Of a DNA stretch of 64,000 bases, positions 1 through 64,000 are shown one piece after another. Where the stretch lies: NCBI GenBank assembly GCA_964036195.1, contig OZ038459.1, positions 1,671,206 to 1,735,205 on the forward strand, read 5' to 3'. This stretch comes from Sphaerolaimus hirsutus (lineage: Eukaryota > Nematoda > Chromadorea > Monhysterida > Sphaerolaimidae). Made by a program: the position numbers and the translations under genes. Each line of letters opens with the position of its first letter. Within the stretch, counting starts at the first letter, position 1. The notes beneath the pieces were generated by a model that worked only from the letters and a program-made list of their open reading frames with translations, did no database searches and was not told the origin of the DNA.

Positions 1-63
1 CGAAAAAGTACTCGTACGGATGGGTACAATTAAGCCACCCAGTTTACAGCATGTCGTTACAAT

Positions 64-847
64 GGTAAACCCCTGTTTACCTAGATCCGAACGCTTACGA
101 ATTTTTGAAAAACGATTCATTCACGGCCCCCCCTAAACTTTTTGGGAAAATTCACCCCATACAAAAAGATAGCCCAAAGAGTTGTCTAAATGATGTATGG
201 TATGCCCCCCAATATAAGCCGTGTGGGCCGTGTAAACGGCCCACGCATTTTTTAATACAAAAATGCACTGATCACCTTGGTCCGAACGTTTCTTTTTATA
301 TGCTTATATTCTGTTTTTCAAGGCCAGAATTTGGCCATAATACAGAACAGAGTCCTGGCTTAGTGCCAAATGCCATTTCGACGGTTTCTTTCCAGGCAGA
401 AATAAGATTAGGATATTTTCAATTTTCACTGTTTTGTATTGCGATCACAATCACAGCTGATCATGATCGCAATACAAAACAATGAAAATTGAAAATATCC
501 TAATCTTATTTCTGCCTGGAAAGAAACCGTCGAAATGGCATCTGGCACTAAGCCAGGACTATGTTCTGTATTATGGCCAAATTCTGGCCTTGAAAAACAG
601 AATATAAGCATATTAAAAGAAACGTTCGGACGAAGGTGATCACTGCATTTTTGTATAAAAAAATGTGTGGGCCGTTTACACGGCCCACGCGGCTTTATAT
701 TGGGGGGCATACCATACATCATTTAGACAACTAGTTGGGCTATCTTTTGTATGGGGTGAATTTTCCCAAAAAGTGTAGGGGGCCGTGAATGAATCGTTTT
801 TCAAAAATTCGTAAGCATTCGGATCTAGGTAAACGGGGGTTTATATA
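64..847. repeat. 784-bp fold-back palindrome
   Basis: Two arms of about 385 bp are near-perfect reverse complements. The sequence around GGTAAACCCCTGTTTACCTAG at the left end is mirrored by CTAGGTAAACGGGGG at the right end, and the symmetry centre lies near 455-460. The arms differ by only scattered substitutions, so the fold-back is young or maintained. Open frames on both strands inside it are the same sequence read from opposite arms and are not treated as genes. It abuts the next element exactly. Confidence 0.9.
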
Positions 848-1290
848 TACCGTATTTCCTCGAAATACCCCCCGGGGGGTGATTGTTTCATAGTGGTCCC
901 GAGAAGGGGGGGGGTATTTCGAGGGGGGGGGGGTTATTATTTCACAAGAAAAATTTTGAAAACCAAGTACGAAATTGTCGTCTGAAACGTACGCAGACGT
1001 CGAAAAATGCAACAAAAACCGCCATTTATAAGGTTCTGTAGACTAATATTAGTATGTAGATGGTATGTACACTGTTCTAACGTGATTCCGACATTGTTTT
1101 AACGTGTGTTCTGCACTACGCAGAACACAAACTGCCATATTTGTGATGTACGTTCTCTTTACACTCAATTGGGGGGGGGGGTAATTTCGAGGGGGGGGGT
1201 GATTGTTTCATAGTGGTCTCGAGAGGGGGGGGGGTCAAACGAGGGGGGGGGGGGGTATTTCGAGGGGGGGTATTTCGAGGAAATACGGTA
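848..1290. mobile_element. ACCGTATTT-type TIR element
   Basis: It starts TACCGTATTTCCTCGAAATA and ends with the inverted form GAGGAAATACGGTA. Runs of G or C lie just inside the ends, and no coding capacity is visible. Its interior (ACGTGTGTTCTGCA followed by the ACGTTCTCTTTACAC region) recurs at 19690-19993, 37322-37750 and 52087-52500, so this is a family. Superfamily is not assignable by eye; non-autonomous. Confidence 0.85.
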
Positions 1291-1344
1291 ATAGCTGTTT
1301 AATTGCTGTGTAATCGACATGGTATGATGTCGATTACACAGCAA

Positions 1345-2136
1345 TTGGGGAGTTCCATTCTAAAAGTTCACAAGCGCCAAATCCAGAAAAATCGAGTTAA
1401 GCGTGGATTTGACCTCCACGTATAGTTTTTCACATTTTAGAAAAAAAATCAGCGTTATAGTCCATTTTGTTCCCGAGATACAGTGGTACCGTTTTTCAGA
1501 AAAATCACAATTTTCACATAAAAAGTGCACAAATCCATCTCAGATCCCCTATGAAAAACAGGACTTTCATTTCGTAAGTGCACATATCCATCTCGGACCA
1601 CCGGAGTTTCATTTCATAAGTGCATATATCCAAAAAAATAGTTTCATTTCCAAAAATGCACGCGTGCTTCGGCGCGGCCGCGAAGGGCTGGCCGGAATTT
1701 CCATACAAAAAAAGTTTCATTTCCAAAAATGCATTCGTGAATTTCCAAATCTATTTTGCACTATAAATCAAATATGCGTGCATATATTGATCTGAAAATT
1801 TAGGTAGAGGTACTTTTAGACACGGGCTTTGCAGTGATTTGATTCGTTTTATCCTACGATGCACCGTTAAGAAGTTATTTAACATTTAATTTCAGATGTT
1901 CAGATTTGTTCCCAATTTTAGGTGACTTACAAAATCTCACATCTCCCTAAATATTTCCCGGCCAACAAAATTTGTGATTACAAAAATTGTAGAGAAATGT
2001 CGGATCTATCTTAAAAGTGCGGGGCAAGCGTCGTCCCCCAAACATAGCGCCATCGGGCCAGCGTCAAACTTTAAAATGCGATTTTGAAAAATCGAAAAAC
2101 TTGGATATATGCATTTTTAGAATGAAACTCCCCAAT
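1345..2136. mobile_element. 792-bp TIR element (ATTGGGGAGT ends)
   Basis: The left end ATTGGGGAGTTCCATTCTAAAA is matched in reverse complement by TTTTAGAATGAAACTCCCCAAT at the right. Direct internal repeats around ATGCACTTACGAAATGAAA-like segments are seen. A 130-codon open frame inside has no recognisable protein features and is Phe/Ser/His-rich, so it is not called as a gene. Confidence 0.75.
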
Positions 2137-2144
2137 AAAGCAGT

Positions 2145-2320
2145 GCTGGTGATCTGCCGTGATCTGCGGTGAAGTGGCCTACGAACTGTCAAGTGGTAAC
2201 AATTTAGTAATAAGATTGGTGAAGTGTCTGAAGTGCATTGCATCGGTGATCAGGCGTGATCATTCTCTGAAGTGTGATCACAAGGGGCACTTCACCGTAC
2301 TTCATTCTCTGAGCTACCCA
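2145..2320. repeat. GTGATC-rich dispersed repeat
   Basis: Contains GATCTGCCGTGATCTGCGGTGAAGTG and several GTGATCA/TGATCAC words. A longer related copy is at 35103-35420, where GTGATCAGGTGTGATCA units recur four or more times. Probably a small palindromic transposon whose left end is GTGATCTGCCGTGATC. Confidence 0.6.
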
Positions 2321-2329
2321 TGCACTGAC

Positions 2330-2498
2330 CTCTCCTCTGCGGTGGGCATGGCGCGCTTGCCGAAGCGGGCGCCGCTGGCCCAGTTCCGCTTGTGGTTCAT
2401 GTCCAAGTAGGACGCGATGCGCAGCGTGTCCAGCGGCGAGTCCCCCAGGTTGGAGATGAGCATCATTTTGTCCTGCTGCCGCAGGTCAGACCTCCTAT
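2330..2498 (-). CDS. Exon of a putative amidated neuropeptide precursor
   Basis: Read on the minus strand, a 169-nt exon is bounded by an acceptor (GCGCAG) and a donor (AG|GTCAGT). It opens a 55-codon frame with a helical acidic stretch (QQDKMMLISNLGDSPLDTLR) followed by KRNWASGARFGKR and AMPTAEER. KR on both sides and Gly before the second KR are the standard prohormone-convertase and amidation signals, giving a predicted octapeptide NWASGARF-amide. I do not recognise the peptide family; the RF-amide end is only a loose resemblance to RFamide/RYamide peptides. The signal peptide and other exons were not found; they should lie to the right (upstream) on the minus strand or be hidden in repeats. 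GC content is far above the flanks. Function as a secreted signalling peptide is inference. Confidence 0.6.
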
Positions 2499-2508
2499 CT
2501 GCGCGTGT

Positions 2509-4408
2509 GCATTGGTGGTTTGTTTGGACCGAGTTTTTGGCGCTTTTTAAAGTGGCGGGAGTTTTTTGAATTGGTTTGTCGTTAGCATTTTGTAAAATTT
2601 TATAATAAAAAATATCAGAAAATATATTATTTTTATGTTTATGTTTTATGGGGATTTTCTAGTGAGATTTGATTATATTTAATTTTTGAGATAATATACA
2701 ATAATATTTTCTCAGTCACCCGTTTTTTCAACGCTATTCGTTGTACCGTGACTAGGGATGGAAAAAATTGCTTTTTTAAGCACCCGATATATTTATCTTA
2801 AAATCAGAATATGCTCGAGTCAAGATGAGTCATTTTGCACTGACAAAAAGAAATTGTTCAGGCTTGGCTTGGGCACAACTGGTTTCCATATCAATTTAGA
2901 TTTTAGTTGACAGGGTGCAGCACAATTTCCAAGTGTTTATGCGTCAATGTCGAATATGAATTAATATGGGTATGAGAACATCATTTTGTGACTCAGCTTA
3001 AATCTGGATCGGAACCTGTAGCTCCAGTTGACATTGTCAACTGGTGTGTGTAGGGCCGATTTTCACCGCACATGTGTTCCAATTAGTGTCTAAAAAATAG
3101 GTGTTTTCAGAAAATCTCTCCAAAAAAAATTGAATCACTGAAAAAAATGCAGAGAAAATATAAAAATACAAATGAAAGAGTTTTAATTGTTTCATCTCAT
3201 AAATAAGTATAAATCAACCTCGCTGGAAAAACCTGGATAAAATATAAATATAGGATTTTTTTATTTAAAAAGTGTATATCTCCCCAAAAAAAATTAGAAC
3301 GCTAGTGCCTATTTTGCCAACCGTTACCTGCAGCCACCACTGCGCACAGCCACGCCAAATGAGCCAGGAAAAGCGCCATGGTTCCAAAATACTTTGTCAT
3401 TTTGTCGCTTTTTTCTATTTTTATTTGGGCGCCGATTTAGTTGCCCGGTGCAGCGCTATTACTGGCTGAATGCGATCTAAAGCACCCCATTTATAGAGGC
3501 TTTTTTCTGCCGCGCGCCCTGTCGGGCGTCTAATTACGCGTGGGTGATGCCTAATTAGGGTTGGGATTATATGTAGGGTGGGAGAATTTACTGTGGAATT
3601 TACCGTTGGACTCGATTGTCAAAGTTTACTGTAGTGTAAATTTGAAAACTGAAAGTTTACCGTATCGCATTTACCGTGTATGGGATGTGGAAGATTTACG
3701 GTAAAACTGTTTACCGCAAAATGGGAGATTTATGGGGACCTCTACCGAAGAGCCATGCCGTTTTCCACGCTAACATAATGGCCTGTGAAATCTTTCAAAA
3801 AATTTCAATGTATGCATTAGCGCCATTAGCTATACCATTCGGAAAAATTCTTATACATATGCTATAATTGATATTCGACTATGAATATTGCTATGTATTT
3901 CCATGTCAATACTCGATATTCTTGAAAATACCGTACCGTATTCGACTTACCGAAATCTATCAAAATCTCTCCACATCGACAATTGCGTCTATCGTCCCAA
4001 CCCTAGACCGATAACAGTGCGCGCGCTGCACCGTAGCTCATTAGCCGGTCGGTGTTTTATTGCGGTGCGCCGCATCGGCGCGCGCGTTGTTATCTCCACT
4101 AGCGGACCGTGAATTTCACATTTGACACCAATTTGTGACCGCTTGCGTTATTCATAAATGTGAGACGGTAGTCGACCGACCACGTATTGGAATCTACCGT
4201 ATTTCGTTTGAATACAGGCCCATTTTTATTACTCTGCTGCGCGGTTTTGCAGTTGCTATGCAGTTTTCTGTATGAAACACTCCACTATGACGTTATCGTG
4301 AGAAAAATTGTTCCAAAAAATATTTCAGGTAGAAGCGATATGTTGGTTGTACTCGACTCCCCCCCTCTTTACAAATTTTTTTTTTTGTGAAAGTGCGTGC
4401 ATAAGTAT
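2509..4408. other. AT-rich stretch, no gene seen
   Basis: No exon with splice signals was recognised. A GC-rich patch at about 3990-4100 contains an imperfect inverted repeat (TAACAGTGCGCGCGCTG against CGCGCGCGTTGTTA), probably the remains of another small palindromic element. Confidence 0.5.
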
Positions 4409-5112
4409 CGCGATTAGTGATGGAAAAGCGCCAGAAATAAGGGCACCATGGCGCCATTTGGAAACACTGTGCCAGGCGCCATGGCGCCATTCGAAAACGG
4501 GGCGACAGGCACCACAGAAAGAGGGCGCCGAGCGCTTAAGCCGCCAGGGTGCCAACCAATAAATATGGCAAGCGCCACAGTAAAAGAGTGAACTCTACAT
4601 ACTCTATTAGGTATGTAGAGTGACTGTTACCATTTTTTGAATATTATGATGCAAAAGCCCATACTCTCAATTCATCCATAGTGAGAGCAATGTAATATTA
4701 TGTGGAAAAAATAAAAACTTTATTGTTCAGATGAAATATGGTATGTTTTTTTGTAAAATTCATTTTTTATTCAAATGCTTCAAGCTAAAAACTGCACCAT
4801 CCATTCAACAAAGAACAGACTCCTGAAAAATTTGTCTACTTTGACAAGTTTTAGTTTTAAAAAACACGATTTTGTATGCACTATTGTTAAAAAAATTATC
4901 ATTTCTTTAAACCTCACTCTGATACCGTGCTGGCGACATTGCGGCGCCCTTTGAGGACTGCACGCAAGGTGACCGACAGTAAAGAAAACAGGCGCCACAG
5001 AAAATGGTGCCATGGCGCCATTCGGAGACAGGGCGCCATGGCGCGGCGCCCTTTTTCCTGTGGCGCCCTCAAATGGCGCCAGCGCCATAACGCCATTCCA
5101 TAACTAATCGCG
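4409..5112. mobile_element. 704-bp TIR element rich in GGCGCC
   Basis: The ends CGCGATTAGTGATGGAAAAG and (reverse complement) CGCGATTAGTTATGGAATGG are inverted copies. Both subterminal regions are packed with GGCGCC/ATGGCGCC palindromes. Smaller relatives with GTGATGTAAAAAGCGCC-like ends lie at 34822-35065 and 58568-58715, and GGCGCC clusters recur elsewhere. No coding capacity. Confidence 0.75.
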
Positions 5113-5181
5113 ATGGATCGATCCATAGCTTGTGACTGTGAGACATAAGTAATTTTCGGCGCATACTTTCCGGTCCATCTA

Positions 5182-6160
5182 AACACCTGCCCGATCAAGT
5201 CCGGCCCCCAATTTTTTATTTTACTTCTGACGTCCTATCTACAGTTCTAGGACGCGCCAGAAGCTGAAGTTTGAGGTAGATATTGGCGCAACCCCCCTCT
5301 ACTTCGCATGAATTGAAGGGATCGCGTAAGGGAATTGTGTAAAAAACCTTACCTCCAAAATGCCTTCATAAGGAAATTTGCTGGGGGTAAATTTAAAATT
5401 GTAAATTTTGCTTATTTTTGTTCCTGCAATGATGTCATTTTTACAATTTGAAATTCACCCCCAGCAAATTTTCTTATGAACGCATTTTTGAAGTAAGATT
5501 TTTTACACAACTTGAGACCTTTAACCCCCCCCCCTATAAATTTTTGTAAACTAGTTGTTCAAGTGTCTAATAAAAAAGTTGTAAAAAGTGATTTTTTGTC
5601 AGCCACCTGGAGGTAGGGGTTCATGTGGTGGGTGGTTTTGGGTGGAATAAGATATTTTTAGAGGATATTTCATGTTTATGTCACATTATCAAACACTTAA
5701 GTGTTAAAACAACACAAAAGTGTTCATTTTTGAAATACGCCCCAGGTGCTGGACTTGTGTGGGACCGTAATGTTTTAACAAACATTTAGCGCTGCGCCCC
5801 ACACTGGTGAGTTGCCAAAAACCACCTGGCCAGTGTTAAGTAGGGGGGAGGGGTGTTGGCAACACCTTCCCAAAATTTTAGATTTATACCCCTCCCACTT
5901 TGGAGGTACGGCACCCGCAGTGTAAGATATCAAGTGGGGGCCGGACCTGTGCGGGACAGTGAAAACGCCGCATAAATTTTTCACATATACGGCGGCCCCC
6001 TCTATAGTGAGTCGCCGCTGCCCCATTTATTCATGAGGGGTAGTGGGGGGTTGCGCCTATATACCACCCAAGTTTTAGTTTTCCACCCCTCCCACAACCG
6101 GAGATATGGTCTGCGAAGTGAAAGAAAAAATAGTCGGCCGGACTTGATCGGGCAGGTGTT
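5182..6160. mobile_element. 979-bp element with 25-bp perfect TIRs
   Basis: The first 25 bases (beginning AACACCTGCCCGATCAAGTC) and the last 25 are exact reverse complements. Inside is a second inverted repeat (about 5345-5515, around CCCCCAGCAAATTT) and CACTGGTGAGTTGCC/CTATAGTGAGTCGCC direct repeats. No transposase is visible, so it is non-autonomous. Confidence 0.85.
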
Positions 6161-6683
6161 AAGTATAAATATAACTTACTTACAATGTATTTCATGATAT
6201 TGATCCCCCCATGGCCGAATTTGATGAGCAATTTTACACCTGGTTTTATTCATCAAAGTACAGTAACGTTCCGTGTTCAGCGTGCAGTCCGGCCGGTCAG
6301 CACACTAAATATGCCCAAGGATAAATGAGGCACATGGAAGTAACAGGGTTTAAACTATTTTATCAGATATTATATATTTGATGAAAATTAGGAACCCGAT
6401 CAATCACTCAATTTCGATGCCAGATGTGGTAATCAATAACATAAAATTCTAAACATTCGGCAACGATATTAAAATATTTACGTAAATATTCACATCCCAA
6501 AAAACAAACAAATGAACAACGTTCTTCCCTTATCTTAATTCCCCGAAATCCGCCAACACGTTCACCTCAAAAATCTTCCCAAATGATGGTATAAATCGCC
6601 ACTAAATAGACCGAAAAGCTCATCCATCAAAAAGTAAAAAAATATCAACTCGCAACTGAAATTCGAACGCGGCAGCGCCGGGC

Positions 6684-6719
6684 ATGAGCACCGACGGCAA
6701 CGACATCGACAAGCCCACC
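6684..6719 (+). CDS. Gene A exon 1 (putative start)
   Basis: Encodes MSTDGNDIDKPT. An in-frame TGA at 6657 precedes this ATG, which favours a true start. The donor is ACC|GTGGAG, a weak site. The open frame continues to a stop at about 6777, so if GTGGAG is not used the exon is misplaced. The local GC rise over AT-rich flanks supports coding. Confidence 0.4.
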
Positions 6720-9700
6720 GTGGAGCAGGGGCCAAATTCGATTAACCCGGAACGTTTTTCTGGCTGCTCGATTTGAAATTTACTCTTAAGTTGTATGATG
6801 ATGTCAACCAAACAATATTGTAGAACATTCGAAAAGTGTTTTCTAATTTTTTCTGTATTTTTGGTTTAGGTAAACGGTGTGAATTGCGGAAACACAATAC
6901 CTCAAAAATTGAATTTCACATGTATCTGTGGCGGCAAAACCTAATTGTGTCTGCGCTAACAGCTTGGAAGGCCACACAACTATGAGATGCAATCAAAATT
7001 GGGCTGAAAAATTCTAAATTGCAATATTCTTGTGTAAAAAAAATAAAAATGAGTGTTCAAAGTGTTCAAAATAGTGAAAATTCGAAAACTACGTTCGAAA
7101 TTTTCGGGCATAAGCTTTTCGGAAAATTCATTTTAGAAAAATTCCATTTACTGGGCTGCGGAAAGAAACGCTGCCGGGTAAATTGAATTTGTGCCCAGGA
7201 GCGACTTTTCATGAAGCGACAGGCGAGCGCCGGTAACCTGTGCGGCAAATGCGGCGGGGTTCATGTATGTCGCTGTATACTCGGCAGACACGATACTCTA
7301 CAAACAGATAGGAGTTATGTCTTCGGCTGGCAGACGGCCAGCCGAGAACTTATGGAAGGCGTGATGAAGACGACGTGATGGCGAGAGATGATGATGGCGA
7401 CGAAAGTGATCACGTCATGATGGAGTGTTTCCTCCGGAAAAATGTACGGCGTAATGTCATTCGAGTATACTTCAAAAATTGTCATTGAAACTTGTATAGT
7501 ACCGCACGATTGCAGTTTAAGGAGGTATACGTTAATTTATCGGTCTGGATTAAGGGTTCAATTTGATAGATGTTTTATTGTATTCAAGGACGTATCCAGG
7601 GGGGGGGGGGCGGGGGGGGGGCTGCAGCCCCCCCTTCCCGGGGTGAGACATGAAAACCCCCCGAAAATGCCACTTTTAGTACAAATTTTCGACGGTGTAT
7701 GCAAAAATTTTGCGCGCAAGCGCGCATTTGCCCCTTTTTACACATGGTATTTTCAGCAGAAAATGCACCCAATAATGTACCTTTCACTGGGAATGTACGT
7801 ATATTTACATACATTTACAGCGCTTTCTGGCGCTAGCGCCAACGCCAACGGCGCCATGGCGTGGCGCCTATGAATGGCGCCAGCGCCATGGCGCCATTCC
7901 GTCACTGTACAGGCAAAATTTTAGGGGGGGGGGGGGCTGAGCCCCCCCGTTCGCCGGGCTCCGTAAACAAGCAGCCCCCCCCCCGCTCAAAAATCCTGGA
8001 TACGTCCCTGATTGTATTGGTATTTGTTGAAGAAAATAGGTGTTAAAAAAGCATATTTTATGTTTATATATTTCCAGCATTTTCCAGAGGGATTATTTGA
8101 GATTTTTCATTTGTAAATTTTTTTATTATTTACACATTTCGGGTGGTTTTCGCGAGATTTTATTAGGTTAATTTGAATTCTTCAGTGATGTTCTATTATA
8201 CCTAAATTATATTTCATCACCTGCCTATATCATCCGAAAATCACCCATTTCTGTGACCCCAATTTCCTGCTTCTGTAACCCCAACACCCCTCCCTCCCCC
8301 CCCTCAGACGGGTCGCCTTCTATCCCAAATGGCCGCCCAGGAGCGTGTTCCAAATTTCGTCCGCGTGCAACGGTCCACTTCGAGCAGCTCGAGCGCGTCG
8401 GGCGGGGAGGGATATGTGACCGCGCCCGACACCAGCGACACCAGGTTGATCAGGGCCAGGGGGTGTTTGGATTGTCGGAGTGGGGGGGGGTGTATGGTTG
8501 ATAGATAGTTGACTGCACATTTTATTGGGGAAACCTGGCAGGGGCCAGTCCCGCACCAAGTAAAATGCTTGTATAATGCAAAATGTCATAGGAATTTGTC
8601 AGGTTTCGGGTAAAATGTAAATTTTCCGGTAAAATTTCCCTTTTTTGACTCTGAACTTTGCTTAGTCCATGACGGTTGACAACCTTGTGTGGCATTTTCA
8701 TCAGAGTTGTCGAAAGTACCGAACTTTTTGAAAAGCAAACGTAAACGTAAAGTATTTTTTACTCACACGTGCGTACAATAAACGTTAAGTATTTATTTTT
8801 TACTTTTACTCATGAGTAAACGTGAGTAAACTACTTTTGTCCCCGGAAAACGTAAACGTGGGTATTTTTGAGAAATTTTGACTAAATTGTTGCTCAAAAT
8901 CACTACTTTTTGAACTTTTTCACCATCAAATTCACTAGTTAATGTGTTTTTGCCTATTTTTATGCTATTTTGGATATTTTGTCCATATTTTAAGCTTTTC
9001 TCTCCCTTTGGTTCATTTATGCCTTGAAAAAGCCTATTAAAAAAACCTGTTTGAAATACGTTTTCTGTACTCGCGTACTTTTGCGTACTTTCAAAAAGTA
9101 CGTGAGTAAGCGAGTACCGGTATTTTTTCGGGAGGAAACGTAAACGTATTTACGCAGTACTCGAGTATCCGTATTTGTCAAGTAAACGTAGATATGTTTT
9201 TTTTTAACAACTATGATTTTCATTACATTTTGAACGCGCGGGATGCAGGGGTGTAGGTATCTTGAATTTCGACCCTCTGAGTGGTTGGATAGATAGCAAA
9301 TCGCTCCTCCGGGGGGATAGATAGCTGAAAATTTTTCTGGGGGGTTGTGGTGGTTCGATATATAGGCTTTTTCGGGGCATAGAAGGAAGAAAAGGGAGAA
9401 AAATCGCTAAAAGTAGGTGTAAAATCGCTCAAAAATGGTATACAAGAGCATTTAGTACAAAAAATACCGTATTTACTCTAATAATTCCCCCCACTTGAAT
9501 AATTCCCCCTGTTAGACGAGTGAGGAAAAAATAATTCCCCCACTTGAATAATCCCCTCCCCCCCAATGACGGGAGGTAGATAATGATAACAAACAAACTC
9601 TTTTAACAAAAACAAGGTCAACCATGTAAAATATCTGTTTGTGGATTGATTCGTGGAATGGAAATGCAGCATCGGAGTGCATAGATGCAATGTTATGTGC

Positions 9701-12700
9701 ACTATCAATGGAAACGGACATACATGTGTGTGTAGTGTGATAAAATAATAGTGAGATAATTGTGATGAAATAATAATTCCCCCACTTGAATAATCCCCCC
9801 CTCGAATAGTTCCCCCCTCAGAAATGTCTGACGAAAAATAATTCCCCGGGGGAATTATTCGAGTAAATACGGTAGCTGAAAATAGGCAAATAGGAACCAT
9901 AACTATGATTTTGGAAGTGAAAATCTATAAAAAGTATGTTAAATAGCGATTTTGAGCGAAAATTGGGGTATAGTTTCTCAAAAATCGCTCCAGATAGGTA
10001 GATAGCTGGGCGATTTGGGGGAGGGGGGGTTTAGGGGGTAGTAGCCCAAAATTTTGCCTCCGGGATAGATAGATAGCTGAGCGGCCTCCGGGATAGATAG
10101 ATAGCTGGGCGGTATTGGGGGGGGGGGGGGTAACCCCCCCCCATTCGAGACCCCTGGCGGGATGGCCCATCTGAATCCCACCCGAATATAATATTTTTAC
10201 TGTTTCTCAACTCTGACTAAACTAATTTATATTTTATATAACGGATTTTATATGAAGCAAAACGACACGTTATTTTGTCCATACATGCATAGCTAGATAG
10301 AGCACTAAAAAATTTATTAAAAATTGGTTGAAAATTTTTAACGAACAAAAAATTCCCAGTGGAAATAGGTAATCGAATTTCCAGGAATAAACGCAGACAA
10401 ATTTCAACTAACCCGACTTGTCAGAACCCAACATCCAATATACTGGGCGGACATGATACTATGCCCTCGCACTCATTTATGTCTCACGTTGGAAGCGTGC
10501 CAATGATGATAAAGCATGCGATTTTTGAGTAAAAGATGAAAAATGATTGTTGTGAATAAGTTAACGAATAGCCGTATAACAGAGATGACTTTTTCAACTT
10601 TCTGTGAAAATCGCATGCGTAAAAGATCGTTGGCACGGTTCCAGGGGGAACGGCGCGTGCAGGGTGTAGAGTAACTGGGGTATATCTTATCCTACATTGC
10701 CCACTTCTCAGTTTCAGCAGCGGCGGCGGCACGGCCGCGGAGACACAGGGGGATAGCAGCAGCGGCACCGTGGTCGCTCAAACGATGGAAAAATGTTTGA
10801 AGAAAAGTGTTTAAATTTTTGAGTGGTGTTTTTTTAGATGAGTTTTTAGATTTTGAATTTTTTCAAGTAGTTTATCGATTTTAGAATTTTTTGAAATTGT
10901 TTTTCAATATATTCAGCATTTTCGATGTTTTTGACACGTTCTCACTCTTTATGATCCATAAAAATTTCGTGTTTTCAGCAGAGTTGTTAGAATTACTGAA
11001 CTTTTTTAAAAGTATATGTAGACGTAAAGTATTTTTTTTTTACTCACCACAAAGTATAGAAAACGTAAAATACTTTTTTTTTTACTCGTACGTACGCGTA
11101 AACGTGGGTACTTTTTTGTGAGTGTAGAAACGACTACTTTTCTTCATAGAATGTGTAAAAGTGGGGACTTTTTCATACGTGTACAGCACAACGTATGTTT
11201 TTCTATAAGCGAATGACAGATTATATAGTTTTCAAGGTCTCTTTTGATCTAGGAGATTAAAATCATCGTTCTCCCGACTCGTTTACCACATCCATTGTCT
11301 CCACAACCATTTCGATTTGGTTGCGAATTTTGAAATTTTTAAAGGCACTACCCCCGCATATCTAAAATATTCAATGGAACCACTTCTGTAAATACATAGC
11401 AGTGTAGTTACTTTATAAATATGTCCCACATTTAATTTAATTTAATTAAAGGTAGAGCAGATCAACGTACAAGCAATTTTACTCATACATAAGGGACAGC
11501 CAAGATTAGGTCTGGTCCTTCTGCACAGGATACAGCATATAGGAAATATATATAAATGTCAACACAAGAACTAACAAATTCCAATGTCAACAAAAGCATA
11601 AAGAATGTCACCTAACATTACTTCAATCACCGTTTGTTATCGAGCATTCTGCCAATGGCACACCACCCAAATCCAAAGTGATTTATGACCTGGAAAATGA
11701 TGCTCATTCCATGATCTGAAAAATTTTGGGGTTTTCTCTTTAAAAGTTTAATTATCACATACATGTAATTGATTCTTTTACAAATTTTTATCTAATGCAA
11801 TTCTAACATATTATTTAAAGTGAAATTTTTTTTTGTCTTTATTCTGTAAATCATCACATCGATGTCACAGCATTGCCCATGCAAACATACTGCTGTAAAT
11901 GTCAAATGACATTGCATGAATATATATATATACAATCACCCCGACTGAGTATTATTCAGACTTAGGTGATAGTGATACTCAGCACTCATTTACCATTTAC
12001 AGCAGCATTCAATTACCTGCGCTATCCACGAAAGTATAACCCAGTGCAAACCAACTTATCTATCAAATCTCTGTGTCTGCTACAAACATTTCCATCAAGC
12101 AAGTCATATTTAGATGCACAGTTATACACACATTTAAGAGTGGCAATGTCATTTCGCATTCTGTCTAAGTTTTGGCATGTATATAGTATATGGGTCACAC
12201 TGCTAGGTATTTTGCAATTTTCAGTGCTAAGTGGTATTTTGCAATGACATTGAATTGTCATAAAAACATTTTCCGTACGCGTACGCTTTGAAAGTGTACG
12301 CGTACAAGTGCGTACGGTATTTTTTTTTAAGTATATGTAAATGTATTTACCGCGTACTCGCGTACGCGTATTTTTCGAGTAAACGTACGTACCTTTTAAC
12401 AACTCTGGTTTTCAGCCATCCTTTTGCCATGAAAATTAAATATTTCTTATTTGAAATATTTCTTGTAGAGTGGTTTTCTTCCTGTACAATAATGCATTTT
12501 GTTGAAGGGCTATTGCTGTCACACATAACATATTTATGTCAAGCGGCGAGGCAGTAAATTTTAAACTTTATTTTAAATATTTTGAACTTTTCGATAGATT
12601 GCAAACAAGCCCATCGGGCATGCATTGTTGGCTGAGAATTAGAAATGAAACTTAAAAGTTATTTTTGAGTTAACTGTTTAGAGTTATCGACGTTTAGTTC

Positions 12701-15700
12701 TATAGGCTCCGAGCATTTTCAACCGAAAATACAAAAAAATATAGTTTTCGAATTTTTTTTGTTGTCATCGTTAGGTGTCTGCCACCGAACAGCCGTCTGA
12801 GACGGGGCTGGATAAGTATTTGAAGATGGAATTCGTCGATTCTACCGGCAGCGCTGAGGTGCTGGGGGGTTATTTGAAGGGTCGTTTTTTGGGGGTGGCA
12901 TAATGTGATTCGAGTGTGGAGACTGCTGCAGTTGTGGATATGTGATGGGAAAATGGGCTTCGATTCTCCGGTTTCTATTGGATTATAAAATATATTTCAA
13001 ATTTTAAATAAGTTTGTGTTAAAATCTTCAGAAACATCGCGCAATAAGAATGGTCCTGAGACCGTTTCAATACAAATTTAGAATCGTATGGCAAAAAGTA
13101 CGTCGACCTGAGCAAATTTCCCGTTGTTTGAAAATTGTTGTAAAATGACAAAAATAACAACATTTTTCTCAACACATCTTTTCAAATCCCAAGCCACAGA
13201 AGCACAAACTTTCGCGCGGCAAGAGCCCGGTGCGCGTGGCCGCCGCCAGCACGAACAATTCCGCCGCCTCGCTGCTAGCTGCAAATTCGGCCAGCCGTGA
13301 CCGTCACGCCGTTTCCGATTCCAGGTGCCGAATTTACGTAGCCCGATCGGAATTCTCGGCCCGATCACTTCATTATATTTATTTGAATTTTATTATGTGC
13401 TGCCTGATTGAATTGAATCAACAGCAATTCCCCGGGGGGCTGTCGGTCCCACACCCTGTAAAAGAGCCTGTAAAATGTCATGTATGTGTCATGTAAAAGA
13501 CCCTGTAAAATGTCATGTGTCATGTAAAAGACCCTGTAAAATGCCATGCGTCATGTAAAAGACCCTGTAAAATGTCATGTGTCATGTAAAAGACCCTGTA
13601 AAATGCCATGCGTCATGTAACATACCCTGTTAAGTGTCAAATCTCTTGTAAATTTCAGGCTTACATCATATTAGGATACAAAACGTAAGATTTGGATACT
13701 AACGAATAATATTAGGATACTTTACAGGGTTTTTTACATGACACATCACATTTTACAGCGTCTTTTACATTTTACTGTGTTTTATTCATGGCTCGGGACT
13801 GCCCCAGCCCCAGGCAGCGCGCGTACAACCCACAATCAACAAAAAACCCAAATTACCCCAATCAACCCCCCCCCAGGTTTACCCCATCAACGATGTCGAT
13901 CACGTCGTCGAGCCAGTGCAGCAGCACGGTGGTCTACGTGAAGCGCACCGGCAGGGACGAATTGCGTCGCCGCGCTAAACTCACTGGGCTCCCTGTGCAG
14001 GAGAGGGTAGATGGAGATGGCTTGCCCAGGATTGTGGTCACTGATGAGGCGGGGGTGCGGCCCAGGTGGTTTTGGGGGGTACTGTTTGGGGGGTTGGGGT
14101 GGAGAAAGTGGGCTTTTTAAGTGGCCCATCTTTAAGTTCGACTGTTGACGACAGGTAATGACAAAATCTGGGGAAACTCCGCACCGTGTATAATGTTTTG
14201 TAAAATCATGAGATAGCTAGTAAATAGTAATCCAGTGAGCCACTTTAAACTGCGAAAAATTAACTCGTTTTCAGCATTTTCGTTTGAACAAATCTGTCTG
14301 ACATTTTACAGGGTTCGCGAGCAGTCCGGGTTTTAGTCCCGCACCCTGTTACCGTATTTCTTCTAATAGAACGGCAGGTTTTGACACATTGTTGCACTCA
14401 CGAAAACAATGGAACTGCAACCTCCAGTAGAACGGCAGGTAAAAAAGAAAAACTAGAACGGTTCTCTTCTATTAGAAGAAATACGATAAATGTCATGTCA
14501 ATCGTAAAATGTTATGTAAAGTGTCAATTAAAATAAAGAATGAAGTTAATATTACTGAACTTTTGACATTTTGCTTGACATTCGACAAATTTTATGACAT
14601 TTTGCATTACATTTGACATTTTACTTTATACTGTAAATACAGTGTTCACGAGCAGCCCCTGGTGATGAGACACTTCCAATTTTGCACTCACTCAACCTAG
14701 CATTAATCAACTATCAGTATCGTAATTAACGTTCAACTCGTGGTTGTTCAATCAACCCCTCCCCCCAAACACACCTTCCCACCTTCACTTCATTATGCCA
14801 GCGCCGCGACGACAGTCTCGAGCGGCGACGCGTGGGCCTGGCCCGACCCGCCCGCGCCCGCCGCCGAGCCGCGCGACGCGACGACGAATGACAAGGACAA
14901 AGACAAAGACCACAGCGTGGACAAAGACAAAGACTTACGCGGTATTAAGGTAGAGGAGAATGCGCCGCCGGCCCCGCCCCCGCCGCCGCCGCGCAGAAGC
15001 TTGTCCGCGGCCGCCGCTGCCCGCGGTAGTGCCGGATGCGTATCCAAAAGTGAACACAACGCTGTGCCGTCCACTAGCAGTGGCCAGGTGGGTTTGAGTG
15101 ACGGAAGTGGTAACTAGGTTGTGGTAAACTTGGCCATGTTCCAATTTACAATGTGGCTTGCACGAAGTAAGCTGGTTGAAAATTGCTTCAATTATGAATT
15201 CGATATTAATTTCCGGTGTCGACATTCGATATCGTGTTATGCGCCTGTGACCAGGGTTGGTTTTATAAAAATTCATTTTAGTAAAATTGTATAAAAATTG
15301 TATAAAAATTTTATTTTATTTTTATTTTATTCTTCTTTCATTTTATTTTATTTTATTCCCAAAAGTCATTAATAAAATAAAATGACCCATTTTACAAAAA
15401 TTTTACATAAATTTTACAACAATTTTACAAAAAATCAGAATCATGCATGCAAGGCCAGAAAAATTTCATCATTAGACATTATACATGAAAAACTTGTGAC
15501 AAATTTTTCCATTACTTTACAAAAGTTGCATGCAGTAGGTATTGTTAGCTAGCAGCAAGTGTAAACTTACAATTATTGATAACAATGGTTTGCATTTTTT
15601 AAAGGACTACTGGTGCCAGTTCTGCAAAATGAGAAGTGATAAGTGAAATGGCAAAGGCGAAGTAAAAGAGCAAAGGCGAAGTCAGAAAGGCTGAAGGCGG

Positions 15701-18209
15701 TGGCTTGGCCTTTGCACTTTTACTTCGTCTTTGCCATTTCACTTCTCACTTCTCATTTTGCGGAACTGGCCCCTGGACTGTGCTGGGCACATTTGTAAAA
15801 TGTCATGCAAAATGTCAAGTGGCATGTCAAATGTCATGGAAAATGTAAATTGTAAAACCAAATCTTATGTTTTTGTATCTAAATCTTATGTTTATGTATC
15901 CACATTTGGATACAGAATGTAAGATTTTGACACAAAACATAATATCTGGATACAATATAGAAGATTTGGATAAAGGAGAAGATTTGGATATAAAACATAA
16001 GATTTGGATACAATTTGCTTGACAATTGGCACTTTAATTTATATTTGTCATGACAATTGACACTTTACTAGTTTTTACCATGACAATAGACACTTTGCAT
16101 GGCATTTTACATGACATTTGAGACTTTACAAAGCTTGGGACTGCTCCCAGTTCCACGAATAAACAGGTAGAAACTCAAGCAACAAGAAAAATATTTTGCA
16201 AAAAATATGAATTTTTATACAATTTTACAAAAATATGAATTTTTATACAATTTTACAAAAATTTTACAAAAATTCGAATTTTTATACAATTTTCATTTTT
16301 ATTTTGAAATTTTTCATTTTATTTTATTTTATTTTATTCTTAAATTTTCCATTTTATTTTTATTTTATTTTTATTTTTTTCTGCGATTTTGCCAACCCTG
16401 CCTGTGACTATACACCTTGCACGCATGTGTTTCGCGCTGGCAGCATGCCAACGATAGTTGACGCGTATGATCTTCATAAAAAGAAAAAATTGCTTGCTGT
16501 TATATAGTTTTACATTTTTACGTTTTAATTTTAAACCAAAAAATCATTTATTCATAAAACTCACATGCTTTAAATATCATTGGCACGCTTCCAGCATGAG
16601 GCATAATTAATCGCGAATTTAGAGTGTCACTTCACTCGAGTATACAAAATTCTCAAATCGATGACAATCCAAAAGTCCAGTCGCTATCTTGCTCTTCCAA
16701 ACCCACCAAACTGCACACAAAACTTCCAACCACACAAACCTTCAGAGCATCGGCATGCACCGGCGCTCGCCGCTGCAGAAACTGCTGGCTGCGGATTACT
16801 ACGCGCAACTGATCGCCTCGTCGGCGAACACGACCGCCTCCAGCGCCGCCCTGGTCGACTTGTCCGACGCGGGGCGCCGGGTCGAGACTGTGCACCTGCC
16901 CGCGCCCACGAGGTGAGGGTGGGGGGCCTGTAAAATGTAAAATGCAAAGTGTCAAAAGTCATGTAAAATGCCTTTGAAAATGTGAAATGTCATGCAAAGT
17001 GTCAAAAGTTATGTAAAATGCCTTTTAAAATGTAAGACAAATTCGTTTATTTTTTACTGGACGTTCGAAATCCTACTTACAGCACGTTTTACATTACTTT
17101 TGACGCTTTGCATGACAATTGGCGTTTACACGGTGTTACAGAATTCGTGGCACCTAGTTGTAGGGGATTCTTGTAAGTAACGTGTGTCGAGTGAATTTCT
17201 AAATGATGCGACCCCTCCAATAATGTGAACCCTAAAAATGTTCTGAAAACAACAATGCGACAGTCGCATGCAGAGAGAATTTATGGCATATCACTCGCAA
17301 CATCCAGTCCGAACGCACCCAGGTCCCGCTGCGCATCCGGCGACGCCAGCAGCACAACCGACAAGATGTCCAAGGGCACCGACCAGGAGCATATCGACTC
17401 CGACCTGGAAGACATGTCTAGCGAGGCCCAGGTCACTGTGCTGCAGCGACGCACCGACGCAGTGCCTATGCCCGTACGTTTGCGCGGGGAAAGTGCCACT
17501 TTTAAAGTGTACTAATTTAAAGTGTTTGGTGAAAGTGAGATGGCGAGATTGACAGAGTTGGGTTTGAATTTGAATTGAGCTGGGGTGATATCGTAAACAC
17601 TGAATATGCACTCAACTTACCTATTTGAATTTATTCAATTACAACGGTTTTTACGCTTTGGTTTGCGTCACAAAATAAATATGAAAATATTTGAAAGAAT
17701 ACGGTGCAATTATCTTACAGAAGTCAATTGCATATTCATTCACTTTAGCCCACCAACCGGACACCTTGCAATGTTATCTGCCGTGTAATCCAGGTGAATA
17801 AAAACAAACAAAAAACAATTTTTGTCGTTGCGTTACGTTGCTTTCAATATGGGTTAATTTTGTTGATGGAATGTATATCAACGTTCAACCGCATAGGTAA
17901 TTCAAAATTTCAGTGTGTGGTGCGCCTATATCGTAAATACATTCCGATAAAAACACTGTGTCGAACCGGTAATATTTTTCAAAATTCACACCGAATCCTC
18001 ACACCCTCACATTAAAACCCCCAAAAAAAATCTACCAAAAACCCACCCTAAACCTCAACCTTCAGGCGCTGGGCACGGGTAGGGTGCGCGCCCTAGTAGC
18101 CTACTTCGAATTGGAAATCGCCCGCGTAAATACGTTCGCCCGCCGCAACAAGCGCAGGCAGCTTTTGAACGCCACCTTGCACCACGAAGTGAAGTTGACT
18201 GGTCGTTGA
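6684..18209 (+). CDS. Gene A: disordered protein, 11-exon model (~483 aa)
   Basis: Joined exons: 6684-6719, 7199-7264, 8308-8444, 10718-10769, 12775-12858, 13200-13324, 13877-14065, 14802-15087, 16746-16912, 17308-17473, 18066-18209. Every junction has AG acceptor and GT donor in matching phase, and the sum (1452 nt) is a whole number of codons ending in TGA. The product is Ser/Ala/Thr-rich and probably unfolded. Visible features are a CGKC pair (exon 2), a Ser run (exon 3), DKYLKMEF near residue 112 with a YxxM motif of the type bound by PI3K p85 SH2 domains, KDKDKD blocks, a run of prolines, an acidic stretch (DSDLEDMSSE) and a basic C-terminus (FARRNKRRQLL). I do not recognise the family. 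A signalling adaptor or scaffold is possible from YLKM and the proline run, but this is inference. The first exons are the least certain. Confidence 0.6.
7199..7264 (+). CDS. Gene A exon 2 with CxxC
   Basis: Twenty-two phase-0 codons between GTGCCCAG and GTATGTCG encode ERLFMKRQASAGNLCGKCGG and VH. The two cysteines could bind metal, but a single CxxC is not diagnostic. Phase fits both neighbours. The exon is small, so confidence is limited. Confidence 0.4.
7265..7584. other. Gene A intron, unique part
   Basis: Holds a fragment like the left end of the TATACTCGGC family (TATACTCGGCAGACACGATACTC at about 7275) and the 8-base direct repeat ATTGTATT at 7577-7584 that belongs to the next element. 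No exon seen. Confidence 0.5.
7585..8010. mobile_element. hAT-like MITE with 8-bp TSD
   Basis: The termini CAAGGACGTATCCAGG and CCTGGATACGTCCCTG are inverted. The octamer ATTGTATT is present directly on both sides (7577-7584 and 8011-8018). An 8-bp target duplication with CAGGGACG-type ends is the signature of the hAT superfamily. G and C runs and an internal GCGCC cluster are present; no transposase. Confidence 0.85.
8308..8444 (+). CDS. Gene A exon 3 (Ser-rich)
   Basis: Acceptor after a C-rich tract (CCCCCTCAG), donor CCAG|GTTGAT, phase 0 in and 2 out. Encodes TGRLLSQMAAQERVPNFVRV followed by a Ser run and GGEGYVTAPDTSDT. Another frame is also open here, but only this one joins its neighbours in phase. 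Confidence 0.55.
8702..9215. mobile_element. GTAAACG-rich element (CAGAGTTGT ends)
   Basis: Begins CAGAGTTGTCGAAAGTACCG and ends in TTAACAACTA, the inverted end. Interior is dominated by GTAAACGT/ACGTTTAC words and AAAGTATTTTTTACTC. Related elements at 10978-12407, 36835-37323 and 49921-51054 share the ends and the GTAAACG/GTAAGCG repeats. Confidence 0.75.
9246..10156. mobile_element. hAT-like element with 8-bp TSD, carrying a nested element
   Basis: Begins CAGGGGTGTAGG, ends CGAGACCCCTG, and is flanked on both sides by GCGGGATG (9238-9245 and 10157-10164). Contains repeated GGATAGATAGATAGCTGAGC units. A copy lies at 55816-56237. The ACCGTATTT element at 9465-9874 has jumped into it. Confidence 0.85.
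9465..9874. mobile_element. ACCGTATTT-type element nested in the hAT-like element
   Basis: TACCGTATTTACTCTAATAA at the left is matched by TTATTCGAGTAAATACGGTA at the right, with AATTCCCCC motifs repeated inside both arms. The host copy without this insertion can be compared at 55816-56237. Confidence 0.85.
10439..10684. mobile_element. TATACTCGGC-family MITE
   Basis: Left part reads ACATGATACTATGCCCTCGC then CATTTATGTCTCACG; the right part carries GTTGGCACGGTTCCAG and AGGGTGTAGAGTAACTGGGGTATA as the inverted, diverged end. Other copies: 16408-16645, 18889-19138, 48413-48662, 53969-54218. Ends only 33 bases before a gene A exon. Confidence 0.8.
10718..10769 (+). CDS. Gene A exon 4
   Basis: Acceptor GTTTCAG, then one base plus 17 codons encoding SGGGTAAETQGDSSSGT. 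The donor is ACC|GTGGTC (10769) or the in-frame alternative GTG|GTCGCT (10772); both are weak. GC-rich against its flanks and phase-compatible with neighbours. Confidence 0.45.
10978..12407. mobile_element. 1.4-kb GTAAACG-rich element
   Basis: Begins CAGAGTTGTTAGAATTACTG and ends TTTTAACAACTCTG. Both ends carry long runs of GTACGCGTACG/GTAAACG. The interior (11160-12240) is AT-rich and unique, and the open frames in it are not protein-like. The longest member of this family here and possibly closest to a full-length copy, but no transposase was recognised. Confidence 0.75.
12775..12858 (+). CDS. Gene A exon 5 with YLKM motif
   Basis: Twenty-eight phase-0 codons after ATCGTTAG, ending GAG|GTGCTG. 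Encodes VSATEQPSETGLDKYLKMEF then VDSTGSAE. YLKM fits the YxxM consensus for p85 SH2 binding once phosphorylated; whether it is used is unknown. Confidence 0.6.
13200..13324 (+). CDS. Gene A exon 6
   Basis: Acceptor AGCCACAG, donor CCAG|GTGCCG, phase 0 in and 2 out. Encodes KHKLSRGKSPVRVAAASTNN followed by an Ala/Ser-rich segment ending SRDRHAVSDS. High GC in an AT-rich region; phosphorylation-site-like SP and RS motifs. Confidence 0.65.
13434..13812. mobile_element. Harbinger-like MITE with internal tandem array
   Basis: GC-rich ends (GGCTGTCGGTCCCACACCCTG at left; GGGACTGCCCCAGCCCC at right) resemble the GGGGGCAGTCCCAGACCCTG terminus seen at 31436, 46097 and 51725. The left half is a tandem array of CATGTAAAAGACCCTGTAAAATG units. 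It fills most of a gene A intron. Confidence 0.7.
13877..14065 (+). CDS. Gene A exon 7
   Basis: Acceptor after C-rich tract (CCCCCAG), donor CCCAG|GTGGTT, phases 2 and 2. Encodes FTPSTMSITSSSQCSSTVVY then VKRTGRDELRRRAKLTGLPV and a segment ending TDEAGVRP. An alternative donor at GAGAGG|GTAGAT would break phase with the next exon. Confidence 0.65.
14350..14488. mobile_element. Short ACCGTATTTCTTC element within MITE debris
   Basis: TACCGTATTTCTTCTAATAGAACGGC at left and TTCTATTAGAAGAAATACGATA at right, with AGAACGGCAGG repeated inside. It lies between CCCGCACCCTG at 14338 and GAGCAGCCCCTGG near 14655, which look like the two ends of an older Harbinger-like MITE it inserted into. Confidence 0.75.
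14802..15087 (+). CDS. Gene A exon 8 (KD-rich, polyproline)
   Basis: Acceptor ATGCCAG, donor GGCCAG|GTGGGT, phase 2 in and 0 out. Encodes a strongly biased segment: AWPDPPAPAAEPRD, then repeated DKDKD blocks, a run of prolines (APPAPPPPPPRR), an Ala run and EHNAVPSTSSGQ. Such proline runs bind SH3/WW-type domains in other proteins; no such partner is shown here. Confidence 0.7.
15252..16400. mobile_element. hAT-like element, CAGGGTTGG ends, 8-bp TSD
   Basis: Begins CAGGGTTGGTTTTATAAAAA and ends TTTTGCCAACCCTG; CCTGTGAC is duplicated exactly on both sides. Terminal regions are almost pure TTTTATTTTA or TTTTACAAAA repeats. The middle holds nested MITEs (15612-15773 and one ending near 16160). 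A second copy (32744-33711, inverted) and a short one (49294-49622) share ends and have their own 8-bp duplications. Confidence 0.9.
15612..15773. mobile_element. Nested palindromic Harbinger-like MITE
   Basis: GGTGCCAGTTCTGCAAAATGAGAAGTG at left is inverted at right (CACTTCTCATTTTGCGGAACTGGCCCC); CTG flanks both sides, the same CWG target duplication as the 46097 element. The interior is an AAAGGCGAAGT repeat. Confidence 0.8.
16408..16645. mobile_element. TATACTCGGC-family MITE (diverged)
   Basis: Left CTATACACCTTGCACGCATG with GGCAGCATGCCAACG; right GGCACGCTTCCAGCATGAGGC and CTCGAGTATA. It directly follows the right target duplication of the preceding hAT-like element. Confidence 0.65.
16746..16912 (+). 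CDS. Gene A exon 9
   Basis: Acceptor ACCTTCAG, donor ACGAG|GTGAGG, phase 0 in and 2 out. Encodes SIGMHRRSPLQKLLAADYYA then an Ala/Ser/Thr-rich segment and GRRVETVHLPAPT. The MHRRSPLQKLLAADYYAQLI part is the most helix-like, folded-looking piece of the protein. Confidence 0.7.
16920..17155. mobile_element. Harbinger-like MITE in gene A intron
   Basis: Starts 8 bases after the splice donor with GGGGGGCCTGTAAAATG and ends near TTACAGAATTCGTGGCACC. The interior has the family's AAAGTGTCAAAAGTCATGTAAAATGCC repeats. Ends are approximate. Confidence 0.55.
17308..17473 (+). CDS. Gene A exon 10 (acidic)
   Basis: Acceptor ACATCCAG, donor CCC|GTACGT, phase 2 in and 0 out. Encodes PNAPRSRCASGDASSTTDKM then KGTDQEHIDSDLEDMSSEAQ and VTVLQRRTDAVPMP. 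Phase agreement with the preceding exon picks this frame over an overlapping Pro/Ala-rich one. Confidence 0.7.
18066..18209 (+). CDS. Gene A terminal exon
   Basis: Acceptor AACCTTCAG, phase 0, 47 codons then TGA. Encodes ALGTGRVRALVAYFELEIAR and VNTFARRNKRRQLLNATLHH then EVKLTGR. Amphipathic and basic, likely a helix and possibly the conserved part of the protein. No clear polyadenylation signal was assigned because the downstream sequence is transposon debris. Confidence 0.65.
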   Translation, partial: ALGTGRVRALVAYFELEIARVNTFARRNKRRQLLNATLHHEVKLTGR

Positions 18210-18289
18210 GAAGTGGGGGTTGGTTATTTTACTTTGTTTGCGTGGGGTGGGGGTGGTTTGATTGGGGCAGGCCTGATACGCACATCTGC

Positions 18290-18482
18290 CCGTTACGCAC
18301 ATTTGCCCGTTTTTTTCACTTGACACTTTTTCAAGTGATTTTCAGATATGAGTGATGTGAAAAAGTTCACTAATGTCATTGCGCAGCGTTTTTCACTCCA
18401 CTCATATTTGAAAATCACTTGGAAAAGTGTCAAGTGAAAAAAACGGGCAAATGTGCGTAACGGGCAGATGTGCGTATCAGTG
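18290..18482. repeat. Palindrome in gene A 3' flank
   Basis: CACATTTGCCCGTTTTTTTCACTTGACACTT is mirrored by AAGTGTCAAGTGAAAAAAACGGGCAAATGTG, and the outer GCCTGATACGCACATCTGCCCG by CGGGCAGATGTGCGTATCAG. Another fold-back MITE. Confidence 0.8.
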
Positions 18483-18552
18483 CACCACCGTTTGATTTGG
18501 GGGTATTGAGGCCAGGGGTCCGAAAGGGATTAGACTTTTTTGGGTGTTGATA

Positions 18553-18740
18553 TATGGATACCAAGGTATATTCTGCGGACATCACATTGAGTATGGAAAC
18601 TTACCATGACCCATCTGATTATGAACCAAAAATTATACAGTTTTTCATGAAAATATTCCGTTTTTTTGGATTTATTAATTACAAAATTGATAGTAGGATT
18701 GGTAGAATTCTGCACGTACCTTGCGGTCCGCGGGCCTGAT
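18553..18740. mobile_element. GCGGAC-end MITE family
   Basis: Carries GCGGACATCACATTGAGTATGG, a middle with TTACCATGACCCATCTGA, and GCACGTACCTTGCGGTCCGCGGG at the right. Copies at 33717-33908 and 43045-43205 share the CGGCGGAC ends and centre. Confidence 0.7.
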
Positions 18741-18888
18741 AAATTGGTGTATGGTGTTACTACATACCTAGTTGAATATTGTAACCTCAACGTAATTACT
18801 GTAAATCCTTGAATAAATCCCCTTGAAATACTCCTCTACTTGAAAAATTTACCCTGTTGTTCAAATGAGGAAAAAAACTCCCCTGAGT

Positions 18889-19138
18889 TATACTCGGCGT
18901 ACATGATACTCTGCCCTCGCACTGATTTACGTCTCATGTTGGAAGCGTGCCAATGATTATCAAATCATGCGATTTCCGTAAAACGATGAAAAAAATTCAT
19001 CGATGTGAATATTTAAATGAATAACATTATAACAACGATCAATTTGGTCATCTTTTTACGAAACTCGCACGCGTTAACCATCGTTGGCACACTTCCAGCG
19101 GGAACCACGCGAGCAAGGTGTAAAGTAACCTGAGTATA
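18889..19138. mobile_element. TATACTCGGC-family MITE
   Basis: TATACTCGGCGTACATGATA then CTCTGCCCTCGCAC at left; CGTTGGCACACTTCCAGCGGG and GTAACCTGAGTATA at right. About 250 bp, close in sequence to 53969-54218. Confidence 0.85.
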
Positions 19139-19689
19139 CTGTGATTTGTGTAAATGATATTTACAGCTGTATTGCATTTAACAGAAATGTTTTAGTTAAT
19201 ATTAGTTATCATTTTTAGCCGTTGATTTTGACACTAGTTAGCCTGATATTAGTTCTATGGCTCCATTAATTGTATTCGCATGACCTCTTCATGGACACAA
19301 GATCATTTTTTTTTTGTCGGATTTTTCAAATCGGCCTCGCTAACGAGGCCAAAAAGCACAATTCACACTAGAATCACGACAACAACAAAAATGTGATCTT
19401 GTGTTCATGACGGGTCATCTATGAATATTTATGTTGGTTGTAAGCAGCTGGACTGAAATCATGATCTATCGATACGATCAATGACATATTTGCGTCAATT
19501 TTTACCATTTTCACCCCAAAAAATGGTGGAAACTAGAAATGTTTGTCGCCACATAAAAACCGTGTGAACGCGGTCTAATAAATATTATTGAACAGACTCG
19601 CGCACTATACAGAGAGCGTTATTAGCGACATGTATTAGCTTCTATATTTATACCTACCTAGATTGATATTTTGGTCGATGGTATAAGCC

Positions 19690-19993
19690 CTGTCTTTACG
19701 TAACTCAGCCATTGTTTTAAAGGTGTTCTGCATAACACAGATCACAAACTGCAGTTTTTTGCAGTTACGGTAAATACATTCTCTTTACACCGATTTCGGT
19801 TGGGTGTATTTCGAGGGAGTTTATTTCTTCATAAGCTCGCTCTGACCTGGGGGTAATTCGAGGGATGGGGTATTTCGAGGGAAGGGGTATTTCGAGGGAA
19901 GGGGTATTTCGAGGGAAGGGGTATTTCGCGGGAAGGGGTATTTCGAGGGAAGGGGTATTTCAAGGGAAGGGGTATTTCGAAGATATACGGTGT
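19690..19993. mobile_element. Truncated ACCGTATTT-type element with 17-bp repeats
   Basis: The right end (GATATACGGTGTA) is preceded by at least six copies of GGGAAGGGGTATTTCGA. The interior matches that of 848-1290, but a clear left terminus is missing. Confidence 0.7.
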
Positions 19994-20691
19994 ACGACTT
20001 TGCACCCCATCTAAACTTCTAATTACAATCCCAATTCCTCCCATAATATCAGAAACTCAATTCACGCTTTTCAGTGCCCCGCCCTGCCTCTGTGAGTTGG
20101 CTGAGTGTGTCGTATTTAATCACTGATCGCCTGCGCTGTGTGATTATTATGCTGAATTGTGTGAAATGTTCCAGCGTGATGTGTAGTATTGAAACAAAAT
20201 CTCTGGTGTGCTACCGCGCTGAACTACTGGCTGAGTAAATGTCCATATATTTAATTTACCTATGTGTGTATTTATGTAAATTTATGTACATTATTTGTCC
20301 CTTCCCATTTCAATTTGCGGCGTGTAAAAAGTAATTTGACTTTGAAAATTAAAATTGTGCCCGCCGGCCCAGGTGCCATCGATACTCGCGTGCCCCGTGT
20401 GTTTTACGAATGTTTATTGCTCTATATCAAACCTATTTCAAAGGTGCGCGCTGAAAAAGTTGATTGGGTGCGCATGTGCTACGAAACAAATGTGCACCAC
20501 TTTACAACGCGGTCAGTGTTGAAGTAAAAGCGCCATGGCGCTGGCGCTGGCACTGGCGCCAGCGCCAAAGCAAAAAGTTAAATAGGTGACGCTCTAGGCT
20601 CTTGGAGCCATTGGCGCCACTCACGCTGGGTGTCAACTGCATTCGTGTCAACTGATATTTGGTGAATTGTGTGATTTCAACTTTCCTATCT

Positions 20692-21094
20692 GGGGGCGGT
20701 CCCAAGCCCTGTAAAGTGTAAAGTAAAGTGTCAAATGTCAAGTCAAGTGTCAAATGTCAAGTCAAGTGTCAAATGTCAAGTCAAGTGTCAAATGTCAAGT
20801 CAAGTGTCAAATGTCAAGTCAAGTGTCAAATGTCAAGTCAAGTGTCAAATGTCAAGTCAAGTGTCAAATGTCAAGTCAAGTGTCAAATGTCAAGTCAAGT
20901 GTCAAATGTCAAGTCAAGTGTCAAATGTCAAGTCAAGTGCAAAGTAAAGTGTCAATTGTCATGACAAAAGTAAAGTAAAGTGTCAATTGTCATGCAAAGT
21001 TCAATAATAAAATCTTTTCTTTTTTGTTTTGATTGACACATTACTTTACATTTGACACTTTACTTAACACTTTACAGGGCTTGGGATTGCCACC
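20692..21094. mobile_element. Harbinger-like MITE containing a 19-bp array
   Basis: Left GGGGGCGGTCCCAAGCCCTG, right CAGGGCTTGGGATTGCCACC; CTG is present at both edges as a CWG target duplication. The interior at about 20730-20937 is a nearly perfect tandem array of TCAAGTCAAGTGTCAAATG, about 11 copies. Repetitive open frames in it are not genes. Confidence 0.9.
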
Positions 21095-21644
21095 TGATAG
21101 AGCATACCTATAGGTCAGTTTACCCCATGACACCTATTTTTTCTTTGTTTCTGTTAAATGTGATGCTTTAAATATTTTTTGTGTTGTTTAGTTGACATTG
21201 AGTTGACACGAATTTGCGATGTCAACTGGCGTGTGTGGGCCCACTGGCGCATGGTAAAGGGGTTGAAAAAGCGATTTTTAGTCCTGGCGCTGTTTACGTC
21301 ACTAGCGCTGGCACTAAAACTTTCCCATCACGTGTTAACACTAAATATTTCTAACTGTTTGTCAGTTTTAGGCCGGAAAAGCTTTATCAACTTTCTGTCG
21401 ATACCCGACAACTTTTTATCCCATTGCTGGGCGGCGCTAAAGTTTTTCGTGAAAATGTGTAAATTTTGTATTTAATTTCGGTGAACCGTCTAGTTTTTAG
21501 AGTTTTACAAAACACAGTTATGTAGTCTGACAAATTTTTATGACATCCTAAAATCTGGATGTAAAATAGCTCAGCCGATATTTCTGTTGATAGTTTATTT
21601 TATTACCACTGTAGAGCGGCGTTCTTAGGTGATGTCGGAGGTAA

Positions 21645-21861
21645 TGACGCTGCGTTCACTGTTTACTTCCAGTAAACTAAATTTGGCATCATCAATTAAC
21701 CTTGAATGGCATTTGAGTTCACTGGAATTAGGTTTTCGTCAACTGCAGTTGACGGCAAGTCAAAATAATCCATTCCAGTGAACTCTAATGCGTTCAAGAG
21801 GGATTTATGAGTTTACGACAGGTTCAAAATTTGATTGGTAAACTAGTGTGGGCAGCGACAA
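21645..21861. mobile_element. Fold-back MITE (GTCGCTGC ends)
   Basis: ATGACGCTGCGTTCACTGTTTAC is mirrored by GTAAACTAGTGTGGGCAGCGACA. The centre has TTGACGGCAAGTCAA-like symmetry. Copy at 38468-38694. Confidence 0.75.
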
Positions 21862-21922
21862 TAAAAATTACCCTTTGTTCCCTACTCGATGAGTCATTGG
21901 ATGATTTTATTTAGCGTTGCAC

Positions 21923-22335
21923 TACCGTATTTCTCCGTGTAAACCGCCCCCCCGTGCACAACGCCCGGGGCGTTATACAGCTGTATAGCGCCCCCGGGGC
22001 GCTATGCTTGGTTCCAAAAACATTAGCGAAGTGGAAATATTTTCAGGACAAATCAAGCTGAATGGTAATGAAAGGTCCACTTGGTTTGAACTATTTGAAC
22101 GTTGTGCCTTGCGGCACACATTGTTATTCTGCGGAATGTACGTTTTTCCATTGAATTCGGTGCACACGGGGAAGGAACACAAATTATGTAAATATTTAAG
22201 CAAAATTTTTCCTTGCATAACGCCCCCCTCGCAATGATTTAACGCCCGGGCGTTATACAAGTTTTTAAAAAAGGTTACCGAGAGGTGCCTCGGTTTTGTA
22301 TAACGCCCGGGCGGTTTACACGGAGAAATACGGTA
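21923..22335. mobile_element. ACCGTATTT-type element with CGCCCGGGCG
   Basis: TACCGTATTTCTCCGTGTAA at left, CGGTTTACACGGAGAAATACGGTA at right, with CCCGGGGCG/GCCCGGGCGTTATA motifs in both arms. The interior is unique and not protein-like. Confidence 0.85.
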
Positions 22336-22589
22336 GTGTGGATATTTCAAATTACTTTCCTATTTATCTCCACCTATACAATTTCGAGAGAACTGCACGC
22401 TAAGGATGCTTCAATGCAAAAGATAGGAGGCACAATCACAGGCCTCATTGTGCCCGATTCGTGTGTGTTTTTGCACACAATGCAGTCACTATTTATTAGT
22501 ACAAATGCCCTTTACAAACACGATCCACAATCTTGACAAACAGGGTTAGTAGATGGCAAAGTTGCTTCCCAAGAATGCAATTGCACATG

Positions 22590-22810
22590 TATAGGGGGTT
22601 GACTTGAGTTTTTAGGGGCTGAGTTTACAATTCAGGGTTGAGTTGATGGGTGTTGATAAATTAGGGTTGAGTTGACAGAAGTTTAAAGATAAGGGGCTGT
22701 TGACACAAGTTTAGAAATTAGAGGCTGAGTTTATGGGAGTTGAGTTGATGGGTGTTTGCCAAATTAGGGGCTGAGTTGATGGGAGTTGACAATAACATTA
22801 CCATAATCCT
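22590..22810. repeat. 30-bp minisatellite, left block
   Basis: Degenerate repeats of GGGGCTGAGTTTATGGGAGTT with AAATTA spacers. The same unit forms the block at 25045-25455 on the other side of the 119/145-bp satellite. Confidence 0.8.
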
Positions 22811-22829
22811 TAAGTGAGGCCCCCGGGGC

Positions 22830-25045
22830 TAAAAAATATAAATTGTGATATAATGCATTTGTGGGTTACTGATTACAATGATTTGAAATATGCACTCCAT
22901 TCTGACAGTACATTACGATAACCCTGAAATTGAACCCAAAATGGGGCCAAAATTTTCAAATTGTGAAATGATGCATTGTGGGTTTCTAATTGCACTGATT
23001 TGATATATAATGCACTCCATTTTGACACTACATTACCATAACCCTGAAAATGAACCACTGGGGCCAAAAACTTTCAATTTGTGAAATGATGCATTTTTGG
23101 GTTTCTGGTTGCACTGATTTCAAATTCAGGTTTCTGATTGCACTGATTTGATATATGCACTCCATTGACACTACATTACCATAACCCGAAAAATGAACCC
23201 ATGGGGCCAAATACTTTCAATTTGAGAAATGATGCATTTTCAGGTTTCTGATTGCACTCATTTGAAATATGCACTTCATTTTGACACTACATTACCATAA
23301 CCCTGAAAATGAACCACTGGGGCCAAAAAATTTCAATTTGTGAAATGATGCATTTTTGGGTTTCTGATTGCACTGATTTCAAATTTGGGTTTCTGATTGC
23401 ACTGATTTGATATATGCACTCCATTTTGACACTAGATTACCATAACCCTCAAAATGGACCCATGGGGTTAAATACTTTCAATTTGAGAAATGATGCATTT
23501 TCGGGTTTCTGATTGCACTCATCTGAAATATGCACTTCATTTTGACACTACATTACCATAACCCTAAAATGAACCCCCTGGGCCAAAAACTTTCAAATCA
23601 TAAAATGATGGATTTGTGAGTTTCTGAGTGTAGTGATTTCAAATATGCCCAGGGCTTAAAAAATTAGAAATTGTGAAATGATTCAATGTGGGTTTCTAAT
23701 TGCACTGATTTGAAATATGCACTCCGTTTTGACACTTCATAACCCTGAAAACTACATAACCATAACCCTGAAAATGAACCTCTGGAGCCAAAAACTTTCA
23801 ATTTGTGAAATCATTCATTTTTGGGTTTCTGATTGCACTGATTTCAAATTTGGGTCTATGATTGCACCAATTTGATATATGCACTCTATTTTGACACTAC
23901 ATTACCATAACCCTAAAAATGAACCCATGGGGCCAAATACTTTCAATTTGAGAAATGATGCATTTTCGGGTTTCTGATAGCACTCATTTGAAATATGCAC
24001 TTCATTTTGACACTACATTACCATAACCCTAAAAATGAACCCCCTGGGCCAAAAACTTTCAAACCATAAAATGATGGATTTGTGGGTTTCAGAGTGTAGC
24101 TATTTCAAATATGCCCAGGGCTTAAAAAATTAGAAATTGTGAAATGATTTGATGTGGGTTTCTAATTGCACTGATTTGAAATATGCAATCCATTTTGACA
24201 CTACATAACCCTGAAAACTACATAACCATAACCCTGAAAATGAACCTCTGGAGCCAAAAACTTTCAATTTGTGAAATCATTCATTTTCAGGTTTCTGATT
24301 GCACTCATTTGAAATATGCACTTCATTTTGACACTACATTACCATAACCATAAAAATGAACCCCCTAAGCCAAAAACTTTCAAATCATAAAATGATGCAT
24401 TTGTGGGTTTCTGATTGTAGCGATTTCAAATATGCACTCCATTTTGACACTACATTACTAAAACTCTGAAATTGAACCCCTAGACCCAAAAATTTCTATT
24501 TGTAAAATGATGCATTTTGCAGGTTTCTTATTGCACTGATTTGAAATGACTCATATTCAACTCTACATTACTGTAAGCCTTAAATTGAACCCATGGGGCT
24601 AATAAATTAGAAATTGTGAAATGATGCATTTGTGGCTTTTTGATTGCCTTGATTTGAAATATGCACTTCATTTTGACACTACATTACCATAACCCTGAAA
24701 ATGAACCCCCAGGGCCAAATATTTTTAAATCATAAAATGATGTGTTTGTGAATTTCTGATTGTAGCGATTTCAAATATGCACTCCATTTTGACACCACAT
24801 TACTAAAACCCTGATAATGAACCCCTGGGCACAAAAACTTTCAATTTGTGAAATGATGCGTTTGTGGGTTTTTTATTGCAGTGATTTGAGATGTGCACTC
24901 CATTTCTACTCTACATTACCATAACCTTTTAAGTCTAACCCTTGGGGCTAAAAAATTGAAAATTGTGAATTGATGCATTTGTGGATTGATGATAGTGATT
25001 TTTTGAAATATTCATACCATTTTCACACTACATTACCATAAACCT
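22830..25045. repeat. Satellite array, ~119- and ~145-bp monomers
   Basis: Recurring phrase: GAAATGATGCATTTGTGGGT, TTCTGATTGCACTGATTT, ATGCACTCCATTTTGACACT, ACATTACCATAACCCTGAAA, ATGAACCC and TTTCAA. The spacing between successive CATAACCCT words is about 119, 144, 119, 150 and 118 bp. Long monomers contain an extra copy of the GTTTCTGATTGCACTGATTT segment, giving a simple higher-order pattern. Confidence 0.85.
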
Positions 25046-25455
25046 GAAAATGAGTTTACGGGAGTTTCCAAATTAGGGGCTGAGTTTATGGGAGTTTCCA
25101 AATTAGGGGCTGATTTTAAGGGAGTTTTCAAATTAGGGGCTGAGTTTATGGGAGTTTCTAAATTAGGGGCTGAGTTTATTGGAGTATCCAAATTAGGGCT
25201 GAGTTTACAGCAGTTTCCAAATTATGGGTTGAGTTTACAGGAGTTTCCAAAATTGGGGGCTGAGTTTATGGGAGTTTTCAAATTAGAGGCTGAGTTTATG
25301 GGAGCTTACAAATAAGTGGCTGAGTTTATGGGAGTTTGCAAGTTAGGGGCTGAGTTTACGAGAGTTTGCAAGTTAGGGGCTGAGTTTATAGGAGTTTCCA
25401 AATTAGGGGCTGAGTTTACAGGAGTTTCCAAACTAGGGGCTGTGTTTACAGGATT
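25045..25455. repeat. 30-bp minisatellite, right block
   Basis: At least 13 units of GGGGCTGAGTTTATGGGAGT plus TTCCAAATTA. The unit length is divisible by three, so open frames run through it; these are artefacts. Confidence 0.9.
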
Positions 25456-25985
25456 TAGAGGGGGTCCCCATGGGGTGCCATTTTTGGGGGGTCTCCAGGG
25501 GGTGCCATTTTCTGGAGGTACATATGGGGGTGCCATTTCAAGGGGGTCCACATAGGGTGCCATTTTTTGGGTGGTCCCCAGGGGTGCCATTTTTTGGTGG
25601 TCCTCAGGGGGGTGCTATATTTTTTTTTGCAGGGGGGTCCTAAGGGGGTGCCATTTTGGGGTGGTCCCCAGGGGGTGCCATTTTTGGAGAGTCCCCAGGG
25701 GGAGCCAACTTTGGGTGGGTCCCCAGGGGGTGCCATTTTTGTGGGGGTTCCTAGGGGGTGCCATGTTTGGGGGGTCCCCAGGGGGGTCTATTTTGGGGGG
25801 TCCCAAGGGGGTGCCATTTTTGGGGGGTCCCTAAGGGGTGCCATTTTTGGTGGTCCTCAGGGGGTGCCATATTTGTGGGGCCCTAGGGGGTCTCATTTTT
25901 GGGCGGTTCCCAGGGGGTGCCACTTTTGGGGGGTTCCCCGGGGGGTGCCATTTGGAGGGGGGTCCCCATTGGGGTGTCAGTTTTT
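25455..25985. repeat. G-rich ~27-30 bp minisatellite
   Basis: Units of GGGGGTGCCATTTTTGGGGG followed by GTCCCCAG, about 18 copies. Strong G/C strand asymmetry; the plus strand is G-rich and could form quadruplexes. Gly-rich open frames here are artefacts. Confidence 0.9.
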
Positions 25986-26011
25986 GCAAGCCTCTGAGTA
26001 GTGGGTACCTA

Positions 26012-26483
26012 TAGCAGGATTCTCTCCAACCTTCAGTTGGGTTTTGTGGTTCTCTACAATTAATACCACAAGGATTTACAAACACAAAAAGAACAGCAAA
26101 GCACAAATGTAACCAATTGAAGATTACAACAAAGTTTGACACCTTGCAAAAACCACACTATCATATCACAAAACCTATACCACACAGAATGCACACTGCA
26201 CACCATCATACCAAATCGCAAACTGTCCACATTTTACTACCGAGTTTCATGCCCAACCATTTTACAGTTAACAGTTTTACATTTTACCAACCAAGTTTAC
26301 AAAAATCCATTCCAAAACATTGCATCTTTGGTATTGGTCTTGTTATTGTTGGTACATTACATACTGCATTTCAAAACACATGCCTAGCATGTGGGCAAAC
26401 TTAACTAAAGTATCATATTTTATCCAATGGTATTAATTGTAGAGAACCACAAAACCCGACCGAAGGTCGGAGAGAATCCTGCT
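26012..26483. mobile_element. 472-bp element with ~54-bp TIRs
   Basis: AGCAGGATTCTCTCCAACCT... through TTCTCTACAATTAATA at left is mirrored by TATTAATTGTAGAGAA... through AGAATCCTGCTA at right, with only a few mismatches. The interior is A/C-rich. It closes the satellite block. Confidence 0.85.
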
Positions 26484-27788
26484 AGTATTATTACAAATGC
26501 AGGATTTGCAATTTGCATGCTGTGCTTTGAGCAGATGCTACCATAATTTGATGAATAATGTCACGTTAAATTCTGTACTTAATTTTCCCATCGAATAGCC
26601 CCACTCAAAAATGTCTAACGAAAAAATGTTCCCCGTGGAACTAGTCGAAGTTATATGGTATTTTTAACATATCGGTGTTGGTATGAGGTGCGAAATATTC
26701 ACACTTGCGTATTTTACGTACTTCAAATGGTGGGGAGTTATTAAAGGGTAGGGGATGTTTTGAGAATGTGAGTTGCAGGATAGAAATGTCTGTTTTTCAT
26801 CACCACAGCATTTGCGGCTATTTTTCTACACCTTGGCACTTGTCCAAATTCCCTGACCCAAATAATAATAGTGCAACTTTTTGCGAAAAAAACCCTCATT
26901 GAAATAAAATCATCATCTTCGGAATGTGTCAATCCCATTGTCACTCTGCGGTGATCCGTGTGTATCCACTTGAGTACTATTCATATTTCCATGTTTTACT
27001 TGGATCTATTCACTTGCGTGATGATATCGAGCGCGCGTAGTGTTGGAACGGCGCCAAATATGAATGGCGCATTTTCTTCATTTTCAGTGATAATGCCATT
27101 TATTTCTGGCGCCATTTAAGAAGGCGTCACAAAAACAAACTACCAGTGGCGCCTCCGCCTATCATAGAAAAAAATCAATGTATGGATGCGTGGTGAAGCG
27201 TCGTGAAGGGTAGTTCACGCCAACACTTCACCACAATTCGCCCCCACCAAGAATGCTAGCGCACGTGAAAACAATTATTTAACTTCACGTTTTTTTATTA
27301 TATGGCACCATCAACCGAATGTTTGTGATGTGTGTGGAAGCACCATATTGTGGACTGTTTTGCAGAATTCTGGCGAGCACTGTCTTGTCTTGGCGCCGTG
27401 CCAATCACTATTTACTCGTTGCATGACATGACAATGAAATATCTACCCAGGTGAGTTGTCAATTGTGGCCGCAGTATTTGAAGAGTGCACGCGGGCTAGA
27501 GATGGCAAAGATAGATTTGATTAAAAAATTGAAAAATGTCGAGTTTTTCACAGTTTCTTTTTTCTTGTTGTTTTGTCTTCTGGAAAAAGAAAAAACCTTT
27601 TTTTCTCAATAATAATCGATCCGTAAGGAATTTTACAACGGTTTTCGATTTTTCGATGGTGCAAATTACATGTATAAAACCAACCATGATAGAAATCATT
27701 CTTTTCAGATACCTAGATGCCTCATCTGTGCAAAAATCTTAAGATGATAGGAGGCGACAGCTTGGAGGACCGTTCAAAACATTCAGAT

Positions 27789-27936
27789 TTACCATATTTC
27801 CTTGAATACCCCCTTGAATTGACCCCCTTTAAGTCTCCCAGGTCATGTAAAAAATTTCTGACGAAATAATAAACCCCCTCAAAATTTGCTGGCAAAATAA
27901 TAAACCCCCTGGAATTATTTCTAGGAAATATGGTAT
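27789..27936. mobile_element. Short degenerate ACCGTATTT-type element
   Basis: CCATATTTCCTTGAATACCCCC at left, CTAGGAAATATGGTA at right, with AATAAACCCCCT repeats inside. Confidence 0.6.
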
Positions 27937-28985
27937 TGAAAAATCAGAAAAAAATTCAAAAATTCAGATCCTAAAAAATAGAGAAAGTTCAAAAACTTTT
28001 TTCAAAATACAAGGACCAAATTCGAAGTTTCAAAAGTAATTTTAGAAGAAAAAAAATTAAAAACTTTTCGCAAGTTTTGCCACCGTTAAGATTGGCGTGG
28101 CGGTTTGGTCGAGTTAAACAAGTGCCTTTCTGGGTCAGAATTCTGCGCGAATGTGTGATCTGTTTGCCGTCATAATTTAGTTTTAGTATTTGTTTGACCC
28201 CGACCGCATAAAAATTGAATATTTTTTTCGATTATTTTAACATTTTTGCAAGGCCATTTTGCGTGCAAATAGCGTGTTTCCGCTTTAGCATGCCTGCAGA
28301 ATACAGATTGAAGGTGCTATTGACATTGAAACCATGGCATTTCATTGCCAGTCGCTGAAAACATGTGCCTGTAATATTTACTTTTACTAAGTTTTGAGCT
28401 AAGGTTTCACTGCTCTTTGAATTTTTGACAAACATTTAAAGTAATCTGGTCTAGTTGCGTAATGTTATCCGACGACAAATTTTCAACATTTTCTGGTATT
28501 TCTAATAGCTACCTAGATTGAATTTAAAACAAAATATTTATTTAAAAGTAACCAAGTTAAATTAACTACCTATTTATTAAACTGTTTTCGAGCAATGCTA
28601 ACGTCGATATGTTTAAAGCTAGTTTCGAGCTAGCTGAATATATTTTCAGTTGACAGTTAATTTCAGTTGACTGGCGTTCAACTAAAAATTGTGTAGCCAC
28701 ATTACAGTAGTTAACTTCACTAACCACTCACTATTTACAATACTCAATCCCTCGAAAAAGTTTGCGTCATTTCAGCACCCCCTCATATTTACTGTGAACA
28801 CAGTGCATTCAATTTTGTTACTTTCTGTCTTTTTGCTGCTTTTTAGTTGAATGCAAACAACGCGGGGTAAACAATCATCGAATGAGTAGCTGCATCAAAA
28901 TTTCACATTTTGTAAAATTGCGGTTTTTCTCGAAAAATTCAGTAATTCTTCACTGCCTAGTATTTACGACGATAACCACTTTCTA

Positions 28986-29238
28986 CTGAGGCGCCCACAC
29001 GGTAGTTGACAGTCGAATGTCAACTGGTGGATGTCAACTCATATTGTAGTTCACGTGTCACAGAGCGATCTTCAATTGCCGGTGCTGCAACGACGAACTG
29101 CAATCTAGCGACATGTGCAATTGAAGATCGCTCTGTGACATGTGCAATTGAAGATCGCTCTGTGACACGTGAACTAAAATATGAGTTGACATCAACCAGT
29201 TGACATTCGAATGTCAACTACCGTGTGGAGCGCCTTAG
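28986..29238. repeat. Near-perfect palindrome, 253 bp
   Basis: AGGCGCCCACACGGTAGTTGAC is mirrored by GTCAACTACCGTGTGGAGCGCCT, and nearly the whole of each arm is complementary. The inner part repeats GCAATTGAAGATCGCTCTGT. A MITE of the TTGACA/GTCAACTG type, related in style to 50384-50765. Confidence 0.85.
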
Positions 29239-30289
29239 TCACACGGAAGCGGTGTGTGGGTGAGCTAGAAAGCGTATTTACCGTATTTGCTTGAATAATT
29301 CCCCCTCTTGAATCGTACCACTTCCAACCCCATTATAAAAATATCACAAACACATAGGTAGGTAGGCGGCATGGAATTTAAATTGATTACACAGTCGGGA
29401 GTATTTTTCGTTAATTGCGGCACATGTATGTTCGTTACACGTAACTACCTACACAGTTGACTTTTTTTAAATGCTGTTTAAGTTTCTGCTGTCGCCGTGA
29501 ATTTTATGCATTTTAAGCTCGGAATAGCGATGTTTTGTTTCATCGGGTTGCATACAAATTTTGCGAACGATTTGGCAGGATGAAGGTTCAACTTTAGCGA
29601 CAATTTTGTTCATTTGTGATTGTGTAACAATGATTTTCCATCGCGAAATCACACCTGCGCCAAATAACCTTGAATTTCACTTCACCCCACGCAAATGTCG
29701 TTTTTGTTCTTCTTTTTGTGTGTGTACATTCTGTGTACACAAATTATTCTTTTGTAAAATTATTGTATTTACATATCAATGCCGATAATCGGTGTAGGGT
29801 TTTGAATGATGCTCGAGCTTTGAATGGTTTTGAAGTGTGCCGGTGAGAAAATGTTTCTCTCCCAGGTGCGTTTTGCGCGTTTTTTCAGTGATGCGAAGAT
29901 GTGTTTGTTGATTTTTTTTTCAGCGGCTCGTAGCACAGAAATTGTCAAAGGTAAATTGTTAACAAGCTAAATTCATTTTGACTTTTCCGACGGCTGACTA
30001 GCGGTTTGCGTTAACCGTTGATGCGTTTTGCTTTCATGTAAAGTTTCCCATGTACTTAGTACATACATAGGTACATACCTAAATAGCTGTATACGCATGC
30101 ACAATTCTTGGTTTGTTCCGGTAGTACTGGGACACTATGTTTTCTGGATTTAGTGATGCGGGGATGCAAGGGGTTATTGAACTTTTCACCTTGAAATTCT
30201 GTCTATCTTGATTCATGAATATTTTTAGCTAGTATATTGGTGCCACATACTACTTTATGGCTGAAATTTATGAAGCTGATAAGCCCGCT

Positions 30290-30701
30290 TTAGGCCGTGT
30301 TTACACGGATTTTTTGTGATGACTCAACATCACTAAAAAGTTCAATAAATTGAGTAAAAAAGTTCCAAATTCATTATAAAAAGTGGTCAATTGTAGATTT
30401 AACCTAGGCTAATATACATGTCAAATTGTAGAATCGTGTTTGTAGCTTAGGCCTATCCACGTTTGAAAAGAATTTGCTTTTGTTGGACAGTCTCCCGACA
30501 GCCAGCGACAACAGAAAAATTGTTTCAAACGTATATAGGTCTAAGCTACAAGCACAATACTGCGATTTGACATGTATATTCGCCTAGGTTGAATCTACAA
30601 TTGACCACTTTTTCTCATGAATTTGGAACTTTTTTACTAAATTTATTGAACTTTTAAGTGATGTTGAGTTGTCACAAAAACTCCGTGTAAACATGGCCTT
30701 A
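30290..30701. mobile_element. 412-bp TIR element (GGCCGTGTTTACACGG ends)
   Basis: AGGCCGTGTTTACACGGA... TGATGACTCAACATCACT at left is inverted at right as AGTGATGTTGAGTTGTCAC...CCGTGTAAACATGGCCT. The arms share TCAATTGTAGATT...CCTAGG and GTATATAGGTCTAAGC segments, so most of the element folds back. Confidence 0.85.
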
Positions 30702-31435
30702 CACACATTTGAGCTAATCACACTAAAATTAATTTTTTTCAATCACCAACTATATTGGCAGACTCCTCATTCCAGTAAATTAAAACATTATCAGATTTAT
30801 CAAATTTTGGCTGTTAACTAGTGTGTGTTATGTGTAAAGCAAGAATCATTTTCGGGCTTATGCAGAGTGTAAACTTACATAGCTGAATCAGTGTGGGTGA
30901 ATTGCAGCATGTCAGTACACTGGTTCTGGAAAAATTATGTGGGTTCATCAATTTAAGTCATTCTCAATGATTTGATGATTTTCAATGAAAAAATTCCTGC
31001 CACCTTTCACATCAAGCTCAGTATTTTGGTGGATTCGCACATGCTTGCAACATTTCCATTCTGACATCTCTGATCATCACATGAACAGCATGTTTTTCAT
31101 GCATTGACTAGGAAAATACTTCAAACCCTTGGTCACAGTTGCAGTTACCCAACTGCTTATTTGTATCAAAAACAAATAGTAAGAAGGAATGGGATGTCCA
31201 CACTCCCTTATATTTTTAGAAAACCCACCGTCCCGTTAATTCCAGAACATACCGAATACATGTGCGTGCCCATGTGAATGCAGAAATGCATGCATCCATT
31301 AACTTAATCAACTTTCTTATCGACGAGGTCCCGACTTTTGAGCATGACGTCGACATGATTTCGTTAGTGCAACAAAATGAAGGGGCATGCGTAGATAATA
31401 ATGAATAGTCATCGTCCTATTGTTATTCGGGGCCA

Positions 31436-31578
31436 GGGGGCAGTCCCAGACCCTGTAAAATACCCTGTCAAGTGTCAAATGTCATGCAAAGTGTGAAAAG
31501 TCATGTAAAATGCCCTGCAAAATGGCAAACGTACGTTGACATTCTACGGGGCATTTTACAGTTTCTGGGATAGGCACC
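31436..31578. mobile_element. Harbinger-like MITE with CAG TSD
   Basis: GGGGGCAGTCCCAGACCCTG at left, CAGTTTCTGGGATAGGCACC at right; CAG is duplicated at the edges. The interior repeats TGTCAAATGTCATGCAAAGTG and ATGTAAAATGCCCTG. Confidence 0.85.
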
Positions 31579-32743
31579 AGATTCAGTAGTTCAATTTCAA
31601 TCGAACGCCTGCAAGTGCAGAAATTGCGCCCTTTTCTCTGGTGTCGGACGCATTACTTGCACCTTATTTACATTCTAATTGAATTTGGCTCCAGGGCAAC
31701 GTGCGGGAGTTTATTGGTTACGTTAACGTGTTCCAGTTTTCTGCCGCTCACCCGATGTCAGATTACACGAATTTGTTATCAGTCAGTTATTTATGTCTTT
31801 TTATCATGATCGCGCAAATCAGGCGCGAAATTTAATCCGCCCGACTCTTATTTTCGGGTAACCCGACTATTTCATTCTGAAATTATATGCTGCCCGATTT
31901 CGGCAAGTGGACAAGTGTTAAGGAAGGATGCGATGATATGTCAAGTGACAAGTGTTGAAAATTATAGGTGACAACTGACAAGTAGGTCTGCACCAAAATA
32001 CCTGTCACTTTGAAGTTTACTTGTCACCTCATTCAGCAATCACCTTCATCCGCACGTCCTTGTCACTTTGTTTGTTTGCGTTTTAGCAATGTTACAAATA
32101 TTAATTGGGCCGCCCGAAAAATTGGGCTAATTTATTCAAGCATTCTCCATTGATCGATCCAGACACAATCCCAATTTTCACTTGTGAATTGATGAATTCT
32201 TTTTGCCGATTACAGGCTAATTTTCGGGTGGCAAGCCGTTCACACTTTCGATTTCAATTTGTTTTGTGATTTCGTTTGACCCGCCATTTGTTTTTTTTCG
32301 ATTTCGTTCCGTTTTGTTTCAGATTTTTACACATCCCTGGTTTGAAATGCCGGCTTTACCCGATGTGGGTTAAACCTATGTATTTTTATGAATGTAAATA
32401 AGTAAATATATGGGTGAAAATAATGATCAGCATCCTGTGGCAATTTATGTATCCTTTTTCGGGTTCATGAATAGTGATTTGGTAGGGTTAATTCTACAAA
32501 TTTAATGCGAATTTTGATAGATTAGATGGTGATCTAGGTATACCTATAATTTTTACTTACGTTAACAAGTATTTATACAGTAGAAAAGTGCCAATTTCGG
32601 GATGTTTGGATGAAATAAGAATAACGAGCATTTAAATAACGTGGAAAGTTGACCAGTAATAATCATAGCGGAAAATCCGGGTACAATTTCTCAAGTGGTC
32701 CAGCCAGTGGCAGAAGAACCCATGTGTAAATTTATATAGTGGT

Positions 32744-33711
32744 CAGGGTTGGCAAAATCTCAGAAAAAAATAAAAATAAAATAAAAATAAAATGGAATAT
32801 TCAAGAATAAAATAAAATAAAATAAAATGGAAAATAAAAGAATAAAAATAAAAATTGTATAAAAATTCCAATTTTTGTAAAATTTTTGTCTCGTTGCTTG
32901 AGTTTCTACTTGTTTATTCATGGATCTGGGAGCAGTCCCAAGTGTAAAGTGTCCAATGTCATGTAAAATGTCATGCAAAGTGTCAATTGTCATGACATGT
33001 AAAAAATAAAGTATCAATTGTCGGGTAAATTGTGCCCAAATCTTATGTTTTATATCTCAATCTTATGTTTTGTATCCAAATTATGTTGTTGTTGTATCCA
33101 AATCTTATGTGAACATTTGGATACAAAAACATAAGGTTTGGATACAAAACATACTATGGATACAAAAACACAAGATTTGGATACACAATTTACACTTTGC
33201 ATGACATTTGTCATGACAATTGCCACTTTGCTTGAAATTTGACATGACACTTGACATTTTGCATGAGAATTGACACTTTACTTTATATTTGTCAAGACAA
33301 TTGACAAATTGCATTACATTTTACAAATGTGCCCAGCACACTCCACTAGTCCTTCTACTGAAAATGCAAACCATTCTTATCAATAATTGTAACTTTACAC
33401 TTGCAGCTAGCTAACAATACACACTGCATGCAACTTTTAAAAAATAAGGGAAAAATTTGTCACAGGTTTTTCATGTATAGGTCTAATTATAACATTTTTT
33501 TGGCCTTGCATGCATGATTCTGATTTTGTGTAAAAATTTTGTACAATTTTTGTAAAATTTTTGTAAAATGTGTCATTTTATTTTATTAATGACTTTTGAG
33601 AATAAAATAAAATAAAATACAATGAAACAAGAATAAAATTAAAATAAAATAAAATTTTTATACAATTTTTATACAATTTTACTAAAATGAATTTTTATAA
33701 AACCAACCCTG
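32744..33711. mobile_element. hAT-like element, CAGGGTTGG ends, inverted copy
   Basis: Starts CAGGGTTGGCAAAATCTCAG and ends TTATAAAACCAACCCTG, flanked by ATAGTGGT on both sides (8-bp target duplication). It is the reverse orientation of 15252-16400 and shares its nested MITE region, so nesting predates spread of this composite. Confidence 0.9.
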
Positions 33712-34821
33712 ATAGTGGTATACTCGACGGACATCACACTCAGTATGGAAACCTACCATAACCCACCTGAACAAAAAAAAATAGACAGTTTTTTTTCACA
33801 ATATCTCGTTTTTACTATGAAATAATTAATTACGAAATTTCTCACAAACTTTTATTAATAAAATCACGGTAGAATTCTGCACGTACTTTGCGGTCCGCCG
33901 AGTATAAGTCAAGTGTCAAGTAAACATTAATATAAATGTTAAGTAGACATTAACTGAAACTATCGATCGCTTACACAAGTTTACTTGTCACTTATACATG
34001 TTTACTTGTCATTTGACTTAAACCACAGTTCACTTTCCACTTCTTCCCACTTTTCCAGTGTAAATATATTTTACATTCATTAGCTGGGGCTGACAAAAAG
34101 TGCTCTTTTGCATTCTGTTTGTGGACATAATGTTTTTGTGTTTCGTTTCATCTATAAGCTGCACAAGATATGACGACAGTATTTTGAAAAAATTATCGTA
34201 GGTAATTTTTATTCAATTTCATCCAATGAAAATTCCATGAAACATTTGCAAAAATTACATAATGCTAATGCAGAACAAAAGTTCCCTTTTTAACATTAAC
34301 GGGAATTTGCATATTTAAGTAAATCATATTGATCCCTGTTTGCTTATTTATAGATTTTTAAATTAAATTACAGTTCTTTCTGTGTCACATGCTAACTTCC
34401 AGTTGTTTTTGTACCACGATAAATACCTAGTAAAAATTCAACACCAACATTGTTTTTTTAGCGGCAAAAAAGACGTTTATTCAATCTTTCCTCAAAAATA
34501 GGCACTTCAAATACTCTATATAATATCCAAATACTCTATATACTATTCAAATGCTCTATACAAATTTACAGCGCGCATTAGAAAATCCCACTTTCAAATT
34601 TTGCACTTTTGTGACTTCATCCCAATTGATGCTGCAAATAACAATCACGACTAGCTGACAACCTATTCGTCACTGTTTTATTTGTGATTCACATTTCGTC
34701 CCAAATCCATTCCATTGAAGCACGTGAAGTGCGCCTGACACATCCAGGGACCAAATACCCATCGCCCGACATTTTTTGTTGGGCAGCTGGCTTCTATGTG
34801 AGCCTTATTTGGGACATTGGT

Positions 34822-35065
34822 AATGATGTAAAAAGTGCCACGGCGCTTTTCCAACCCCTAGCGCCAAGCGCCAATGGCGCCAGAGCAAAATGGCGCCAAG
34901 CGCCAGAAGCGCCATGGCGCTTTTTTCTCTGGCGCTAGCGCCAGGCATTTTGTTCCTGGCGCCAAGCGAAAAGTGCGCCAAGCGTCAAAAGCGCCATGGC
35001 GCTTTTCATGGGCATGGCGCCACAGCAAGATAGCGCCAAAAGCGCCATGGCGCTTTTACATCACT
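34822..35065. mobile_element. GGCGCC/AAGCGCC TIR element
   Basis: GTAATGATGTAAAAAGTGCC at left and GGCGCTTTTACATCACTAGTAATGA at right. Dense AGCGCCATGGCGCTTTT palindromes throughout. Copy at 58568-58715. Confidence 0.75.
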
Positions 35066-35102
35066 AGTAATGAGAACATTGAATATGCACAGGAAAAACT
35101 AT

Positions 35103-35420
35103 CCTTGTGATCTGCCGTGATCTGCGGTGAAGTGTCTTCATGCCGACACTTCAATGCACTTCACAAATTTTCAAGCATTTTCAAATCTAAACAATTTAGT
35201 AATAAAATTTGTTAAGTGTCTGTGAACTGTATGCCATTGGTGATCAGGTGTGATCAGACTATGAAGTGTGATAATGGGCTGTGAAGTGCCTTGTGATCAG
35301 GTGTCATCATGCTCTGAAATGTGATCATGGGTTGTCAAGTGCCTGGTGATCAGGCTCTGAAGTGTGCTAAAGGGCTGTAAGTGATCACAGGTGGTGCTTC
35401 ACACCACTTCAGTGCACTTC
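35103..35420. repeat. GTGATCA repeat element
   Basis: GTGATCTGCCGTGATCTGCGGTGAAGTG then repeated GGTGATCAGGTGTGATCA and CTGTGAAGTG units, ending CACTTCAGTGCACTTCACAAGC. Longer relative of 2145-2320. Confidence 0.65.
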
Positions 35421-36834
35421 ACAAGCACTTTATGTGCTGTGGGAGGAAAAGGTTGTGGATTGGGCTGCCCGCAAAAATTCTATGAGCAATTTGAATTTGG
35501 ACCCTGATCAGTTTTTTTTTTAACTTGCGCTGTGGTGCTTCAGATTTACACGGTTTTTAAAGATTTGAAGTTACTATACAATAGCGAGTGATTGTAAATG
35601 AATGGAAAATGTGTGATGTTTTGTCGGGTTTAAGTTTAAAGTTTGAATTGTTTCTAGATATTTTCCATTAACTATTCATATAATAAAATCATGCTGCTTA
35701 GATTGCATAACAAAGCCTCACGACAAATCTCAATTGTATCCCGATATTTTGCAAATGTGCTATGGGTAGGTGAAAGAAGAGTTGTGAAGTCGAGTAACTT
35801 TTCGCCACACAATTTTGGACCAGTTAGATTTGACTACTTATGTACCTAGGCCTGAAATTCAAATTTCATTGGACCGATTCCATTCGCATCACAGTTTATT
35901 TTATATATTCAATCTTTTTAGCGAAATTAAATAATTTTATATTACCTTTCACTGGATCAGTGCCAATTTTCCGTTGCGCATTTGATCGGTCACGCATTTT
36001 AAGTTTTTACATCTACCTGGTGCAAAAGCTTATAGACACGCTGAAACTTAACGACCGATGTTTCAATTGAGACTGTAGATTTTGCTCACACATAGGTAGG
36101 TAAGTAACAAATTACAAAGCAAAGTTTATGTGGCGCAGAAATGATGAATAATTCATGCCTTCCCAAGTTGAAACTTATAGTTGGCGGTTGCACTGCAAGC
36201 TCACATATTATCTTAAGTGCCAGTTTCACACCACGGCTCCTAACACATGTTTGAAGGGACTAGTGATGGAATTATGTAAACAAAATTACCTATTTACCTA
36301 TGTCCGGTTCAACGCGTATAGTAACAGGAAGTACAAGTTGTGGAATTAGCATTACAAAAATCTCGAGAGAATTATACTGTTAAATATAATGAATTATGAA
36401 AAAATTAAAACTATCCATGTTTTTTCAATGATACTTAATTGTATTTTCTTGTTGAGAGATTTTCTGAGATTATATTTAATTAAATTTTCTCAAAATCAGC
36501 CATTCTTGGAGCGCTAGGCAAACTTGGCCCCAGTGCTCCCTCAATCAACGTCAAAATGCTGAACTGTAACTCCAAATGTTTTTTTTTGTTGAATACATGC
36601 TTTGAGTTTGAGATAAGCGCATGTATAACTGTGAACAATTTCGAAACTGTCAGTCAGTCTCGATGCGTTTTTCATCTTCCAATTTTTTCTGTTGTATTTT
36701 TCACAAATGCGCACCGTTCCCATCTAGGTTTCTATGGGGGCCCATTTTGGTGCAAAGTGCCCCCATGTGATCGAAAGAAACATTGCTTTGCAATGCTTTA
36801 GCACTGCCTTTTAGCACTACTGCGCAGAGTTGTA

Positions 36835-37323
36835 AAAACTACCAAACTTTTGCAAAGTATATGTAAACATAAAGTATTTATTCTTACTCACCCCCTGAGT
36901 ACAGAAAACGTAAAGTAATTTTCTTTTACTTTTACGCATGAGTAAACATGAATAAACGTACTTTTCTCATCAGAAAACGTAAACGTGAGTACTTTTGAGA
37001 AATGTCGCCAAAATTTTCGCTCAAAATCACAAACTTTCATTACTTTTTGCCTATTTTACGCAATTTTTGACTATATATTTGGTTCTATAGCCATTTTCGA
37101 CTAGTTTCCACATATTTTTAGCACATTTTATCCCTTTTTCCCTTCTCTTCTTTAAAAAGCAATATATAAGACGATCTGAAATACGTTTTCTGTACTCGAG
37201 TACTTTCAAAAAGTATACGTAAAAGCGATTACCGAAACTTTTTTCGGAGGAAACGTAAACGTATTTACTCTGTACTCGAGTATACGTATTTATCGAGTAA
37301 AAGTAAATACGTTTTAACAACTA
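36835..37323. mobile_element. GTAAACG-rich element
   Basis: CAGAGTTGTAAAAACTACC at left and TACGTTTTAACAACTA at right, with GTAAACGTAAAG words at both ends. The next ACCGTATTT-type element begins at its right end. Confidence 0.7.
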
Positions 37324-37750
37324 CCGTATTACCTCGAATTAACCCCCCTCTTGAATTAACCCCCCCCTCGAAATACCCCCCCTAAATTTCGGCTGAGGAA
37401 ATAATAAACCCCCCCCTCGAAATACCCCCCCTAAAATTGAGTGTAACGTGAACGTACATGACAAATACCGCAGTTTTTGATCTGTACAATGCAGAACACA
37501 CGTTAAAACTGATGATTAAGTGACGTTAGGGAAGGTTTTTTGTGTATATACAGTTATATATGCCTATAAACACATACATATATGTAAGTGTTCGATTTTT
37601 CTACGTCTGCGTATGGGGAATTTCCAAAAATTTCTGGCGAAATAATAGACCCCCCCTCGAATAAACCCCCCCCCCCCTCGAATTATCCCCCCCTCAAATT
37701 TTGCTGGCGAAATAATAAACCCCCTGGGGGTATTTCGAGGTAATACGGTA
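37322..37750. mobile_element. ACCGTATTACC-type element
   Basis: TACCGTATTACCTCGAATTAACCCCC at left, CGAGGTAATACGGTA at right, with CGAAATACCCCCC and AATAATAAACCCCC repeated inside both arms. Confidence 0.85.
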
Positions 37751-38467
37751 TGCTACTGCGACTGGAGCACATGCAATTGTACCACAGTGGATTCTTTATG
37801 CTGTCATTTTTAGGTTCAGCGATATGCTCGAATACAGTGCCCGTGGTCAGTCCTGCACCCTGGCAAACGTTAAATGCAACGTAAATTGTCGCATAATTTG
37901 TCAAACGTCATGTGAAATATGTGATGCCCCGCTCCATTATTTTTCGGACATAATGCATTTTAAATGACATGTGATAAATGTTTTCCGACATTTTGCATGG
38001 TTTGATACTGGTTCCAGCGTGGTCAACTTCTGAAAAAATCTAATTTAGTGCCATGCCATGCTTTGAAGTTTATTTTATCACCGCGCATTTAAGTCGCTTT
38101 TCTTTTTTTCCCTTTCTATCGCTTGTTCATTGAAATTTCGGTCACACCTGTCTTCACATCTTATTAGCCTGTCAAACTGTCATTTGTAGTGTTTAGCTAG
38201 GTGTAAAAATCTGGGTACCTATCTAGGTAGATTGTGTAAAAATGTTCCGATTGAAAATCAGAATGTAAATTGTTAGATTAGAGACGAAATTTACCTACCC
38301 ACAATGAAAAAAATGAGATAAGAATGTCATCTAAACTAGTGCAGGCAGTACCGTCCATTTAAATTCCCTGCTCGAATTGAGTACCACTTGCTGATGTAAT
38401 GGCGCCATTTTTCCCTGGCGCTATCGCGAATGGGGGCCATCACTAATTCTGCCAGTGATCCCAAAGT

Positions 38468-38694
38468 ATTGTCGCTGCACACACTAGTTTACTAACGGTA
38501 AACTAAGAATCTGGTAAACTCATTTTTCAGATTCTGAGCGCATATGAGTTTACCGGAATGTGTTATTTATGATCTCTGTCAACTGTAGTTGACGAACAGC
38601 TCATTCCGGTAAACTCAGATGCGCTCAGAAGCTGACAAATGAGTTTACCAAATTCTTAGTTTACCATTAGTAAACTAGTGTGTGCAGCGACAAT
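38468..38694. repeat. Near-perfect fold-back MITE
   Basis: ATTGTCGCTGCACACACTAG... and ...CTAGTGTGTGCAGCGACAAT are exact inverses; ACGGTAAACTAAGAAT and ATTCTTAGTTTACCATTAG continue the symmetry. Relatives at 21645-21861 and, decayed, about 62250-62375. Confidence 0.85.
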
Positions 38695-39475
38695 AAAGTA
38701 AAACAATATTCTGTCAAATCTTTTTTTCTAAAGAAAACATCTTTGTTTGGGTTTTGTATTTCTTTTCAAGGTAGATTAACGAAATTTTGCACCAGCTCTG
38801 GCGCCATTTGTCGGAATGGCGCCAAAGTGTTCCCGCCATTTGGAATGGCGCCACGGGTCAATTTTTTTGGCGTTTTTCCAACACTACAGCTACGCTGTGA
38901 AAAAGTACACGGTATTCTGAACAAGCCAATTTTATATTTTATTATAGCTATTCTTTTATTGTTTTTGTTCATGTTCAATTATTCCCTGTACATCTGTGTC
39001 TCTACTTATATTATTGTCATAATATCGCCATTTTTGACATAAATTGTGATTACGAATGTTAAAAATGGTCGTTAGAAAGTTTACGATCTGTGTTCTCAAC
39101 TTCAATATCGTGCGTCCACATTGAATTCAACTCCAAAGGCACTGATATTTATTTTTTCCGAAACTTTTGCATCGTTTTAAGATCAAGTATTCCCAGTTGA
39201 TCTGATCGGTCATTGCAGATAAATTTTATAGTCGTTTTTTTGAATACCTACCTATGTCATTTCCGATATACACCTACAATGAAATCTATTCATGTTGAAT
39301 GGAAGAGAACACTGTGACATACATACATTTCAATAACAGTTTTTCCCAACACGTTGCATTTTCAGACCAAACTCAAACAATCACACCAACCGCATTCCAA
39401 TCAAAAATGGTTTAAATTCCACAAACTTCAAATCACTTCTAAATCTAAATATTCTAAAACTAAACATAAACCAAA

Positions 39476-39631
39476 ATGGCTTTACACTTACCTCACCCCA
39501 ATCTATTTTATCTGACAATTAAATGTCTAGCGGCATTAATTTCTTTGTGTTTCGTGTCGCGGGTGGGCGCGGGCGGCGGCGGCCTGTGCAACGTATTCGA
39601 GCCGTTCAAGGTGCAGCCCGATGGCGCCAAG
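39476..39631 (+). CDS. Gene B exon 1: signal peptide
   Basis: ATG preceded by CCAAA (good context). Encodes MALHLPHPNLFYLTIKCLAA then LISLCFVSRVGAGGGG, a hydrophobic core with small residues after it (signal peptide), then LCNVFEPFKVQPDGAK. Donor AAG|GTCAGT, phase 0. Confidence 0.75.
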
Positions 39632-42600
39632 GTCAGTTCACGGTTGAGTTGACGTAGAAATGGGGGTCAACTGGATTTGATTGATTCCATTTCGATGGGG
39701 GTTATTCGGTCAGCGTTTTCATCGCAGTGCCTGATAAATTCGTAGCGTATATCATCGAATAAGACGCCCTTGAATACACCCCCCTCAAAAACTCGGACGT
39801 TTTTTTAAATAGCTCCCCGGGGTTTTTTTCGAGGATATATGGTATATTGATATAGGTAATCGAATGTAAAATGGTAATAACATTTCAAAGAAAAATATAT
39901 GAATTGTTACACAACTCACTCAAATGTATTAAGTTGCGATGCTAATTGACAACCAAAAATGCATCGTATTCTCACTTCTCACACTACCGTATTTCTTCTA
40001 ATAGAAGGGCGCCCTTCTATTTTTTTCGTTAACTTTTTACCTGCCCTTCTATTGGAGACGCCCTTCTATTGGAGAACGCCTTTCTATTTATATCGTGGCC
40101 CAAAATGTAAAAAGTGGTCGAAAAAGTGTACCTTCTATTGGAGACGCCCTTCTATTAGAGACCCGCCCTTCTATTAGAAGAAATACGGCATCTTTCATAA
40201 CGCTCATTCCTCGGAGGGGGTGGGGGTATTTCGAGGGGTTTTTATTTTTCCGCACCTCGCTCAGCCCTGGGGGGGGGGCTATTTCAAGGGGGGGGGGGTT
40301 CTTCGAGGGTGGCGGGGTTAAAACGGCGGAATACGGTAAATACATAAAACGGTGTCCCTCACAGTTCCTTCTGGGCGGGGCGTTCCCACTGCACGACACG
40401 GACTGCATCTGGCTGTGGCCCGAACGCGTGCAGGAACTGCTCGCAGTGCAGTGGGCGCTCACCCATTGGAATCAGAGCCCTGATAATAAGTATGCCAAGA
40501 TGGGTTCGTTTGGGGTTTGGTGGGTTTTTTTGCAAGTGAGGTCAGTTACAGGTAGGGTGTCAAATTTCCATTTTCCGTTTCCGTTTTCTGCAGGTAAATT
40601 TTTTCCGTTTTCCGGCTGCTTAAATTTTTTTCCGTTTTCCGGCAACTTTTTTTTCCTTTTCCATTTTTCCGGCTCATTTTCCGTTTTCCGGCTAAATTTC
40701 CAGTTTTTCCACCTTTTTTCCATTTTCCACCTCAATTTTCCGTTTTCTGGCTAAATTTCCAGTTTTTCCGCCTTTTTTCCATTTTCCACCTCAATTTTCC
40801 ATTTTTCCGCCTCATTTAACCTTTTTCTGGCTCAACTTTCTGTTTTCTGATCAGCCAAACTGGTAAAAATTCATGCAGATTGTCCATGATGTAAAAATTT
40901 TTCCGTTTCCAGCAAAATTACTGCAAATTTTTTCCACTTCTAGCAAAATTTCAGCATTTTTCCATTTCCGTGCAAATTTGATTTTTTCATTTCCGTTTTT
41001 CCGGGCTCTTTTTCCATTTTCCGGCCACTGAATTTTTTTTTCCGTTTCCTTTTCCGTTTTCCGCCAAGTGCAAATTTTTTTCCGTTTTCCGTTCCGTTTT
41101 CCGGCCGCTGAAAAAATTTTTCCGTTTCCGTTTCCGTTTTCCGTAAAAATTTTTTTTTGACACCCTAGTTACAGGTGACAGGAAAAGTGGAATCTGGAAA
41201 CTGAAAACTGAAGTAAACTGAAAACTTAAATTTCAGGTGATCTGAAAACTTAGAGGTGACAGTAGATGTAGTATTTATGTAGAAAATATCAGAAAATAAA
41301 CAAAATATGTTAGATTTTTGTCTGATTATATTTTTTCCAGTGGGATTTTATTTCTATTTCTCAAGAAAATGTCTAACATTATAAAATATCAGAAAAATGA
41401 AAACTGATTAATATTTTTCTGGCTTTTCTAGTGAGCTTTGATGATATTTTATTCTCGAGTGATTTTCCGACATCTCAAATATCTTCCCAAAATCACCCAT
41501 TTTCAACCGCTACCCCCCCCCCCCCCCAGCCTTGCACGCGGGCGACACGTGTTCGCGTGGGCGGCGCGCGGTCGCCACCAGCGTGCAGCTGCTGTCCGAC
41601 GCGGGCTTCTACGACGAGAGGGAGTGCGCCAGGCCCGCTAAGAAAGACGCGCCACTTTTGTTGGGTTGGTTGGATTGGGTACATGTGTTTGGGTTATCGT
41701 TTTGGATTTTTTGAGTTCGAAGATAATCGGCAGATGAGAAGTGATGGAAAGTTACACCCGCTATATTCGTATTTGCTCGAAAAATAATTCTCCCTCTTGA
41801 ATAATTCTCCCTCTCGAATAATCCACCTCTGTCAGACGAGTGCGGAAAAAATCGCTCTCTCATGAATAATTCCCCTCGCCGATGGAAGAAAAACACTGCC
41901 CATATCTTTGAAAACAATCGATGAATTAGGTATTTTGTTTAAAAGCATATTTCATTAAATGAATAGATAGAAACATCGTTGAAAATTTTTATGAAAAAAT
42001 AATCGCCCTTTGAAATATTAAATAGTATCCCGTCAAAAAAGTCTGACGAAAAACAATTCCCCTGGGGAATTATCCCAGTTATACGCCACTTTGCATAATA
42101 AAATTGGCAAAAACACCAAAAAGGAGAAAACAAGTCTGTGACCTGCAAAAACTTATCTTCCTGAATAAGAATATACAAACTCAATTGACGCTGGCAACGT
42201 GCCAACTTCCCTTCAGCCATGTTGGTGTCGCCGCGCGGCCGCAGCGCGGCAGAAATGCAAAAGGCACTGCAGCCGACGCCCGTGCCGCTTGTCGCTTACA
42301 CAGGCGACTCTTTGAATGCCTTGCTGCTTAATGCGACCGATTTTGAGGGTTATAGTGGTGCAGGAAACACTGGATTGGTGGTTGGAACTGCACTGGGAGT
42401 TACCGAGTTTTGGGAGGTTCGTTTTTGTGGGTTGTGAGGTCTTTTGGGTAAGATTTTTCATAAGATTTGGGCCGGTTCCGCGAGTCGTTAAGTGGCAAAA
42501 GTTGAAAAGTAAGTTCATAAGTGAAAGCTCAAAATTCGTGTCATAAATTGATTGCCCGATTATTCCGTAGTGAAGAAGGTAAGAATTGAGGAAATTTGTT

Positions 42601-45600
42601 AAAACATATATGTCGTTTTATAAAGAAAATGTTAAACATTGAGGATTAGCCCTAGTAACAGTTCAAAAATAATGGGCCTACCAAAAATCGGTTCCATGTC
42701 CAAAATAAACGCCCAAATTCCCTTCAGGCATGCGAGCAACTTCTCAACTCGCTGAATGCGCACATTATTTCGATATTAGCCAACCGATCAGAGCAAAAAT
42801 TCGCTCACGATCTTGCTAATCACATTCGATTTCATTCCGACCGAAGGGTGGCCAGTATTGTTTTCGTGGACGAAAATGGCAATGTTCCAACTTTTGATCA
42901 GTTGCACTCGGTCACTGTGAGTGTGTTGGAACCGCGCCAATTGAGTAGGTGAGTTTGGGATTTTGTGTGGGCGGAGTTTTGTGGGTGATTTTTTGGTGGC
43001 GTGTGCTGTTGGCAATATGTACACTGTTGGGTGTGGGTGGGTTTACTCGGCGGACCGCAAAGTTACCATAATTTAATGAATAAAGTATTGTGATAAATTT
43101 AGTAATAAATTATTCCATAGTAAACACGAAATATTATGATGAAAAACTGTATAATTCTTGGTTCTTTATTCAGATGTGTTATGGTAAATTGTTTTCGGAT
43201 AAATAGAAGCCGATGGGACTAGGGTTCAGATGGGATATTGGGTTTTCGGAATCTAAACCTCAACCTTCACGTTTTTAATGTGGCAAAACATCGACCTTGA
43301 CTCGCAGGGTTCTACAAAAACATTCAAATGGCAAAAAGTTGTTCATAAACTTGCCATTGAATGACGCAACCTACACAGAAAAGCAGTTGGTTGAATTAAT
43401 GTCACAAAATGATAATCAACATGAAGTAGTGATGTTGCAGCGAGTGGTGGCGCCTTATGATGATTTTAAAGAGTATTTTCTGGGCGTTTTGAAGAGTAAT
43501 TATGCCGCCTATTCTTTATTGGCTGGCTATATGCAGCAGGTGAGTTTCGGGGTGTTTGGACGACTTAACAGAATTAATTTCGACGGATAAATGGCGCCGG
43601 CTTTCCATCATTTCTACCTTATCAGTGATTTTTTCAGTCACCCCACCAGTAAGAATAATATTGTTTTTTTGGAACATCAGGCAAATTCAGATAACTCAAG
43701 TTTTTTTGTTTTTATATCGGAAATAATTGGCCTCATATGTGGTTCTAATTTTCATGACAGTAGCGATGTAAAAGCTCTAGAAAAATTGCGCCATTCACAA
43801 TTTGGCGCCAGAAAAGTGAGCGCCAGGCGCCAATGGCGCCATGGCCCCATTCGATCAGCTCATGACAGCTTTACGGACACTTCGAAAAACCCGACTTGAA
43901 TCTGTACAACCCCTGTGTACAATTTGCCAACCCCCCCCCCCCCTCATAGACGTACAACTGCACGCTGGTGGGCACGTCGGGCTTCACTCCGTGCGGCGAG
44001 CTGACTGCCGCCACCATGGGCTCCGACTACGCGCCCAGCGAGCACGTGCACGGAGTTTTGCTGGGAACCTATGCGGTGGCCATTTTGGGCAGCCTTTTGG
44101 CTAAGAGCAATGAGCTTTTGTTGAAATGGTTAGGTTTTTTGGGGTTGCTGCTCGGTCTTGGGTTGATGTTCTGTACTCTAATTGTTCTGTACTCTGACAA
44201 ATGTCAAATCTTGTAAAAATAAAGTTTGAAATGCTCACTTAAATTTTCTTTATGCATTTTTTGCCAGGCCTTTTCAACTTTACATGACATTAAACAAATT
44301 TACCAACCATTCGAAGGGTGCGTGGTTGTTGGAGGCTTGACACTTTAAAAAAAATTTTTGGCAGCTGTGATTTATCAAATGTACTTATCTAAACAAAAAC
44401 CTTCTGGAAGTTTTGTGGCTTTGTGACATGGTCTTTGGCAGTAAGTAATTGTCAACTTCCCCCCAATTCATATTCGATGACTGTCACACTTTGTCACTCA
44501 ACATTTTTGCACCCTTGTTGACGGTAATAATTATCTATTTTATTTAAAAGAACACTGTTTTAAAAATTACAGCAAAGTGCCCATGGAGGGAGACTGTATC
44601 AACGTTGTGGAAGATCTTTTCGCCAAAGGGATGATAGATTACAAATTCAGTCAATATGACCCCGCCCCATTTGAGGATTTTCATTTGCGGTTCAGAAAAA
44701 AGCAGAGCATCATTTCTGACAGGCCATATTTTATGGCTGATTCGCTCGTGATCTATGGCTATCATTTGTCACAAAGTGTACAAGTTTCCAAATTGAACAA
44801 GGTTTGAAAAACATTTTTCCCCAAGATTTTCTATTATTAGATAAATAACAGAGTTTTTCACTATTGTAAAATACCAAAATGTGCATGCGTGAGTTTTTAT
44901 TGGCACACTGCCAACGTGAGACATAAATAACTCCGCGCGCATAGTGTCAAGTCACTGGATTATCCAAAAATATCCTCCAGGTATTGACTTACTCTACTGG
45001 ATTCGAGCCATACTTGAACACTAACAGTCTGGGTACAAACTGGGCCACGGCATGCTCAATAACCGATGAATCTGGCATGTTGCCAACTTTGTGTCGCCAC
45101 TGCGATTCTACAATACACAGCGAATCTATGAGTGGGGCATTGGCGCCACGGTTTGAATTGGTACAAGCTGATAATGCTGAAAATCGGATGTATTTTTTGG
45201 GTGTGTCTTATTTTTGATTTGATCGTGACAGTTTAAGTTTTTGCGTTTTTTATATTTCTTCTATTTATCTGGATGGAATGTTGTTATCAATGGTTTACGT
45301 TACTGTCAATATACTTTACAACATTCAGCTATGGATGTTTAATTTCGCTTTTTGGACAGCAAATGATATGTAACCATTGGAAATACACTAGTTCTCGATC
45401 TCGAACTGGATACGCTGTATTTAAATAAATTTAATTTTCCAAAAAGCAAAAATGTTGTTCTCATGAGCAACTCGCCTGCCAATTCTCGCCACATTGAATA
45501 ATAAAAATCGTGGTAATAAAAATAAATACCGTATTTCCTCGATTTACCCCCCCCCATGAATTAACCCCCCCCCCCTCGAAATACCCCCAGGTGTTATTGG

Positions 45601-48600
45601 GCTGGGGAAAAAATAAACCCCCCCTCGAAATACCCCCGTCTGGAATTATGTACATGATGTATGCAGTGTACATTATGTACATATTGGTCGCAGTTTGCAT
45701 CGCAGCTACACGTCATGTACTAGTTTGTGTAGCGATAGACGTTGATATGTCCAAATATACCCTACTTGGACACGTTGATTACCAGTTTTGTGTATATAAA
45801 AGCGTACTCTTTACTATGAATTTCGTGAAAATTTTTGACGAAATAATAACCCCCCCCCCCCTCGAAATACCCCCCTCAAAATTTCCACTCTGAAAAAATA
45901 AACCCCCTGGGGGTATTTCGAGGAAATACGGTAGAATAAAATCCCTCACAGGCGTATTCGATCTATCGGGCGCGAACTGCGACGGGGCGTCAACTGCGGC
46001 CGACGCGATCCTGCCGCCGTTGGCGCTGCTGCACACCTTAAACACGGCCGCGAATCGATTCCCACACTTGGGCATCCCGACCGGAGAAATCGGGCTGGTG
46101 CCACTCTCAGACCATGTAAAATGCCGTGTAAAATGTCAAGTGTCATGCAAAGTGTCGAAAGTCATGTAAAATGCACGGTAAAATGGCAAACGTATGTTTG
46201 TCATTTTGCAGGGCATTTTACATGACTTTTGACACTTTGCATGAAATTTGGCATTTTACAGGACATTTTACAGGGTCTGGGAGTGCTCCCTGATAATCGC
46301 TGACGCCTGCGGCAGTGCGGCCGCCGCGGCGCGCGCTTATAGCGTGCTCTGCTTGAATACAAGCGCCACTTGCGTTAATGTTGATAGCAGGTTGATAAGG
46401 CATGATGATGTGGTTTTGGCCGCTGTGGATGGCAAGTGGCAGTCTTTGGCTTCTGTTGGGTGAGTTGTTATTTGATATTTCGCGCTTCAACTCGCGGTTA
46501 AGTTGAGTTTGATGCTTTGAATCCACTGTTTCACTTTCAATTTGTTTCGATGTAAGTATTCATTTAATTGACCATGGAAACTGATATCACACTTGACAGA
46601 AATTCCAAACAGACAACATGCAAAAAAAATTTCCTCCAAAAACGCACAACAATCATGCACAGTCTGTTGGCCGGCGCCGACCCCGGTGCCAAGCACATCA
46701 TCACGCCCGACGCCATTTCGAGTTTCGGACAGACCACAACAGCTGGCAAAGTGCCAAAATTAGAAGAAACTCAACTATTTTCACTTTCTGCCGACACTGA
46801 AGCTAAAGCGAGGGCGCTTACCAGTATGCTGGTGCATTATAAATGGAGCTGGGTATCCGTTGTTTTCGACGGTAAAAATAAGGAAAGTGTGGAGTTATTG
46901 GAGAAGTTTGAGGTCGGTGGGAGTTGAATTATTTATTTGGCACTCATTTATGAGTTCCATTAGCAATGATATTTAACAAAAATATTTTTTAATTAATCTC
47001 AGGCGTTGCTACCCGATCAACGTATTTGTATAGCGGACATTTTCGATTCCAGTCACCAAGAAGCAAAAATCCCAATTGAACCATCATCTCCCATCATAAT
47101 CTATCTCAGTGACAAGTCATTTATGCAAACAGAACTTGGCACAGAGCCAAATAGATTGCACATAGTGCTGGCCGATGTGCCGCCAGCCAAACAACCAAAC
47201 AAAAATATTTTGCTGCTTCGTGAAGTTGCATCAGTGGCTGCGCACTCAGATTTTGACAACTGGTTGAATCAATTAAATGTGGAAAATATAGGCCAGATGT
47301 GGTTCACCAAATTTTTCGAACAGCGAATGCAGTGCTACGCTAGTGCTGGTGAGTTATACGGACTGTGCTGGGGGCAATCTCAAGTCTTGTAAAATGCCCT
47401 GTAAAATGTCAAATGTCATGCAAAGTGTCAAAAGGCATGTAAAATGCCCTGCAAAATGGCAACTCGGTTGCCAGATTGCGGGGCAGTTTACATGACCTTT
47501 AACAGTTTGCATGACATTTGACATTTTACAGGGCATTTTACAGGGTCTGGTATTGGCACCTGTACAAAGGGTGTTAGTACCGTATTTTGATGAAAAAATC
47601 ACGAGGCAAAGACTATGTATCAAATTAAGCCATAGTGAACGCCAAAATAAAAAAAAGCTCTTTTATCGCTTGTTAGGATTTAATTAAGTGTGCGCTTAAT
47701 GGACTATAGGTATATGGAAATGTTTGGCGTTTCAATTCGTTTTACCATATCCTTTTGAATAAGTCTTTTGTAGCTTTTCAAGCAGTTTTACAATGACTTA
47801 TTCAAGGGGGCTTAAATAAATACTTTTACAGTTTGTTTGAATATGTTAGGTACCCACACACTATGAATCAAGTACCCTTTCAATTATTATTTATTAATAA
47901 AGCTATGCAGCGCATGACTCAATAGCCTACTCATTTTTCCCGTCATATTCCTTACACAATGATCTTTTCCACGGGGGCTCAATTCAAGCCGGGGCTCTAA
48001 TTCAACAACACAAATCACGCATAGGTAACTTCCCTTTACATTGGCAGAAAATCGTGGCATTTACGTACGTCCGTGCGCGGGGGTGCACTTGGACTGGTCA
48101 TCAGAGGGGGCGGCGCTGCGACGGGCGCACAGGTGGATCGACACTGTGGAGGCAGCCCTGTTTGCAGTCGATGCGGCTAGGAGGTAAGTTTGTGGTCGAC
48201 TGGGGTCGACTTTTCGATTTTGATATTCAATATTGCATAATTTTTGAAACTCGATATTTGATATCGATATCGATATGGACAGTCGATATCAATATCGACA
48301 CTCGGTATCGACATGGACACTCAATATCGATATAGACACTCGATATCGATATGGACAGTCGATATCGATATTGATATTCAATATTTAATAGTAACATGGT
48401 CGATATCCAACATATACTCTGCCGACATGATACTCTGCCCTCGCACTCATTTATGTCTCACGTTGGAAGCGTGCCAATGATGCTTAAGCATGCGATTTTT
48501 GTGTAAAAGATGAAGAAAATCATTGTTGTGATTGAGTTAACGTTTAGTGTTATGACAGCGATGACTTTTTTCAATTTTTTTATGAAAATCGCTCGCGTAA

Positions 48601-48920
48601 ATTTTTTTTGGCACGCTTCCAGCGGGAACCACGCGTGCAGGGTGTGAAGTAACTTGAGTATAAGAGCTGGAAAAAATAGTCGATATTCAATATATTTTCA
48701 ATTTTATCGATATCGATATCGATACGAGAAATAGTTCCCCCCCCCACCCAGACACTTATGCACTATCGACGGCACTCTATGGTCGGTGCACCTGTGCCCG
48801 CAGGTGGCCAGATCGGAAACGGCACGGCACATTATTGGCCAAACGCTGCTCACTGCCCGCGGGAACAAACCGCATGAATTTGAATGGCTGCAGCGGTCGG
48901 ACAAAGATGGGTGGATTGTG
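39476..48920 (+). CDS. Gene B: tandem Venus-flytrap class C receptor-like protein, 15 exons (999+ aa)
   Basis: Exons: 39476-39631, 40365-40503, 41530-41664, 42217-42416, 42728-42948, 43308-43539, 43950-44128, 44573-44801, 44981-45200, 45952-46097, 46284-46459, 46600-46912, 47003-47348, 48048-48183, 48752-48920. All 14 junctions agree in phase and total 2997 nt, open at the 3' end. A signal peptide is followed by a first periplasmic-binding-protein-like (VFT) domain (about residues 53-500): FLLGGAFPLH, AVQWALTHWN, GDTCSRG, IPL-like VPLVAYTGDS, then the C-lobe. After a short Cys-containing linker comes a second VFT (about 566-999): YFLGVFDLSG, IIADACGS, FSLSADTEAKARALTSML, YKWSWVSVVFD and QRSDKDGWIVV. 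In class C GPCRs this fold binds small ligands outside the cell. Two VFTs in one chain are unusual. A receptor guanylate cyclase or VFT-kinase is an alternative, since no transmembrane or intracellular part was found. Confidence 0.72.
39985..40338. mobile_element. Two adjoining ACCGTATTT-type units in gene B intron 1
   Basis: 39985-40188 has TACCGTATTTCTTCTAATAG and TATTAGAAGAAATACGG ends. It is followed directly by G-rich sequence ending GGCGGAATACGGTA (40338), the right end of a GAGGAAATACGGTA-type relative. The second unit ends 26 bases before the exon 2 acceptor. Confidence 0.75.
40365..40503 (+). CDS. Gene B exon 2: first strand of VFT1
   Basis: Acceptor GTCCCTCACAG, donor ATGG|GTTCGT. 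Encodes FLLGGAFPLHDTDCIWLWPE then RVQELLAVQWALTHWNQSPD. This matches the start of class C ligand-binding domains: LGGxFPxH, a Cys, PExxQ, then the AxxWAxxxxN helix. The diagnostic exon of the gene. Confidence 0.85.
40565..41165. repeat. CCGTTTTCCGGC minisatellite in gene B intron 2
   Basis: Degenerate tandem repeats of TTTTCCGTTTTCCGGCT, pyrimidine-only on the plus strand for long stretches; polypurine-polypyrimidine DNA that could form triplex. Confidence 0.85.
41530..41664 (+). CDS. Gene B exon 3
   Basis: Acceptor after a long C tract, donor TTGG|GTTGGT. Encodes LHAGDTCSRGRRAVATSVQL then LSDAGFYDERECARPAKKDA. DTCS followed by a helix is the conserved xDTC motif of class C receptors. The preceding codon is completed across the junction. 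Confidence 0.8.
42217..42416 (+). CDS. Gene B exon 4
   Basis: Acceptor CCCTTCAG, donor GAG|GTTCGT. Encodes MLVSPRGRSAAEMQKALQPT then PVPLVAYTGDSLNALLLNAT. Corresponds to the loop-helix-strand segment of VFTs (S-x-A, then IPQISY-like VPLVAY) that lines the ligand cleft. Contains one NAT glycosylation sequon. Confidence 0.78.
42728..42948 (+). CDS. Gene B exon 5
   Basis: Acceptor CCTTCAG, donor AG|GTGAGT, phase 0 in and 2 out. Encodes ACEQLLNSLNAHIISILANR then SEQKFAHDLANHIRFHSDRR and VASIVFVDENGNVPTFDQLH. The VASIVFVDENG strand is the first strand of the second lobe (WxxVxIVxxD equivalent). Confidence 0.78.
43308..43539 (+). CDS. Gene B exon 6
   Basis: Acceptor ACTCGCAG, donor CAG|GTGAGT. 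Encodes VLQKHSNGKKLFINLPLNDA, TYTEKQLVELMSQNDNQHEV and DFKEYFLGVLKSNYAAYSLL. The DFKEYFLGVL segment matches the FxxYLxxL motif of class C C-lobes. Phase 2 in, 0 out. Confidence 0.8.
43590..43850. mobile_element. GGCGCC-type element in gene B intron
   Basis: ATGGCGCCGGC at left and GTGAGCGCCAGGCGCCAATGGCGCCATGG at right, with GCGATGTAAAAGC before the right cluster. Member of the GGCGCC family, ends approximate. Confidence 0.5.
43950..44128 (+). CDS. Gene B exon 7
   Basis: Acceptor after a 14-C tract (CCCCCTCATAG), donor TG|GTTAGG. Encodes TYNCTLVGTSGFTPCGELTA then EHVHGVLLGTYAVAILGSLL. Matches class C: YxCxxxG...PCxG, then the helix VxxxVYAxAxAL. Phase 0 in and 2 out; TG|C across the next junction makes Cys. 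Confidence 0.8.
44573..44801 (+). CDS. Gene B exon 8: end of VFT1
   Basis: Acceptor AAATTACAG, donor AAG|GTTTGA. Encodes KVPMEGDCINVVEDLFAKGM, IDYKFSQYDPAPFEDFHLRF and the strand-rich segment RPYFMADSLVIYGYHLSQSV. Equivalent to the last helix and strands of a VFT. The open frame would end a few bases past the donor, favouring splicing here. Confidence 0.75.
44890..44970. mobile_element. Half of a TATACTCGGC-family MITE in gene B intron
   Basis: GGCACACTGCCAACGTGAGACATAAATAACTCCGCGCGCATAGTGTCAAGTCACTGGATTAT resembles the right half of 16408-16645. The left half is missing. Confidence 0.5.
44981..45200 (+). CDS. Gene B exon 9: inter-domain linker
   Basis: Acceptor ATCCTCCAG, donor TTGG|GTGTGT. 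Encodes VLTYSTGFEPYLNTNSLGTN, WATACSITDESGMLPTLCRH, CDSTIHSESMSGALAPRFEL and VQADNAENRMYFLG. Three or four cysteines recall a reduced cysteine-rich domain, and the end (NRMYFLG) begins the next VFT. This exon ties VFT1 to VFT2 in one frame. Confidence 0.72.
45527..45933. mobile_element. ACCGTATTTCC element in gene B intron 9
   Basis: TACCGTATTTCCTCGATTTA at left, CGAGGAAATACGGTA at right, ending 18 bases before the splice acceptor. CGAAATACCCCC and AATAAACCCCC words are in both arms; GTACATGATGTA words in the centre are also found in 54579-54947 and 63403-63822. Confidence 0.85.
45952..46097 (+). CDS. Gene B exon 10: start of VFT2
   Basis: Acceptor CCCTCACAG; ends at CTG, directly before the MITE-derived intron. 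Encodes VFDLSGANCDGASTAADAIL, PPLALLHTLNTAANRFPHLG and IPTGEIGL. With the preceding exon gives YFLGVFDLSG..C, the standard class C domain opening again. Confidence 0.78.
46097..46290. mobile_element. Harbinger-like MITE that constitutes a gene B intron
   Basis: 194 bp with TIRs GGTGCCACTCTCAGACC and (inverted) GGGAGCACTCCCAGACC; CTG on each side is the CWG target duplication. The intron 46098-46283 begins at the GT of the left TIR and ends at the AG of GGGAG in the right TIR. The interior carries the family's TGTCAAGTGTCATGCAAAGTG and inverted GGCATTTTACAT words. Conceptually removing the element and one CTG restores an uninterrupted coding run through GLIIADACGS. Confidence 0.8.
46284..46459 (+). 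CDS. Gene B exon 11
   Basis: Starts inside the MITE's right TIR, so the first two codons (Cys, Ser) derive from the transposon; then LIIADACGSAAAAARAYSVL, CLNTSATCVNVDSRLIRHDD and VVLAAVDGKWQSLASV. IIADACGS is the second xDTC-like motif. Donor GTTGG|GTGAGT, phase 2. Contains an NTS sequon. Confidence 0.72.
46600..46912 (+). CDS. Gene B exon 12: VFT2 hinge
   Basis: Acceptor ACTTGACAG chosen by phase over the nearby CCAAACAG; donor GAG|GTCGGT. Encodes MHSLLAGADPGAKHIITPDA, ETQLFSLSADTEAKARALTS and MLVHYKWSWVSVVFDGKNKE. FxxxxADxxAKAxAxxxML followed by YKWSWVSVVFD is the clearest class C C-lobe signature in the window. Confidence 0.85.
47003..47348 (+). CDS. Gene B exon 13
   Basis: Acceptor TAATCTCAG, donor GCTG|GTGAGT, phase 0 in and 1 out. 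Encodes ALLPDQRICIADIFDSSHQE, SSPIIIYLSDKSFMQTELGT, NILLLREVASVAAHSDFDNW and MWFTKFFEQRMQCYASA. ICIA followed by III and WF..FFE...C are ordered as in class C ligand-binding domains. Confidence 0.82.
47370..47560. mobile_element. Harbinger-like MITE, 21 nt after a gene B donor
   Basis: GGGGGCAATCTCAAGTCTTG at left, GGGTCTGGTATTGGCACC at right, CTG duplicated at both edges. Interior repeats TGTCAAATGTCATGCAAAGTG. Same family as 46097-46290, but here it sits inside an intron with its own GTGAGT donor. Confidence 0.85.
48048..48183 (+). CDS. Gene B exon 14
   Basis: Acceptor ACATTGGCAG, donor AG|GTAAGT (consensus), phase 1 in and 2 out. Encodes NRGIYVRPCAGVHLDWSSEG then AALRRAHRWIDTVEAALFAV and DAAR. 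PC followed by a helix ending AALFAVDAA is the class C VxxAVYAxA helix. Confidence 0.8.
48230..48412. repeat. GATATCGATATNGACACTC minisatellite
   Basis: Degenerate repeats of TCGATATCGATATGGACAC, about ten units, resuming at 48695-48725 after the 48413-48662 MITE, which therefore inserted into the array. Confidence 0.8.
48413..48662. mobile_element. TATACTCGGC-family MITE in gene B intron
   Basis: TATACTCTGCCGACATGATA then CTCTGCCCTCGCACTC at left, GGCACGCTTCCAGCGGG and GTAACTTGAGTATA at right. Confidence 0.85.
48752..48920 (+). CDS. Gene B exon 15: end of VFT2
   Basis: Acceptor after CCCCCCCCACCCAG, donor GTG|GTCGGT. Encodes HLCTIDGTLWSVHLCPQVAR, SETARHIIGQTLLTARGNKP and HEFEWLQRSDKDGWIVV. 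Two Cys before a long helix, then FEWL...GWIVV, like the FxxxG...YxxxN and VGxW ends of class C domains. Confidence 0.78.
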
Positions 48921-49035
48921 GTCGGTGGATTTTTTGGGTTTGGGAATGACGGTTTTTTGAGGACTCGATTACGGGTTTTTGTGAGAGATAGTAATAGTGT
49001 GAAATAAGAGGTTTTCTAGTTCATTTTGCGTAAAG

Positions 49036-49176
49036 GCGGTGGGTTTTGTTCATGGTGTAGACTGTGGAAATTTGTTGTTTGCGCGCGCGGCCGCTGAATT
49101 GTCAAGTATTTATGCGAACATTCTAGAAAACGGGTTTCCGATATTTACAAGTACTAATTGGCAACATTACGGGGTT
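49036..49176 (+). CDS. Possible gene B exon 16: third VFT fragment
   Basis: Acceptor GTTCATTTTGCGTAAAG with a pyrimidine tract, donor GTT|GTAAGA, 47 phase-0 codons. Encodes AVGFVHGVDCGNLLFARAAA, ELSSIYANILENGFPIFTST and NWQHYGV. It resembles the GPxC...A...A..WxIPxxT segment of ANF-receptor/VFT N-lobes, about 150 residues into such a domain. If spliced directly to exon 15, the third domain lacks its beginning. An alternative reading in another frame (49061-49105) gives a Cys-rich peptide. Confidence 0.45.
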
Positions 49177-49293
49177 GTAAGAAATGCTATTGTTGTCCAA
49201 AATGTGTTTACCGTTGTAAAAAATGTATTCGTGAAGTAAATAAGATGTACCCATTGTAGGATATTTTTACGTGAATGTTGCATTACTCACCAC

Positions 49294-49622
49294 CAGGGTT
49301 GGTTTTAGTAAAATTCTTTTTACTAAAATTGTATTTTATTTTTATTTAAATTGTATTTTATTTTTATTTTATTCTTCAATTTTCCATTTTATTTTTATTT
49401 TATTCTTCAATTTTTCATTTTATTTTTATTTTATTTTTATTTTTTATTTTAGTTCGTGACCAGGATTGATTTAAGTAAAATTCTTTTTACTAAAATTGTA
49501 TTTTATTTTTATTAAAATTGTATTTTATTTTTATTTTATTCTTCAATTTTACATTTTATTTTTATTTTATTCTTTAATTTTCTATTTTATTTTTATTTTT
49601 TTCTGAGATTTTGCCAACCCTG
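49294..49622. mobile_element. Short hAT-like MITE, CAGGGTTGG ends
   Basis: CAGGGTTGGTTTTAGTAAAA to GATTTTGCCAACCCTG, flanked by CTCACCAC on both sides. Consists almost only of TTTTATTTTTATTTTA repeats, an internally deleted derivative of 15252-16400, with one internal duplication of the left end. Confidence 0.9.
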
Positions 49623-49920
49623 CTCACCACTGAGGACATTACGTTACACACCGAGGAAATAGTGCTTCTATTCAGATATTGCACTCATTATTACAAAAGT
49701 AGTTAATGACCTCTCATACTGATAGTCAAGGTTATCTGATTCCATGACACTTTCGATCATTTATCTACGGTATTTTGGGAGCGAGGTTATCTGTATAACA
49801 CCATATCATGCCAAACCCGCCCCCAATTTTAGGTTCAATTATTCCTACGTATTTTGGGGTCACGTTTTATCATAACACTTAAGTAGTTCAGATGTGTCCA
49901 TAGTATTAGGTACTCTACAC

Positions 49921-51054
49921 CAGAGTTGTTAAAATACCGGTATTTTTGGAAAGCGTAAGCGTAAGCGTAAATACACTTTCCCAATTTTGAGTATGGATAC
50001 TGTAAGCGTAAGGTATTTTTAAAATACCTAGGAAAGCGTAAAATAAAGCGTAAGCGTAAATTTTTTTTAAGAGAGTGCTCCTGGCATTGAGCATCGTAAA
50101 ATACTCTTGCTTTCACATTTAGATCAATGTATCACAGATTCTGTCCATTTTTGCTCAGTTAATTCTTTTCAAAACAAGATCTCGGTGACATTTTTCGGTC
50201 GTTCATTTGGTAGTCTGCCCTCGTAGCAATTCATGAGCAGCGACACTTATATCAGATTCTAACTCGGATTTCGTGCTGTCGACGTCAACAACATCGTCGT
50301 CGGAATCCATTTTCTGTCCCAAAATCACTAATCTAACGCCACGGTATTGCTTGACGACACAATATTGACCAGACATAAATATTGGTGCCACACACGCTGG
50401 ATATCGACTGTTTCGGTGTCAACTCGATTTTAGTTCAATTTAGGTCGCAGGACAATTTTCAAGTGCACGTGCGGCAAAGTCGAAGATAAATTTATATGGA
50501 CAGGTGCATTTGAACATGGGTTCGCAGCCCATAAACGCAAAATTTATGAAAAACTGTTGGCCCAGTTGACATCCGGATGTCAACTGGTCCAACAGTTTTT
50601 CATAAATTTTTAGTTTATCGGCTGCGAAATTATGTTCAAAAGCACATGACTATATAAATTCCTCTTAGACTTTGCCGCACGTTCACTAAAAATCGTCCTG
50701 CGACCTAAATTGAACTAAAATCGAGTTGACACCGAAACAGTTGACATCCAGCGTGTGTGGTGCCTTTGCTACACAATTTATACATGTGCCGCTATTTCCA
50801 GTGCAATACTACGCACACGCAGTCTCTATTTTTTTGTATTTTTTCATTTTCTTTTTTGTAGTTTTACACTTTTTCAAAAGCGTAAAACTGGGTCATGTGG
50901 AAAGCTTTTTTACGCTTTTAGTATCCGGGTAATTTGGCCAGGAAAGCGTAACAAAGCGTAAGGGTATTTTACGAAAGCGTAAGCGTAAGCGTAAGTATAA
51001 ATACCCATTTACCCGGGTATTTCGGGTAAGCGTAAATACGCTTTCGCAACTCTG
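49921..51054. mobile_element. GTAAGCG-rich element with nested palindrome
   Basis: CAGAGTTGTTAAAATACCGG at left and CGCTTTCGCAACTCTG at right; GCGTAAGCGTAA repeated near both ends. The palindrome 50384-50765 has inserted in the middle. A 62-codon minus-strand frame (50203-50391) with DSDDDVVDVDST is noted but not supported as a gene. Confidence 0.8.
50384..50765. repeat. 382-bp near-perfect palindrome
   Basis: GGTGCCACACACGCTGGATA... and ...ATCCAGCGTGTGTGGTGCC are inverse; TGTTTCGGTGTCAACTCGAT matches ATCGAGTTGACACCGAAACA. The centre is a second inverted repeat around AACTGTTGGCCCAGTTGACATCC. GGxxCC-type ends with CACACAC resemble 28986-29238. Confidence 0.85.
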
Positions 51055-51724
51055 CTCTACACTTGATATTCATGGATGTGTTGAACTTATTCTTCATATT
51101 TTATACACATTCCGTTCAAATTTCTTCACATCGCATCATTAAGCGGACTTAAAACGGCGACAGTTTCTTTCAATTGGTGCTTAGCCCTGGGCCCTGGGGC
51201 CATTTCCTTTTATTGTCAAGTGATAGATTTTCACATGGTTACAAAGTGTCATTGTGTCATTGCCACATGCCAGTGTAATGTAGCAAAATAAATGCAGCCG
51301 ATGTCAAGAGACAAACAAGTGAAGTATCATAAGACCGGTAAATATGTCACTGGAATTTGAAACTTTTTCTGAAGTTTGTCGATTGACAGGTTGCGTGATA
51401 TGCCCCAGGGTATTTATTGCATAAAGAACAGGTGAAAGTGTGCACAGGTAAATAGAGTAGTAGCGTAACGCATTGACAGAAAGTATTTGCCACGTGAAGA
51501 AATTAGTTTTCCCGCCAATGTCACCTTACTTAAATATAATACTCACATAGTACTTTAGTTTTATGTAACGCACCCTAGTTGTTTTATAACACACGCGCTC
51601 AAACTTGTTGCCCCTGGTGTTTTCAAAATTCAAAATTTAGATAGGTGTACATAGGCATACTTGATACTTAGTGATGGGAAAAGTGTCTAGACCTTCTACT
51701 GCCCGCATCTCTTGCGCCAGTCCA

Positions 51725-51910
51725 GGGGGCAGTTCCAGACCATGTAAAGCGTAAAATGTAATGTAAAATGTCATGCAAAATGTCATGCAAAGTTGTGATT
51801 GTCATGACAAATGTAAAGTGTCAATTGTCATGCAAAGGTCAGTAATAATTTTTTTTTTATATTGATAATTGACACATTATTTCTCACTTTACAGGGTCTG
51901 GGACTGCCCC
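51725..51910. mobile_element. Harbinger-like MITE
   Basis: GGGGGCAGTTCCAGACCATG at left, CAGGGTCTGGGACTGCCCC at right. The left flank is CAG-like, the right is CAT, so the target duplication is imperfect. Confidence 0.8.
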
Positions 51911-52086
51911 ATGGTGCAAATGATATCACCTGTCCAATTTCGACATTCGATATTTTTTCTGTGACTCGAAATTTGATCTCGCCACTGCACTTACCACTTG
52001 ACCACTTTTCTTGTAATTTGGAACTACCCCCTATTAAATCGTCAACGTTTGGCGTCAGGGGGGTACCATCCCATCACTAGATTATA

Positions 52087-52500
52087 TACCGTATTTCCTC
52101 GAAATACCCCCGGGGGGTTTATTTTTTCAAAATGAGAATTTTGAGAGGGGGTTACTTGAGGGGGGTATCTCGAGGTTGGGTTTATTATTTCGCCAGAAAT
52201 TGTTTGAAAACCAAGTACTAAATTGTCGTCTGAAACGAACGCAGACGTCGAAAATGCAACAAAAATCGCCATTTATAAGACTCTAAAGACTTGTAAATAT
52301 AAGTGTGTAGACGTATAATCACTGTTCTCACATAACAGAGTCATCGTTTTTAACGTGTGTTTTGCATTACCCAGATGACAAACCGCAGCCTTTGTCATTT
52401 ACGTTCTCTATACACTAAATTTGGGGGGGGGTATTTCGAGGGGGGGTTTATAAGTTCATAGTGTCCATTTTGAGGGGGGGTATTTCGAGGGAATACGGTA
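52087..52500. mobile_element. ACCGTATTTCC element
   Basis: TACCGTATTTCCTCGAAATA at left, TTTCGAGGGAATACGGTA at right, with the TGAACGCAGACGTCGAAAATGCAACAAAAATCGCC centre shared with 848-1290. Confidence 0.85.
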
Positions 52501-53357
52501 TACCCCCAGATTGTTTGCAAACAACAAAACGAGAATCTGAAAACATGATCGCACGCGGGCCGCCGATTTTTCCCCATGCCGCATATACGCTCTAAATGCA
52601 CGTTTCTGGGTTATATTGGATTATGTTTTGAGTTGATTGAAGTGGACCTTGATCGAGTCAGTAACGATGGCAAATTGTGTGAAAAAAGTTTACTTTTTAC
52701 AATTAGTTTTCTAATTTTCTATTTTTTCCCCCACAAAATGGCTTTCGAAATTCCGAATTTTCTATATTGTTGACCGGTTTTGAAGGCTTTCTAGCTGCTA
52801 CTGTCTGTGTCTTTTTTTAGATATTTTTCCGGTCTCGAATCCACCGCATTGCATTTCTTTTTATTGTGTGTTGGGAACACACAGAATTCCTATAAAAACG
52901 TAAAAATGCAGAAAATATTTCAAAATTTCGGTTAATACATACCGTTAAATAGCTTATTTCTGAAACCCCTATAAATTTCGCCATAAATTCGATTTTTACT
53001 CGAATTTTTCAATTTTTTTTTGCCATCGTTACAAGTGCGGAATTACTACTTTTCTCTCGAGAAAGGTGGCCCGCTCGTGTTTGAGTGTTTTCTCTATTCA
53101 AATTGAATTTCGGCTAGCTGAAAGCAGGATTTATAATTTCAGACAACAAGTTTGCATAGGCTTAGTGCTTCATTGAGATGTTTGGAATCGTGTCATGTCA
53201 TAAATATTTATTTAGTGTCCTTTTCGTGGCTATTCGAGATTTTATGGCGCATTTATTAGCTTCCCCGAGTTTAAAATTTCAAAGTGTCTTTTAATTTAAT
53301 TTGGTTGTACCATTTTTGATCTTGACGTCGTTTACTCCCGTCATTGCTGAAATAGTT

Positions 53358-53910
53358 TACCGTATATCCTTGAATAAGACCCCAGGGGCGTTATTATTTC
53401 GTCAGAGGTTTTGGAGGGGGGAGTTATTCAAGGGGGGGTACTATTCAAGGGGGGAGTTATTTTTTCCTCAGAACTTCCAGGAAAACTTTCACTTTATTCA
53501 TTGTTTGTATGCATTCCGTCAACACATCTAATGCAGAAAATGACCAGTTCAACAAGAACAAAAACAACGTATCCATCCTAAAATTCGTGTTCATCGGCGT
53601 GTAGGTATGCATACGCTGCGTACACAAAATGTATCTGTTGTGCCGTCCCGGCCGTCGGCTAACATTCTTTTCTATTTTTCGTTTCACACACCAAACCCCA
53701 TTTGCATTCGATGAATCAGCCCAGACATGGCTTTATTTTTCTGTTTGTCTCGTTTTCATTTTCGTGTGTTGCTCATCGATCGTTTTACCCAGAGGGGGGA
53801 CTTATTCAAGAGGGGGGAGTTATTCAAGGGGGGGCGTTATTTTTTCCTCACATGGCCAACAGGGGGGTGTTATTCGAGGGGGGGGGGTCTTATTCAAGGA
53901 TATACGGTAT
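53358..53910. mobile_element. ACCGTATATCC element
   Basis: TACCGTATATCCTTGAATAA at left, TTATTCAAGGATATACGGTA at right, with GGGGGGAGTTATTCAAGG repeated on both sides of a unique core. Confidence 0.85.
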
Positions 53911-53968
53911 TTGAAAGTGCACTTTTCATCTCATCAGCGAAAAGTTCATTTCCTAATAGGAAATTCAG

Positions 53969-54218
53969 TATACTCGGCGTACATGATACTCTGCCGTCGC
54001 ACTGATTTATGTCTCGTGTTGGGAGCCTGCCAATGATTGTTAAGTCATGCGATTTCCGTAAAAAGATGAAAAAAATTCATCGATGTGAATATGGTTATGA
54101 ATAACATTGTAACAACAATCAATTTTGTCATCTTTTTATGAAGATCGCACGCGCTAACCATCGTTGGCACACTTCCAGCGGGAACCACGCGTGCAGGGTG
54201 TAAAGTAACCGGAGTATA
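53969..54218. mobile_element. TATACTCGGC-family MITE
   Basis: TATACTCGGCGTACATGATA at left, GTAACCGGAGTATA at right; nearly identical to 18889-19138 through the centre (AAAAAAATTCATCGATGTGAATA). Confidence 0.85.
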
Positions 54219-54578
54219 CTGATTAAAATAACGCTTCTGGTTTACAGTATACTCCAAAAACTCCCAAGGGGCTTTATTAATTTGCCAATAACATTTTAGG
54301 AAAGGAGTATTCAATTTGAGGTTTTTTTCGAGGTGTGATTATTATTTTGTCACAATTTTTTGGAAAGTCTGGTACCAGTTTATTGCCATGTGATGAACTC
54401 ACGAACAATTCATACTCAATTCGTATAGAACTATGTAATACCTATTCACATTCAATGTTGATTCAAAGGGGAGTTTATTCGAGGATATAAATAATTTACG
54501 GCGTATTCTTCAATGATTTTTGCTTTGATAGAGGGACATAAAACATCATATCGAGTGGAAAGTTTGTAGAAATGTATG

Positions 54579-54947
54579 TACCGTATTACCTCGAAATCCC
54601 CCATGGGGGTTTATTATTTCGCCAGCAAAATTTGAGGGGGGTTTATTCGAGGTTTTTTTTTATTATTTCGTCAGAAATTTTCGTAAGGATCGTAGTAAAT
54701 GGTAGGCATTTGCATACCCAAAACACGCAATAAATGTGTCCAAACAGGATGTATTTTGACATAAAAACGTAGATAGCTACACAAACTAGTCTATGTGTAC
54801 CTGCAATGCAAATTAACAGTAATATACATCATGTACATTGCATACATGACGTATTTATTATGTACATGACGTACAACATTCCGAAGGGGGGGGGGGGATT
54901 TCGAGGGGGGGTTAATTCAAGGGGGGATAATTCGAGGTAATACGGTA
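54579..54947. mobile_element. ACCGTATTACC element
   Basis: TACCGTATTACCTCGAAATC at left, AATTCGAGGTAATACGGTA at right. Close relative of 63403-63822, sharing TTTATTATTTCGCCAGCAAAATTTGAGGGG. Confidence 0.85.
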
Positions 54948-55815
54948 TAGGTAATTACCGCCCATAGAATCTAATATTTATAAGAAGTTGAAAAAAATTC
55001 CCGTGCATCCGCCCCCATTAATTGAACGAAATCGCATTTAAATACGCTGAAAATTTCGCACTTTCCTTTCACCGACTTGTTCTACTCACCTACATTTCCT
55101 TTTTATTTTTCATTTCTATTCAACCAATCAACACTTTTTCGGTCCGTTTGAAAATTCGATTCGAATGTCAAGTGATGGGCCTTTATTTGCATTTTCATAA
55201 ATCAAACGAAAACCTTTCGTGCGTTTGCACAGAGGGTGGCACCTTGTTTTGACGGTCGGCATTTTCGGGATTTTGAAGTTCTTAAGATGCGTTACCGTAA
55301 TCTGCTACCGTATTTGATGAAATGTGAAAAATTGATTTTGCTTGAATTTTTTCAATGCTGAAATTCCAGTGGCTGTGTGCTGGGGCATTCAATTTTGTTT
55401 GGCCTGTTTTTTTAAAATACATACATAATAAAGGCTTGAAAATACATACATAATGAAATGGCAAATATCTTCAACGTTTTAAAAATTTCAAAAAATGAAC
55501 TTTCACTTATAAAAATGAAAGTAACATCCAAATCCAACAATCTATTTTCGCAAGTTTACTGTACTTAATTCGGGTCGGGTTTTGCGTGGTGTAACGGAAG
55601 TGGTGCAGATGGCGGTTTCTGTGCATTTTATTTTATGTTGTCTCGATGGTGCATTCCTGTATTTGCGGTCTGCTCTGAATAGGTACACAAGTTGACAGTT
55701 TCACGTGTGGCGGCTGATAGTGGTGGAATGGCGCCATGGCGCTGGCGCCATTTTAAGTGCCAAAATTGGCGCTTGGCGACGCCTTTCTGTGCCGCCACTG
55801 GCAGGGCAAAACAAT

Positions 55816-56237
55816 CAGGGGTATCTTCAATTTCGACCCTCCGAGTGGTTAGATAGATAGCTGAGCGGCCTTCGGGATAGATAGATAGCTGAAACAAATT
55901 TTAGGGGGGGGGGTTGGGGGGGGGGTTGTGGTGGTTCGATATATAGGCTATTTCAAGGTGCAAAAGGAAGAAAAGGGAAAAAAATTCGCTAAAAGTAGGC
56001 GTAAAATAGCTCAAAATGGGTATACAAGAGCATATAGTACATATACGTACTGAAAATGGGTAAATAGGAACAAAAACTAGTATTTTGGAGGTGAAAATCT
56101 ATAAAAAGGTATGAAAAAAGCGTTTTTGAGCGAAAATTGAGGTATAGTTTCTCAAAAATCGCTCCAGATAGGTAGATAGCTGAGCGATTTGGGGGGGGGG
56201 GGTTAGGGGGTATACAACCCCCCATTCGAGACCCCTG
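55816..56237. mobile_element. hAT-like element (CAGGGGT ends), copy without nested insert
   Basis: CAGGGGTATCTTCAATTTCGACCC at left, CATTCGAGACCCCTG at right. Same GGATAGATAGATAGCTGA repeats as 9246-10156. No exact 8-bp duplication seen. Confidence 0.75.
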
Positions 56238-56716
56238 ACCCAAATCCAACGCCATTTTTCGAATGGCGCTATGACTTGGCGTCATTTTTTCTGTCGCCTT
56301 TCATGACTACCTAGTTGCAGTTTTGATGCATTTGTACAGTTTAAACAAAAAAGTGCGCGGCGAGGTGTAAAATGAAATGTGTTTTTCCGTTATTTTATCT
56401 CACACCTCGACCGTAAAAAATAGGATAGGACACGATAAGCCATTATAAACAGACCCTGCGCGCTGCTTTTATAAGTAAAATTATAATATTATTTTTTCAT
56501 TTACGCATGTTAAAATATAGGGAACTTTAATTAAAATTTGCGTCGACGGTATTTGCAGATCAATAAGCTCGTTTGTCGTTTTGTAATTTCGCTGATGACA
56601 TTCTTCCCGCTATTTTCATTCCGTTTCTAAAATACGCATTTAGGTTGCTCGCAAAGTTTAATATTAATTAGTTTTTAAGTAAACAGCCATTTCCATTAGC
56701 CTCCCATTTACACCCA

Positions 56717-57171
56717 TTACTGTATTTCTTCTAATAGAACGGCATACCTCCAATAGAACGGCACCTCCAATAGAACGGCAGGTTTTGGCACTTTTTTACA
56801 CTCACGAAAACAATAGAACGGCAGCCTCCAATAGAACGGCACCTCCAATAGAACGGCAGGTCAGAAATTAAGTTTTAAGAGTGACAGAACACAAAAATGT
56901 ATGAGAAATCAGTGGTTAGAATATCCAGGCTGTTCAGAACTATGATTCAGGGGTTGTTTTCACATTTGGTTTTGTTTAAATTGATGATCTGATATTAAAA
57001 TGTCGTTCATGTCTCACTAAAACTACTATGTTCGAATGATAATTGTGTGAAAAAGTTTGATGAAATAAATAGAACGGCAGCCTCCAATACAACGGCACCT
57101 CCAATAGAACGACAGGTAAAAAGTTGACGAGAAAAAAATAACGGCGCCGTTCTATTAGAAGAAATACGGTA
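56717..57171. mobile_element. ACCGTATTTCTTC element
   Basis: TTACTGTATTTCTTCTAATA at left, TATTAGAAGAAATACGGTA at right, with CCTCCAATAGAACGGCA repeated at least eight times in the two arms. Ends 69 bases before the exon at 57241. Confidence 0.85.
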
Positions 57172-57240
57172 TCCCCAACCCCCCTCACCCTCCGAAACTT
57201 CCCTCAACCTCCCTCAACCTCACAACCCCACCCCTGGCAG

Positions 57241-57381
57241 GTTGCCAACTGGACCCAATCTCCCCTGGGTTCATCCGTACACGAGCGCCGTCCGTTGGTG
57301 GGCTCGGTGCCGAACGCGAGCTGCAAGCCGCCGCTGTGCAGGTGCCGGCTGCCCGAGGACTTTTGGAGGGTCCCGCTCCAG
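57241..57381 (+). CDS. Orphan exon: VFT end plus cysteine-rich segment
   Basis: Acceptor CCCCTGGCAG, donor CTCCAG|GTGAGG, 47 phase-0 codons. Encodes VANWTQSPLGSSVHERRPLV, GSVPNASCKPPLCRCRLPED and FWRVPLQ. VxxWT...L followed by a Cys cluster is the arrangement at the end of class C ligand-binding domains entering the cysteine-rich domain. Phase 0 matches exon 16, so it may be a later exon of gene B, but the 8-kb gap lacks the exons needed to link them. Two sequons (NWT, NAS). Confidence 0.5.
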
Positions 57382-58237
57382 GTGAGGGGGTTTTTTGATT
57401 GAGGGGTTGGTTTGATTGATTTGTGAGTGGATAGGGAATATTTTTGAGTGTCAAGTCGCGGACAAGTGTAATTTTCAATGATAAATATCTACATGAAATA
57501 TTTATTTAAATTAGCGAGTGCTGTGCAATGTATGTTATTTTACCGCACGCGCGCGAGTGCAAGAACAGTGGTTAGAATTGAGTCCTTTTGTAAGTGACAA
57601 GTCAATGGACAGGTCAAGTATTATCACTTGACTGTTTACTTGTCTCATGTCAGTTTACTTGTCACTTGACATACCACTTAGCACCTTTGTTGTCACTTTT
57701 TACTTGCGGAATTGTCCCCAGGCAGATTTTTTTGTCGCACTGACCATTCTTATGTGACGTTTCGTCAAATTTCGTGCGATATGGGTCAATGTTTTCGTGT
57801 CAAGGCGTGAGATAAAGATCTAATGTGATCATCGTTCGTTCTGGAAATTTGATGGGACGCCTTCTTGTTTGAATAATTTGTCAGGAACGTCTGGGCGAGC
57901 TGCAAAATGTGCGCGTTTTGCGTGATAAAACTGTTCTAAAAAGTATTTTATTTATGTGTTTTTTCATGTGCACTTGCGCATGACGATAATTATTTATTTT
58001 AAAATTTTAGCAGTTTATTCGAATTTCGTACGATCTTTCAAGCGGAAAAGAGCATAAATCTTTATTTTCTTGAAATCACTAATCGAAATTTGAAAATAAA
58101 AAGTCGAAAATTTATTTCTGATTTACTTCATTCTTTCAATCGACTTTGTTTTTAATAGACGTACAGAAGTGTGTTAGTGAGAGAAATTGTCCCTGAATAT
58201 TATTCAAACATCGATGATTTACTAAATGTACATCGCA
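57382..58237. other. No gene seen
   Basis: AT-rich, with a GACAAGT/ACTTGTC repeat cluster at 57585-57710 (small TIR-like element). No splice-bounded coding frame recognised. Confidence 0.5.
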
Positions 58238-58407
58238 GGTGGCAGTCCCGCACTCTGTAAAATGTAAAGAATCAAATGTCACTTAAAATGTCACACAAAT
58301 TTGTCAATTATGCAAAACGACAAAAGTTCAGTAATAAACTATTTTGTTTTTATATCTTAACTGACATTTTAAACATTTGACTTGACACTGGGTGCGGGAC
58401 TACCCCC
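58238..58407. mobile_element. Harbinger-like MITE
   Basis: GGTGGCAGTCCCGCACTCTG at left, GGTGCGGGACTACCCCC at right, with the TGTCACTTAAAATGTCA interior. Confidence 0.75.
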
Positions 58408-58567
58408 GATTAAAAATTGAAAATTTCAAAATAAAATTTCTCCGTTTTCTAAAACACTCAAACTCTCAATGTGTTTGCTGAAAAAGCTCATTTAAATCAA
58501 AAAACTCTTCTTTGTATAAACTCATCCATCGTTAGTGCGGTAATGATAGTGTAGAAATGTAGTAAAT

Positions 58568-58715
58568 AAATACAGGTGATGATGTAAAAAGCGCCAAACT
58601 CTGGCGCCAGAGACGATAGCGCAAAGCGCTAATGGCGCCATAGAGAAATGGCGCCCGAGCGCCAAAAGCGCCTCGGTAAAATGGCGTCAAGCGCCAAAAC
58701 ACCATGGCGCTTTTA
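58568..58715. mobile_element. GGCGCC/AAGCGCC TIR element
   Basis: GATGATGTAAAAAGCGCC at left and ACCATGGCGCTTTTACATGG at right. Short copy of 34822-35065. Confidence 0.75.
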
Positions 58716-58853
58716 CATGGCCAAAACACCTACGAGCACGCATTCTCATGTGATACTTAATAACGGTGTACTTTAAATTGTCATTATTTTGTCCCAGCTC
58801 TTGCACAGGTAAGTCTCACTTTGTAAACAATTCAACATTGCCACGGATTGGTG

Positions 58854-59275
58854 TACCGTATATCCCCGAAAAAGACCCCATTGAATAACAACCCCCTTGA
58901 ATAACTCCGCCCTGTTGTCTAAGTGAGGTAACGACTCACTCCCCTTGAATAACACCCCCTCTTGAATAAGTCCCCCCTCTGCTTATTTTATATGTGTATC
59001 AACAATTTGTATTTGAATGGTCCGGATGAACATGTTTTTGTTTTTGTCGTTGAACTGTTAAATACCTGGATTACATGAGTTGGTGGAATGTATTCATGCA
59101 ATACATAAAGTGTAAGTTTTCCTGAAAGTTCTGAGGAAAAAAATAACTCCCCCCTTTGAATACCATCCACCGTGAATTACTCCCCCTCCAGAACTACTGA
59201 CGAAATAATACCCCCTGGGGTTTTAGTCCCTCTGGGGTTTCACTCCCCCTGGGGTTTGAGTCGAGGATATATGGT
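58854..59275. mobile_element. ACCGTATATCC element
   Basis: TACCGTATATCCCCGAAAAA at left, CGAGGATATATGGTA at right, with AATAACNCCCCC words inside both arms. Confidence 0.75.
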
Positions 59276-59530
59276 ATTTGATTTGAATTTTCGAGCTGCC
59301 ATTTGCCGTCATGATTGATTTCATTTTGGTGCGAGAGAGAGCGCCGCCCGGTTGCAAATTTTCGTTCCAGTTGACTGAAGTTTTTTGTAGTCATATATAT
59401 ATATATATATAATTGAATATGCCTCTAAATATTTATATCACTCCAACATTAGCAGACAGTTTTTCAGCTTATAATTTGATGTGAATTTTCATATCAACGC
59501 CATTCATTGGTCATGTCTCATCTAAACGGA

Positions 59531-59836
59531 TACCGTATTTCTTCTAATAGAAGGGCGCCCTCCTATTTTGTCGTCAACTTTTTTACCCACCCCTCTATTG
59601 AAAACCGCCCCTCTAAATTTTTTCGCCACATTTAAAACTGATACTTCCAGTTCTGGCAATTTTCAGTTGTTTTTTCTCGTAAATTTGGCACAATTCCAGC
59701 AGTTTTTACCGTTCAATTGGAGACCACCCTTCTATACTTTTCGTGGCCTTAATGAAGTAAACTGTAAATAAATAGCTTCTTCTATTTGGGACGTCCTTCT
59801 ATTGTATACCCTCCCTTCTACTAGAAGAAATACGGT
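59531..59836. mobile_element. ACCGTATTTCTTC element
   Basis: TACCGTATTTCTTCTAATAG at left, CTACTAGAAGAAATACGGTA at right; CTTCTATTGGAGACCNCCC-type repeats. Related to 39985-40188. Confidence 0.85.
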
Positions 59837-60905
59837 AGTAAAATACCTTGTCTTTTTGGCAATGCCGCTCCCGAAATTCTAAAACAAACAGTTTCACATG
59901 CAAAACGTCCATGAAATTTAATGCAAAATTGTTAACGTGACAAAATTTTATCAGTTCGACACGCACTCCATTCGGCCCTTTGGGCGCCGGTGCCAAACAA
60001 TGGCAAAAAATTTGAAATTTGAACTTTTGAATATGCGAAAAAAATTGGTTTTCAAATTTTGTCACCGCGAGAAAACTGTTTAATTTTCAAAAAAAAAAGA
60101 AAAGTTTTTCGGGTAGAAGAAACATTGAATACTGGAACAAAAACAACAAATGAATTGACAAAATGTGTCTGCCACGACAGCTTTAAATCCCATTAAAAAA
60201 GAGACATTGTGAATGTTGTCTTTCAATGATTCAATAGAAGATTACGATCTACGAGGTGAAATAAAAAACCAAAATTTTTTTTAAATTCAAAATTCCAATT
60301 TCATAAATGTTTCAACCTTCACACATTTTTCCATCGTTCGTTCCCACTAGAGTGCCCTATGATTGCATAATTTTATTTACCCATGTCGAATATTTGGAAT
60401 GAACGATGGCCTCTGAGATGTGGCGAGGTCGTTTCACGCGCCCGTTCAGAGTTCACACATTTTTTTATTTTTTTTTAAATTTTTTTTTGGCGTTAAATGG
60501 AAACTCGGGATGTGTGTTCTGAAAATTATTTATGAGGTGCCTGGTGTTTTAGGGTAGTAATTTTTTTGATATGAAGTACCTAGTTGCTGCGTGTTGTATT
60601 TATTTATGTCTATTAGATATTTAGCTTAACGCTTGGATTGTATCTAGTACTAGGTTGAGTTTTAGTAAAATGCATAGTTGTATAAATAGTAAAGTCTACA
60701 GCCTGCACACTTTGCACAGAAATCTATCATAATCCTTCTGAAAATAAACCGACATTTTAAAATATCGTTTCACTATAAAAAATTTGTTATACGTTGGTTT
60801 CTTCACCATAAGTTAACGTGTCGCAAATTTTGTTTACATTTATTTATTTATCAAATTACGCTCACATTCTGTTCAGTACGGTATATTAATATGTGCCTAT
60901 ACAAC

Positions 60906-61452
60906 TACCATATTTCCTCGATACCGCCAGGGTTCTTATTTTTTCGCCAGTAAATTTAGAGGTGGAGGGTTAATTCGAGGGGGCTTATTCGAGGAGGGGG
61001 GTTATAATTTCGCCAAAAATTTTCGTTGAGTATCGTAGTAACTTATAGGCTTTTACATACCCAAAACTGCTATTAAATTATCCAAACATAATAGATTTGG
61101 ACATTATCCTTATTCCTGACTTATCATTTTTTCGAGGGGGTATGTTCCTCGGATCGCTCAGACCAGGTGCCGGTTCCGCAAGTGGAAAAGTTAAGAGTTA
61201 AAAGTTAAGAGTTGAGTAAAATGATAAATGATAAGTTAAGAGTAAAGTTAAAAGTTAAGAGTTGAGTAAAATCATTTGTCGTTTTACTCAACTCTTAACT
61301 CTTAACTTTACCTATAACTTGTCATTTGTCATTTTACTCAACTCTTAACTTTTAACTGTTAACTTTTCCACTTGCGGAACTGGCCCCTGGGGTATTTTGG
61401 GGGGGGGGGGGGTAATTTAAGGGGGAGCGTGTATTTGGAGGAAATACGGTAT
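60906..61452. mobile_element. ACCGTATTTCC element with nested palindromic MITE
   Basis: TACCATATTTCCTCGATACC at left, GGAGGAAATACGGTATA at right. The inner MITE 61166-61386 interrupts it. Confidence 0.75.
61166..61386. mobile_element. Nested palindromic MITE (GGTGCCGGTTCCGCA ends)
   Basis: GGTGCCGGTTCCGCAAGTGG then AAAAGTTAAGAGTTAAAAGT at left, inverted at right as CTTAACTTTTAACT and CCACTTGCGGAACTGGCCCC. Arms consist of GTTAAGAGTTGAGTAAAATGA repeats. Confidence 0.85.
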
Positions 61453-61459
61453 AGGTAAT

Positions 61460-63400
61460 CTATTTGCTGTTTGCGTAGTTCCTTGACAATAGTTATTCTT
61501 TTGTAATTGTGTACACTACAAAATCGGATAAGTGCACTGCGTTTTTGTCAAATCGTAAAACAACATTTTTTTATCCAACCTTCCATTCGAACCGCATTTT
61601 ATTGCAGCCACATTTTTCTGTGAGCAAATAATCGACATTCTTGCAATCATATCGACAAATTCCATGCAATAACAATAGGCAACAAAATACCAGCATAAAA
61701 TACCTATGTAATTTAAATATTTAGGTTTCGTTGAGTCAACGTAGTGGTTTGCTCCTGTGAAATTTCTGACATGACATGACACTAAAATGCGCATGTTGTT
61801 TCTACGACCCAATTCCAACAGATTTAGGCATATATTTATTATATTTAGGCGTGTTTCGTGTGTTTTTCTCCCGAATTTTCTCGTCCTAAAATGGCGGCCC
61901 GAATTTACGGTCGACACTTTGAGTAGAATTTATTGGTGATGGAAAAACGCCGTTAAAATTACAATCCGTTGTGCAAAATTTTTGTAAAGGGCGCCAGAGA
62001 AAATCGGTAATAAAAATACTGCAAGCAAACTGTGATAAAAAGTGACAAGTGATAAGGAAAGTTTCACTGTACTTGTCATATTTCACATGTTTATTTTATT
62101 TGCGGACTCTGCCCGTTTTGATGACATGTTCCAGACACTTTTGGCGCCATTCTGCCTTACCAGCGCCAACAAAAGCGCCAAGCGCCGATTACGTCATTTA
62201 TGTATCCAAAATATTATGCCAATTTTATGAAACTGCAATGGCAGTGCCGTTGCACACACTAACAGCAGTAGACTCAAACTCAACTCAAATACGTTCAAAG
62301 CTGATTTATGACTTTTTACGAGTATTCATTTTGAGTTTACTGGTGTGAGTAAACTAGCGAGCGCTGTGGCAAAATGGTATCAATCCGCCATCCCACCACT
62401 TTTTTAAATGTTCAAATAATCGACGCTTTTATGTCGATGTTGGCCATTTACTTTTTTACGCTTGCGAGCCCTGCATTTAGCAGAAAAAATCATTTCACCT
62501 TGAAATACGGCAATTGGTCATTGTGGCGCCTTGTGTAAACAGAAACTATTTATTGTCTCGAATAAATAGATTTTTTCAATTGAGCCATTTAAGTTCAATC
62601 CGCTGAAACATATTTACGGTCGAAATTGACACGCGAATTTGTTTGTTCATATTTTTTTCTGCTGCATTCGCCTTTCATCGTGTTATTTCACCAATATGTG
62701 TGACCTCTCGAAAAATTGGTCACAAAATTACCGAAAAAGTTCCAAAATCGCCTTGAATGTGACACTTTATTGCAGATTACGAGCGAAAGTGCACAGAAAA
62801 GAGGGCAGTTTTTTTCGTCCGGCGGCGTGCCGACTTCTCTCGGTCTGTTTTTTTATATATTTGTATTTTTCAATATTCACGTGATCCCGTAATTCGCCTT
62901 GTCTTCGGATTCCACTTTTTAAGTACCTATCTCTTTGTTCCCCAAAATGAATGCACTCGAATCCCTTTGTTTGGCTGTTTTTGTGCAAAAATTTTCGCGG
63001 CCATTTTTCAAAATGAACCCGTAATTTTCCGTTCGCGAATTATTCTGAAATTTTAGAAAAGAGCGAATTATGATTGACTGATTTTGGATATTAATGAGCT
63101 ATTTTATATACTTAACAATGATAGGCCCCTATGTTCCAGGTTAGACTATAGTAGAAAATCGTAAAAAATTGTTTGATATTTTTCTTTACTATTCCTCAGT
63201 TTGTTAGGAGAGGAGTAAACTTATCGGTGATAGATAAAGTTGTAGGTCTTAAGTGAACTGACAATAAAACTTTGTTGACAAGAAAGTACATATTCAAGCT
63301 AAGAAGCCCCCCCCCCTTCATGTCACTTAACTTGACTGCTCATATCGTATTGAAAATACAGCTATATCCCATCCCATCTGAAAAATGATTCCAAAAATAT
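61460..63400. other. No gene supported
   Basis: Contains a small GGCGCC cluster (62140-62190) and a decayed GTAAACTAG/GCGCTGTGG fold-back (62250-62375). A 133-codon minus-strand frame at 61516-61917 lacks splice context, GC shift or a recognisable motif. Confidence 0.5.
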
Positions 63401-63402
63401 AT

Positions 63403-63822
63403 TACCGTATTACCTCGAAATACCCCCATGGGGGTTTATTATTTCGCCAGCAAAATTTGAGGGGGGGTTAATTCGAGGGGGGGGTTTATTCGAGGGGGGG
63501 TTTTATTATTTCGCCAGAAAATTTCGTGGAATTCATAGTAAAGAATACACTATTTCTTACACAAAAACGGTAATAAATGTGAGAATATAGGTTATATTGG
63601 GGCTATAGATGTACATCTGTACACAAATGAGCGTATAAAAGTAGCTGCGATGCAAATAAGTAGTAATGAATACATCATGTACATTGCATGCATGATGTAC
63701 ATCATTCCGGAGGGGGGGTATTTCGAGGGGGGGGTTTATTATTTCCTCAGCCCATTTTGAGGGGGGGTTTATTCGAGGGGGGGGTTAATTCAAGGGGGGG
63801 GATAATTCGAGGTAATACGGTA
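63403..63822. mobile_element. ACCGTATTACC element
   Basis: TACCGTATTACCTCGAAATA at left, GATAATTCGAGGTAATACGGTA at right; GGGGGGTTTATTCGAGGGGG arrays on both sides of a core with GTACATNATGTACAT words. Confidence 0.85.
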
Positions 63823-64000
63823 TATTCACAATAACTTAATTGAAAAGGAAATTTAGCAAAACGTTTATCACATCAAAATTTCCATCAAATTTTGATAGCG
63901 TATTTACTGTGCAAATCACGCGGTCCAATCAGAACATCACTTGACAACTTACCAAACTGCCACTTAGCACTTACCACTTAGCACTATCACTTACCACCTG

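Follow-up and report, generated by a model that had tools for sequence, protein, structure and literature searches.

A 192-bp inverted-repeat element that splits one exon within the DNA analysed here (a stretch of 64,000 nucleotides, hereafter the window) is probably an introner copy, that is, a non-autonomous MITE of the NuwaI type (PIF/Harbinger) that inserts a ready-made spliceosomal intron. Introner-like behaviour is well supported for the family by its anatomy, orientation, reading frame and acceptor-side bias, since protein domains are restored by removal of the copies, Pfam matches are biased to the donor strand, CAG is in excess on the acceptor side and hybrid copies are nearly all CTG...CAG. 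An initial annotation had called the element introner-like and one of many, and the case for the family is now stronger than was claimed there. The copy in the window is most likely spliced out, the intron beginning at 46098 and having 46283 (GT-AG) or 46292 (GT-TG) as the foremost candidates for its 3' end.

Results

Anatomy and footprint of the window copy

Almost the whole element consists of two inverted arms (46102-46191 and 46196-46285), which are 87% complementary. It lies between two CTG triplets (Table 1), as noted on first reading; the assignment to Harbinger-type MITEs made at that time holds, but the length given, 194 bp, has to be corrected to 192 bp. The element plus one CTG measures 195 bp, and when both are taken out, the translation gives the expected uninterrupted run GEIGLIIADACGS, within the wider joined run ...PTGEIGLIIADACGS... 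Without splicing, the frame meets a stop after 23 codons, inside the element. GT is found at 46098-46099 and AG at 46282-46283, and an intron of 46098-46283 keeps the frame with nine extra bases left in the exon (GEIGL-CSL-IIADACGS), in agreement with the initial annotation on all these points.

The boundaries of the VFT-like exon, read by eye, are CCCTCACAG/GC and GG/GTGAGT. After chaining of the exons by eye, Pfam returned ANF_receptor (PF01094) at E=5.5e-5 and 22.8 bits, below the gathering cut-off of 25.4 bits, and the match is confined to the exon downstream of the insertion; the class C domain proposed for this coding segment is thus recovered sub-threshold and on one side of the element. 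A protein search with the VFT chain gave no homologous protein at E<=0.01, and a genome search for an empty-site paralogue of the exon returned only the exon itself. Because the receptor identity is weak and neither a homologous protein nor a second copy of the exon was found in these searches, the junction in this gene is judged from the frame alone.

Table 1. Position of the element, its flanking triplets, candidate introns and relatives in the window
Feature	Position	Strand	Basis or remark
VFT-like gene resembling class C receptors, coding exon(s) split by the element	~45952..46459	+	Open frame FDLSGANC...GEIGL / IIADACGS...LASVG
Target-site duplication on the left: CTG, a Leu codon in phase 0	46095..46097	+	Window sequence; CWG duplications in sister copies
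Probable introner copy (NuwaI-like MITE) of 192 bp, with the donor end leading (GTGCCA...TGCTCC)	46098..46289	+	
Right target-site duplication CTG (would be an AG acceptor if it were CAG)	46290..46292	+	Window sequence; sister copies
Intron model of the initial annotation, GT-AG, would add C-S-L	46098..46283	+	In frame; acceptor variant depleted in CTG copies
Exact-excision intron model, GT-TG, zero footprint	46098..46292	+	Restores GEIGLIIADACGS; non-canonical dinucleotide
Inner intron model, CAT/GTAAAA...TTTTACAG/GG, would exonise 87 bases in frame	46166..46273	+	
Second copy, opposite orientation, CTG/CTG, asymmetric ends	47371..47559	-	22 bp inside an intron starting at 47349 (read by eye)
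Third copy, shortened, asymmetric ends, CAG/CAG	31437..31577	-	
Relative with GGGG at both ends and no GT donor end	51726..51910	.	

Diverged or tandem relatives were seen near 13.5, 14.6, 15.8, 16.1, 16.9, 20.7-21.0 and 33 kb of the window, and the relative with GGGG at both ends is a candidate for the ancestral symmetric form. A different element with the inverted ends TACCGTATTTCCTCGA occupies 45527-45933, directly upstream of the VFT-like exon, and the same end is seen again at 848/1275 and 52087. Five more long inverted repeats (205-706, 30292-30699, 50388-50760, 61163-61390 and 38467-38695), with arms 86-96% complementary, differ from the element in position and length; MITE-like structures are thus abundant in the window. 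Comparison of the window with Rfam gave nothing at the gathering score.

The family across the genome

The genome searched comprises 348 Mb in 762 contigs, the window being located on a 25.6-Mb contig; it is called animal-type here on the basis of the genes encountered. With the element as query, 85 matches at E<=0.001 were obtained (40 of 6422 candidates scored), and the 26-base left end was found exactly at 1525 places, the reversed control at none, so that the family is not a product of chance. A set of 40 near-full copies (27 from L001-L030 after omission of the duplicates L008, L020 and L023, and 13 more) ranges from 189 to 196 bp, with a mean pairwise identity of 91%. When oriented, these copies mostly start with GTGCCA, and the reverse complement of the other end mostly reads GGGGCA; 30 of the copies are flanked by identical CWG triplets. 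An asymmetric-end score of at least 2 was given by 96 of the 100 distinct elements collected from fetched sequence and the window, most of these loci having been chosen by their GTGCCA end.

NuwaI, a group of the PHIS/PIF-Harbinger superfamily restricted to animals in the survey that described it, is characterised there by CWG target duplication, ends that usually start with GGG, terminal inverted repeats of 12-61 bp and mobilisation by a DDE transposase together with a Myb/SANT protein (PMC4482050). The CWG duplication is present here: of the 100 elements, 64 have identical CWG triplets at their two borders, 12 are flanked by CTG...CAG and one by CAG...CTG. One terminus starts with GGGG and the other with GTG, and the inverted arms are about 90 bp long. 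By its CWG duplication and GGG end the family fits the NuwaI type of PIF/Harbinger elements, from which it differs in that its 192-bp MITE is made up almost completely of inverted arms and has GTG at one end.

The Harbinger-type transposase domain PF13359 gave 163 matches in the genome. More than 100 places were listed with nearly equal score, L096 being among this family, which suggests recent activity. For the 192-bp element itself no transposase was detected. Of the 15 PF13359 matches listed on contig C1, one lies less than 5 kb from an exact element end (at a distance of about 3.3 kb) among the ends listed, as read by eye; this does not exceed what the density of ends predicts, and no link between the two was found. 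The possibility that the element is an intron of the PF13359 transposase was rejected for the one copy L096, where two short stop-bearing gaps with ordinary-looking borders have no convincing similarity to the element.

Insertions in coding sequence

Flanks of individual copies were joined without the element and one triplet, and the resulting long frames were compared with Pfam, a match being accepted at E<=0.01 when it crossed the junction. In a first set picked by eye, junction-crossing matches were obtained for 10 of 18 sense ORFs: VWD (L003), HSP90 (L006), P4-ATPase C-terminal (L010), kinase (L013), ligand-gated channel (L015), Tmemb_cc2 (L016), GT92 (L021), 7tm_1 (L026), PAN (L033) and RRM (L039). 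No Pfam match was given by the joined frames of L004, L005, L019, L025, L030, L035 and L041, and L040 carries TPR matches on each side of the junction and none across it. On the antisense strand of this set, the junction was crossed in one of two frames (AMP-binding, L002) and in none of 27 further frames.

A second set was defined by rule: along contig C1, the 50 exact left ends with the lowest positions were taken (L044-L093). Of these, 4 lacked a right end, 4 exceeded 260 bp and 3 were duplicates, which left 39. Frames with at least 15 codons on each side numbered 32 in sense and 33 in antisense, and 30 of each were sent. The junction was crossed in 4 of the 30 sense frames (LRR in L050, chondroitin GalNAc transferase in L071, VWD in L072, marginal at E=0.0096, and zinc finger in L091) and in 0 of the 30 antisense frames (p=0.11 for this set alone). 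When the 67 loci are pooled (37 of the first set, i.e., 40 less 3 duplicates, and 30 of the second), the matches are 14/67 in sense vs 1/67 in antisense (p=0.0005), with unsent loci (19 sense and 8 antisense frames of the 37) taken as misses and part of the sense set picked by eye. A codon-usage score was unable to tell the strands apart.

Outside this count, the joined frames of AMPK gamma (L079), P4-ATPase (L010) and TRAP1 (L006) align to PDB chains with no gap at the junction, and a recognised frame in L058 matches Oscp1 in Pfam at E=5e-17; another recognised-looking frame, at the CTG...CAG locus L060, gave no Pfam match. Domains restored by removal of the element and one triplet include those of TRAP1, AMPK gamma, OSCP1, P4-ATPase, kinase, an RRM protein and a GPCR. 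The reverse-strand locus L039 contains two copies, of 192 and 298 bp and both CTG/CTG, in one coding segment for the RRM protein, the second 93 bases after the first; the RRM segment scores 30.9 bits with both copies left out vs 21.6 with one left out. As judged from genomic sequence, the copies appear to interrupt exons of many unrelated genes and would behave as introns in RNA.

CAG and CTG as flanking triplets

With gene duplicates included and a shift of at most 2 bases permitted for the right triplet, the 100 elements consist of 36 CTG/CTG, 28 CAG/CAG, 12 CTG...CAG, one CAG...CTG and 23 others. The hybrids are biased 12:1 toward CTG...CAG (p=0.003), which is the expectation if AG is gained at the acceptor side. 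Exact ends of all copies genome-wide, coding and other pooled, show CAG and CTG in 1760 and 1185 cases on the acceptor side (59.8% CAG), compared with 2183 and 1900 on the donor side, i.e., preceding the left end (53.5%; p=1.8e-7). Elements with GGGG at both ends, it is reasoned, would add equally to both acceptor classes and only dilute the CAG excess. Splice sites at fixed positions, that is, a GTGCCA-type end together with acceptor-side CAG, are present in the 28 CAG/CAG and 12 CTG...CAG elements.

The coding sense insertions number 18 (16 with a junction-crossing match, L040 with TPR on both sides, and the window copy) and comprise seven CTG/CTG, four CTG...CAG, six CAG/CAG and one ATG...CAG. 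CAG is thus on the acceptor side in 11 of the 18, for which a zero-footprint GT-AG intron is predicted; the seven CTG/CTG insertions, the window copy among them, count against the introner reading. The ATG...CAG case is the ligand-gated channel locus L015, which implies a target other than CWG or a change in the exon-side triplet after insertion. Two similar PAN-domain loci, L022 and L033, share an insertion; their exon-side triplets are CCG and CAG, respectively, and the acceptor-side triplet is CAG in each.

Possible splicing of CTG copies

At least four in-frame intron models can be drawn for the window copy. The intron 46098-46283 of the initial annotation is confirmed to be in frame but is not unique, three other models being also in frame. 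Among CTG/CTG copies, the coding ones and others with open frames, three possible ways out are seen: an AG that precedes the end by six bases (window copy, L019 and L092); a right end shorter by one C, by which the TTTTACAG acceptor is brought into frame (L017 and L079); and an inner GTAAAA...TTTTACAG intron (window copy, L005, L010, L019, L028, L039 and L058). Inner pairs are the main ones in L010, the first copy of L039 and L058, and in L013 and L071 there is a poor donor only (GTCATG or GTCAAA). The shortened CTG copies in L017 and L079 (AMPK gamma) stand in coding frames, and such shortened CTG ends number 139 genome-wide.

Removal as a GT-AG intron of 46098-46283, by which Cys-Ser-Leu would be added to the protein, is a tentative reading. 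In its favour are the dinucleotides at both ends, the intact frame with the gain of 9 bases, and the recurrence of the same AG in L019 and L092, but the AG is preceded by no clear pyrimidine tract, TTTTACAG stands 10 bases upstream of it, and three residues would enter what we presume to be a core strand of class C receptors. In addition, genome-wide the AG-bearing right-end variant, GGGAG, is carried by 389/1185 CTG copies compared with 690/1760 CAG copies (p=4e-4), a depletion in CTG copies which weakens this part of the initial proposal. As a general rule for CTG copies the GGGAG acceptor is not supported by these counts; it may work in the window copy.

Alternatively, CTG copies would be GT-TG introns, with the duplicated CTG as 3' splice site (46098-46292 in the window) and zero footprint, a possibility to be held with some doubt. 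TG acceptors are rare in animals, which counts against it. Exact excision restores the frame in all seven coding CTG/CTG copies, including L013 and L071 with their poor pairs, and these copies are not clearly younger: their mean divergence is 5.6%, compared with 3.6% for coding CAG/CAG, 6.3% for coding CTG...CAG and 6.4% for other CTG/CTG copies. On the other hand, the 12:1 bias of hybrids suggests that CTG works less well than CAG, and all seven coding CTG/CTG sites are in phase 0, where about 60% would be expected (p=0.03), a restriction that exact excision would not impose. A precedent is offered by the tunicate Fritillaria borealis, whose non-GT/AG introns end in a triplet type that also precedes them (PMC13326754).

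It is unlikely that the insertion stays unspliced, the MITE either breaking the gene or being polymorphic, within a pseudogene or on one haplotype. Such a state agrees with CTG/CTG triplets that supply no AG at the duplication, and with a VFT gene that is poorly conserved and has no relative to check against, but the flanking frames are still open, and neither the orientation bias of coding copies nor a directional gain of AG is expected from it. Least probable is splicing from an inner GTAAAA donor to a TTTTACAG acceptor (intron 46166-46273 or 46166-46261), by which part of the element would become protein: stop-free in-frame pairs occur in the seven loci listed above for this type, and all seven coding CTG/CTG copies are in phase 0, the phase examined, in which the left arm is open, but about 29 residues would be added within conserved domains and the pair is lost in L013, where a stop closes the left arm, and in L071, which is internally shortened.

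Discussion

Proposed mode of intron gain

A Harbinger-type transposase would insert the element at CWG with duplication of the triplet, and such duplications are observed in most copies. As one terminal repeat reads GTGCCA in place of GGGGCA, C(A/T)G/GTGCCA would serve as the 5' splice site, the departure of this end from the GGG of NuwaI being what sets a GT donor beside the duplicated G. Compared with the consensus common in animals, GTGCCA makes a weak donor. At the other end, ...CTGCCCC, the duplicated triplet comes next, so that CAG supplies the acceptor AG; the intron would then end in CCCCAG, and the element and one triplet would be removed exactly, consistent with the frames observed. 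A CAG copy on the donor strand, CAG/GTGCCA...TGCCCCCAG/, is accordingly predicted to be a full GT-AG intron that leaves the gene unchanged on removal. A CTG target gives no AG, and the observed bias would be accounted for if the acceptor-side triplet later changed from T to A, as seems to have happened in some copies. The right-end AG variant, being depleted in CTG copies, offers them no general way out.

Comparison with known introner systems

The 2022 survey reports introners from 175 of the 3325 genomes examined; of the animals and land plants covered, only two groups had them, and both are animal groups. Some of the families described bring one splice site with them and obtain the other through the duplication, and some leave extra codons (PMC9860276). 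The present family resembles the introners of that survey, as described there, in its MITE-like structure with target-site duplication and terminal inverted repeats, a GT inside the element, an AG from the duplicated target and an mRNA length that would usually be unchanged, but differs in its thousands of copies, its animal-type genome and a target with two states, CAG and CTG, only the first of which supplies AG (PMC9860276). With the introner elements of Amoebophrya it shares direct repeats (3-5 bp) that overlap the exon-intron borders, inverted repeats and the absence of internal transposase genes; most introns there are reported to be non-canonical with variable borders, unlike the CAG copies here, which fit canonical GT-AG (PMC7789003). 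In F. borealis, also an animal, the triplet type upstream of the donor likewise recurs as the last three intron bases, but the commonest termini of its non-canonical introns are AG/AC and AG/AT, whereas those here are GT-AG, or GT-TG if that reading holds (PMC13326754). A literature search outside subscription papers found no report on Harbinger MITEs in connection with intron gain and splice sites.

Implications

Intron gain is a long-standing question, and this family is a likely example of the creation of introns by transposons. One element in one genome has landed thousands of times, nearly equally at CAG, which supplies AG, and at CTG, which does not. This natural experiment bears on which genic insertions survive, how a missing splice site arises and how far weak or non-canonical sites are tolerated. 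If the introner reading is true, an animal-type genome and a NuwaI/Harbinger element join the known sources of introners. A further and rather doubtful proposal is that an animal spliceosome accepts GT-TG introns of this introner, CTG copies being tolerated at once and later converted to GT-AG by one T-to-A change in the triplet on the acceptor side. If the GT-TG reading is true, sense insertions at either form of CWG would be spliced exactly, and the family would represent a genome-wide record of ongoing splice-site evolution.
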